From contig JAGOIF010000010.1 of assembly GCA_017995775.1 (NCBI GenBank), positions 1 to 41,918 of the forward strand: 41,918 bases of DNA, read 5' to 3'. Below the pieces are notes generated by a model. The model made no database searches. It saw nothing but the letters and a program-made list of their open reading frames with translations, and was not told where the DNA came from. Below, one piece after another: positions 1 through 41,918 of this stretch. Source of the stretch: Aliarcobacter sp. GTDB lineage: Bacteria; Campylobacterota; Campylobacteria; Campylobacterales; Arcobacteraceae. The position numbers and the translations under genes were made by a program. How positions within the stretch are numbered: the stretch's first letter is position 1; each line of letters opens with the position of its first letter.

Positions 1-2
1 TT

Positions 3-917
<915 letters not shown>

Positions 918-962
918 ACTCTTTTTAGCTAGAATAAAAAATTAATAAAATTAAGGAAAATC

Positions 963-1253
963 ATGACTGTTGATGATAATTTAATAGCAAAATTAGCGAA
1001 ACTATCTAGTTTAGAAATAGATGATTCAAGAAAAGAAAAACTAAAAACAGAACTAGCAGATATTATAAACTTTGTTGAAAATTTAAGTGAAATTGATGTA
1101 TCAAACATCGAAGCCACATTTAGCCCAATCGAAGGTGGAACACCACTTAGAGAAGATGTTACAAATCAAGATTTAGAGCTTTCAAAACATATTTTAAAAC
1201 ATGCTCCAAAAAGTGAAGATGGTTATTTTATAGTTCCTAAAATAATAGAATAA
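963..1253 (+). CDS. gatC: Aspartyl/glutamyl-tRNA amidotransferase subunit C
   Basis: Small subunit of the GatCAB complex, which converts Glu-tRNA(Gln) (and Asp-tRNA(Asn) where needed) to the amidated form in the cytoplasm. At 96 residues it has the usual family length. It shows the typical N-terminal helix (LAKLSSLEI), the central FVENLSEIDV segment and the conserved PLREDV stretch near residue 60. An AAGGAAAATC ribosome site precedes the ATG. gatA and gatB are not in the window, so the complex is encoded at scattered loci. The next gene starts 9 bases after the stop, so the two are likely co-transcribed. Confidence 0.95.
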   Translation: MTVDDNLIAKLAKLSSLEIDDSRKEKLKTELADIINFVENLSEIDVSNIEATFSPIEGGTPLREDVTNQDLELSKHILKHAPKSEDGYFIVPKIIE

Positions 1254-1262
1254 GGACAATTT

Positions 1263-1604
1263 ATGATTAAGGTTTATGGAATAAAAACCTGAGACTCTGT
1301 TAGAAAAGCCTTAAGGTTTTTTAAGGACAACAACAAAGAAGTAGAGTTTTTTGATACAAAAAAAGAGACTCCAGCTTCAACTTCTATAAAGTCTTGGATA
1401 GAAAAAACAAATGTTGATTTAGTGTTTAATTCAAAAGGAACTAAGTATAAAAGCCTTGGACTAAAAGAATTAAATCTTGATGAAAATGGTAAGTTTGAAT
1501 GGCTTTGTAAAGAGCCTATGCTTTTAAAAAGACCAATTATTGAGTTTGATGATATTGTTATCGTGGGATTTAATGAAGATATTTATAGTAAGACTTTTTT
1601 ATAA
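1263..1604 (+). CDS. ArsC/Spx-family redox protein, predicted selenoprotein (in-frame TGA = Sec)
   Basis: Reading from the ATG at 1263 gives a 113-residue thioredoxin-fold protein of the arsenate reductase/Spx/YffB family if the TGA at 1290-1292 is read through. Residues 4-16 read VYGIKT-TGA-DSVRKA. Family members have the catalytic cysteine at exactly this place (YGIKxCDxxRKA), so TGA replaces the redox Cys codon. After the TGA the frame stays open and conserved to the end, including LLKRPII near residue 90, and the length is normal. A SECIS-like hairpin lies at 1309-1326. The AAGGA site at 1252-1256 sits 6 bases before the ATG, and the gene follows gatC by 9 bases. Substrate is unknown: the family holds arsenate reductases, Spx regulators and uncharacterised reductases. 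The alternative is a pseudogene with one Cys-to-stop change, which the hairpin and intact remainder argue against. Confidence 0.82.
1309..1326 (+). promoter_or_regulatory. Candidate bacterial SECIS hairpin
   Basis: A perfect 6-bp stem (CCTTAA with TTAAGG) closes a six-base loop GGTTTT inside the coding sequence. The loop begins 22 bases after the in-frame TGA at 1290-1292. Known bacterial SECIS elements have a short upper stem, a small loop with a G in its first positions, and a loop roughly 16-37 bases after the UGA; this hairpin meets all three. The loop also contains GGU, as in the E. coli fdhF element. SelB recognition is inferred, not shown. Confidence 0.75.
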
Positions 1605-1621
1605 AAGTCTTACTATTTTTG
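1586..1621 (+). terminator. Intrinsic terminator of tgt-gatC-selenoprotein unit
   Basis: A perfect 13-bp stem (1586-1598 with 1603-1615), loop TTAT, followed by a run of T. The stop codon of the preceding gene (1602-1604) sits in the loop and first stem bases, so the terminator also encodes the last residues. The arm is symmetrical enough to act weakly from the other strand for the convergent porin gene. Confidence 0.85.
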
Positions 1622-1638
1622 CTTCTTTTATTTTATAT

Positions 1639-2484
1639 TTAAAACTTATAAGCTGCGTTAAAATAATGTGCAACTCCCGTTGTATCAGTTTGTCTATTAT
1701 TTAAGATTTCACCATCTTTCCATTGTGTCATATTTTTATATGCTTTTAAACCATATCCTAAAGCCCACTTTTTATCATGTACCCAAAAACCTATATATGA
1801 TTGGAAAGAATCACTTGTTCTATAATCTTTTTCAAAAGCTGTATTATCTAAATCACTTCCAAACTCATAATCTATATAACCTTGAAAAGATAAAAATCGG
1901 CTATCTGTAAAATTATATATTGGTTTAAACCAGTTTATATGCGCAACGTATCCATCAAAACTATGTTCATTACTTGCTCCATAATTTTCTTCAACAAATC
2001 TTGTATAAAAGTTTACACCACTTTTCCCAAGCCATGGAATTTCAATATCACTTCCAAGTCCCATCCAAACTATTTTTAAACCTTTGTCATCTCCTGGAGT
2101 TGGATCTGCATAATATATATCAAAGGCAAAATATAACTCTTGTAAAACTCCATAAGACAAATCTTTATCTAATAAATAATCTATTGAAATTCTTGGTTCT
2201 ATGTCTACAAAGAAATTATTATCTTTATGTTTATCACTTGATTTACTATTTAATGCATCAATAAAATCCACATATCCATATAAATCTAGCCATTCATATC
2301 TTCCACCAAATTCTAATTCTACATAAGTATCATCAAAAGCAAATGGTCCACCTCTTTGATTTACACCTTTATACAAATGCAAATTTGCCCATTGAGAATT
2401 TGTAATAGTTCCCATATCTTTTGCACAAATATTAATACTTAAAAAAGTTGCTACTAAAAACAGTTTTAACATAATGTTTTTCAT
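1639..2484 (-). CDS. Tsx/OmpK-like outer membrane channel
   Basis: Outer membrane beta-barrel related to Vibrio OmpK and the nucleoside channel Tsx. Visible family features are LEFGGRYEWLDLYGYVDF, EPRISIDYL, VPWLGK-like IPWLGKSGVN, INWFKP, GYIDYEFG, YGLKAYK and the C-terminal aromatic residue (AAYKF) used for barrel insertion. A signal peptide is present (hydrophobic LKLFLVATFLSINICA, cleavage probable before KDMG). I chose the ATG at 2484, giving 281 residues, because AAGGA (2490-2494) lies 5 bases before it; an ATG at 2505 has only the T-run of a terminator before it. No clear promoter lies in the 86-base gap after the DAHP synthase gene, so read-through may drive it. Substrate specificity cannot be read from sequence. 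Confidence 0.88.
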   Translation of the reverse strand: MKNIMLKLFLVATFLSINICAKDMGTITNSQWANLHLYKGVNQRGGPFAFDDTYVELEFGGRYEWLDLYGYVDFIDALNSKSSDKHKDNNFFVDIEPRISIDYLLDKDLSYGVLQELYFAFDIYYADPTPGDDKGLKIVWMGLGSDIEIPWLGKSGVNFYTRFVEENYGASNEHSFDGYVAHINWFKPIYNFTDSRFLSFQGYIDYEFGSDLDNTAFEKDYRTSDSFQSYIGFWVHDKKWALGYGLKAYKNMTQWKDGEILNNRQTDTTGVAHYFNAAYKF

Positions 2485-2505
2485 CATATTCCTTATTTTT
2501 TTCAT

Positions 2506-2540
2506 AAAAAAAGCAGAAAGAAAAAAACTCTCTGCTTTTT
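2506..2540 (-). terminator. Intrinsic terminator after DAHP synthase gene
   Basis: On the minus strand a 10-bp stem (2531-2540 with 2508-2517) is followed by seven T residues (2512-2506). It lies between the DAHP synthase stop and the porin start, so it should reduce or separate porin transcription. Confidence 0.8.
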
Positions 2541-2570
2541 AATATTTATTAAAATTTAAATTGTTCTAAT

Positions 2571-3932
2571 TTATACGATATCTTTTCTAGCTTCTTTTAA
2601 AGTATCTGCTATCATAAATGATAATTCAAGTGCTTGATCAGCATTTAATCTTGGATCACATTGTGTATGATATCTATTTGATAAAGTATCTTGAGTTACA
2701 CCAGAACTTGCGCTTCCTGTACACTCTGTTACATTTTGCCCAGTCATTTCAAGATGTATCCCACCTGCATACGTACCTTCAGCATTATGTATTTGAAAAA
2801 ATTGTTTCACTTCACCTAAAATTGCTTCAAAATCTCTTGTTTTATAACCGTTCCCAGCTTTGATTGTATTTCCATGCATTGGATCACTTGACCATAATAC
2901 ATTTTTACCTTCTGCTTTAACTTTTTTTAATAAATTAGGGAAATAATCACCTATTTTATTTGCACCCATTCGAACAATTAGATTCAATCTTCCTGCTTCG
3001 TTATTTGGATTTAAAGTATCAATTAATTGAATTAATTCATCTTCTTTCATTGTAGGTCCAACTTTACAAGCTATTGGATTTTTAATTCCTCTAAAGTATT
3101 CAATATGTGCATCTTTTAAATCTCTAGTTCTATCACCAATCCAAAGCATATGAGCAGCACAGTTAAACCAATCACCTGTTATTGAATCTCTTCTTGTTAA
3201 TGCTTGTTCATAGTTTAATAAAAGTGCTTCATGTGATGTAAATAACGTTGTTTGATTTAATTGTGGAGTGTTTTCACTTGTAATTCCACAAGCTTTCATA
3301 AATGTTAAACTCTCAGAAATCTTATTTGCTAATTCTTCATATTTTGCACCAAGATAATTATCTTTAACAAAATCTAAATTCCAAATATGCACTTGATTTA
3401 AATCAGCCATTCCACCTCTTGAAAATGCTCTTAAAAGGTTCATAGTTGCAGCACTTTGGTTATATGCTTTTAGTAATTTTTTTGCTCTTGGATTTCTAGC
3501 TTTTTCTGTAAAATCCATATCATTTACAATATCACCTCTATATGAAGGTAAAGAAATTCCATTTATTGTTTCAAAGTCATCACTTCTAGGTTTTGCAAAT
3601 TGTCCAGCAACACGTCCAACTTTTACAACAGGACAACCACCTGAAAATGTTAAAACAACCGCCATTTGCATCATAACTTTAAATAAATCTTTTATATTTG
3701 TCGCATTAAAAGAAGTAAATGATTCAGCACAATCTCCGCCTTGAAGTAAGAAAGCTTTTCCGTTTACTACATCAGCTAACTGTTTTTTTAAGTTTAGCGC
3801 TTCCCCTGCAAAAATTAAAGGAGGATATGATAATAATTCACTTTCTACTTTTGTTAATTTTTCTAAATCATTATAAGTGGGTTGTTGCTTTATAGGAAAA
3901 TCTCTCCAAGAACCTGGATTCCAATTATTCAT
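2571..3932 (-). CDS. Class II 3-deoxy-7-phosphoheptulonate synthase
   Basis: First step of the shikimate pathway: condenses phosphoenolpyruvate and erythrose 4-phosphate to DAHP. The 453-residue length and the N-terminal [15 protein letters not shown] and [12 protein letters not shown] segments mark the class II (plant/Mycobacterium type) family rather than the E. coli AroG type. Also visible are [51 protein letters not shown] and CDPRLNADQ, which hold the metal and substrate ligands. The gene is named variously aroF, aroG or aroH in relatives, so no symbol is given. A promoter and a palindrome lie just upstream, and a strong terminator follows. Confidence 0.96.
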
Positions 3933-3950
3933 TTAATTTACCTTTTGTTT

Positions 3951-3956
3951 ATTATA
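3951..3956 (-). promoter_or_regulatory. Candidate -10 box for DAHP synthase gene
   Basis: TATAAT on the minus strand, 18 bases before the start codon, with AAAGG at 3941-3945 as ribosome site. The leader would be very short; a second AT-rich hexamer further upstream is a possible alternative. Confidence 0.45.
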
Positions 3957-3959
3957 TTA

Positions 3960-3976
3960 TTTAGATTTTATCTAAA
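3960..3976. promoter_or_regulatory. Perfect 7-bp palindrome at DAHP synthase promoter
   Basis: TTTAGAT-TTT-ATCTAAA lies directly upstream of the candidate -10 box. Its position suits an operator. In DNA this AT-rich such palindromes also arise by chance. Confidence 0.3.
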
Positions 3977-3993
3977 CATTTCTTAAGTTATTT

Positions 3994-4015
3994 AAGTAGC
4001 CAATAACGGCTACTT
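3994..4015 (-). other. Stem-loop between transaldolase and DAHP synthase genes
   Basis: An 8-bp stem AAGTAGCC/GGCTACTT with a six-base loop lies just after the transaldolase stop. It is placed like a terminator, but on the minus strand it is followed by AAATAACTT rather than a T-run, so it may only stabilise the 3' end. Confidence 0.45.
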
Positions 4016-4019
4016 GGTT

Positions 4020-5012
4020 TTAGTTTACTAATTTTGAAAGTAGTTCTCTAAATGAAATCTTAAATGCATCAAGACCTTCACTTAAAAGTTTGTCATAAAT
4101 TGATTGCATTTTGATACCTTTTACTTTTAAAGTTTCAAAATATTTATCACAATCAGCTTCACACATAATATGAGTTGGTTCTTTTGAACCATCTTTTAGC
4201 CAATCTTCAATAGTTGCAAGTGGCGCTGTATTTATAGAATTTGGATAAATTAAATTATCAATATAATAACTTGGACTTAAATCATTTCCTTTTACACCTG
4301 TACTTGCAAAAAGTGTTCTTATATTTAAATTTTTAAATTTATTAACTTCGTGATAACATTTTGTTGCATTTATGATTCCTAACTTTGAAGTTTGTAATCC
4401 TTTTAATGCAAAATCGCCATCAGCCATTCTATCTAATCTTGAAACAAATACTGAAACAACAGCTTTAATATCTTTATTTGAATCTTTGATTCCTTCATCT
4501 AAAGCTTGTGCACATTTAACAGCTTGTTCTGGAGAAAAAATTAAAGTTGCATTTACATTTATTCCCCTTGATGTTAGCTCCCTCATTGCAATATATCCAG
4601 CCTGGGTTGCAGGAACTTTTATCATTACATTTTCAGCATTAATTTGAGAATAAAGTCTAATTCCCTCTTCAATAGTTCCAGCTGCATCATCACATAAAAG
4701 CGGATCAACTTCAATAGATATAAATCCATCATCACTATCAACTTTATGTAAATTATCAAGTAAAAAAGCAGCTCTTTTAATATCTGTTAGAGCTAATTCT
4801 TCATATATTGTTTTTGCATTATTAGCTTGTAACATATCAAGTTGTTGTTTATATGCAACAGAGTTTGAAATTGATGATTCAAAAATCGCAGGATTTGATG
4901 TAGCTCCTTGAATAATGCCTTTTTTTATAATCTCTTTAAATCTATTTTCTAAAAAATCTCTTTCTATAAAATCACACCATAAAGAGTAATTAATATCTTC
5001 TTTTAAACTCAT
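4020..5012 (-). CDS. tal: Transaldolase
   Basis: Moves a dihydroxyacetone unit between sugar phosphates in the non-oxidative pentose phosphate pathway, which supplies the erythrose 4-phosphate used by the DAHP synthase encoded next. Motifs are GATSNPAIF near the N-terminus and MIKVPAT, carrying the Schiff-base lysine, in the middle. I chose the ATG at 5012 (330 residues), because AAAGGA (5019-5024) sits just before it; a more upstream in-frame ATG at 5036 lies inside a hairpin loop and has no ribosome site. It belongs to the longer transaldolase type seen in Campylobacterota and actinobacteria. Confidence 0.93.
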   Translation of the reverse strand: MSLKEDINYSLWCDFIERDFLENRFKEIIKKGIIQGATSNPAIFESSISNSVAYKQQLDMLQANNAKTIYEELALTDIKRAAFLLDNLHKVDSDDGFISIEVDPLLCDDAAGTIEEGIRLYSQINAENVMIKVPATQAGYIAMRELTSRGINVNATLIFSPEQAVKCAQALDEGIKDSNKDIKAVVSVFVSRLDRMADGDFALKGLQTSKLGIINATKCYHEVNKFKNLNIRTLFASTGVKGNDLSPSYYIDNLIYPNSINTAPLATIEDWLKDGSKEPTHIMCEADCDKYFETLKVKGIKMQSIYDKLLSEGLDAFKISFRELLSKLVN

Positions 5013-5029
5013 TTTTATTCCTTTTAAAT

Positions 5030-5099
5030 GTCCCATTAAAAAGGGACCTATTCATTTTTAACTTCTTTTATCAATGGAAATAAATTCCATTTAAAGAAG
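5030..5099 (-). other. Two consecutive stem-loops in the transaldolase leader
   Basis: On the minus strand the region before the transaldolase ribosome site can form a compound hairpin, with outer stem CTTCTTT/AAAGAAG and inner stem AATGGAA/TTCCATT (5062-5099). A second hairpin follows, GTCCC with GGGAC (5030-5047). Neither is followed by a T-run, so they look like a structured leader rather than a terminator. Function is unknown. Confidence 0.45.
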
Positions 5100-5111
5100 C
5101 AAACTCTAAAG

Positions 5112-5129
5112 GGCTTTAAGAATAAAGCC
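5112..5129 (-). terminator. Hairpin at the serB stop codon
   Basis: A 7-bp stem GGCTTTA/TAAAGCC with a four-base loop begins at the serB stop codon. Only a short CTTT follows, so any termination is probably partial. Confidence 0.4.
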
Positions 5130-5752
5130 TATTTAATATAATCTAAAATTTTTGTTAAATCTTTTGTATCCACAATAACATTTGCTTCTTTTTTAAGAAT
5201 TTCTCTTGCACAAAAAGCAACTCTTGTATCAGCATGTGCAAACATAGATAAATCATTTGCTCCATCTCCACAAACTAAAGTATCAGCTCTTGTAATTCCT
5301 AATAATGATTGAAGTCTTTGTAACATATCACCTTTTGAATATCCAAACATCATATCTCCACCAACAAGACCTGTTAAGATTCCATTTTTTTCATGTAATA
5401 CATTTGAAAAATCAGCATCAAGCCCAAGTCTTTGTTTAACAGGAGTAGTTCCAACTCTAAATCCACCTGAAAAACATATTACTTTATAACCCATTTTTTT
5501 AAGCTCAGGAATAAGTTCAATAGCACCTGGCATCAAAGGAAGATTTGAGCAAATATCTACAACTTTTTTATATTCCATTCCTTTCAAAAGAGCAACTCTT
5601 GTAGTTAAAGATTCGAAAAAATCTAATCTTCCACTCATAGCCTCTTCTGTAATTTTTGCAACTTGTTCACCAATACCTAATTCATCTGCAAGAAAGTCAA
5701 TAGTTTCCCCATCCATAAGTGTTGAATCAAAATCAAAAACAGCTAATTTCAT
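5129..5752 (-). CDS. serB: Phosphoserine phosphatase
   Basis: Hydrolyses phosphoserine in the last step of serine synthesis. HAD-superfamily enzyme with the nucleophile motif FDFDST (Asp7, Asp9), the FSGGF serine motif, a lysine in VKQRLGLDAD and the metal motif CGDGANDLSM. At 207 residues it has only the catalytic and cap domains and lacks the N-terminal ACT-like part of E. coli SerB, as is usual in this phylum. It is transcribed away from the MetF-type gene across an 81-base gap. The stop is TAG. Confidence 0.93.
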   Translation of the reverse strand: MKLAVFDFDSTLMDGETIDFLADELGIGEQVAKITEEAMSGRLDFFESLTTRVALLKGMEYKKVVDICSNLPLMPGAIELIPELKKMGYKVICFSGGFRVGTTPVKQRLGLDADFSNVLHEKNGILTGLVGGDMMFGYSKGDMLQRLQSLLGITRADTLVCGDGANDLSMFAHADTRVAFCAREILKKEANVIVDTKDLTKILDYIK

Positions 5753-5782
5753 TAATTTTCCCTAGTTTTAGTCTTTTAAAGA

Positions 5783-5788
5783 TATAAT
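5783..5788 (+). promoter_or_regulatory. Candidate -10 box for the MetF-type gene
   Basis: TATAAT lies 45 bases before the ATG at 5834, with AAAAGGAA as ribosome site in between. It should drive the chained unit MetF-type gene, ruvX and gltS. Confidence 0.5.
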
Positions 5789-5833
5789 ATTAACTAAATT
5801 TTACTAAATATACTAAAAGGAATATTTTCCACA

Positions 5834-6745
5834 ATGTTTGAAACACTTATACAAAAACTTCAAGAAGACAAATTTTTAACACTTGAAACAACACCTCAAC
5901 ACGAACCTTCTATGCACAATATTATTGAAAGAATTAAAAAATTTAAACTTCAAGATAGAGTTGATGGATTTTCTTGTACTGATAATCCTTTGGCAAAATT
6001 AAAATACAATGCATTATTCGCGTCTTTAAAATTACAACAAGAGTTTAAAAAACCAGTAATTGCCACAATGACTATGAGAGATAGAAATAAAATTGCTTTG
6101 CAATCTGATTTAATGGGTGCAAATGATTTTGATGTAAGAGCTATCTTAGCTTTAACAGGAGATCCTGCAAATATGAGTGATCAACCAAACTCAAAAGGTG
6201 TTTTTGAGGCAAACTCATTAATGTTATTAAAAATAATAAAATCTTTTAACTATGGAATGGATTTTTCAGGTCATCCATTTAAAATCGAACCAAAACAAAT
6301 CTATCCTTTTGCTGTTGTTAATTCATATGCAAAAAACTTTTCAAGTTTAGAAAGAAAAATGCATCAAAAGATTCAAAATGGAGCATTAGGAGTTATTTCT
6401 CAACCTGTTTTTGATATTGAAAATGCAAAAAAACTTTTAGAATCTTTTAATACTTGTATAGATAGTTTTGAAGGTGATAAGAAAAAAGCACAATTAATAT
6501 TTGGATTATTTCCTATTACAAAACTTAGAACTGCTTTATTTTTATCTGCTCAAGTTCCAGGAATTCATGTACCTCAGTTTTGGATTGATGCACTTGAATC
6601 TGCTCACAATATTTCAGAAGAAGAAGAGTACAAAGTTGGAATGCAGTTAAGCAGTGATTTATTCAAAGAAATAAATAAAATCCATCCGAAAATCCATTTA
6701 ATGACAGCAAATAGATTTGATGTTGCTAATGAGATTATTTCTTGA
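5834..6745 (+). CDS. Methylenetetrahydrofolate reductase family protein
   Basis: Flavoprotein of the MetF family, which reduces 5,10-methylene- to 5-methyl-tetrahydrofolate for methionine synthesis. Visible features: TLETTP near residue 18, aligned with the catalytic-glutamate segment of MetF, ALTGDPAN near residue 115 at the place of the LRGD flavin motif, and GVISQPVFD near residue 195 (Q-P). At 303 residues the length fits. The sequence departs from the canonical FEFFPP segment, so this may be a divergent paralogue rather than the main methionine-pathway enzyme; I give no symbol. Its TGA stop overlaps the ruvX start (TTGA). Confidence 0.8.
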   Translation: MFETLIQKLQEDKFLTLETTPQHEPSMHNIIERIKKFKLQDRVDGFSCTDNPLAKLKYNALFASLKLQQEFKKPVIATMTMRDRNKIALQSDLMGANDFDVRAILALTGDPANMSDQPNSKGVFEANSLMLLKIIKSFNYGMDFSGHPFKIEPKQIYPFAVVNSYAKNFSSLERKMHQKIQNGALGVISQPVFDIENAKKLLESFNTCIDSFEGDKKKAQLIFGLFPITKLRTALFLSAQVPGIHVPQFWIDALESAHNISEEEEYKVGMQLSSDLFKEINKIHPKIHLMTANRFDVANEIIS

Positions 6746-7140
6746 AGTTAGCCTCAATTGATGTGGGACTTAAAAGAATTGGTGTTGCTATTTGTTTAAC
6801 TTCGAACATAGTAACTCCTCAACCTGCCATAATAAGAAAAAATAGAAATCAAGCTGCTACTGATGTTAATACTTTTTTAAAAGAGTGGGAAATAGAAAAA
6901 CTAATAGTTGGTTTCCCAAGTTCAAGTATTGATATGCAAAACCGCATTAATCACTTTATATCTTTATTGCAATTAACAATTCCCTACGAACTTCAAGAAG
7001 AAAATATGAGCTCTATTGAAGCTGAAGATTTAATAAAAGGTGAAATAAAATATAAAAGAGACGGCAGAATAGATTCTATTGCTGCAAAAATTATTCTAGA
7101 ACGAAATTTAATAAAAAATAAAAATAAAGGATCTATATGA
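6742..7140 (+). CDS. ruvX: YqgF/RuvX-type RNase H-fold nuclease
   Basis: Putative Holliday-junction resolvase of the YqgF family, which in other bacteria acts in 16S rRNA 5' processing. It shows the N-terminal SIDVGLKRIGVA motif with the first catalytic Asp, IVGFPSS in place of VVGLP, and the C-terminal DSIAAKIIL with the last catalytic Asp. The start is a TTG overlapping the preceding TGA stop, giving 132 residues, the family's usual size. Its own TGA stop overlaps the gltS ATG, so all three genes are translationally coupled. Confidence 0.9.
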   Translation: MKLASIDVGLKRIGVAICLTSNIVTPQPAIIRKNRNQAATDVNTFLKEWEIEKLIVGFPSSSIDMQNRINHFISLLQLTIPYELQEENMSSIEAEDLIKGEIKYKRDGRIDSIAAKIILERNLIKNKNKGSI

Positions 7141-8372
7141 ATTTTACATTTAATGCCTATTATACTCTAATTGCAGCGGTAATAGTGCTATTTATTGGGA
7201 AATTTTTAGTAAATAAAATACCATTTTTAAGAAAATACAATATCCCAGAACCAGTTGTTGGAGGTTTAGTTGCTGCTTTTATATCAACTTTAGCTTATAA
7301 CTTTTGGGGATATAGTATAACAACAAGTAGCGAATTACAAACAAGTTTTATGCTTATATTTTTTACCTCAATTGGTCTTGGTGCAAACTTTTATAAGTTA
7401 AAAGAAGGTGGAAGAAGTCTTTTTATCTTTCTTTTTGTTGTTGCCTTTTTTATAATAATTCAAAATATTGTAGGAATATCTATGGCTACATTATTAGGAA
7501 TTGATCCACTTATTGGTTTAATTGCTGGTTCTATTACTCTAACAGGTGGACATGGAACAGCTGGTGCTTGGGGAGAAATTTTACAAACAAAATATGCAAT
7601 TGAAGGAGCAACTACTATTGGAATGGCAAGTGCTACTTTTGGTTTAGTTATGGGAGGACTAATTGGTGGTCCATTAGCAAAATTTCTTATAAATAAACAC
7701 AATCTTTCTTCATCAGACAACGAAAAAAACTTGGCATTAAATGATGATAAAAAAGTTGCAGCCATTGAAGAATTTGTTCCTTTTGGTTATCCAAAAAATG
7801 TTCGATTAATCACATCAAATAGTGCAATTACAACTTTAGGGCTTTTTGCTGCTTGTTTAGCATTCGCAGATTTTATGACAGCTTTTTCAAAAGGTACATC
7901 ATTTGAATTACCAACTTTTGTTTGGGCTTTAGGAAGTGGTGTAATATTAAGAAATATCTTAGAAAATGTTTTAAAAATAAGAATTTTTGATAGAGCAATT
8001 GATGTGTTTGGAAATGCTTCATTATCTTTATATTTAGCAATGGCATTATTATCTTTAAAACTTTGGCAACTATCAAGTTTGGCAGGTCCATTAGTTATAA
8101 TCTTAATAGCTCAAGTTTTAACAATGATAGTATATGCATATTTTGTAACATTCAGAGTTATGGGTAAAAATTACGATGCTGCTATTTTAACAGCAGGTCA
8201 TTGTGGATTTGGTCTTGGAGCTACTCCAACGGCAGTTGCAAATATGCAAGCAATTACAAATGTACATGGTCACTCATATAAAGCGTTTTTAATTGTTCCA
8301 TTATGTGGAGCTTTTTTTGTAGATTTAATAAATGCAAGTGTAATTCAACTAATTTTAAAATTTATTAACTAG
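7137..8372 (+). CDS. gltS: Sodium/glutamate symporter
   Basis: Inner membrane Na+-coupled glutamate uptake carrier of the ESS family. The 411-residue protein is hydrophobic throughout. It has two inverted halves, each with a conserved re-entrant glycine-rich loop: GSITLTGGHGTAGAWG near residue 130 and AGHCGFGLGATPTAVANM near residue 350. The ATG overlaps the ruvX stop (ATGA). The stop is TAG and there is no clear terminator before the convergent acpS gene 14 bases on. Confidence 0.94.
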   Translation: MNFTFNAYYTLIAAVIVLFIGKFLVNKIPFLRKYNIPEPVVGGLVAAFISTLAYNFWGYSITTSSELQTSFMLIFFTSIGLGANFYKLKEGGRSLFIFLFVVAFFIIIQNIVGISMATLLGIDPLIGLIAGSITLTGGHGTAGAWGEILQTKYAIEGATTIGMASATFGLVMGGLIGGPLAKFLINKHNLSSSDNEKNLALNDDKKVAAIEEFVPFGYPKNVRLITSNSAITTLGLFAACLAFADFMTAFSKGTSFELPTFVWALGSGVILRNILENVLKIRIFDRAIDVFGNASLSLYLAMALLSLKLWQLSSLAGPLVIILIAQVLTMIVYAYFVTFRVMGKNYDAAILTAGHCGFGLGATPTAVANMQAITNVHGHSYKAFLIVPLCGAFFVDLINASVIQLILKFIN

Positions 8373-8385
8373 ATTAAAAGAGTTT

Positions 8386-8736
8386 TTATTTAAAAGTATT
8401 AACAACCACAGCAATTACAAAACCCCCATCATGGGTTATTGATAAATGAGAAGCTTTTATTCCAAAAGCTTTTCTAACTCTTTTTTTATACTTTATTTTT
8501 GGAGCTCCCAGTTTGGTTTTTGATATTTTAATATCATGAAAACCACAAAATGCTCCAATTCCAGTGCCGATTGCTTTTGAAGCAGCCTCTTTTGCGGCCC
8601 AAAATCCAGCAGCTGTTTCAGGCTTCTTTACAAGCTCTATTTCCTTTGGATTTAAAAACTTTTCATATGCTTTTATTCCAAATTTTTCATACATTTTTTT
8701 TATTCTATCAATTGATGCTATATCTATACCTATCAT
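8386..8736 (-). CDS. acpS: Holo-[acyl-carrier-protein] synthase
   Basis: Transfers phosphopantetheine from CoA to the serine of acyl carrier protein. The N-terminal GIDIASIDRI motif and WAAKEAASKAIGTG with the magnesium-binding Asp and Glu are both present, and 116 residues is normal. The C-terminal LSITHDGGFVIAV matches the family's end. Its start is only 27 bases from the permease gene on the other strand, so the two promoters must overlap or lie inside the genes. Confidence 0.94.
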   Translation of the reverse strand: MIGIDIASIDRIKKMYEKFGIKAYEKFLNPKEIELVKKPETAAGFWAAKEAASKAIGTGIGAFCGFHDIKISKTKLGAPKIKYKKRVRKAFGIKASHLSITHDGGFVIAVVVNTFK

Positions 8737-8752
8737 TTAAACCTATCTTTTG

Positions 8753-8758
8753 TATAAT
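8753..8758 (+). promoter_or_regulatory. -10 box placed for a leaderless permease mRNA
   Basis: TTTTG followed by TATAAT is a good sigma-70 type element for this phylum. It ends 5 bases before the ATG at 8764, so a normal start site would fall on or next to the ATG, and there is no ribosome site between them. Confidence 0.5.
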
Positions 8759-8763
8759 GCCCT

Positions 8764-9723
8764 ATGAAATTATTTATTAACAAAATATTATATCTTATCA
8801 TTATGCTTTTTATTATTAGCCTAATTTCATTTATAGCAATAAACGCAGCTCCTAACTCTTTTTTTGCAAGTGGTGAATTAAATCCAAATATCACCCTTGA
8901 ATCAATTGAGCAATTAAAAGCTATATATGGTTTAGATAAACCTTTATATATTCAGTTTTTTTCGTGGCTTTATTCTATAGTGCAACTTGATTTTGGAATA
9001 TCTTTTTCAAGTGGAGAAATGGTTAAAAATGAAATACTAAGTAGAATTCCAATTACACTTACAATAAATATTATTTCTATGGTTTTAATATTTATTATTT
9101 CATTATATTTTGGAATAAAATCAGCATTAAATAAAAACTCTTTTTTTGATAGATTTACAGGACAATTATCACTTCTGAGTTTTTCTATGCCTTCATTTTA
9201 TTTAGCACTTTTATTGGTTTTAGTATTTTCAATAAACTTTGAGATACTACCAATTGCAGGACTTCATAGTGTACCTGATGATGGAAGTTTAAATTACTAT
9301 TTAGATTTTGCTTGGCATTTAATTTTACCTATTTTTATTATTGTTTTTGGTGGAATTGGAAGTTTGGTTTTATATATTAGAAGTCTTACTATTGAGATTT
9401 TAAAATCTGATTATATTTTCTTTGCAAGATCAAGGGGACTTAATTCAAAACAGATTTTGAGATATTATATTTTACCAAATTTATATCCACCTGTTATTAC
9501 ACTTCTTGGTCTTTCTCTTCCTGGAATTATTGGGGGAAGTGTTATTTTAGAAACTATTTTTTCAATAGATGGAATGGGATTATTATTTTATCAAAGTGCT
9601 TTAAGCCACGATTATCCTGTTATTATGGGAATATTAATTATTGGAGCATTTTTAACTCTAATTGGAAATATGATTGCTGATTTAGTTTTATTAAAATTAA
9701 ATCCAAATTATGAAGAAAAATAA
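8764..9723 (+). CDS. DppB/OppB-type ABC transporter permease, orphan
   Basis: Inner membrane permease of the peptide/nickel/dipeptide ABC importer type. The 319-residue protein starts with a membrane segment, has about six in total, and carries the cytoplasmic EAA-type loop FFARSRGLNSKQILRYYILPN near residue 220. No partner permease (DppC type), ATPase or binding protein is next to it; panC, rimO and tilS follow, panC after 20 bases. The partner subunits must be elsewhere. No ribosome site precedes the ATG and the -10 box is almost against it. Confidence 0.88.
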   Translation: MKLFINKILYLIIMLFIISLISFIAINAAPNSFFASGELNPNITLESIEQLKAIYGLDKPLYIQFFSWLYSIVQLDFGISFSSGEMVKNEILSRIPITLTINIISMVLIFIISLYFGIKSALNKNSFFDRFTGQLSLLSFSMPSFYLALLLVLVFSINFEILPIAGLHSVPDDGSLNYYLDFAWHLILPIFIIVFGGIGSLVLYIRSLTIEILKSDYIFFARSRGLNSKQILRYYILPNLYPPVITLLGLSLPGIIGGSVILETIFSIDGMGLLFYQSALSHDYPVIMGILIIGAFLTLIGNMIADLVLLKLNPNYEEK

Positions 9724-9743
9724 ATTTTATATAAGGAAAAGCC

Positions 9744-10562
9744 TTGCAAATTTTAAAAACTATTGAAGAACTACAAATTGCCAGAAAAAACATAAATGGC
9801 ACAGTAGGTTTTGTTCCAACAATGGGAGCACTTCATAATGGACATATATCATTAATCAAAAAAGCAAAAGAAGAAAATGATATAGTAATTGTCTCAATAT
9901 TTGTAAATCCAACACAGTTTTTACCAGGGGAAGATCTGGATGCATATCCAAGAAAAGATGAAGCTGATAAAAGAATTTGTCAGATGTGTAAAGTTGATTA
10001 TCTTTTCATGCCAGAAATTTCAACTATGTATAGTAATGAAGAAGTTTTAATAAAAGCTCCAAATAAAAGTTATATTCTTGAAGGTAAAACAAGACCGGGA
10101 CATTTTGATGGTGTATTAAGAGTTGTATTAAAATTATTTAATTTAACACAAGCCTCAAATGCATATTTTGGGAAAAAAGATGCCCAGCAGCTTTCACTTA
10201 TAAGTCAAATGGTAAAAGATTTATTTATACCTATAAACATCGTTCCTTGTGAAATAATAAGAGAAGATGATGGTTTAGCACTTAGTTCAAGGAACGTCTA
10301 TTTAGATAGTAAAGAAAGAGCTGATTCACTTCTTATTTCAAAATCTTTATATATGGCTGGATCTCTTATTTCAAAAGGTGAAAGAGATGTGCAAGTTGTT
10401 AAAAATAAAATCTTTGATATTATGAAAAATCTAGAAATAGAATATGTGGCTATTGTTGATAGAGAATTTAACGAGTTAGAATTAATAGAACCTAAAAATA
10501 CGATTATTCTTGTGGTTGTAAGATTTGGAAACACAAGATTACTTGATAACATCTGGCTTTAA
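9744..10562 (+). CDS. panC: Pantothenate synthetase
   Basis: ATP-dependent joining of pantoate and beta-alanine, the last step to pantothenate and so to CoA. Shows PTMGALHNGH (HxGH nucleotide-binding motif), FVNPTQF, RPGHFDGV, FGKKDAQQL and the KMSKS-like LSSRN. The start is TTG at 9744, preceded by AAGGAAAAG; 272 residues is normal. Grouping of CoA supply next to acpS, which consumes CoA, is suggestive but they are on opposite strands. Confidence 0.95.
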   Translation: MQILKTIEELQIARKNINGTVGFVPTMGALHNGHISLIKKAKEENDIVIVSIFVNPTQFLPGEDLDAYPRKDEADKRICQMCKVDYLFMPEISTMYSNEEVLIKAPNKSYILEGKTRPGHFDGVLRVVLKLFNLTQASNAYFGKKDAQQLSLISQMVKDLFIPINIVPCEIIREDDGLALSSRNVYLDSKERADSLLISKSLYMAGSLISKGERDVQVVKNKIFDIMKNLEIEYVAIVDREFNELELIEPKNTIILVVVRFGNTRLLDNIWL

Positions 10563-10623
10563 CATTTAGCTTTAAAAATGATTATGATAAAATGCAAAAA
10601 AATTAAGATAAAAGAATAATAAT

Positions 10624-11964
10624 ATGAAATTTTCAATACAAAATCCTAAAAAATCTCTTCACTTAGTAAGTCTTGGTTGTACAAAAAACCTTGTTGATTC
10701 TGAGATTATGTTAGGTAAATTAAAAGATTACACTATGACTGATGATGCTTCAAGCGCTGATGTTATTATAGTTAATACATGTGGTTTTATTGATAGTGCA
10801 AAACAAGAAAGTATTAATACAATTTTGAATCTTCACGATGAAAGAAAAAAAGAATCTGTTTTAGTAATGGCTGGATGCTTAAGCCAAAGATATCAAGGTG
10901 AACTTCAAGCAGAACTTCCAGAAATTGATGTTTTTACTGGTGTTGGGGATTATGATAAAATTGATATTCTTGTAAATGAAAAAAGAAGTGCTTTTACAAA
11001 TGAAGTATTCTTAGCAAGTGATACAAATGAAAGAGTAATTACAGGTTCATCTTATCATGCATATGTAAAACTAAGTGAAGGATGTAATCAAACTTGTTCA
11101 TTTTGTGCAATCCCTTCATTTAAAGGAAAACTACATTCACGAACCCTTGAATCACTTGTAAAAGAAGTAAAATCACTTGTTGCAAGAGGTTATATTGACT
11201 TTTCATTTGTATCTCAGGATTCATCATCATTTTTAAGAGATTTAGGTCATAATGATGGGCTAGAGCAATTAATTTCAGCGGTTGAAAAAATAGAGGGAAT
11301 TAAAACAGCTAGAATTTTATATTTATATCCATCAACTACAACTTTAAGTTTGATTGATAAAATTGCTGATTCAAAAGTTTTTATGAATTATTTTGATATG
11401 CCACTTCAACATATAACTCCTTCAATGCTTAAAATTATGAAAAGAGGAAAAGGTGTTGAAAAATTGAATGAACTTATGAATCACATGAGAAGTAAACCAA
11501 ACTCTTTTGTACGAACTACATTTATTGCTGGACATCCAGGTGAAACGGTTGAAGATCATGAAGCACTTTGTAAATACATAGAAGAGTTTAAATTTGATCG
11601 TGCAAATGTATTTTCATACTCAACAGAAGAAGGTACAAGTGCAGCAGAGTCAAAAGAATTAATAGAGCAAGAAATTATTGATGAAAGAGCTGAAATTATT
11701 GGTGAAATAATTGCTTTAACTACACAAGAATCACTAGAAAATGAAATTGGAAAAGTATTTGAAGTTTATATTGATGGAGAAAGTGATGAACACGAATATC
11801 TATTAAGTGCTAGAAAAACTCTTTGGGCACCTGATATTGATGGAGAAATCTATATAAATGACAATGAATTAGAGCAAGGTAATCAAATTAAATTTGGGCA
11901 AATTTACACAGTAAGAGTTACAGAACTTGCAGGTGATAAACTACTGGCTACTGTTCTTAAATAG
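10624..11964 (+). CDS. rimO: Ribosomal protein S12 methylthiotransferase
   Basis: Radical-SAM enzyme that adds a methylthio group to an aspartate of ribosomal protein S12. N-terminal UPF0004 domain with cluster cysteines 19 (SLGCTKN), 53 (NTCGF) and 85 (AGCL). Radical-SAM motif CNQTCSFC with cysteines 154, 158 and 161, and a C-terminal TRAM domain from about residue 375. The 446-residue length fits. LGCTKNLVDSE and the S12-type TRAM separate it from MiaB. tilS follows after five bases. Confidence 0.95.
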   Translation: MKFSIQNPKKSLHLVSLGCTKNLVDSEIMLGKLKDYTMTDDASSADVIIVNTCGFIDSAKQESINTILNLHDERKKESVLVMAGCLSQRYQGELQAELPEIDVFTGVGDYDKIDILVNEKRSAFTNEVFLASDTNERVITGSSYHAYVKLSEGCNQTCSFCAIPSFKGKLHSRTLESLVKEVKSLVARGYIDFSFVSQDSSSFLRDLGHNDGLEQLISAVEKIEGIKTARILYLYPSTTTLSLIDKIADSKVFMNYFDMPLQHITPSMLKIMKRGKGVEKLNELMNHMRSKPNSFVRTTFIAGHPGETVEDHEALCKYIEEFKFDRANVFSYSTEEGTSAAESKELIEQEIIDERAEIIGEIIALTTQESLENEIGKVFEVYIDGESDEHEYLLSARKTLWAPDIDGEIYINDNELEQGNQIKFGQIYTVRVTELAGDKLLATVLK

Positions 11965-11969
11965 TATTT

Positions 11970-12950
11970 ATGTATTTAGATTTTAGTGCAATAAGAAATC
12001 AAAAAAACCTCTTAGCATTTTCTGCAGGAGTTGATTCTTCTGCACTATTTTTTTTACTGCTTGAAAATAATATCCCTTTTGATATTGCAATTGTGAACTA
12101 TAATTTAAGAGCACAAAGCAAAGAAGAGATATCTTATGCAAAAGAGCTTTCCCATACATACAAAAAAGAAATATTTATTTATGAAACAAAACTTGATTCA
12201 AATTCTAATTTTGAAAAAAATGCAAGAGATATAAGATATGCTTTTTTTGAAAAAATCATAAAAGAACACCACTATGCAAATCTAATCACGGCACACCAAC
12301 TAAACGATAAACTAGAGTGGTTTATGATGCAACTTTCAAAAGGTGCTGGTTTAGTTGAGCTTATTGGTTTTAATGAGTTTGAACATAAAGAAAGCTATCA
12401 AATATATAAGCCTTTGTTAACTATATCAAAAAATGAACTTGAAGAATATTTATTAAAAAATAATCATAAGTATTTTGTAGACCAATCAAATTTTGATGAG
12501 AAATATAAGAGAAATTTTTTTAGACATAATTTTTCAGATAAGTTAATAAATAATTTTAGCAAAGGAATTAAAAAATCTTTTGAATATTTACAAAAAGATT
12601 TAGATTCTTTAAATATACAAAATAAACCACTTAAAAAAATAAAAGATTTAGAAATATTTTTAAATCAAAAAGATGATAATTTAAATATAAGAACCATAGA
12701 TTTATCTTTAAAAAGAAGAGGAATTTTATTAAGTTTTGCAAATAGAAATGAAATTTTAAAACAAAAAGAGATAAGTATTTCAAATAAAATAAATATTTCT
12801 ATAAATGAAGATTATATTTTCATAGCTCCAAGAGTAGATATTATCATGGAAAAAAAGTTTAAAGAAAGCTGCAGAGTTGCAAAGATTCCCAAAAATATAA
12901 GATCTTATATTTTTTCACAAAATATTAATATTCAAGACTTAATGTTTTAA
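11970..12950 (+). CDS. tilS: tRNA(Ile)-lysidine synthetase
   Basis: Modifies C34 of tRNA(Ile2) to lysidine so that it reads AUA codons, which are abundant in this AT-rich DNA. N-terminal PP-loop ATP motif FSAGVDSS (SGGxDS type), then the HQLNDKLEWFMMQLSKG segment with family residues. At 326 residues it is the short form without the large C-terminal domain of E. coli TilS. Its 3' end overlaps the convergent FliT-like gene by 12 bases. Confidence 0.92.
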   Translation: MYLDFSAIRNQKNLLAFSAGVDSSALFFLLLENNIPFDIAIVNYNLRAQSKEEISYAKELSHTYKKEIFIYETKLDSNSNFEKNARDIRYAFFEKIIKEHHYANLITAHQLNDKLEWFMMQLSKGAGLVELIGFNEFEHKESYQIYKPLLTISKNELEEYLLKNNHKYFVDQSNFDEKYKRNFFRHNFSDKLINNFSKGIKKSFEYLQKDLDSLNIQNKPLKKIKDLEIFLNQKDDNLNIRTIDLSLKRRGILLSFANRNEILKQKEISISNKINISINEDYIFIAPRVDIIMEKKFKESCRVAKIPKNIRSYIFSQNINIQDLMF

Positions 12951-13208
12951 AAATCTTTTCATTTTCTGAATCTTTGCTAACTCGTCTTTTGTTTCTTCTT
13001 TTTGATTTTTTAAGAAGTTAATATTTTTAAAAAAAAGCTCTTCAAGCTCTTTTAATTCCGATAATTCTAATTGAAAATTTTCAATTGTATCATCTTTTAA
13101 ATAGTCATCGTACCATACTACTAAAGCATCTGCTTTAGTAAATGATTCTAAAGAATCAATATAAATTAATTCTTTTAAAGCTTTTAAAGACCTGTTTCTT
13201 CTTTCCAT
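12939..13208 (-). CDS. Small helical protein after fliS, possible FliT-type chaperone
   Basis: An 89-residue charged, helical protein with a probable coiled coil in its second half (SELKELEELFFKN). Its ATG lies inside the end of fliS, overlapping by 25 bases. In many bacteria fliT, the chaperone of the filament cap and export regulator, directly follows fliS, so a FliT role is likely from position and helical make-up, but I see no decisive motif. The 3' end overlaps tilS on the other strand by 12 bases. Confidence 0.7.
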   Translation of the reverse strand: MERRNRSLKALKELIYIDSLESFTKADALVVWYDDYLKDDTIENFQLELSELKELEELFFKNINFLKNQKEETKDELAKIQKMKRFLKH

Positions 13209-13540
13209 GCGTCAATCAACCCTTGTGTAACTTTAATAACTTGTTTCACTGCATTGATATTATCATCAATTCCAGCACTAAATAGAGTTTCAATTTGGTA
13301 TAAGTATAAACCATCTAAATAATAAGCAACTTCACCACCATCAAAATCTAATACATTTCGTAGTTCGTCAAAGATTGCAATTGTTTTATTTATATAAGTA
13401 AATTTCTTTTCAACTTCACCATCTTGCATAGCACCTTTTACAAATGAAAGGTATTTAATTACACCTTCATAAAGTTTTAATACTAAAACATAAGGATCAT
13501 CAGAAACTGCATTTTGTTGATTATATACTTCTATTCCCAT
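13184..13540 (-). CDS. fliS: Flagellin export chaperone
   Basis: Cytoplasmic chaperone that binds the C-terminal end of flagellin and prevents early polymerisation. The 118-residue, all-helical protein begins with YNQQNAVSDDPYVLVLKLYEGVI, close to the FliS pattern (Y..N.v.t.sp..Li.mLYdgai). A TAGGAG site precedes the ATG. It sits between fliD and the small FliT-like gene in the usual fliD-fliS-fliT order, separated from fliD by 89 bases that may hold its own promoter. Confidence 0.93.
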   Translation of the reverse strand: MGIEVYNQQNAVSDDPYVLVLKLYEGVIKYLSFVKGAMQDGEVEKKFTYINKTIAIFDELRNVLDFDGGEVAYYLDGLYLYQIETLFSAGIDDNINAVKQVIKVTQGLIDAWKEETGL

Positions 13541-13629
13541 AAATCATAACTCCTAGCTATTTATTTTATTCCGTCAGTATATTACATATTTGCTTAATAA
13601 TAAAAAAATATCTAATAAATAATTTTTTC

Positions 13630-14955
13630 TTAACCTGCAACCGATTGTTGAATCATTAGTTTCAATCCTGAGAATGATGATTCCATTTGATTAATTAAAG
13701 CTCCATATGAACTAAACTGTAATGCTAATTGTTGATATTTAACATCCAATGATTTTTCAGCTTTTTCTTTATTTTCGTTTAATGATTTTTCTCTTGTTTT
13801 CATTGCAGCATCATAACTATTTAATACTCCACCTACAAATTTCATAGTATCAAGAGTCTCTTTTAATACTGTACCCAAACCCTTTTTCTCTGCACTTCCA
13901 ACAAATAAATCTTTTAATCCAGCCATGTCTTTTTGTACTGCTTCATTAAACTTTTTACTATCAATTGATAATCCACCAAACTTATCAAGTTCGATTCCAA
14001 AGTTAAATACAGATTTATCACCAGCTGCACCATAAGAACCAAATAATTTATCTTTTATTTGGTTTACTATTCCTTTAATAGAAGATCTATCATTTAAAGA
14101 AGAATCTGAACCTAAAGTCTCCGTTTCAATTAATGCTACTAGTTCATTATATTTATCAACAAAGTTTTTCATTTGTGCTTCTATTTGAGAATTATCTTCA
14201 GTTACATTAATAGTTGATATTCCAGCTTTATTTGCACTAATTTTAAGACCATCAACTACTAAACTATTTGATGATACATTGTACTCAACACCATCAACCG
14301 TTGCTTTCATATTTTGTGCTGTTTGTTTATGGTTTTCTGTAACATCAAGCCCTAATGCGCTTTTTGCGTCACCTGTTATTAATAATGCGTTATCAAGTCC
14401 TGATTCCTTGCTTTTTATAACTAATCTATAAGAATCTGTTCCTACTTGTTCTAAAGAAGCACTCATTCCTTCTTTTGTATTAATTTCATCGGCTAATTGT
14501 TTATATGTTAGATTGTCTGTTTTAAAAACTTGTCCATTAACAATTAGATCACCTTTTCCAATAACTTGATCTTTTTGTACACCTGTAACGTCATTTGTTT
14601 GATAAACATCTTTTTGTGCCAATGTCTTAATATCAACACTGGTAAAACCTTTTTTCAAGGCTTTTACATCTGCTGCATCAAATGTTACAGAATCACCAGA
14701 TGTTGTTGCTGATTTTTGCTCAAATGCAGTAACTGCACCTGAAACGAAAAGGTCAAAAGGCTTAATTGACTCCAATAGTTCTGCAACTTTCTTTTCAATA
14801 GTTGAAAAAGTTTCTTTTTCTTTTACCATTTTTTCAATTTTTGCTTCTATTGGTGCAACTGCTGATTTTCTTTCTGCTGTTTTTAACTTTTCTATTAAAT
14901 CACTATTTAACGAAGCTGCTTGTCCAGCTCCTAGACCTAAAACGCCATTTGCCAT
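13630..14955 (-). CDS. fliD: Flagellar filament cap protein
   Basis: Secreted cap at the filament tip that folds incoming flagellin. At 441 residues it is a compact FliD. The N-terminal domain shows GLGAGQAASLNSDLIEKLK and the K..ER...PIE region; the centre holds the repeated beta domains; the C-terminal half has YNELV and the helical end with YQQLALQFSSYGALINQM. No signal peptide, as expected for flagellar type III export. flgK lies 10 bases upstream on the same strand, so they are one unit. Confidence 0.94.
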   Translation of the reverse strand: MANGVLGLGAGQAASLNSDLIEKLKTAERKSAVAPIEAKIEKMVKEKETFSTIEKKVAELLESIKPFDLFVSGAVTAFEQKSATTSGDSVTFDAADVKALKKGFTSVDIKTLAQKDVYQTNDVTGVQKDQVIGKGDLIVNGQVFKTDNLTYKQLADEINTKEGMSASLEQVGTDSYRLVIKSKESGLDNALLITGDAKSALGLDVTENHKQTAQNMKATVDGVEYNVSSNSLVVDGLKISANKAGISTINVTEDNSQIEAQMKNFVDKYNELVALIETETLGSDSSLNDRSSIKGIVNQIKDKLFGSYGAAGDKSVFNFGIELDKFGGLSIDSKKFNEAVQKDMAGLKDLFVGSAEKKGLGTVLKETLDTMKFVGGVLNSYDAAMKTREKSLNENKEKAEKSLDVKYQQLALQFSSYGALINQMESSFSGLKLMIQQSVAG

Positions 14956-14965
14956 GATTTATCCT

Positions 14966-16891
14966 TTATCTTTTTAACCCAAGTAGAGTTTGTATCATTT
15001 CATTAATTGTTGTAACTATCTTTGCATTTGCAGTATATGCTGCTTGAAACTTCATTAGATTCAACATTTCCTCATCTTTATCAACTCTTGTAAGCTGTTC
15101 ATATGAGCTTTTAATTGATTGTTTTACATTATTCTGCGTTTCTTGTAAAAAATCATTGCTTTCTTTATCAGATGAAATTCCAACTTTTAAATCTCTAAAA
15201 AAATCTAAAAGAGAAGTCGATTTTGACGGATTACTATTCTTTTGTCCTATCCCATCAAATGATATATCTTTTTTCCATTGTATTGTTGCTAAGTAATCTA
15301 ATTTCTCTTGATTTAAATCGTTTACTGCACTTTTATTAAACTTTAAATCTTTTACATTTAAACCAGTAAATAATCCAATATTCTCAACAATTCCATTTGA
15401 AGCATCACTTGCTGCATCACCATAAATATATTCATTTGAGCCTACTTTCATAAACTTATCTGATACATCTGAAAGTGTTTTTGCAAAAGAATCTAATTTA
15501 TCAAGATAAACTTGGAATTTATTAGCACCTAAAGATGATGACAAGTTATCAACTTGCGCTTTCATTATTCCACTTTTTAAACTTATTTCTTTTTCATTAA
15601 TTGTAATTGTCACATCAGTTTGTGGGTTTTTACTTACATTTTCATTTCTAAAAAGAACTTCACCAACTCTATCTTCTGGAGTACTTGGAGGAACTATATT
15701 TTTTTCAACTGAAAGTCTTCCTTCAAATTGATTTTCTGTTCCTGGAAATTTCGATTCAATTCTAAGATATTGGTCAGCATTATCATTTGTTGTTCTTTTA
15801 CCAGCTGCATCAACTAAATAATCACCGTTATATGCTGATACAAGACCTTTTGTCTCTTCACTATTGTTTATCTTAAAAACTAAAGCCCTTACTAGTTCAT
15901 CTTCACTAATTTCAAAGTTACCATCACCATTAATATCTAAGAAAGGATAACCTGTAACTGGATCCTCGGGCTTAGTTGTATCTCGAATCTTTTCACCTAT
16001 GGTAATAGATACTTCCACTGCATTATTTAACTTATATGTTATTTTATCTCCATCAGCATAAGTTTTAGGAGTAGTATTATCAGCTTCAAATTTTAAAGGA
16101 TCAATAATTTCAAAGTTACCTTTTGAATCAAACTTTTGATTATAAAACTTATCCACTTGATTCGTTTTACTTTCAATAACATCAAATGTTCTAACATTAG
16201 TATTATTGCTTATTGCCATTTCTCCTGCAACTTTTAGTTCATAATAACCACCTGCTCTATTAACACTTATATCCACATAGTTTGATAGTTCTAATTCTAA
16301 TTGATCTCTTTTATCTAGTAAATCATTGTTAAATTCATATTTCTCTAATTTAACATTTATATCACCGATTTCTTTTAAAAGTCCATTTACTTTATTTACA
16401 TTTACTTTTAATTCAGTTTTTTCACTTAATTGTTGCTGTTCAATACTTGTGTATAGGTTTTGTAAAGATTCAACAACAATACTTCCAGAACTTTTTAATA
16501 CTGATTTATAAATTTCTGAATTTGGGTTCGTACGCAAATTTTCTATTGCTTGAAAATATCTATTTAAATCAGCTGAAAAACCACTATCTTCTGTTTCTGA
16601 AAATATCGATTCAATGCTTCCTAGCATATTTGATACTTTATCATAGTAGTTAGCTTTTGTATTTTCAGACATTATTTTGTCATACATATATTGAGATGTA
16701 ATTCTATATGCCGCGCTTGAATCCACCCCACGACCTGTGAATCTACCATCTGATTGTGCAAGTTCACTAACTTGAACAACTCTTTTTTTATATCCAACGG
16801 TGTTCTCATTAGCTATGTTGTTAGATACATTTTCAACTGCGATTCTAGCAGCATTCATCCCTGTTTGGGAAACGTTTAACGTACTTAGCAT
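14966..16891 (-). CDS. flgK: Flagellar hook-filament junction protein FlgK, with EF-hand-like loop
   Basis: Joins hook to filament. The 641-residue protein has the N-terminal rod/hook signature (LNVSQTGMNAARIAVENVSNNIANENTVGYK, positions 5-35) and the C-terminal LMKFQAAYTANAKIVTTINEM helix, which pack together in the axial core. The middle is a variable surface region. Within it, residues 319-330 (DINGDGNFEISE) match a canonical EF-hand calcium loop, unusual for FlgK. An AAAGGAG site precedes the ATG. It leads the unit flgK-fliD, with fliS downstream, and follows flgH after 57 bases without an obvious sigma-54 type promoter. Confidence 0.94.
   Translation of the reverse strand: MLSTLNVSQTGMNAARIAVENVSNNIANENTVGYKKRVVQVSELAQSDGRFTGRGVDSSAAYRITSQYMYDKIMSENTKANYYDKVSNMLGSIESIFSETEDSGFSADLNRYFQAIENLRTNPNSEIYKSVLKSSGSIVVESLQNLYTSIEQQQLSEKTELKVNVNKVNGLLKEIGDINVKLEKYEFNNDLLDKRDQLELELSNYVDISVNRAGGYYELKVAGEMAISNNTNVRTFDVIESKTNQVDKFYNQKFDSKGNFEIIDPLKFEADNTTPKTYADGDKITYKLNNAVEVSITIGEKIRDTTKPEDPVTGYPFLDINGDGNFEISEDELVRALVFKINNSEETKGLVSAYNGDYLVDAAGKRTTNDNADQYLRIESKFPGTENQFEGRLSVEKNIVPPSTPEDRVGEVLFRNENVSKNPQTDVTITINEKEISLKSGIMKAQVDNLSSSLGANKFQVYLDKLDSFAKTLSDVSDKFMKVGSNEYIYGDAASDASNGIVENIGLFTGLNVKDLKFNKSAVNDLNQEKLDYLATIQWKKDISFDGIGQKNSNPSKSTSLLDFFRDLKVGISSDKESNDFLQETQNNVKQSIKSSYEQLTRVDKDEEMLNLMKFQAAYTANAKIVTTINEMIQTLLGLKR
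15902..15937 (-). other. EF-hand-type calcium loop encoded in flgK
   Basis: The encoded 12 residues carry D at 1, N at 3, D at 5, G at 6 and E at 12, the ligand pattern of an EF-hand loop, followed by DELVRAL as a possible exit helix. Calcium binding is inferred from the pattern only. Confidence 0.6.
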
Positions 16892-16948
16892 AGAGACTCC
16901 TTTTGGTTATATTTTACAAATTATTACATTACATTTCTTAAAGTTAGA

Positions 16949-17653
16949 TTAAAATGGCCAAATCGATCTTAGGAACTTTAGACCCCAAGGTGTTTCTAAT
17001 ATTTCTGATTCTGTTCCGTTTTTATCATATAATAGTTTTAAATTTGCGATTTGTGAAGAGTTAATTGAATTATCTGAAGATATATCATAAGGTCTAATTA
17101 CTCCACTGATAATAATCTCTTGTTTTTGACCTTCAATTAGCATCTCTTTTTTACCTTTTATATAATAATTCCCATTTTGATATGTCTCTTCAATAATTGC
17201 TGAAACAATTGTTTCAAAAGTTTCATCCAATTGAGTTTTTACAGAACCTTTATCAGAACTTGAACTATTTGTTCCAAAATTAACTCCAAGACTTGAATTT
17301 AATTTATCAGCGGCACTTCCAATTCCACCACTTAATGCATTAGTTCCAGTTGCTGCAAAAATTCCACCACCTAAGTTATTATCTCTTTTACTTGATAACT
17401 CTCTTTTATTATTACTTTTTGATGATAAATCTTCATTTATTACAATTTGAATAATATCTCCAACTTGTAAATCTTTTTTATCTGCAAATAAAGATGTTCC
17501 TTGCATCGAATATAAAGAACCTTTATTTTTTTTTGCTTCTGGTAATTTTTTTGGAATTTGAACCTCTGGTTTATCAAACTCAAGTTCGGGATTCGAAGTT
17601 GCTGAACATCCTATGAATACAAATGATATAAGAACAAAAATACTATTTCGCAT
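16949..17653 (-). CDS. flgH: Flagellar L-ring lipoprotein
   Basis: Forms the outer-membrane L-ring around the rod. A lipoprotein signal ends in FVFIGC, with the lipidated cysteine at residue 16. The FlgH core follows: SLYSMQGTSLFADKKDLQVGDIIQIVI, the polar SSKSNNKRELSSKRDN linker, YYIKGKKEMLIEGQKQEIIISGVIRP and SSQIANLKL. Length (234) is normal. Its start overlaps the end of the unknown membrane gene by 11 bases, so the two are translationally linked. The P-ring gene flgI is about 3.4 kb away on the other strand. Confidence 0.94.
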   Translation of the reverse strand: MRNSIFVLISFVFIGCSATSNPELEFDKPEVQIPKKLPEAKKNKGSLYSMQGTSLFADKKDLQVGDIIQIVINEDLSSKSNNKRELSSKRDNNLGGGIFAATGTNALSGGIGSAADKLNSSLGVNFGTNSSSSDKGSVKTQLDETFETIVSAIIEETYQNGNYYIKGKKEMLIEGQKQEIIISGVIRPYDISSDNSINSSQIANLKLLYDKNGTESEILETPWGLKFLRSIWPF

Positions 17654-18071
17654 TTAATCTACTTTTTAATATAAAATCAATATCAACGGCAATGATTATT
17701 TCATTTAATGTTTTTTTAACAAATGCCATTACTCCATATCTAACTAATAATGCATCTAAATTTGTATTTACTTCACAAACTATTACTACTTTATTTTCAA
17801 CTATTTTTACATGTTTTATATTTTCTTGACCAACTAAATCAACTGCTTTTTCAACTTCAACTAAAATTGCTCTTTCTATATCTTTTTTTGTTTTTTCTTG
17901 TTTTTCTTCTTCTAACTTTTGTGCTTTTTTATCTTCTAATTCAACTTGTTGCTGTTCTGCGAAGGTTTTACTCGTATAATAGTAATAAGAACCTAGAATA
18001 CATCCAAATACAAGTAAAGATATAAACTTTACAATTTTTTGTTTTTTATTTCTTTTAACTGCAACAATCAT
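17643..18071 (-). CDS. Unknown single-pass membrane protein of the flagellar operon
   Basis: I do not recognise the family. The 142-residue protein has a short basic N-terminus, one membrane segment at about 14-32, a highly charged probable coiled coil at about 38-68 (EDKKAQKLEEEKQEK), and a C-terminal alpha/beta part rich in valine and isoleucine. The layout suggests an inner-membrane anchor with most of the chain in the periplasm. It starts 4 bases after the fliL stop and overlaps flgH by 11, so co-translation with FlgH and FliL is likely. A role at the motor periphery or in ring assembly is inference. The stop is TAG. Confidence 0.8.
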   Translation of the reverse strand: MIVAVKRNKKQKIVKFISLLVFGCILGSYYYYTSKTFAEQQQVELEDKKAQKLEEEKQEKTKKDIERAILVEVEKAVDLVGQENIKHVKIVENKVVIVCEVNTNLDALLVRYGVMAFVKKTLNEIIIAVDIDFILKSRLNAK

Positions 18072-18075
18072 AGTA

Positions 18076-18609
18076 TTATTTAATTACAAATGTAGTAAAC
18101 AAAATTGTTTTTACATTGTTTCTAGCAATTTTTGAATCTGATGCTGTTACTTCATTTATAACATTATTAATATCTTGTATTAATTCATCTTTTAATAGAT
18201 TTTTTCCACCAACTGTTAAAAGTTCTTCTGAACTTCTTGCACTAATTTGAGAGATTACTACATCTACTATTTCTGCCTTATAAGTTTCAACAATCACAGC
18301 TATTGTAGGTTCTGTACTTTTAATAGAAAAAGATAATTTCATTAATTTTTCTTTTCCTCTTGAATCAGTTAAATTCAATACTAAATCATTAATGTCAGCT
18401 TTGAAACTATCGCTACCTTTATCTTTTGATTCTTCTTTTTGAACTTCTTGACCAGAAGGAGGAGTCCCTGATAATACGCCTTGTGAATATAAAAAGTATC
18501 CTCCACCGACAACTGCTAATAGTAAAAAAACAACTAGTGCTATTAATACTATAATTAAGCCTTTGCCACCTCCTGAACTTTTTACTTCTTGGTTATTTTC
18601 ATCTGCCAT
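18076..18609 (-). CDS. fliL: Flagellar basal body-associated protein FliL
   Basis: Inner membrane protein that rings the stator units. One membrane segment at about residues 18-42 (LIIVLIALVVFLLLAVVGGGYFLYS), a low-complexity linker, and the periplasmic stomatin-like domain: LNLTDSRGKEKLMKLSFSIK, then IRDxI-type LLKDELIQDINNVIN and LFTTFVIK at the end. Length 177 is normal. A strong AAGGA site precedes it. It lies 2 bases after the MotE-like gene, which fits a stator-associated module. Confidence 0.93.
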   Translation of the reverse strand: MADENNQEVKSSGGGKGLIIVLIALVVFLLLAVVGGGYFLYSQGVLSGTPPSGQEVQKEESKDKGSDSFKADINDLVLNLTDSRGKEKLMKLSFSIKSTEPTIAVIVETYKAEIVDVVISQISARSSEELLTVGGKNLLKDELIQDINNVINEVTASDSKIARNNVKTILFTTFVIK

Positions 18610-18611
18610 AT

Positions 18612-19109
18612 CTATTCCTTCTTTTCATTTTCAGCATTATAATTTTCAAACATTTGTGTAAGAATTGATGCATTTGTTACATCTAGAAACTTCATAATTT
18701 GAGTTACATTACTCTCTTTTAATTTGGTGAGTATATCAAAAACATCATCAATTTTGCCTTCACTCATCATTTGATTAAATATATCAGCAGCATTCTTTGC
18801 TTTCATTCCATTATAAATTTTTGATGTTTTATTCTCTATTTCAAGTTTTATAATTTGTAATGTTTCTAAATTTTTATCATGTAGATTTTTTATTTCTGTT
18901 TTTTCTTTTTGAATTTGAACAAGTATACCTTCAAGCTCTTTTTTTCTCTCTTGATATTCTTGCTCTTTTTCATTATAAAAATTATTTAATTCTTTTTTTA
19001 ATTCCATAACTTCAAATTTTTGTCTTGTTAAAGAGCTACTTGTATCTTCATTGGCATTTAGGCAAATTGAAAGAAAAATTAGAACCCATAATTTATTAAT
19101 TTTCTTCAC
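18612..19109 (-). CDS. MotE-like periplasmic coiled-coil protein
   Basis: A 165-residue protein with a signal peptide (LWVLIFLSICLNA), a long coiled coil at about 30-100, and a C-terminal region with alpha-helical repeats (AKNAADIFNQMMSEGKIDDVFDILTKL and VTQIMKFLDV) of the MgtE N-domain type. This build is that of MotE, a periplasmic chaperone for the motor protein MotC described in rhizobia, and of related flagellar proteins. Its place between a FliJ-like gene and fliL supports a motor role. The start overlaps the FliJ-like gene by 14 bases. The stop is TAG. Confidence 0.78.
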   Translation of the reverse strand: MKKINKLWVLIFLSICLNANEDTSSSLTRQKFEVMELKKELNNFYNEKEQEYQERKKELEGILVQIQKEKTEIKNLHDKNLETLQIIKLEIENKTSKIYNGMKAKNAADIFNQMMSEGKIDDVFDILTKLKESNVTQIMKFLDVTNASILTQMFENYNAENEKKE

Positions 19110-19518
19110 TATTTATCCTTTTTACATACTTACTTTGAATATATTCATCGGAAGCTTCTCTTTCTTCTGTTAATATTTTTTGCATTGCTTCTTTTTTTTC
19201 TTCTTCAAGAAGATATCCAAATTGCTCTGTCTCTTTTTGAAGTTCTATAATTTCTTTTATAATATTTTCAATTTGTAAATATATACCGTTTTTTTCAACA
19301 TTTAATTTTTGGATATGCATTTTCATAGTGTTTTTATGTATTGTCAAAATCATAAAATCTGATATTGCACCAAATTTTTCAACACTTGCTGTGTCAATTC
19401 TATTTTTTGTTAATAAAATTTCTGCATCAATTTGTTCAATTTTTGATTCAAATAATGACTTTTGTATTAATTTTTGTTCTGTTTGATTTTTTTTTAAGTT
19501 ATATAATTTTTTAATCAA
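19096..19518 (-). CDS. FliJ-like coiled-coil protein
   Basis: A 140-residue protein without signal peptide that is almost all heptad-type helix rich in Lys, Glu, Gln and Ile. Size, coiled coil and position between fliQ and the MotE-like gene suit FliJ, the soluble export-apparatus stalk that links the FliI ATPase ring to FlhA. FliJ sequences are so divergent that motif evidence is weak; another coiled-coil flagellar factor is possible. It begins 2 bases after the fliQ stop. Confidence 0.7.
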   Translation of the reverse strand: MIKKLYNLKKNQTEQKLIQKSLFESKIEQIDAEILLTKNRIDTASVEKFGAISDFMILTIHKNTMKMHIQKLNVEKNGIYLQIENIIKEIIELQKETEQFGYLLEEEKKEAMQKILTEEREASDEYIQSKYVKRINSEEN

Positions 19519-19520
19519 AA

Positions 19521-19781
19521 TTAATTACCAAATACTAAAATAATATTCCATAGATCTTTTGTATAAGCTTCAATATGATCACCAATCCATGGTAGAGAAA
19601 TTAAGATAAATGCTGAAACAAAAATCATTTTTGGAACAAAAGATAAAGAAGCATCACTCACTTGAGTAACTGCTTGAAATATTGAAATTATAAGTCCAAT
19701 AACCATACTTACAATTAAAGAAGGTAATCCTAAAATTAGGATTATTTTTACGGTATTTTCAGCAATTGCTATTAAATCCAT
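19521..19781 (-). CDS. fliQ: Flagellar export gate subunit
   Basis: Part of the FliPQR export gate. The 86-residue protein has two membrane hairpins: TVKIILILGLPSLIVSMVIGLIISIFQAVTQV and FVPKMIFVSAFILISLPWIGDH. The GLIISIFQAVTQVSDASLSFVPK stretch is the FliQ signature. It starts 3 bases after the stop of the acidic protein gene. fliP and fliR are not nearby. Confidence 0.96.
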   Translation of the reverse strand: MDLIAIAENTVKIILILGLPSLIVSMVIGLIISIFQAVTQVSDASLSFVPKMIFVSAFILISLPWIGDHIEAYTKDLWNIILVFGN

Positions 19782-19784
19782 ATT

Positions 19785-20912
19785 TTAATCTTTGATTTTT
19801 ATAGTTATCTCTAAAGTTTTATTATTTAATAATTTAGAAATTAATTGAGCTAATTCATCAACATTTGATGAACTATTAACACTTATTGTATTACTACTAT
19901 TTTCTAAAATATTAGTTTTTAAATCTGTATGATTCATGTTACTTACATTATCACCGTTGTATGATAAAGCCTCTAATAAATCTTTTTCATTTAAAGAGTC
20001 TAATTCAAAAAACTCATCGTCATTCATACTTTTTTCCCTTTGTAAAGATTCATTAAAAATTTTATTTTCATTTACTTTTTCTTCTTTTTCCTGTTTATTC
20101 TTTTCTTTATTTGTAAAAATTTCTTCTAAAAAATCGATATCTTCAAATATCTCATTCTCGTCATCTTCTTCCTCATCATTCTCTTCCTTATCCATTGAAA
20201 TAGATTTAAAAAAATCTTCTTCCATAGGATCAAGAGGTTCATTATTTGTAGCCTCATCATCATAATCAAATGATATATTATTTAATCCAAAATCATCATT
20301 AAAATTCATAATATCATCAAATTCATTTTTTGAAATATTATCATTACTTGAAGATTGTTGAAAATTAATATCATCACTTATATTAAATAAATCTTCTAAA
20401 TTCTCACTCTCTAAATAATTATCTGTAGGAATATTGATTTGTTCTTCATGAACTTCATCTTCTTTTGCAAGTAATTTTGCTAATTCCTCATCTAATTCAA
20501 CATTATTATCTTTATCAGCAGTTGAATCCACATCATCAAAAATTGATACTTTTTCTTGCTCATTTGTTTTTTTTTGATCTTCATATTTTCTAATAATATA
20601 TTTAGGAATTTCAGACAAACTATTTACTGATAAATCAGCAATACCACTATCAAGTAAAAATTCTTCTTCTATGGCATCTTTTGGTGTTAAAAATTTTATT
20701 TTTTTTTGTAATGAATTTTTTTTAATAATTTTTTCGTCGTCAATTAAATAAACATCATATGGATTGTTCTTTATGGTTTGTTTTAAAACAGATAAATCAT
20801 TTATCTCCTTTATTACACAATCGTTATCCATTTTAAATTTAATATTTGAATGCTCTAGAGTTTCATGTATATCTTTTTTAAAACTATGATTGCCATAAAT
20901 GTAAATATTCAA
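19785..20912 (-). CDS. Acidic protein with receiver-like N-terminus, flagellar operon
   Basis: A 375-residue protein. Residues 1-110 look like a degenerate response-regulator receiver: beta strand MNIYIYG, DVYLIDD at the place of the third strand, IKFLTP at the fourth, and GIADLSV where the switch lysine would be, with that lysine missing. Residues 115-330 are very rich in Asp, Glu, Asn and Ser and look disordered. The last 25 residues (VDELAQLISKLL...ITIKIKD) look folded. It resembles the poly-Glu-rich proteins encoded near flagellar genes in other Campylobacterota; a polar placement or scaffold role is inference. The start is a TTG with a weak site (AGGGCG). It leads the minus-strand operon through fliQ to flgH and is divergent from flgI. 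Confidence 0.8.
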   Translation of the reverse strand: MNIYIYGNHSFKKDIHETLEHSNIKFKMDNDCVIKEINDLSVLKQTIKNNPYDVYLIDDEKIIKKNSLQKKIKFLTPKDAIEEEFLLDSGIADLSVNSLSEIPKYIIRKYEDQKKTNEQEKVSIFDDVDSTADKDNNVELDEELAKLLAKEDEVHEEQINIPTDNYLESENLEDLFNISDDINFQQSSSNDNISKNEFDDIMNFNDDFGLNNISFDYDDEATNNEPLDPMEEDFFKSISMDKEENDEEEDDENEIFEDIDFLEEIFTNKEKNKQEKEEKVNENKIFNESLQREKSMNDDEFFELDSLNEKDLLEALSYNGDNVSNMNHTDLKTNILENSSNTISVNSSSNVDELAQLISKLLNNKTLEITIKIKD

Positions 20913-21008
20913 TATAACGCCCTATAAAATAATTTTAATTAGCTAGATTATACCTTCTTTTATTAAATTTTCGATAAAATAAATGCAATTAACATAAGGA
21001 GAGCAATA

Positions 21009-22058
21009 TTGAGATATTTTTTTATACTAGCAATTTTACTATCCTCTTTGTATTCACAAACTATTAAAGACATTTCAAACGTAATCGGAATAAGAGAAAA
21101 TCAACTCATTGGTTATGGATTAATCGTAGGATTACCAGGAACTGGAGATAAATCAAAATTTACAATGCAATCTTTACAAAATCTTTTAAGAAATTCATAT
21201 ATTAAAATTCCAGCAGGTTCAATTAATTCAAAAAATATTGCAGCTGTTATGGTAACGGCTGAGTTACCTGCTTTTTCTAGACAAGGTGATAAAATAAAAG
21301 TAAAAGTTTCTACTATTGGTGATGCTAAGTCTGTAGATAATGGCGAGCTTTTAATCACCCAATTAAAAGGTGTTGATGGAAATGTTTATGCCCTTGCACA
21401 AGGAACAATCGCTTCAAATGAAAATAATAAAACAACTGGATTCATTTATGATGGAGCTACGGTTGAAAATGAAATTAATTATAATCTAAAAGATGAAGAG
21501 TCTATTCAACTAAGTCTTTTAAAAAATTCTGCAACAAATGCTGACTTAATTGAAACAAAAATAAATGCAAAATTTGGAAAAAAACTAGCAACAGCAGTTG
21601 ATACAAGAACAATTGAAATAATTAAGCCTCAAAATATTTCAATGGTGAAATTTTTATCTTTAGTTCAAAATATTGAGCTTGATTCTTCATTTAAGAAAAA
21701 AGTTATTATTGATATAAATAGAGAATCAGTTATTACAGGCGGAGACATTCCTATTGACCCTGTTACAATTGCTAGAGGTTCATTTACAATTAGAATTGAT
21801 AAATCAGGACTTAGTAATACTGCATGGAATGATTCTAAACAAAATCCAGGTGTTGATATTGGAGATAATGTTAAAATTGCAGACAAACCTATTATAAATA
21901 TCGATAATGCAATGATAAATACAAAAGCTACTCCTACAATATCAGATTTAGTAAGAGCTATGAAAGTAATGAAACTTCCAATGAGTGAAATTATTGATAC
22001 CTTACAAATGGTAAAAGAAATGGGCGCTATTGATGTTGAAATAGAAGTACGAGGATAA
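21009..22058 (+). CDS. flgI: Flagellar P-ring protein
   Basis: Forms the periplasmic P-ring around the rod in the peptidoglycan layer. A signal peptide (YFFILAILLSSLYS) is followed by the typical start of mature FlgI: ENQLIGYGLIVGLPGTGDKS, then AVMVTAELPAFSRQGDKIKV and GELLITQLKGVDG. The C-terminus AMKVMKLPMSEIIDTLQMVKEMGAIDVEIEVRG matches the family. The start is TTG at 21009 with AAGGAG before it; 349 residues is normal. fliM starts one base after the stop. Confidence 0.96.
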   Translation: MRYFFILAILLSSLYSQTIKDISNVIGIRENQLIGYGLIVGLPGTGDKSKFTMQSLQNLLRNSYIKIPAGSINSKNIAAVMVTAELPAFSRQGDKIKVKVSTIGDAKSVDNGELLITQLKGVDGNVYALAQGTIASNENNKTTGFIYDGATVENEINYNLKDEESIQLSLLKNSATNADLIETKINAKFGKKLATAVDTRTIEIIKPQNISMVKFLSLVQNIELDSSFKKKVIIDINRESVITGGDIPIDPVTIARGSFTIRIDKSGLSNTAWNDSKQNPGVDIGDNVKIADKPIINIDNAMINTKATPTISDLVRAMKVMKLPMSEIIDTLQMVKEMGAIDVEIEVRG

Positions 22059-22059
22059 G

Positions 22060-23148
22060 ATGGCTGAATTTTTAAGTCAAGATGAAATTGATGCTCTTTT
22101 AGATATTGCAGAACAAGGTGAGGATATTGATAACTCACCTCTTGAAAAAGTTATATCTAAAGAAAAGAATTATTCGATTTATGACTTTAAAAAACCAAAT
22201 AGAATCAATGCTGAACAATTAAAAGCCTTCTCTGCTATGCATGATAAGATGCTTAGAGATTTTATTACAGATTTATCTTCAATGCTTAGAAAAATTGTTG
22301 ATGTTAAACTTTATTCTATTGAACAGATGACTTATGGGGAATTTATTTTATCAATTCCTCAAATTACATCTTTAAATACTTTATCAATCAAACCACTTGA
22401 AGGTAGAATTGTTATTGAGTGTAACCCTGCCATTTCGCACAAAATCATTGCTGAACTTTTAGGTTCTGGAGCTGTTAATACAAGTGATAATATTGATAGG
22501 GAATTAACAGAAATTGAAATCGAGATTTTGGAACATTTTTATAAAATGTTTATAAAAAATTTATTTAAAGCATGGCATGACATTTCTACTTTAAATTTTA
22601 AAATAGAATCAAGAGATACAAATGCAAATGCTATTCAAATAGTATCTAACCATGAAATTGTTTTACTTGTGGTTCTTGAAATAACAATCGATGAAGAATC
22701 AGGATTTTTATCAATTTGTTATCCAATTTCTTATTTTGAACCCTTATTAAATAAAATCGTTGATAAAATATTTAGTGAAGGTAGAAATAGAAAATCAAGT
22801 AGAAAAAGAGATATTAAAACACTTATTTCAGGTGCTAGAATGAGAATTGAATCTATCATGGCTGAAACTGAATTAACAGCTTTTGAAATTATGAATTTAA
22901 AAGAAAATGATGTTATTGTTTTTAATAAAAATGCAACCTCATCATCTGCAACTATTTATATAAATAAAAAAGAGAAATTTTCTGCAATATCTGGAATTTC
23001 AAACAATAGAAAAGCCATTCAAATAAGAGCTAACCTAGATAGAGAAAAACAAGAAACCCTTGATGCTTTAAGAATAATGAGAGAAGAAAGAGAACAAAAA
23101 GCTAAGGAAGCTTCTGAAAATATCAGAAGACTTCTTAACCAAAAGTAA
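22060..23148 (+). CDS. fliM: Flagellar motor switch protein
   Basis: C-ring protein that binds phospho-CheY and controls rotation direction. The N-terminal LSQDEIDALL is the CheY-binding motif. The middle CheC-like domain is at about 45-230, and the C-terminal SpoA-like domain from about 250 (AETELTAFEIMNLKENDVIVF). A charged helical tail (ALRIMREEREQKAKEASENIRRLL) extends the end. It is coupled to flgI, an uncommon pairing of ring and switch genes that is seen in this phylum. It meets pyrC tail to tail with 12 bases between stops. Confidence 0.95.
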   Translation: MAEFLSQDEIDALLDIAEQGEDIDNSPLEKVISKEKNYSIYDFKKPNRINAEQLKAFSAMHDKMLRDFITDLSSMLRKIVDVKLYSIEQMTYGEFILSIPQITSLNTLSIKPLEGRIVIECNPAISHKIIAELLGSGAVNTSDNIDRELTEIEIEILEHFYKMFIKNLFKAWHDISTLNFKIESRDTNANAIQIVSNHEIVLLVVLEITIDEESGFLSICYPISYFEPLLNKIVDKIFSEGRNRKSSRKRDIKTLISGARMRIESIMAETELTAFEIMNLKENDVIVFNKNATSSSATIYINKKEKFSAISGISNNRKAIQIRANLDREKQETLDALRIMREEREQKAKEASENIRRLLNQK

Positions 23149-23160
23149 AAATACAAGCTT

Positions 23161-24188
23161 TTAATTTATTGAATCTATACTCCATGAAATTGTTTCACCT
23201 GCATACATAGGTACTACGTTTTCATTTTTATACTCATAAATAGCAGGAACAACAAAATCTTTTTTAACTAATTTAATTGTTTTTGGTTTTAAATTCAGAT
23301 TATAAACTTTTTGTGCATTTAAAGATACAAAAGCATTTAACTTATCCAAACAATCATGTTTTTCGAAAAGCTCAACTAATACTTGTAAGGCTATTGGTGA
23401 TGTGAATACACCAGCGGCACAACCACAACACTCTTTTTTATGCTTAGGATGGGGAGCTGAATCACTTCCAAACATAAGTTTTGGATTTGCTTTAAGTGCT
23501 GCATTTAATAATGCTGTTCTATCCTCTGGTCTTTTTGCAATTGGTTTACAAAAAAGATGTGGTGCTAACATTCCACCTGCTACATCATCAAGAGTAATTA
23601 ATAAATGATGTAATGTAACTGTTGCATATAAGTTATCATACTTATCTAATAACTCAATTGCATCTTTTGTAGTAATGTGTTCCATAATGATTTTTAAATC
23701 AGGAAAAGCAAGAGCAAGTGCTTCGTAAATTGGCATAAACTCTTTTTCCCTATCCATTACAAAACCATTTGTTTCACCATGAATACATAAAGGAATTCCT
23801 AATTTACTCATTGATTCTAGTGTTGGTCGTAAATTTTCAACATCCATAGAAGAAACACCCGTTTGTGAATTTGTAGTAATTCCAGCAGGATATAATTTGA
23901 TTCCAATAATATCATTTTTGATATCTTCTAAAAATTCATATGTATAATCATTTTTAAAAAATAAAGTTACATAAGCTTCAAAATTATCGGCAATACAAGC
24001 TTCTTTTATTCTTTCTTTGTAAGCTAATAAAGCTTCTTTTGTAGTAATTGGTGGTACTAAATTTGGCATAACTAAAGCACCACTAAAAGTGTTGGATGTA
24101 AGAGGACCTACAAGTTTTAACATATCACCATCTCTTAAGTGAAGGTGCATATCTAAAGGTTCATTTAATTCAAAAGTTGAGATACTCA

Positions 24189-24189
<1 letters not shown>
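23161..24189 (-). CDS. pyrC: Dihydroorotase
   Basis: Zinc amidohydrolase of pyrimidine synthesis that cyclises carbamoyl-aspartate. Visible ligands: DMHLHLRD (HxH) near residue 15, the bridging lysine in [22 protein letters not shown], and [14 protein letters not shown] with the catalytic Asp. The 342-residue length is that of the E. coli PyrC type. Its ATG shares one base with the glnK stop (TAATG), so it is translated directly after the PII protein, and amt lies further upstream. Confidence 0.95.
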
Positions 24190-24542
<353 letters not shown>

Positions 24543-24592
24543 TTAGTTCCTATATTTTATCAAATTACTTTTAAATCTAAGTTACTTAAATA

Positions 24593-25780
24593 TTAAAATG
24601 CACGTTTAAATTCAGGATAAGCTTCAAGCCCACACTGATTTACATCTAATCCTTGTAATTCTTCATCATGTAAAGCACGTAAAGGTATTATTTTATTAAT
24701 TGCATATAAAACAGCATATGAGCTAACAAACGCAAAAATACCAATAATTATGATTCCTTTTACTTGTCCTAAAAAAGTTATTCCTTCATTATTTGATGTA
24801 AAAATTGCCACAGCAATTGTTCCCCAAATTCCATTTAATAAGTGAACAGATAAAGCTCCAACTGGATCATCAAGTTTTAATTTATCAAAGAAAAAAACTC
24901 CAGTTACCACCAATCCTCCACCAATTACACCAATTATAATTGGTGTATAAATATTATATAAATTAGCTCCTGCTGTAACTGCCACCAAACCACCTAATGC
25001 ACCATTTAAAATCATTGTAATATCTAGTTTTTTATACATTATTTGCATAACAATAGCTACTGTGATTGCTCCACATAAACCAGCTGTATTTGTATTCATA
25101 ATTGTAAGTGCTACTAGATTTGCATTTTCTATTGATGTAATTGAACCAACACTTCCTCCATTAAATCCAAACCAACCAATCCATAAAAGAAAAGCTCCAA
25201 GAGTTACTAAAGGAATATTTGAAGCAGGAAGAACCCTAATTGAACCATCTTTTGTATATCTTCCTTTTCTTGCACCTATTATTAAAATAGCTGCTAGTAA
25301 TGCCCAACCACCAGTGCTATGAATAATTGTTGAACCTGCTAAATCATACATTGATAATTCTAAAAATGTATCTTTTAAAAAATTTGCTCCCCAAGTTATA
25401 TTTACAACTATTGGATATAAAAAAGAAGCCATGATTATTGTGAAAAATATCAAAGGAATAATTTTCGCTCTTTCACTCACTCCTCCACTCATAATATTTA
25501 CAACTTTACCAACAAATGCCATTTGAAATAAAAAACTTGCATATTTACTCATATTTGCATTTATTAATTCTCCAAATGCTAAATGGTAACCAACTAATAA
25601 AAAACACAAAGAAGCAACACAATAAATAAGAATATTCATTGTTAAAACAGTAGTAACATTTTTCGTTCGTACAAGTCCCGCTTCAAGCATTGCAAAACCT
25701 GGAACCATAAAAATTATTAAAGTCATTGCAAAGATTGCAAAAAGAGTGTCAATTATAAAAGATATAGATTCCAGATTCAT
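24593..25780 (-). CDS. amt: Ammonium transporter
   Basis: Inner-membrane trimeric ammonium channel. About eleven membrane segments over 395 residues, with no clear signal peptide. Marks: MLEAGLVRTKN near the start, DLAGSTIIHSTGGW carrying the first pore histidine, IGWFGFNGGS, and VHLLNGIWGT carrying the second. The C-terminal tail ends in ELQGLDVNQCGLEAYPEF, the typical regulatory tail that contacts PII. Promoter and palindrome upstream suggest nitrogen control. Confidence 0.96.
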   Translation of the reverse strand: MNLESISFIIDTLFAIFAMTLIIFMVPGFAMLEAGLVRTKNVTTVLTMNILIYCVASLCFLLVGYHLAFGELINANMSKYASFLFQMAFVGKVVNIMSGGVSERAKIIPLIFFTIIMASFLYPIVVNITWGANFLKDTFLELSMYDLAGSTIIHSTGGWALLAAILIIGARKGRYTKDGSIRVLPASNIPLVTLGAFLLWIGWFGFNGGSVGSITSIENANLVALTIMNTNTAGLCGAITVAIVMQIMYKKLDITMILNGALGGLVAVTAGANLYNIYTPIIIGVIGGGLVVTGVFFFDKLKLDDPVGALSVHLLNGIWGTIAVAIFTSNNEGITFLGQVKGIIIIGIFAFVSSYAVLYAINKIIPLRALHDEELQGLDVNQCGLEAYPEFKRAF

Positions 25781-25801
25781 AATATTCCTTTGTTTTTGAA
25801 T

Positions 25802-25807
25802 ATTATA
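25802..25807 (-). promoter_or_regulatory. -10 box of amt
   Basis: TATAAT on the minus strand, 21 bases before the amt ATG, preceded by TTGTTTTTG as in the T-rich extended -10 promoters of this phylum. An AAGGAA site lies 5 bases before the ATG. Confidence 0.6.
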
Positions 25808-25837
25808 ACTGCAAAAACAATTCGTGATATTTTTATT

Positions 25838-25856
25838 TTGTATATAAAATATACAA
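25838..25856. promoter_or_regulatory. Perfect 8-bp palindrome upstream of amt, possible operator
   Basis: TTGTATAT-AAA-ATATACAA in the 175-base region between amt and the ankyrin gene. Its centre is about 50 bases upstream of the start site expected from the -10 box, a place typical for an activator. The cognate protein is unknown. Confidence 0.4.
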
Positions 25857-25919
25857 TATTTTTCATTTCTTAAAATTATTTTTCTGAAAAGTTAACTATT
25901 AATCTTTTTATTATATACT

Positions 25920-25925
25920 TATAAT
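25920..25925 (+). promoter_or_regulatory. Candidate -10 box of ankyrin gene
   Basis: TATAAT 30 bases before the ATG at 25956, in the region shared with the divergent amt gene. Confidence 0.45.
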
Positions 25926-25955
25926 TAAATTATCTTTTAGAAAAACAGGGTGAAA

Positions 25956-27884
25956 ATGTTCAAAAAATTTTTAAATAAAACTAGTTACAGTGAAGAAGAA
26001 CTAGTAAAAGAGCTACTAAGTCATACCTTTAATTTAGAGAAAGTAAATAAAATTATTAATTCAATTAGTGTTGATTTAAATACCCTTTCTTTTAATGATG
26101 AATTAGTATTTCACCTTTGTTGTAAAAAAGATTTATTCCAAGCTGTTTTATGGTTCTTAGATAAAAGAATAGATATTGAAGTTCAAAATAGTCAAAAAGA
26201 AACTGCAATATTTTATGCAATTCATTCAAAAAGTTCAGCAATTTTACAAGTATTAATTGAAAATAAAGCGAATATTAATCATTTAAATATGTACAATCGA
26301 ACAGCCTTACAAGATGCTGTAATTAGTGCTAATAGCAATCGTGTTGTTAATTATTTACTTGAAGTAACATCTAATATTTCAAATTGTGATATTCATGGAA
26401 ATAACTTAATATTTGATGCAATTGCAAATGGTAATTTTGAACTAATTAAAAAAATTGCTTCTATTGATAAAATAGATATTAATCAAGTAAATGAAGATGG
26501 TCATACAGTCTTGCATAAAGAGAGTGTTTTAAGAAATACTCTTCTTGCTATTGCACTAATGGAAGCAGGTGCGAATCCTACAATATTGGATAAAAATGGG
26601 AATAGTTTTTTATTTTTAGTACTTTCTAAAGGCTTAGAAAGTCTTGAAATTATTGAAAAAGCTGTTAGATTGAAATATGATATTAATACTAAAAATTCAC
26701 AAAATAAAACTTTACTTATGGAGTGTATTAATTTATATTTAAATACTCCAGAAGAAAACCAAGAACTAAGAAATAGCCATTTAGAAATGGCAAAAGAACT
26801 TATGAGATTGGGTGTAAATGTTGATTCTGTTGATAATAGAAATGAAAATGCATTTTTCTTAGTTACAAGAAGTGAGAACAAAGAGCTTATAAATATTTTC
26901 CTTGAAAACTGTAATATAAATTTAAATCATAAAAATATTGATGATGAAACAGTTTTATCAATACTTGTTTTAAGAGGGATTAAAACAGCGGAATTAATAA
27001 AATATTATCTACAAAAAGGTGCAAATCCTGATATTCAAAATGTTGATGGAAAAACAATTATTGAAATATTATTGGACATAATTTTACACTTGCAAAATAA
27101 AAAAGAATTAGATTTCAAATATGAATCACAATTAAATAGTGATGCTGAATATCCAACTGTTCTTGAGTTAATACTTACTAATTCAACTATTGATCTTAAT
27201 AATTATAACTCCAAAGGAGAGCCTTTATTTTTTGATTCTATTATTTATTTTAACTTTAAATTATTCAAATTATTAAGAATAAAAAATATCAATCTAAATC
27301 AAAAAGATAAAGATGGAAATAACATTATTTTTAAACTAATGGAAGAAAATTATAAAGATTTAATTCCAGATAAAAAGTTATATTTAAATACTATAAAAAG
27401 TTTGATTAACTCAGGAGTTGATATTAATGCAAAAAATAAAGAAGGATTAACAGCACTTCATATTGCAGTTGGTGAAAAATGTGAATACACTCTTAGATTA
27501 CTTCTTGAAATGAGAGCTGATTGTTCTGCTACTGATAATAAAGGAAGAACTATTATGCACACTTGTATTTGGAAAAATACAAGTAAATATTTTTCTTTGA
27601 TTAATCAATATAATAAAGAAATAATAAATACTCCTGATTCTTTTGGAATAAGACCTATAAATTATGCAGCTTTTATGGGGAAAAAAGATTTAGTGATTAA
27701 AATGCTAGATAGTGGTGCATCTATAAATAACCCATTTAAAAAAGATCCTAAAATCTTACAATTTTTAGAAAAATTTCATCCAAATATAATTAATCTAACT
27801 TCTAATATTGAAAGTAGCGTAGATAAAAATAATCTTAATTTACTTTCAAGTAATATGATAAAAGAGTTTGAAATAAAAGCATAA
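25956..27884 (+). CDS. Ankyrin-repeat protein
   Basis: A 642-residue protein that is almost entirely a solenoid of about 14 degenerate ankyrin repeats. The clearest are ETAIFYAIHSKSSAILQVLI near residue 85, and near the C-terminus GLTALHIAVGEKCEYTLRLLL and GIRPINYAAFMGKKDLVIKML. There is no signal peptide or membrane segment and no enzymatic domain, so a cytoplasmic protein-binding role is likely; the partner is unknown. I prefer the ATG at 25956 over a GTG two codons earlier, because AGGG(TGA) at 25947 is well spaced for the ATG and would overlap the GTG. It stands alone, divergent from amt and convergent with the sensor kinase. Confidence 0.88.
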   Translation: MFKKFLNKTSYSEEELVKELLSHTFNLEKVNKIINSISVDLNTLSFNDELVFHLCCKKDLFQAVLWFLDKRIDIEVQNSQKETAIFYAIHSKSSAILQVLIENKANINHLNMYNRTALQDAVISANSNRVVNYLLEVTSNISNCDIHGNNLIFDAIANGNFELIKKIASIDKIDINQVNEDGHTVLHKESVLRNTLLAIALMEAGANPTILDKNGNSFLFLVLSKGLESLEIIEKAVRLKYDINTKNSQNKTLLMECINLYLNTPEENQELRNSHLEMAKELMRLGVNVDSVDNRNENAFFLVTRSENKELINIFLENCNINLNHKNIDDETVLSILVLRGIKTAELIKYYLQKGANPDIQNVDGKTIIEILLDIILHLQNKKELDFKYESQLNSDAEYPTVLELILTNSTIDLNNYNSKGEPLFFDSIIYFNFKLFKLLRIKNINLNQKDKDGNNIIFKLMEENYKDLIPDKKLYLNTIKSLINSGVDINAKNKEGLTALHIAVGEKCEYTLRLLLEMRADCSATDNKGRTIMHTCIWKNTSKYFSLINQYNKEIINTPDSFGIRPINYAAFMGKKDLVIKMLDSGASINNPFKKDPKILQFLEKFHPNIINLTSNIESSVDKNNLNLLSSNMIKEFEIKA

Positions 27885-27894
27885 AAGAGTTTAT

Positions 27895-27918
27895 CTTGCA
27901 TTTATTTTATAAAGCAAG
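27895..27918. terminator. Bidirectional terminator between ankyrin gene and kinase
   Basis: CTTGC-(A)-TTTAT, loop TTT, ATAAA-GCAAG. It covers the stop codon of the minus-strand kinase gene. No long T-run follows on either side, so strength is uncertain. Confidence 0.5.
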
Positions 27919-29649
27919 GGTAATCTCAAATTTGGCGCCAATAAATTCTTCATTTTCATATTCATAAATTTCATTTGAAACCTGAATAGTTCCTTCTATA
28001 TGTTTAACTATTATTTCTTGGCACATATAAAGACCTATTCCTGTTCCTTTACTTTTATGTTTTGTTGTAAAATACGGTTCAAAAACTCTATCAATTACAT
28101 TTTTATCAATTCCACCAGCATTATCTTTTATTTTTATAATAATATTTTTATCTTCTTTAAATAAATCTATAAAAATATATCTCTTTGCATCTTTTTTTAT
28201 TAACTCATCTTTTGCATTATTTAAAATATTTATTACTACTTGCAATAGCTCATTTTCAAAATTTAAAGCTTCAAATTCTTCTATATTTTTAATGACATTT
28301 ATATTATGTTCCTTAAATTCCATGCTAGATAATTTTAATGATTTGTCTATTAAATTTTTTGTATTAAAACTATTTTTATTTTTATTTGGTGAAAAATAAT
28401 ATTGAAAATCATCAATTGTATTTGACAAATAGTTTGCTGTTTCAAGAATCAAATTATAAGATTCTAAATAATCTTTTTCTTCTAAAATATCTAATTCTTT
28501 TTTAACTTTTAAAGAAGATGCCAAAACAGTAATAACAGATAAAGGTTGTCTCCATTGATGGGCTATATTTCCTATCATTTCTCCCATTGCTGCCATTTTA
28601 TTTTGTTGAAATAATATTCTATTTTTTTCATCGTTTTTCATTATTTCATATTCTATTGTTTTTTGTAAAGAGATATTTAATTCTTTTAATCTTTTCGAAT
28701 ATAAATAATAAGCTATTATAAAAATACTCAAATATATAAAAATCAGAAAAAATATCAAGTAATAAAATGAGTGTTTCTTAAACTCATTAATTTCAGATAT
28801 ATCAATTTCATCTAAATTTTTAAATATTAGAATATTTGCTAAATTTATTCCCTCTTCTATTATTGGTATATTAATAATTAGTTTTTCATCTTTTATTAAA
28901 TATTCATTTTCTTGAAAAAATTTATTCATATTCTCATATTTTAGATAATTTATTATCTCTTTAGAAGCTGTTAAATTGGCAACATAATAATCTTGTAAAA
29001 ATATTTTTGTGAAATTCTTTTCTTCAAGTTGTTTTGTAAATCTACTATTTACTAAAATTATTGGCTCGACTTTATCATTATTTTTTAAATCTTCTGTTAT
29101 TGAATTAAAATGAGTAATACCTTCTAAAACGCCTATAAACTCGTTATTTCTATATAATGGAATTATAGATTTGAAAGTGATATCATACACTCCTACACTA
29201 ATTGTATTTTTAATTATTGGATTTGCTAATAGTGTTGTTAAATCTAATCTATAATTTTTGATTTTGTCATTTTTATTATTTGTCCAGCTTCTATAAACAG
29301 AAATACCTTCATTAGTAATAAGCTGAAACCATACGTTTTTATAATCTGTATAGATTCTAATTTTTTCAGATAATTTTTTTAAATCATAAGTATTATTTTC
29401 ATTATCTAAAAGAATATCTTTTATAGCTTCATTTTCAGATAACACAAGGGCTATTGCCAATGTTGCATTTTTTTTTGTTTGAATTAGTGAATTTGTTTTA
29501 TTTTTTATATTTTGACTTATTGCTTTATATTTTTCATGTAGTAACTCTTTTTCTTTTTCAACTATTAAATGTCTTCCAAAAAAAACAATTGAAATACAAA
29601 TAAAAATTAATATAAATAAGTTTAATAAAATATAGGTTTTTTTCTTCAA
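27907..29649 (-). CDS. Membrane sensor histidine kinase, orphan
   Basis: A 580-residue two-component sensor. Membrane segments at about 7-29 and 296-317 enclose a 265-residue periplasmic domain of the Cache type (VWFQLITNEGISVYRSW near 106, then GVLEGITHF near 173), suited to binding a small ligand. The cytoplasmic part has the H-box NIAHQWRQPLS with His364, N-box NILNNAKDELI, DNAGGID and GTGIGL. All catalytic motifs are intact. No response regulator gene is adjacent; the divergent neighbour is a Fis-like protein without a receiver. Signal and partner are unknown. Confidence 0.92.
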   Translation of the reverse strand: MKKKTYILLNLFILIFICISIVFFGRHLIVEKEKELLHEKYKAISQNIKNKTNSLIQTKKNATLAIALVLSENEAIKDILLDNENNTYDLKKLSEKIRIYTDYKNVWFQLITNEGISVYRSWTNNKNDKIKNYRLDLTTLLANPIIKNTISVGVYDITFKSIIPLYRNNEFIGVLEGITHFNSITEDLKNNDKVEPIILVNSRFTKQLEEKNFTKIFLQDYYVANLTASKEIINYLKYENMNKFFQENEYLIKDEKLIINIPIIEEGINLANILIFKNLDEIDISEINEFKKHSFYYLIFFLIFIYLSIFIIAYYLYSKRLKELNISLQKTIEYEIMKNDEKNRILFQQNKMAAMGEMIGNIAHQWRQPLSVITVLASSLKVKKELDILEEKDYLESYNLILETANYLSNTIDDFQYYFSPNKNKNSFNTKNLIDKSLKLSSMEFKEHNINVIKNIEEFEALNFENELLQVVINILNNAKDELIKKDAKRYIFIDLFKEDKNIIIKIKDNAGGIDKNVIDRVFEPYFTTKHKSKGTGIGLYMCQEIIVKHIEGTIQVSNEIYEYENEEFIGAKFEITLAL

Positions 29650-29750
29650 TCTTTACTCTTTATAATATATTAAGTTATTGTACTTAATTATGTATTAAAA
29701 GTGTTTGTATACTTTTTATACATTTTTATATAAATATTGTTTTTATTAAG

Positions 29751-29756
29751 TATAAT
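29751..29756 (+). promoter_or_regulatory. Candidate -10 box of Fis-like gene and glnD
   Basis: TATAAT 43 bases before the ATG at 29800, within a 150-base divergent region that also holds the inverted repeat ATTAAGT-N6-ACTTAAT at 29669-29688. Confidence 0.5.
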
Positions 29757-29799
29757 ATTTTTACAAATGCAATTTTATATTAAAAAGGGTCATAATAAA

Positions 29800-30552
29800 A
29801 TGCAAGAATATATAGCCATAGATGAGATTTCAAAGGAGATATTAAATTCTGCGAAACTTTTACAAACAGTTGAAATAAATGCATTAATAATTGGTAATAA
29901 AGGAAGTGGAAAGAAATCTCTTGCTAAATTTATTCTTCCAAATAATGAAATATTTGAAGCTAAAACTTTACAAAAAGAGATAAGCAATAATACGATTGTT
30001 GTAGAAAATAAATCAATAATTATTAATAAAATAGAAGAAATTACAAATATTGATGCTTTTATAAAATGGATTAAAGAAAATGATTTAAGATTAATTGCTA
30101 CATCAAATACTGAAAATTTAAATCAAAAAATAAAAGATATTTTTTCAATAAATATTGAAATTCCCAACTTAATAAAAAGACCTGAAGATACAAAAGCTTT
30201 AATAAAAAAATTCTCTAAAGAAGCTAGTTTGATTTTGGACATGCCACTAATTGATGAATCTAAAATTGGTAAAAATTTATTACATAATGCATATAGCTTA
30301 AGAAAAACTATCTTTTTCTCATATCTTTTTGAGACTTTAGGTGAAAACGAGATTTTAATGTTTTTAGAAAAATATATTAGTAAAAACCTAAACGGTGAAA
30401 ATTCATACAAAGATTTATCTTATATTTTTGAAGTGCCTTTATTAAAAGCATCTTTACATAAATATAAATCTCAAGTTCAAGTTTCAAAGCATTTAGGAAT
30501 AAATAGAATTACTCTAAGAAAAAAATTAGAAATATACAAAGAGTTATTATGA
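29800..30552 (+). CDS. Fis-type DNA-binding protein with degenerate NtrC-like AAA+ domain
   Basis: A 250-residue protein. Residues 28-40 hold a P-loop of the NtrC kind (IGNKGSGKKS), and LRLIATSNTE near 97 matches the sensor I region. Only about 60 residues lie between them, so the GAFTGA loop that contacts sigma-54 is absent, and the Walker B place reads IIINKI without its acidic residue. The last 25 residues (VSKHLGINRITLRKKLEIYKELL) are a Fis-type helix-turn-helix. I chose the ATG at 29800, 10 bases after AAAAAGGG; an in-frame ATG at 29737 precedes the -10 box. Its TGA overlaps the glnD ATG (ATGA). It probably binds DNA but cannot act as a classical sigma-54 activator; a nitrogen-control role is inference from the coupling. 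Confidence 0.82.
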   Translation: MQEYIAIDEISKEILNSAKLLQTVEINALIIGNKGSGKKSLAKFILPNNEIFEAKTLQKEISNNTIVVENKSIIINKIEEITNIDAFIKWIKENDLRLIATSNTENLNQKIKDIFSINIEIPNLIKRPEDTKALIKKFSKEASLILDMPLIDESKIGKNLLHNAYSLRKTIFFSYLFETLGENEILMFLEKYISKNLNGENSYKDLSYIFEVPLLKASLHKYKSQVQVSKHLGINRITLRKKLEIYKELL

Positions 30553-33089
30553 TAAATTTAAACATACAAATAGAAGATTTAATATCAAAAAATGCAAGTG
30601 ATTTTGAAATATCAAAAGTTTTTAAAACTTATTATAAAAACTATCTAGCTTCCATTGATACAACCGTTGAAACAACAGGTGGAAAAGATTTTTTTATAAA
30701 ACATACAAAACATACTGATAAATTTTTAATCCAATTATATAAATATATTTTACGAAAAAACTTCGCTTCCCACCAACCTATGAGCACTTCAATTCCCATT
30801 ACTCTTGTAGCTCTTGGCTCTTATGGAAGAGAACAACTTTGTATTTATTCTGATATTGATATTTTGATTTTATATGAAAATGTTCAAGGATATAATTTAA
30901 AAAAACTTATGGAAGAGTTTATAACTTTAGCATGGGATTGTGGTTTAAAATTAGGTTCAAGGGTTCATGAACTAAAAGAAATAAGTGAAGCTGTAAAAGA
31001 AGATATTACAATTAAAAGTTCTATTTTAGAATCAAGAATGATTTGTGGTTCAAAAATTTTATGGTGTGAATATGGAAATGTTTTAACAAAAATTAGAAAA
31101 ACAAATCAAAAAGAGTTTGTACTTAAAAAATTAGAAGAGCATAAACAAAGGCTTTTAAAATATCCACTTAAAATGCAACCAAATATAAAAGATGGCTATG
31201 GTGGTATTAGAGAATCTAATATGATGTATTGGATGGCAAATATTTTATATGGAATCACAAATACAAAAGAGTTAATCGGAAAAGAATTTACAGAAGATGA
31301 ATATAAAAAATATAGACAAGCTTTAGAATTCATTTTTCAAGTAAGAAATGCTTTACACAATATTGCAAGAAAAAAACTTGATATGGTAACCTTTGATATT
31401 TTGCCTGATCTAAGCTCTAAACTTGGATTTAAAGATAGTCCTAGAAATACAAAAGAGAGACAATGTATGTCAAGAATTTTGGCATCTCTTCATATGATTC
31501 ACTACTTTACCTCAACAATGGTGAAAAAATTTACAAGACAAATTTTATTTGATTCTTCTAATATTCCAAAATTAAGACAACTTAGATATAAAAAGAATCA
31601 ATATATTATTGATAATGAACTTTTTTGTTCATTTAATGCAAAAGCAGAAACTTTAAGCAATATCATAAAAGAATTAATTGATTTACCAAGTAATATTGAA
31701 AGATTTGATAGATCATATATTTATTATATAAGTCGTGCGAAATTACCAAAGATTCAAACAAAAGAGTTGAAAAAAAGCGTAAAAACTCTTTTATGCAAAG
31801 AAAAACTATACCCAATAATAAAATTAATTTATAACGCAGGGCTATTTCAAACTATTCTTCCTAGTACAAAAAAGATTCTTAACCAACCTCAATTTGATGG
31901 TTATCACTATCATCCTGTTGATATTCACTCTATAAAAACTTTGAAGTTTGCACAAAATATCCAAAATAAAGAGATAAAAGCAATCTTTGACAAACTTACA
32001 AATGAACAAAAAATAATCGTAAGATTGGCTGCATTTCTACATGATATTGGGAAAGGAAGAACTCAAGATCATCATATAGTTGGTGAAAAACTTCTCAAAA
32101 GTATGCTTAAGTCATTTTATTTTAATGATGAAACTATAAGAATTGCAGCAGAACTTGTAAGATATCACAATATGATGTCTTATGTTGCGAACCATGAAGA
32201 TATATATTCAGAAAAAGCCATACTTAATTTTACAGGATTAATTGAAACAAAAGAGTCCCTTGATATGCTTTATATAATCACATATTGCGATATTTCAGCT
32301 GTTGGAGAAAATATTTTTAATAGTTCAACAGCATCTTTATTAAAACAATTATACACACAATCAATTCCTGCATTTGAAAATCAAGAATTACTAACTGAAA
32401 GTAAAAGAAGAATAGCAAAACAAAATGCTATTAAAAATCTTGAAAGATATAAAGAGTTACCACTTAGCATAAAGAAAAAAATAATGTCAATTGCATCAAA
32501 TCAGATATTTTTACGTCTAAAAGCTGAGGATATTTTAGATATTTCAATAAAAGCAAAAGATGTGGAAACATATATTTATAAAATAATAAATGAATCACAA
32601 TTAACTCTTAGAATTATTAGAAAATCACCTTTGAATTTAGGTTATTTACTGGGAAAATTAGAGTTTTTAAATATAGCTTCCATGAATATTTTTAAACTCT
32701 ATGATAATAAAAAAGCCTTTGAGATTACATTTTCAGAAAAAATAAATGAAGAAGATATTTATTTTATAGAAGAGATAATAAAAGACTCTTTTGATATGAG
32801 TAAATCAACCAACTTAATAACTCCAATTATAAAAAAAGAGGATATTGTAGTTGATCAAAATCATACAGCTGATTTAGCTTCTATGCATATAGTTGCTAAG
32901 GATCAAAAGGGTTTATTTGCTTATATTGCTAAGATATTTGATGATTTTAATATAGAGATTGAAAGTGCAAAACTTCATACTTTAAAAGGTTATGCGAAGG
33001 ATTTATTATTGATTGAAAAAAATGGAAATTTTTGTTCTAACCAAGATAAAATAGTAAATCTTATGTGTTCTATAAAAGAAGTTGAGTAA
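30549..33089 (+). CDS. glnD: PII uridylyltransferase / uridylyl-removing enzyme
   Basis: Glutamine sensor that adds UMP to, and removes it from, Tyr51 of PII. The 846-residue protein has the nucleotidyltransferase motif ALGSYGREQLCIYSDIDI with Asp102 and Asp104, the glutamine-related helical region with GYGGIRE, and the HD hydrolase motif FLHDIGKG (His498, Asp499) with HHIVGE. A weak first ACT-like region lies at about 685-750 and a clear ACT domain at about 775-840 (MHIVAKDQKGLFAYIAKIF). Both activities look intact. It starts inside the stop of the Fis-like gene, and its target PII lies about 6 kb away in the amt operon. Confidence 0.95.
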   Translation: MINLNIQIEDLISKNASDFEISKVFKTYYKNYLASIDTTVETTGGKDFFIKHTKHTDKFLIQLYKYILRKNFASHQPMSTSIPITLVALGSYGREQLCIYSDIDILILYENVQGYNLKKLMEEFITLAWDCGLKLGSRVHELKEISEAVKEDITIKSSILESRMICGSKILWCEYGNVLTKIRKTNQKEFVLKKLEEHKQRLLKYPLKMQPNIKDGYGGIRESNMMYWMANILYGITNTKELIGKEFTEDEYKKYRQALEFIFQVRNALHNIARKKLDMVTFDILPDLSSKLGFKDSPRNTKERQCMSRILASLHMIHYFTSTMVKKFTRQILFDSSNIPKLRQLRYKKNQYIIDNELFCSFNAKAETLSNIIKELIDLPSNIERFDRSYIYYISRAKLPKIQTKELKKSVKTLLCKEKLYPIIKLIYNAGLFQTILPSTKKILNQPQFDGYHYHPVDIHSIKTLKFAQNIQNKEIKAIFDKLTNEQKIIVRLAAFLHDIGKGRTQDHHIVGEKLLKSMLKSFYFNDETIRIAAELVRYHNMMSYVANHEDIYSEKAILNFTGLIETKESLDMLYIITYCDISAVGENIFNSSTASLLKQLYTQSIPAFENQELLTESKRRIAKQNAIKNLERYKELPLSIKKKIMSIASNQIFLRLKAEDILDISIKAKDVETYIYKIINESQLTLRIIRKSPLNLGYLLGKLEFLNIASMNIFKLYDNKKAFEITFSEKINEEDIYFIEEIIKDSFDMSKSTNLITPIIKKEDIVVDQNHTADLASMHIVAKDQKGLFAYIAKIFDDFNIEIESAKLHTLKGYAKDLLLIEKNGNFCSNQDKIVNLMCSIKEVE

Positions 33090-33112
33090 AAATATTTAAA
33101 ATATTTTTACTC
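33084..33112. terminator. Palindromic bidirectional terminator holding both stop codons
   Basis: A near-perfect 29-base palindrome with 14-bp arms (GAGTAAAAATATTT) and one central base. The glnD stop (33087-33089) and the stop of the convergent acyltransferase gene (33107-33109) both lie inside the arms. It gives a T-rich 3' side in both directions. Confidence 0.75.
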
Positions 33113-36100
33113 TTGGGATGCTAGATATTTAGCTTTTACAAAGTCTTTTTTCCCACTTCCTAGTTTTGGTATTTCTTCTACAATTTTTATTTCACTTGGA
33201 ATCATAAGTTTATTATCAAAGTTTTTTAGAATCTTTTCTTTTAGCTCTTGGATAAACTCTTTATTTGCATTGGAAATCAAAAGAATAATCTTTTCCCCTT
33301 TTTTTTCATCTTCTAAACTTGTAACTAAAAAATCAATCAAATTATCAGTTGATTCAATGAACTTTGATATTAGCTCTTCAATAGCGCCTAAGCTTATCAT
33401 TTCACCGCCTATTTTAGCAAACCTTGAATATCTATCAACTATTGTTAAAAAGCCATCCTCATCAAGCTTTCCCTTATCTCCTGTAATATAATATGTTTTT
33501 GCATTTATTACTTTTAAAGCTTTTTTTGTTCTATCCTCATCATCTAAATATGATTTCATTACTTGAATTCCAGAAATTAAAATCATTCCTTCTTCATTTA
33601 CTTTTAGCTCTTTAAAAGTTACTGGATCTACAACTTTTATAGTAGTTCCTGGAATTGCCATTCCTACAGTTCCAGCTTTTTGCCCTTTTTGAATACTAAA
33701 ATCAGGACTTAAAACATCGGGTAAATTACAAGTGGCCACAGGTGAAGTCTCTGTTGTTCCAAAACCTTCTAAGATATCTTTTGCAAATCTTTTTTTAAAT
33801 TCAATTCGTACATCTTCCCTTAGTTTTTCAGCTCCTGAAACAACAAGTCTTAGACTTTCAAACATTAAAGAATGAATTTTTTGATTTTTTGTATACAGCC
33901 TAAAAAAAGTTGAAGTACCACACATAATAGTAACCTTATAAGAACTAATCAATTTAGCGATGGCTAAACCATCAGTTGGATCAGGATGTGCTACACATCT
34001 AATTCCTTCTATTAAAGGCAAATATGTAGTTACAACTATTCCAAAAGCATGAAATAAAGGCAAAGAACCTAAGATAATATCTTCATCGTTTACATTTATG
34101 ATATTTGCTATTTGTTGTGCATTTCCTAAAATATTATCTCCACTTAGCTCTATTCCTTTTGGAGTTCCTTCACTTCCCGATGAAAATAAAATTAAAACCG
34201 TATCATCTTTTTTTGTTTTTGTTAAATATATAAGTTTTGAAAGAAAACTTGGAAGAATTTTTACAGATAAAAACACCGATAAACTTTTTGCTTTTGAAAT
34301 ATTTTGTCTTAAATCTTCAAGATAAATAAGCTCAACATCTTCAAAAGCTTCTTTTAAATCAATGCCACGAAGTTCAAGTTTTTCTATAAATTTTCTTGAT
34401 GTAATAATAGATTTTATTTGTGCTTTTGAAATGCAATATTTCAAGGTTTCTATTTGGCTTGTGTAGTTTAAATTTACAGCAGTTTTTCCCATTAATAATA
34501 CAGAATAATTTATAAAAGCTCCCGCTGTGCTAGATGGCAGTAATATTCCTACATTTTGATTTTCAATTTGTTTTTTTAGTAAATTTTTAAACACTATTGA
34601 AGCTGTTAAAAATTTATGTCCACTTAATTCTAATCCTGTAGAATCTGTAAAAATCATATTATTTTTAAGCTCTTTTAATCTATTAAAAATAGTTTCATTT
34701 AAAGGTTTTAGATTTTTAATATGTTCTTGCCAAGATTTCGTAGATAAATTTATAATTTGTTTTTTTACACTTATTATATTTGCATTTTCTTTTTTCATAT
34801 ATCTTGCAAAAGAGATAGTAACACTATTTGTTCTATTTGATTTTTTGAACTTTTGATTTGCTCTACTAAACATAGATTCCCAAAGTCCTCTAATATAAAA
34901 AGGTACCACTTTTACATCAGTGTTTGTAAGTTCTAAAATCTTTTCAAATCCTTTTTTAAACTCTCCTAAATGCCCATTTCTAGTGATAGATCCTTCAGGA
35001 AAAATCACAACAATATTCCCTTCATCTAACTGTTTTGCAATTATTTTAATAGTAGTTTTACTTGAAGCATTTGATATGGGAATGGCATTAAACATTCTAA
35101 AAATCCATTTTATATACCATTTTGAATAAATAGTTTTATCCATCACAAATCTTACTTCTTTAGGAACAGCCATTAAAACAACAGCCCAATCTATCCATGA
35201 AATATGATTTCCTAAAAGTAAAACTCCACCTGTTTGAGGAATATTTGTAATTCCATTTACTTCAAGTTTATATTTCATTCCTACAATCGTTTTTAAAAAT
35301 AATAATATTAAAGATTGAGGAAGTTGATAAATTGTATACATTGTTCCTATAAGTGTAATTAATAATATCAAATATATAGTTTTTAATGGATCAAACCCAT
35401 AATAAGAAACAATAGTTGTCATTCCTAGCATCAAAAACATACTAACAGAGTGAAACCAGTTGTTTCCTGCAAGTATTGTTCCTAGAACTTTTTTCTTTGC
35501 ATTAAACTGTATTAATGCATTTAAAGGAACAATAAACATTCCTCCAAAAAACCCAAAAAATAAAAAGATTATTGCAAGAAGAATGGGACTTGCAACTAGT
35601 GTTGAAATATATAATGTTAATGCCATTCCAAATGCAGCTAAAGGTATGGTTCCCACTTCAATATAATATTTTGAAATCTTTGAATACATTATAGATCCAA
35701 TTGCAATTCCAATTCCAGATGCTCCTATTACTCCATTTATAATAGATACATCTGATATTCCTAAATACATTTTTGCAAAAGATGGGAAAACGGCCATTGT
35801 TGATTGGGAGATTCCCCAAAAAACTGATAAGCCTATAACTGATAAAAATATAGCATTATTAGATGTAAGAATTTTCATATTGTTTTGCAGTAATTTACCT
35901 TGAAACAGCTCTTTTTTATTTAAAGTTAAATCTTTATTTTTATTATATGAAGTATTAATATTCTTTAAAAACAAAAATGAAACTAGCATCTCAAGAAAAG
36001 CAAATGGCACGATATAGTAAGTTAATGGCAATATAGCACTTAGTAATTCTTCTTTTGTTGTAAGTGTTTGTAAATTGTTATTATTATAGAAAAATTCAAA

Positions 36101-36586
36101 TACAATAGATGCACTTGCAATTGAAAATAGTATTGCCATCATAGAAATAGCTTGTAAAAATGCATTTCCTGATGCAAGGTTTTTTCTGCCATATATATCA
36201 ATAATTATTCCAAATTTTGCAGGAGAATAAACAGCACTTTGAATAGCAAGTAATACTAAAGAGCCCATAGCAAAATAAAAGTTTCCACTTAAATATGAAA
36301 TAATCATTAAAATTGATAATAAAAAAGATGAAACAGCACCATAAACTAAAATATTTTTCTTATCATATTTATCAGATAAAAATCCACTAAGAGTAAATAA
36401 AAGAATAAAAGGAATAATTATAAGTGAGTTAATAATAGAAATCCAAACAACTTGAGTACTTCCATCAAATACTTTAAAAGCGATATTTTGAAGTAAAACT
36501 TTGTGGGTTACATCGACAAAAGCGTTACAAAAAACTACAAACAAGAAGGCTATTTTTATCAGTGTTAGATTTTTTATTTTATCCAT
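33107..36586 (-). CDS. aas: Aas-type fusion: lysophospholipid flippase, acyltransferase and acyl-ACP synthetase
   Basis: A 1159-residue fusion for lysophospholipid repair. Residues 1-425 form a 12-segment MFS transporter of the LplT type, which flips lysophospholipid inward. Residues 440-640 form a PlsC acyltransferase with NHISWID (His461, Asp466) and FPEGS at 529-533. Residues 650-1159 form an AMP-binding acyl-ACP synthetase with SSGSEGTPKG at 802-811, GFGTTETSP, YITGDKG and a C-terminal SGKKDF lysine. In E. coli LplT is a separate protein, so all three steps are joined here. Each motif looks intact. It runs convergent with glnD and downstream of the GGDEF-EAL gene after 51 bases. Confidence 0.92.
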   Translation of the reverse strand: MDKIKNLTLIKIAFLFVVFCNAFVDVTHKVLLQNIAFKVFDGSTQVVWISIINSLIIIPFILLFTLSGFLSDKYDKKNILVYGAVSSFLLSILMIISYLSGNFYFAMGSLVLLAIQSAVYSPAKFGIIIDIYGRKNLASGNAFLQAISMMAILFSIASASIVFEFFYNNNNLQTLTTKEELLSAILPLTYYIVPFAFLEMLVSFLFLKNINTSYNKNKDLTLNKKELFQGKLLQNNMKILTSNNAIFLSVIGLSVFWGISQSTMAVFPSFAKMYLGISDVSIINGVIGASGIGIAIGSIMYSKISKYYIEVGTIPLAAFGMALTLYISTLVASPILLAIIFLFFGFFGGMFIVPLNALIQFNAKKKVLGTILAGNNWFHSVSMFLMLGMTTIVSYYGFDPLKTIYLILLITLIGTMYTIYQLPQSLILLFLKTIVGMKYKLEVNGITNIPQTGGVLLLGNHISWIDWAVVLMAVPKEVRFVMDKTIYSKWYIKWIFRMFNAIPISNASSKTTIKIIAKQLDEGNIVVIFPEGSITRNGHLGEFKKGFEKILELTNTDVKVVPFYIRGLWESMFSRANQKFKKSNRTNSVTISFARYMKKENANIISVKKQIINLSTKSWQEHIKNLKPLNETIFNRLKELKNNMIFTDSTGLELSGHKFLTASIVFKNLLKKQIENQNVGILLPSSTAGAFINYSVLLMGKTAVNLNYTSQIETLKYCISKAQIKSIITSRKFIEKLELRGIDLKEAFEDVELIYLEDLRQNISKAKSLSVFLSVKILPSFLSKLIYLTKTKKDDTVLILFSSGSEGTPKGIELSGDNILGNAQQIANIINVNDEDIILGSLPLFHAFGIVVTTYLPLIEGIRCVAHPDPTDGLAIAKLISSYKVTIMCGTSTFFRLYTKNQKIHSLMFESLRLVVSGAEKLREDVRIEFKKRFAKDILEGFGTTETSPVATCNLPDVLSPDFSIQKGQKAGTVGMAIPGTTIKVVDPVTFKELKVNEEGMILISGIQVMKSYLDDEDRTKKALKVINAKTYYITGDKGKLDEDGFLTIVDRYSRFAKIGGEMISLGAIEELISKFIESTDNLIDFLVTSLEDEKKGEKIILLISNANKEFIQELKEKILKNFDNKLMIPSEIKIVEEIPKLGSGKKDFVKAKYLASQE

Positions 36587-36637
36587 TTATCTTTTCATTA
36601 TTTTAATTTATCTATATTTTATAAATTATATCAAAAT

Positions 36638-39022
36638 TTATTTATTTAAAATGAAATCTAGGAAATTACTTAAAGGCATCGGTTTATTATAAAAATATCC
36701 TTGTGCAAAATCACAGTCCAAAGTTTTAATTAGCTCATGATGTTCTTTTGTTTCAACACCTTCTGCTTGAACTTTTAGATTAAATATTTTTGCAAGATTT
36801 ATAATAGCTTCAACTATTGCTTTGTCATTATTATCATCTAAAAAATCTCTTATAAATGCTTGATCAATTTTTAATTTGTTAACTTTGAAATCTTTTAAAT
36901 AACTCAAAGATGAATATCCAGTTCCAAAATCATCTAAGGCAATTTGAAAACCTTTTTCATATAATTGTTTTAATTTTTCTTGGGATATTTCAGAATTTTT
37001 CATAATATTTGTTTCTAGTAATTCAATCTCTATTTGTTTTTCATCAATTGAAAAATCTTTACAATAAGCCAAAACATCCTCAACAAAAGTATATTTAAAA
37101 AAATATTCTGGAGATATATTTATGGCTATTTTTAAATTTTGATTCTTTAATTTTTTATTTATTGTTTGAGTATCTTTTAATACTTTTTTAAATATAAGTT
37201 CACCAAAATCTATACTCATGCCACCTGCATCTATATATTTTATAAACTCTAATGGAGGCAAAATACCTTTATCTTTGTGCTTCCATCTAACAAGAGCTTC
37301 AGCTCCTACTATTTTTTCACTTTTCATATCAATAATTGCTTGATAATACATCTCAAACTCATCTTTTTGAATAGCCATTTTCAGCTCACGCTCAAAGATA
37401 ACTTTTAAAGAGAGTTTCTCTGTAATATTTTGATTATATAACTTTGAACCATTTCTGCCATTTTCTTTTACTTCATACATTGCAGCATCTGCGTGTTTGA
37501 TTAAATCTTCGCTATCTTTTCCATCATCAGGAAAAATTGAAATACCAATAGATAAACTCATAAAAAATACTTTATCTTCTATTACAATAGCTTCTTTGAT
37601 ATTTTCATTTATCTTATTTGCAAGTTTTATCATATCTTCATTATTTTTCACATCTTTTATTATTAAAACAAACTCATCTCCACCAAGTCTTGCAATAAAA
37701 TCTTCTTTTCTTATACTTTGCTCTAATCTTTTTGCAATAGTTTTTAGCATTTCATCACCAATAGAATGACCATAAGTATCGTTTACATCTTTGAATTTAT
37801 CTAAATCTATAAAAAATAAAGCGATTTTATTTTGATTTCTTTTACATGATTCAATTGTTTTCTTTAAATGTGTTTCAAACTGAACACGATTTGGAAGTTT
37901 TGTTAAAACGTCATGATTTGCATAAAAATATAGTTTTTTGTCAGATTCTTTTATCATTGTTATATCAGTAAAAATTGCAATATAGAACTCTTCATTATAT
38001 TTAGGATTTACGGCTTTTGCTATACTTAACCATTCAGGATATATTTCACCATTCTTTTTTTTATTCCAGATTTCGCCCTTCCATGTTGAATTAAGAGTAA
38101 GGCTTTCTCTCATATTTTTATAAAATTCTTTGTCATGAACTCCAGAGCTTAGAATTGATGGTGTTTTTCCTAAAACTTCTTCTTTTTCATAACCAGTTAT
38201 TTTTGAAAAAGCTTTATTTACAGATATTATTTTTCTATTTGCATCGGTTATTAAAATCCCTTCATTACTGTTTTCGAAAAATATCGCTGATTGTTCTAAC
38301 TGTAACTCTTTTTGCTTTTGAAGTGTAATATCTACGCAATTATGGATTATAAATTCATCAGATATCATATAAAAAGTTGATTCAAGCCATTTTTCATTTT
38401 CTTCTTTTTGTGTAACAAAACTATTTGTTGTTTTTAGTTTTTCTTTTACACTTAAAAAAGCTATATCACAGTGACTTATCTTATCAAAATCTAAATTTTC
38501 AAAATTATCATATTTTAAATTATTTGCTTTTAAATAACTACTATTAGCATAAAACATAGTACCATTTAGCTTATAAACAGCAATTTTCGCAGGATTTAAA
38601 TCTACAACTTTTGCTAATATTTTATTATTTCTTTCAAGAATATTTCTTCTTTCTATATTCTCACTTTCATTTTTTATAAAATTTTCTAATCCTAGAACTT
38701 CAAAAGGTTTAATTAATATTAAGTTAAAAAATAAAATATTTCTTATATTTTGTGCATCTTGATTCAGATCATAAGGAGTAATTAGAATGATTTTATTATC
38801 TTTTTGATCCATTTTTGAAAGTTTATTTAGAATTGGAAAATACTCATTTGAGCTTAAATCAATCAAAACTATATAAAATTTACTAAAATCTATCTCTTCT
38901 ATGAAGTCATTATTTTTTATATGTAATATTTCAATTGAGATAAAATATTCATTTAAAAGTAGTTTATACACTTCAAAAACATCTTCTTGTTCTGAAATTA
39001 TTAAGAGCTTTGTTTTTTTCAT
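36638..39022 (-). CDS. Receiver-PAS-PAS-GGDEF-EAL protein
   Basis: A 794-residue cyclic-di-GMP enzyme with both signatures. Residues 1-115 look like a response-regulator receiver with IVLIDL (Asp55), ILIT (Thr82) and LIKPF (Lys105). Two PAS domains follow at about 135-235 and 243-360. The GGDEF domain has ARLGGDEF at 444-451 and an RKED inhibitory site five residues before it, so it should be product-inhibited. The EAL domain has EALVRW at 575, NISPEYF, ALDDFGTGYSS and AEGVET, a full catalytic set. Which activity dominates cannot be told. No kinase lies next to it, though the orphan sensor at 27.9-29.6 kb is a possible partner. Confidence 0.92.
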   Translation of the reverse strand: MKKTKLLIISEQEDVFEVYKLLLNEYFISIEILHIKNNDFIEEIDFSKFYIVLIDLSSNEYFPILNKLSKMDQKDNKIILITPYDLNQDAQNIRNILFFNLILIKPFEVLGLENFIKNESENIERRNILERNNKILAKVVDLNPAKIAVYKLNGTMFYANSSYLKANNLKYDNFENLDFDKISHCDIAFLSVKEKLKTTNSFVTQKEENEKWLESTFYMISDEFIIHNCVDITLQKQKELQLEQSAIFFENSNEGILITDANRKIISVNKAFSKITGYEKEEVLGKTPSILSSGVHDKEFYKNMRESLTLNSTWKGEIWNKKKNGEIYPEWLSIAKAVNPKYNEEFYIAIFTDITMIKESDKKLYFYANHDVLTKLPNRVQFETHLKKTIESCKRNQNKIALFFIDLDKFKDVNDTYGHSIGDEMLKTIAKRLEQSIRKEDFIARLGGDEFVLIIKDVKNNEDMIKLANKINENIKEAIVIEDKVFFMSLSIGISIFPDDGKDSEDLIKHADAAMYEVKENGRNGSKLYNQNITEKLSLKVIFERELKMAIQKDEFEMYYQAIIDMKSEKIVGAEALVRWKHKDKGILPPLEFIKYIDAGGMSIDFGELIFKKVLKDTQTINKKLKNQNLKIAINISPEYFFKYTFVEDVLAYCKDFSIDEKQIEIELLETNIMKNSEISQEKLKQLYEKGFQIALDDFGTGYSSLSYLKDFKVNKLKIDQAFIRDFLDDNNDKAIVEAIINLAKIFNLKVQAEGVETKEHHELIKTLDCDFAQGYFYNKPMPLSNFLDFILNK

Positions 39023-39060
39023 TAGTTATTCTTATTCTAATTTTTTTTTCATAAGTTTGC

Positions 39061-39066
39061 ATTATA
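39061..39066 (-). promoter_or_regulatory. Candidate -10 box of GGDEF-EAL gene
   Basis: TATAAT on the minus strand, 38 bases before the start codon, in the 175-base region shared with the SulP gene. The leader includes a run of nine A. Confidence 0.45.
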
Positions 39067-39144
39067 CTTGAATAATATTATATTAATATATGTTATTTGT
39101 TTATTTATCAAATTCCTTTCTTTTTAAATCTAAGCTTTTTTTGC

Positions 39145-39150
39145 TACAAT
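39145..39150 (+). promoter_or_regulatory. Candidate -10 box of SulP gene
   Basis: TACAAT preceded by a T7 run and GC, 47 bases before the ATG at 39198. An in-frame ATG at 39090 lies upstream of this box, which supports the later start. Confidence 0.5.
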
Positions 39151-39197
39151 CACTACCTTTCTTAATAAAACAATCAAAATTTAATACAAGGAATTTT

Positions 39198-40688
39198 ATG
39201 TATCAAAACATAAAAAATGAATGGTTTTCAAATATCAGGCTTGATATTCTCTCAGGTTTAGTAGTTGCCCTTGCACTAATACCTGAAGCAATTGCCTTCT
39301 CAATAATTGCTGGAGTTGATCCAAAAGTTGGATTATATGCATCTTTTTCAATGGCTGTAGTGATTGCATTTGTAGGTGGAAGACCTGGAATGATAAGTGC
39401 AGCAACAGGAGCTATGGCATTAGTGATGGTTACTTTAGTAAAAGAATATGGACTTCAATACTTACTTGCAGCAACACTTTTAACAGGGCTTATTCAAATA
39501 ATTTTATCTTATATTGGAATTCATAAGCTTATGAGTTTTGTGGCTCGTGCTGTTGTTGTGGGATTTGTAAATGCATTAGCTATTTTAATTTTCATGGCAC
39601 AACTTCCAGAACTTACAAATGTAACTTGGCATGTTTATGCTCTTACAATTACTGGTCTTGGAATTATTTATTTATTTCCATATATTCCTAAAATTGGTAA
39701 AATTTTGCCATCACCTTTAGTAACTATTATTGCTTTAACAATCTTTGTATATTTTACAGGATGGGATGTAAGAAATGTATCTGATATGGGATCTTTACCT
39801 GATACTTTACCAATATTTTTACTTCCTGATATTCCTTTTAATTTTGAAACATTAAAAATTATTTTTCCATACTCCTTTGCTTTAGCAATCGTAGGACTTT
39901 TAGAATCATTTATGACAGCTACAATAATAGATGATTTAACAGATACAAAAAGTAATAAGCAAACAGAAGCAAGAGGTCAAGGAATAGCAAATTTTGCAAC
40001 AGGATGCTTAGGTGGAATGGCTGGATGTGCGATGATTGGGCAATCTATTATCAACTACAAATCAGGTGGACGTGGACGTCTTTCTACTTTTGTTGCAGGA
40101 TTTTTACTTTTGATTATGATTGTATTTTTAAGTGATATTATCTCTATCATTCCTATGGCTGCCCTTGTGGCTGTTATGATTATGGTATCCATTAGTACTT
40201 TTGATTGGAGTTCAGTTAAAAAATTAAAAACGCTTCCATTATCAACAAATATTGTTATGATTTCTACGGTTGCTGTTACTGTTTATACCCATAATCTTGC
40301 ACTTGGAGTAATCACCGGAGTTCTTTTTGCATCACTATTTTTTGCAAATAAAATATCACATTTTATGTACTGCAATATCATCTATGATGAGAAAAAAGAG
40401 CGTAAAACATATGAGTTTATCGGACAAGTGTTTTTTAATAGTGCTGATAAGTTTTATGAAACAATTGATTTTAAAGAAGATATAAAAGATGTGATAATAG
40501 ATGTTACAAGAGCTCATTTTTGGGATATATCTGCTGTTTATGCTTTAGATAAATCAGTTATAAAACTAAAAAAAGAAGGAAAAACTGTAAAAGTAATTGG
40601 TCAAAATGAAGCTAGTAAAACTATTATCGATAGATTTGGAATTCATGATAAACCAGAAGAGATAGAAAAAGTTATGGGTGGTCACTAG
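39198..40688 (+). CDS. SulP-family anion transporter with STAS domain
   Basis: Inner-membrane secondary transporter for sulfate, bicarbonate or another anion. The start at 39198 is set by AAGGAATTTT-ATG and gives 496 residues. The N-terminal [27 protein letters not shown] and [10 protein letters not shown] are SulP marks. About 14 membrane segments run to residue 400, then a cytoplasmic STAS domain covers roughly 415-490 ([17 protein letters not shown]). The helical [16 protein letters not shown]-like stretch ([10 protein letters not shown]) is also conserved. Substrate cannot be read from sequence. The stop is TAG. Confidence 0.92.
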
Positions 40689-40709
40689 AAAAGATTTATT
40701 CTTTTTCTA
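40686..40709. terminator. Hairpin shared by SulP and methyltransferase gene ends
   Basis: TAGAAAAGA, loop TTTAT, TCTTTT-T-CTA with one unpaired T. It includes the SulP stop codon and the methyltransferase stop (40696-40698). Confidence 0.5.
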
Positions 40710-41325
40710 ATGATAGCTTTATAAAGTTTTTTTCTATTTTTAAATCTTTAAAATCAAACTTATTTTTTATATACTCAAAAGTTTTTTCTTGAAAAATAAA
40801 AACATGGGTTGAATCGTTTTTATACCACCATTTTGAAAAATCAATAGTGCTATTATAAATACCTGTCATCAAATATAATATTCCATCTTCTTTTAAAAGT
40901 TTTTTTAGTAATTCAAACTCTTTTTTAGGATTATAAAAATGTTCAATTACTTCACAACAAGCTATATAATCATACTTTTTTTCTAATAGCTTTTTATCAT
41001 CAAAGAAAAATGGATCATATTCTAATATCTCATATTCATTTTGTCTTAATACCTTTACTATAGGAGAATCTTTTCCACAACCAAAATCTAAACCAATATC
41101 ATCTTTACTAAACTTCTTTAAAACAGCATTTGTAATAGGTGCTACAAAGTTTTGATAACCTAAATCATTAGAATCATTTGTATGACTTTCATATCTTTGT
41201 TTCTCTTTTTCATTATCAAGAAGTTTTTCAGCAGGTCTAAATATTCCATCACAACAAGAACAAAGATAAAATTCATCTTTATAAAATGGTATTGAACTAT
41301 TTAGGCAAAGTGGACAAAGTGGCAT
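40696..41325 (-). CDS. Class I SAM-dependent methyltransferase with N-terminal zinc ribbon
   Basis: A 209-residue protein. Residues 4-28 have two CxxC-type pairs (CPLC and CSCC) that should bind zinc. The Rossmann core follows with GLDFGCGKDS at about 75-84, YDYIACCEVIEHFYNPKKEF with the family's VIEH, and EDGILYLMTGIY. Many such proteins methylate small molecules, rRNA or sugars; the substrate is unknown. An AGGAG site precedes the ATG. It is convergent with the SulP gene and divergent from the DUF350 gene. Confidence 0.88.
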   Translation of the reverse strand: MPLCPLCLNSSIPFYKDEFYLCSCCDGIFRPAEKLLDNEKEKQRYESHTNDSNDLGYQNFVAPITNAVLKKFSKDDIGLDFGCGKDSPIVKVLRQNEYEILEYDPFFFDDKKLLEKKYDYIACCEVIEHFYNPKKEFELLKKLLKEDGILYLMTGIYNSTIDFSKWWYKNDSTHVFIFQEKTFEYIKNKFDFKDLKIEKNFIKLSLEKE

Positions 41326-41414
41326 TTTAACTCCTATTTTTTATAAGAAGAATTTTATCATAATAAGCCATATAGCTACTTTTAGCTATTATGCCAAGAA
41401 AAAAAGGATTTAAA

Positions 41415-41819
41415 ATGGAAATAGAATTATTTATAGGCTTTCTTAGCTTCTTTTTTACAGCACTAGTATTAGTAATAATTTTTCTTTATTTATACGCAAT
41501 TGTTACACCATATGATGATTATAAACTTATCTTTGAAGAAAACAATATAGCAGCTGCATTAGCTTTTGGTGGAGCGATTATTGGGGTTTCTATTCCTATG
41601 TATAGTGCTTTGGTTAACTCTGTATCTTATATAGATTTTGCTATGTGGGGAGTGATTGCAATATTAATCCAATTAACTTTTGCATTTGTAGTTACTAGAT
41701 TTTTTGCAAGATTCTCTTTTGAAGAAAAGATTTCAAAGGGTGTTATCTCTGTTGGAATTTTGATGGCATTTTTATCAATTTCAATCGGACTTTTAAACGC
41801 TGGATCAATGAGTTATTAA
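41415..41819 (+). CDS. DUF350 family membrane protein
   Basis: A 134-residue inner-membrane protein with four hydrophobic segments. NIAAALAFGGAIIGVSIPMYSAL and the C-terminal GVISVGILMAFLSISIGLLNAGSMS are the DUF350 pattern, in which two similar halves are seen. The start at 41415 follows AAAGGA by 7 bases; an ATG at 41391 upstream is less well placed. Function of the family is unknown. A strong terminator overlaps the end. Confidence 0.87.
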   Translation: MEIELFIGFLSFFFTALVLVIIFLYLYAIVTPYDDYKLIFEENNIAAALAFGGAIIGVSIPMYSALVNSVSYIDFAMWGVIAILIQLTFAFVVTRFFARFSFEEKISKGVISVGILMAFLSISIGLLNAGSMSY

Positions 41820-41839
41820 AACTCATTGATGGTTTTTTT
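41804..41839 (+). terminator. Intrinsic terminator of DUF350 gene
   Basis: An 11-bp stem (41804-41814 with 41820-41830), loop ATTAA containing the stop codon, then GG and seven T. It ends at the stop codon of the convergent thioredoxin-fold gene. Confidence 0.88.
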
Positions 41840-41918
41840 ATTGAATTATTTTTACTATTTCATCCACACTTAAAACTTTTCCACTACTTTTTACAACTCC
41901 ATCAACTACAAATCCAGG
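41838..41918 (-). CDS. Thioredoxin-fold protein (thioredoxin_3 type), 5' end missing
   Basis: Only the last 26 codons are in the window. They read PGFVVDGVVKSSGKVLSVDEIVKII, the typical end of small redox-active disulfide proteins of the thioredoxin_3 kind: cis-proline-type PxFVVDG, then a GKV linker and a final helix. The active-site part lies outside the window, so CxxC or a variant cannot be checked. Confidence 0.75.
   Translation of the reverse strand, partial: PGFVVDGVVKSSGKVLSVDEIVKIIQ

Follow-up and report, generated by a model that had tools for sequence, protein, structure and literature searches.

The window, the whole stretch of DNA analysed here, comprises 41,918 nucleotides from a draft Aliarcobacter sp. 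genome of 2.5 Mb in 209 contigs. A gene for a predicted ArsC/YffB-like selenoprotein (TIGR01617, PF03960) lies on its plus strand at positions 1263–1604. The reading frame consists of ATG and eight more codons (nine in total), a TGA at 1290–1292, an open frame and a terminal TAA at 1602–1604, and would give a protein of 113 residues with UGA, at codon 10, read as selenocysteine (Sec). This layout is as given in a preliminary description, which was prepared from the sequence alone and which had also proposed a ribosome site ahead of the ATG. The probable ribosome-binding site, AAGGA (1252–1256, plus strand), is spaced six bases 5' of the ATG and overlaps the stop codon of the upstream neighbour, gatC (963–1253, plus strand). 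The gene tgt (partial) is a further neighbour, and a Tsx-like channel gene lies downstream on the minus strand (1639–2505). By alignment to orthologues, the TGA occupies the catalytic Cys codon, as the preliminary description had claimed, and is predicted to encode Sec10; it also aligns with the catalytic Cys of YffB/ArsC-like proteins having known structures, and homology is found on either side of it. From the sequence, the in-frame stop of this gene almost certainly inserts Sec into the active site of a protein resembling thiol reductases. Two other candidates for TGA readthrough in the window, at 34050 (plus strand) and 30125 (minus strand), fall inside or opposite longer open reading frames, look like chance frames, and were rejected.

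Orthologues are present in 93 of the 104 Arcobacteraceae genomes searched, and 18 of them, the window's included, carry one internal TGA. This TGA sits on the Cys codon in every case (18 of 18), and each frame continues for approximately 103 residues. The 17 genomes other than that of the window span several Arcobacteraceae genera; the TGA form is carried by Arcobacter sp. UBA7394 (L120) and Arcobacter sp. EP1 (L122), and single-contig assemblies are found among the TGA genomes (G091 and G035). Outside the family, no TGA form was found among approximately the best 150 matches listed from an order-level sample. Downstream of the TGA, dN/dS is 0.12–0.29 in the TGA–TGA pairs tested, which are under purifying selection, and the decay after TGA that the preliminary description had named as evidence against a selenoprotein is not seen in TGA-bearing relatives. 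The orthologues of the same genus are all stop-free (26 of 26) with TGT or TGC at the codon, an observation that, taken alone, is compatible with a recent mutation or error in the window gene. However, with TGA recurring there in 17 further genomes, it is more than a coincidence, and a single-base error is very unlikely. Within the genus only Cys codons accompany the window gene, which apparently gained its Sec form when one allele replaced another. Among the Cys orthologues, one (L212, genome G059) has an in-frame TAA near its C-terminus, and its frame stops early after VGFK.

A predicted SECIS hairpin is located at 1309–1326 (plus strand), with stem arms CCUUAA (1309–1314) and UUAAGG (1321–1326) and the loop GGUUUU (1315–1320). 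The published rules for bacterial SECIS elements specify a loop of 3–9 nucleotides, a stem of 4–16 base pairs, a G in the first two loop positions and a distance of 16–37 nucleotides from UGA (PMC13188914). The window hairpin agrees with this model in loop, stem and spacing, as its loop of 6 nucleotides starts with GG and begins 22 nucleotides past the UGA, and its stem has six base pairs. In all 18 TGA genes a hairpin starts 16–17 nucleotides past the TGA and has a six-base-pair stem and G as the first loop base, with the stem variants CCUUAA/UUAAGG, CUUUAA/UUAAAG and CUUUGA/UCAAAG. The hairpin shows compensatory changes: two stem pairs are changed on both sides in the 18-gene alignment (five double-changed cells), and among 500 shuffles none had as many such cells or as high a covariation score. 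One TGA gene (L202, at 1265–1312 on the minus strand in genome G066) has the 5' arm moved by one nucleotide relative to the frame and two residues unlike those of other Sec forms, and retains the hairpin with a 5-nucleotide loop.

Some cautions apply to the hairpin. In DNA this rich in AT, a permissive count of hairpins carried no information, so a loop G and a defined position were then required, a criterion set after the sequences had been seen; on our own scale, an equally high-scoring hairpin follows approximately 1.2% of codon positions in the window genes. The window hairpin is no more stable than shuffled sequences (z of -0.17). When the whole region is folded, another structure has the lowest energy and the pair probability of the hairpin is approximately 0.16; the hairpin becomes the minimum-energy fold only when about the first 14 nucleotides or more past the UGA are omitted. 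The hairpin with a UUAA loop that does form the minimum-energy fold is disfavoured, since its loop lacks a G and the alignment of the 18 genes backs the other register. The loop of the window hairpin is also some 4–6 nucleotides farther from the UGA than in the FdhA and SelD genes of the same genome. For most Sec peptides 6–10% of synonymous recodings give the hairpin, which is therefore partly favoured by the peptide itself. An independent-pairs test was non-significant, as the Sec genes are related and too few independent pairs were available. In the tree set, the loop-G hairpin is present in 18 of 18 Sec genes versus 5 of 69 Cys genes. In the tree, these five (L121, L217, L218, L219 and L220) form one group next to a Sec gene; they use both TGT and TGC and are apparently recent Sec-to-Cys revertants that have retained a SECIS-like hairpin.

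The machinery for Sec insertion, which the preliminary description had proposed to look for, is encoded in the same genome. The genes selA, selB and selC are clustered on one contig (C168), with selB truncated by the contig end and hence incomplete, and selD, itself containing one TGA, is located elsewhere. The tRNA-Sec gene was identified by ARAGORN with anticodon tca, and its Rfam score of 45.1 bits is slightly below the gathering score of 47. There are also two formate dehydrogenase (FdhA) genes with one TGA apiece. Given its own sel genes together with TGA-bearing SelD and FdhA, the organism very probably decodes Sec. Across the family, selB was found in 16 of the 18 TGA genomes, and the two without it are 74% and 86% complete; by itself, the co-occurrence of selB with the TGA form is non-significant (Fisher p 0.14, from hand-tallied counts). 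The prediction of a selenoprotein thus draws sequence-level support from the 18 TGA genomes, the hairpin and the organism's own Sec system, and decoding of UGA codon 10 as Sec via the hairpin, although predicted, is strongly supported by comparison.

Sec usage also varies within the genus. Same-genus SelD genes (L050–L074) contain one TGA in 13 genomes, including that of the window, and are stop-free in 12 others, and SelD is therefore a second gene that mixes Sec and non-Sec forms. Four same-genus genomes (G010, G013, G020 and G029) gave no match to SelA, none to SelB at the applied threshold and no full-length one to SelD, and the formate dehydrogenase of G029 is without TGA. Loss of the Sec trait within the genus is probable for these four.

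The origin of the Sec allele was examined with a protein tree computed without columns 9–22. In this tree the window gene and five Sec genes from other genera make up a starred group, and the Cys genes of the genus share a starred clade with those from other genera, apart from the window gene. The flanking genes, in contrast, are of genus type. Identity to a same-genus genome (G004) is 97% for Tgt (partial) and 96% for GatC, and the Tsx-like gene downstream likewise matches the genus. The window protein has just 71% identity to its G004 orthologue and 80% to the Sec allele of another genus. The G004 protein, which has the same sequence as the Arcobacter caeni RW17-10 orthologue (L118), shares 80–93% identity with many congeners and 70–75% with the most distant ones. 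At the DNA level, similarity to G004 passes from 96% in gatC to 55–85% in the window gene and partially recovers downstream of approximately position 1626. Because the tree groups the window gene with Sec genes of other genera within genus-type flanks, the simplest reading is that a Sec allele apparently replaced the genus Cys allele in place behind gatC, which would mark the 5' border of the exchanged segment. A new gain of Sec within the genus had been considered and was abandoned after the family tree and the flanks indicated allele replacement. A plasmid search gave no match.

Alternatively, the Sec allele may be ancestral and have been kept in the window lineage while the rest of the genus changed to Cys, with no horizontal replacement. 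Sec genes do occur at the same locus across several genera, and Sec-to-Cys reversions occur in the family. However, retention does not readily account for a protein so divergent between flanks that are 96–97% identical to G004, for the drop in DNA similarity to same-genus species at the 5' edge of the gene, or for the starred clade in which Cys genes of this and other genera lie distant from the window gene. We consider retention unlikely, and less likely than replacement.

The preliminary description had placed the protein in the ArsC/Spx family. At the level of the broad family this assignment stands: with C placed at the TGA, the scores are 61.4 bits for Pfam ArsC (PF03960; cut-off 24) and 88.8 bits for the NCBIfam model TIGR01617, arsC_related (cut-off 75.05). 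More specific models were not reached, including the arsenate reductase ArsC (TIGR00014; 37.2 versus a cut-off of 106.05 bits), Spx (29.5 versus 152 bits), NF041106 ArsC_rel_Se_1 (28.7 versus 85 bits) and the YffB equivalog NF008107 (55.7 versus 121 bits). An AlphaFold2 model (pLDDT 95.6) places residue 10 immediately ahead of a helix formed by residues 11–22, and its closest fold in the PDB is YffB of Pseudomonas aeruginosa (1rw1, TM 0.91), followed by other ArsC-like proteins and Spx. YffB of Brucella, a proposed thiol reductase, binds glutathione, and it has a GX3CX3K motif and a single Arg where arsenate reductases have a triad (PMC3169414). The window protein shares the YffB-type fold and GX3CX3K/R motif, as G6-X3-U10-X3-R14, together with R90. 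It is YffB-like rather than a canonical arsenate reductase or Spx, and in this respect the earlier assignment needs to be narrowed. The active site reads UDSV, with V at +3 in all Sec forms, among which no second Cys is conserved. A selenylsulfide would for this reason have to be resolved by an external thiol, and on balance we lean towards a thiol reductase with one selenol. Glutathione is doubtful as the partner, since the one glutathione-synthetase-like (GSH-S_ATP) match examined in the genus is RimK.

A true arsenate reductase, in which Sec would speed arsenate reduction, is improbable. Membership in PF03960 and Sec at the catalytic Cys position are in its favour, as is R90, which matches Arg94 of E. 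coli ArsC. The position of Arg60, however, is occupied by a residue other than Arg. Arg107 falls outside the alignment, and the ArsC arginine triad was not recovered. The score is also far from the arsC cut-off, the neighbours are tgt and gatC, and a search of the genome for ACR3 found no such exporter. Still less probable is a redox regulator of the Spx/MgsR type that binds RNA polymerase and uses Sec as a sensor. The NCBIfam name of TIGR01617, 'Spx/MgsR family RNA polymerase-binding regulatory protein', and the match of the predicted model to Spx structures suggest this role, but the CXXC redox switch of Spx is absent, with V rather than Cys at +3 in every Sec form, the score is far under the Spx cut-off, and YffB 1rw1 is closer in fold. 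The fragmented draft genome and the uniformly Cys-encoding orthologues of the genus might suggest a Cys gene whose TGA arose recently by nonsense mutation or through a mistake in sequencing or assembly. This reading has hardly any probability left and was rejected in view of the 17 other TGA genomes and the tree, in which the window allele groups with TGA genes of other genera and not as the genus Cys gene with one change; the SECIS-like hairpin likewise argues against it.

We therefore propose the following explanation, to which we assign a probability of roughly 0.88 as a whole. SelB and Sec-tRNA(Sec), directed by the hairpin, would decode UGA at codon 10 and place Sec just ahead of helix 1 in a YffB/ArsC-like protein of the thioredoxin fold. 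This residue would attack an oxidised substrate to give a selenylsulfide, which would then be resolved by an external thiol. The Sec allele is one of a set of Sec genes in Arcobacteraceae and would have replaced the Cys allele of the genus in place, behind gatC, and in another group of the family Sec would have changed back to Cys, leaving the hairpin behind. The more specific combination of a horizontal exchange of Cys for Sec in place behind gatC with a change from Sec to Cys that left the hairpin intact elsewhere in the family, both in an apparently undescribed YffB-type reductase with one selenol, we regard as fairly probable.

If correct, these findings describe a natural experiment in Sec/Cys exchange within one orthologous gene. 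Related bacteria would carry Sec, Cys, and Cys with a relict SECIS at one locus, and both the costs and benefits of Sec versus Cys and the gain and loss of a SECIS could be tested within a single gene. A group of UxxV selenoproteins would also join a family that is usually annotated as arsenate reductase or Spx, through a gene that an ordinary gene caller would skip or report as a fragment.

Selenoproteins of the ArsC family have been found previously in metagenomes, as the preliminary description had correctly noted. A Sec arsenate reductase with UxxS was described from the Sargasso Sea (PMC1088965), and the GOS data contain ArsC 1 (pfam03960, UxxS) and Arsenate reductase 2 (cd03032, UxxC) (PMC2398784). 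As in the window protein, Sec occupies the catalytic position of an ArsC-family fold in these proteins, and a bacterial SECIS lies downstream. In contrast, the window clade has UxxV and belongs to Arcobacteraceae, and it offers a comparison of three kinds of allele at a single locus, namely Sec, Cys and Cys with hairpin. The ArsC family (seleno)protein NF041106, with UxxC (PMC13188914), is likewise ArsC-related with Sec members, although the window protein scores well below its cut-off and has no second Cys at +3. YffB (P. aeruginosa 1rw1; Brucella melitensis 2kok, PMC3169414) has the closest fold and shares the GX3(C/U)X3(K/R) motif and the one Arg that replaces the ArsC triad; it uses Cys where the window protein has Sec, and its equivalog model is unreached. 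ArsC-like selenoproteins are also known from the sequenced bacteria Desulfotalea psychrophila and Desulfuromonas acetoxidans (PMC1794560), which are deltaproteobacteria. In a survey of selenoproteins in epsilonproteobacteria, ArsC, arsenate and Spx go unmentioned in the main text (PMC4607533), and among the open-licence papers listed for selenoproteins with Arcobacter, Campylobacterota, Spx or ArsC, judged mostly by title and abstract, none evidently deals with the UxxV clade. Sec in the ArsC family is already known, and the UxxV group of Arcobacteraceae adds to it.
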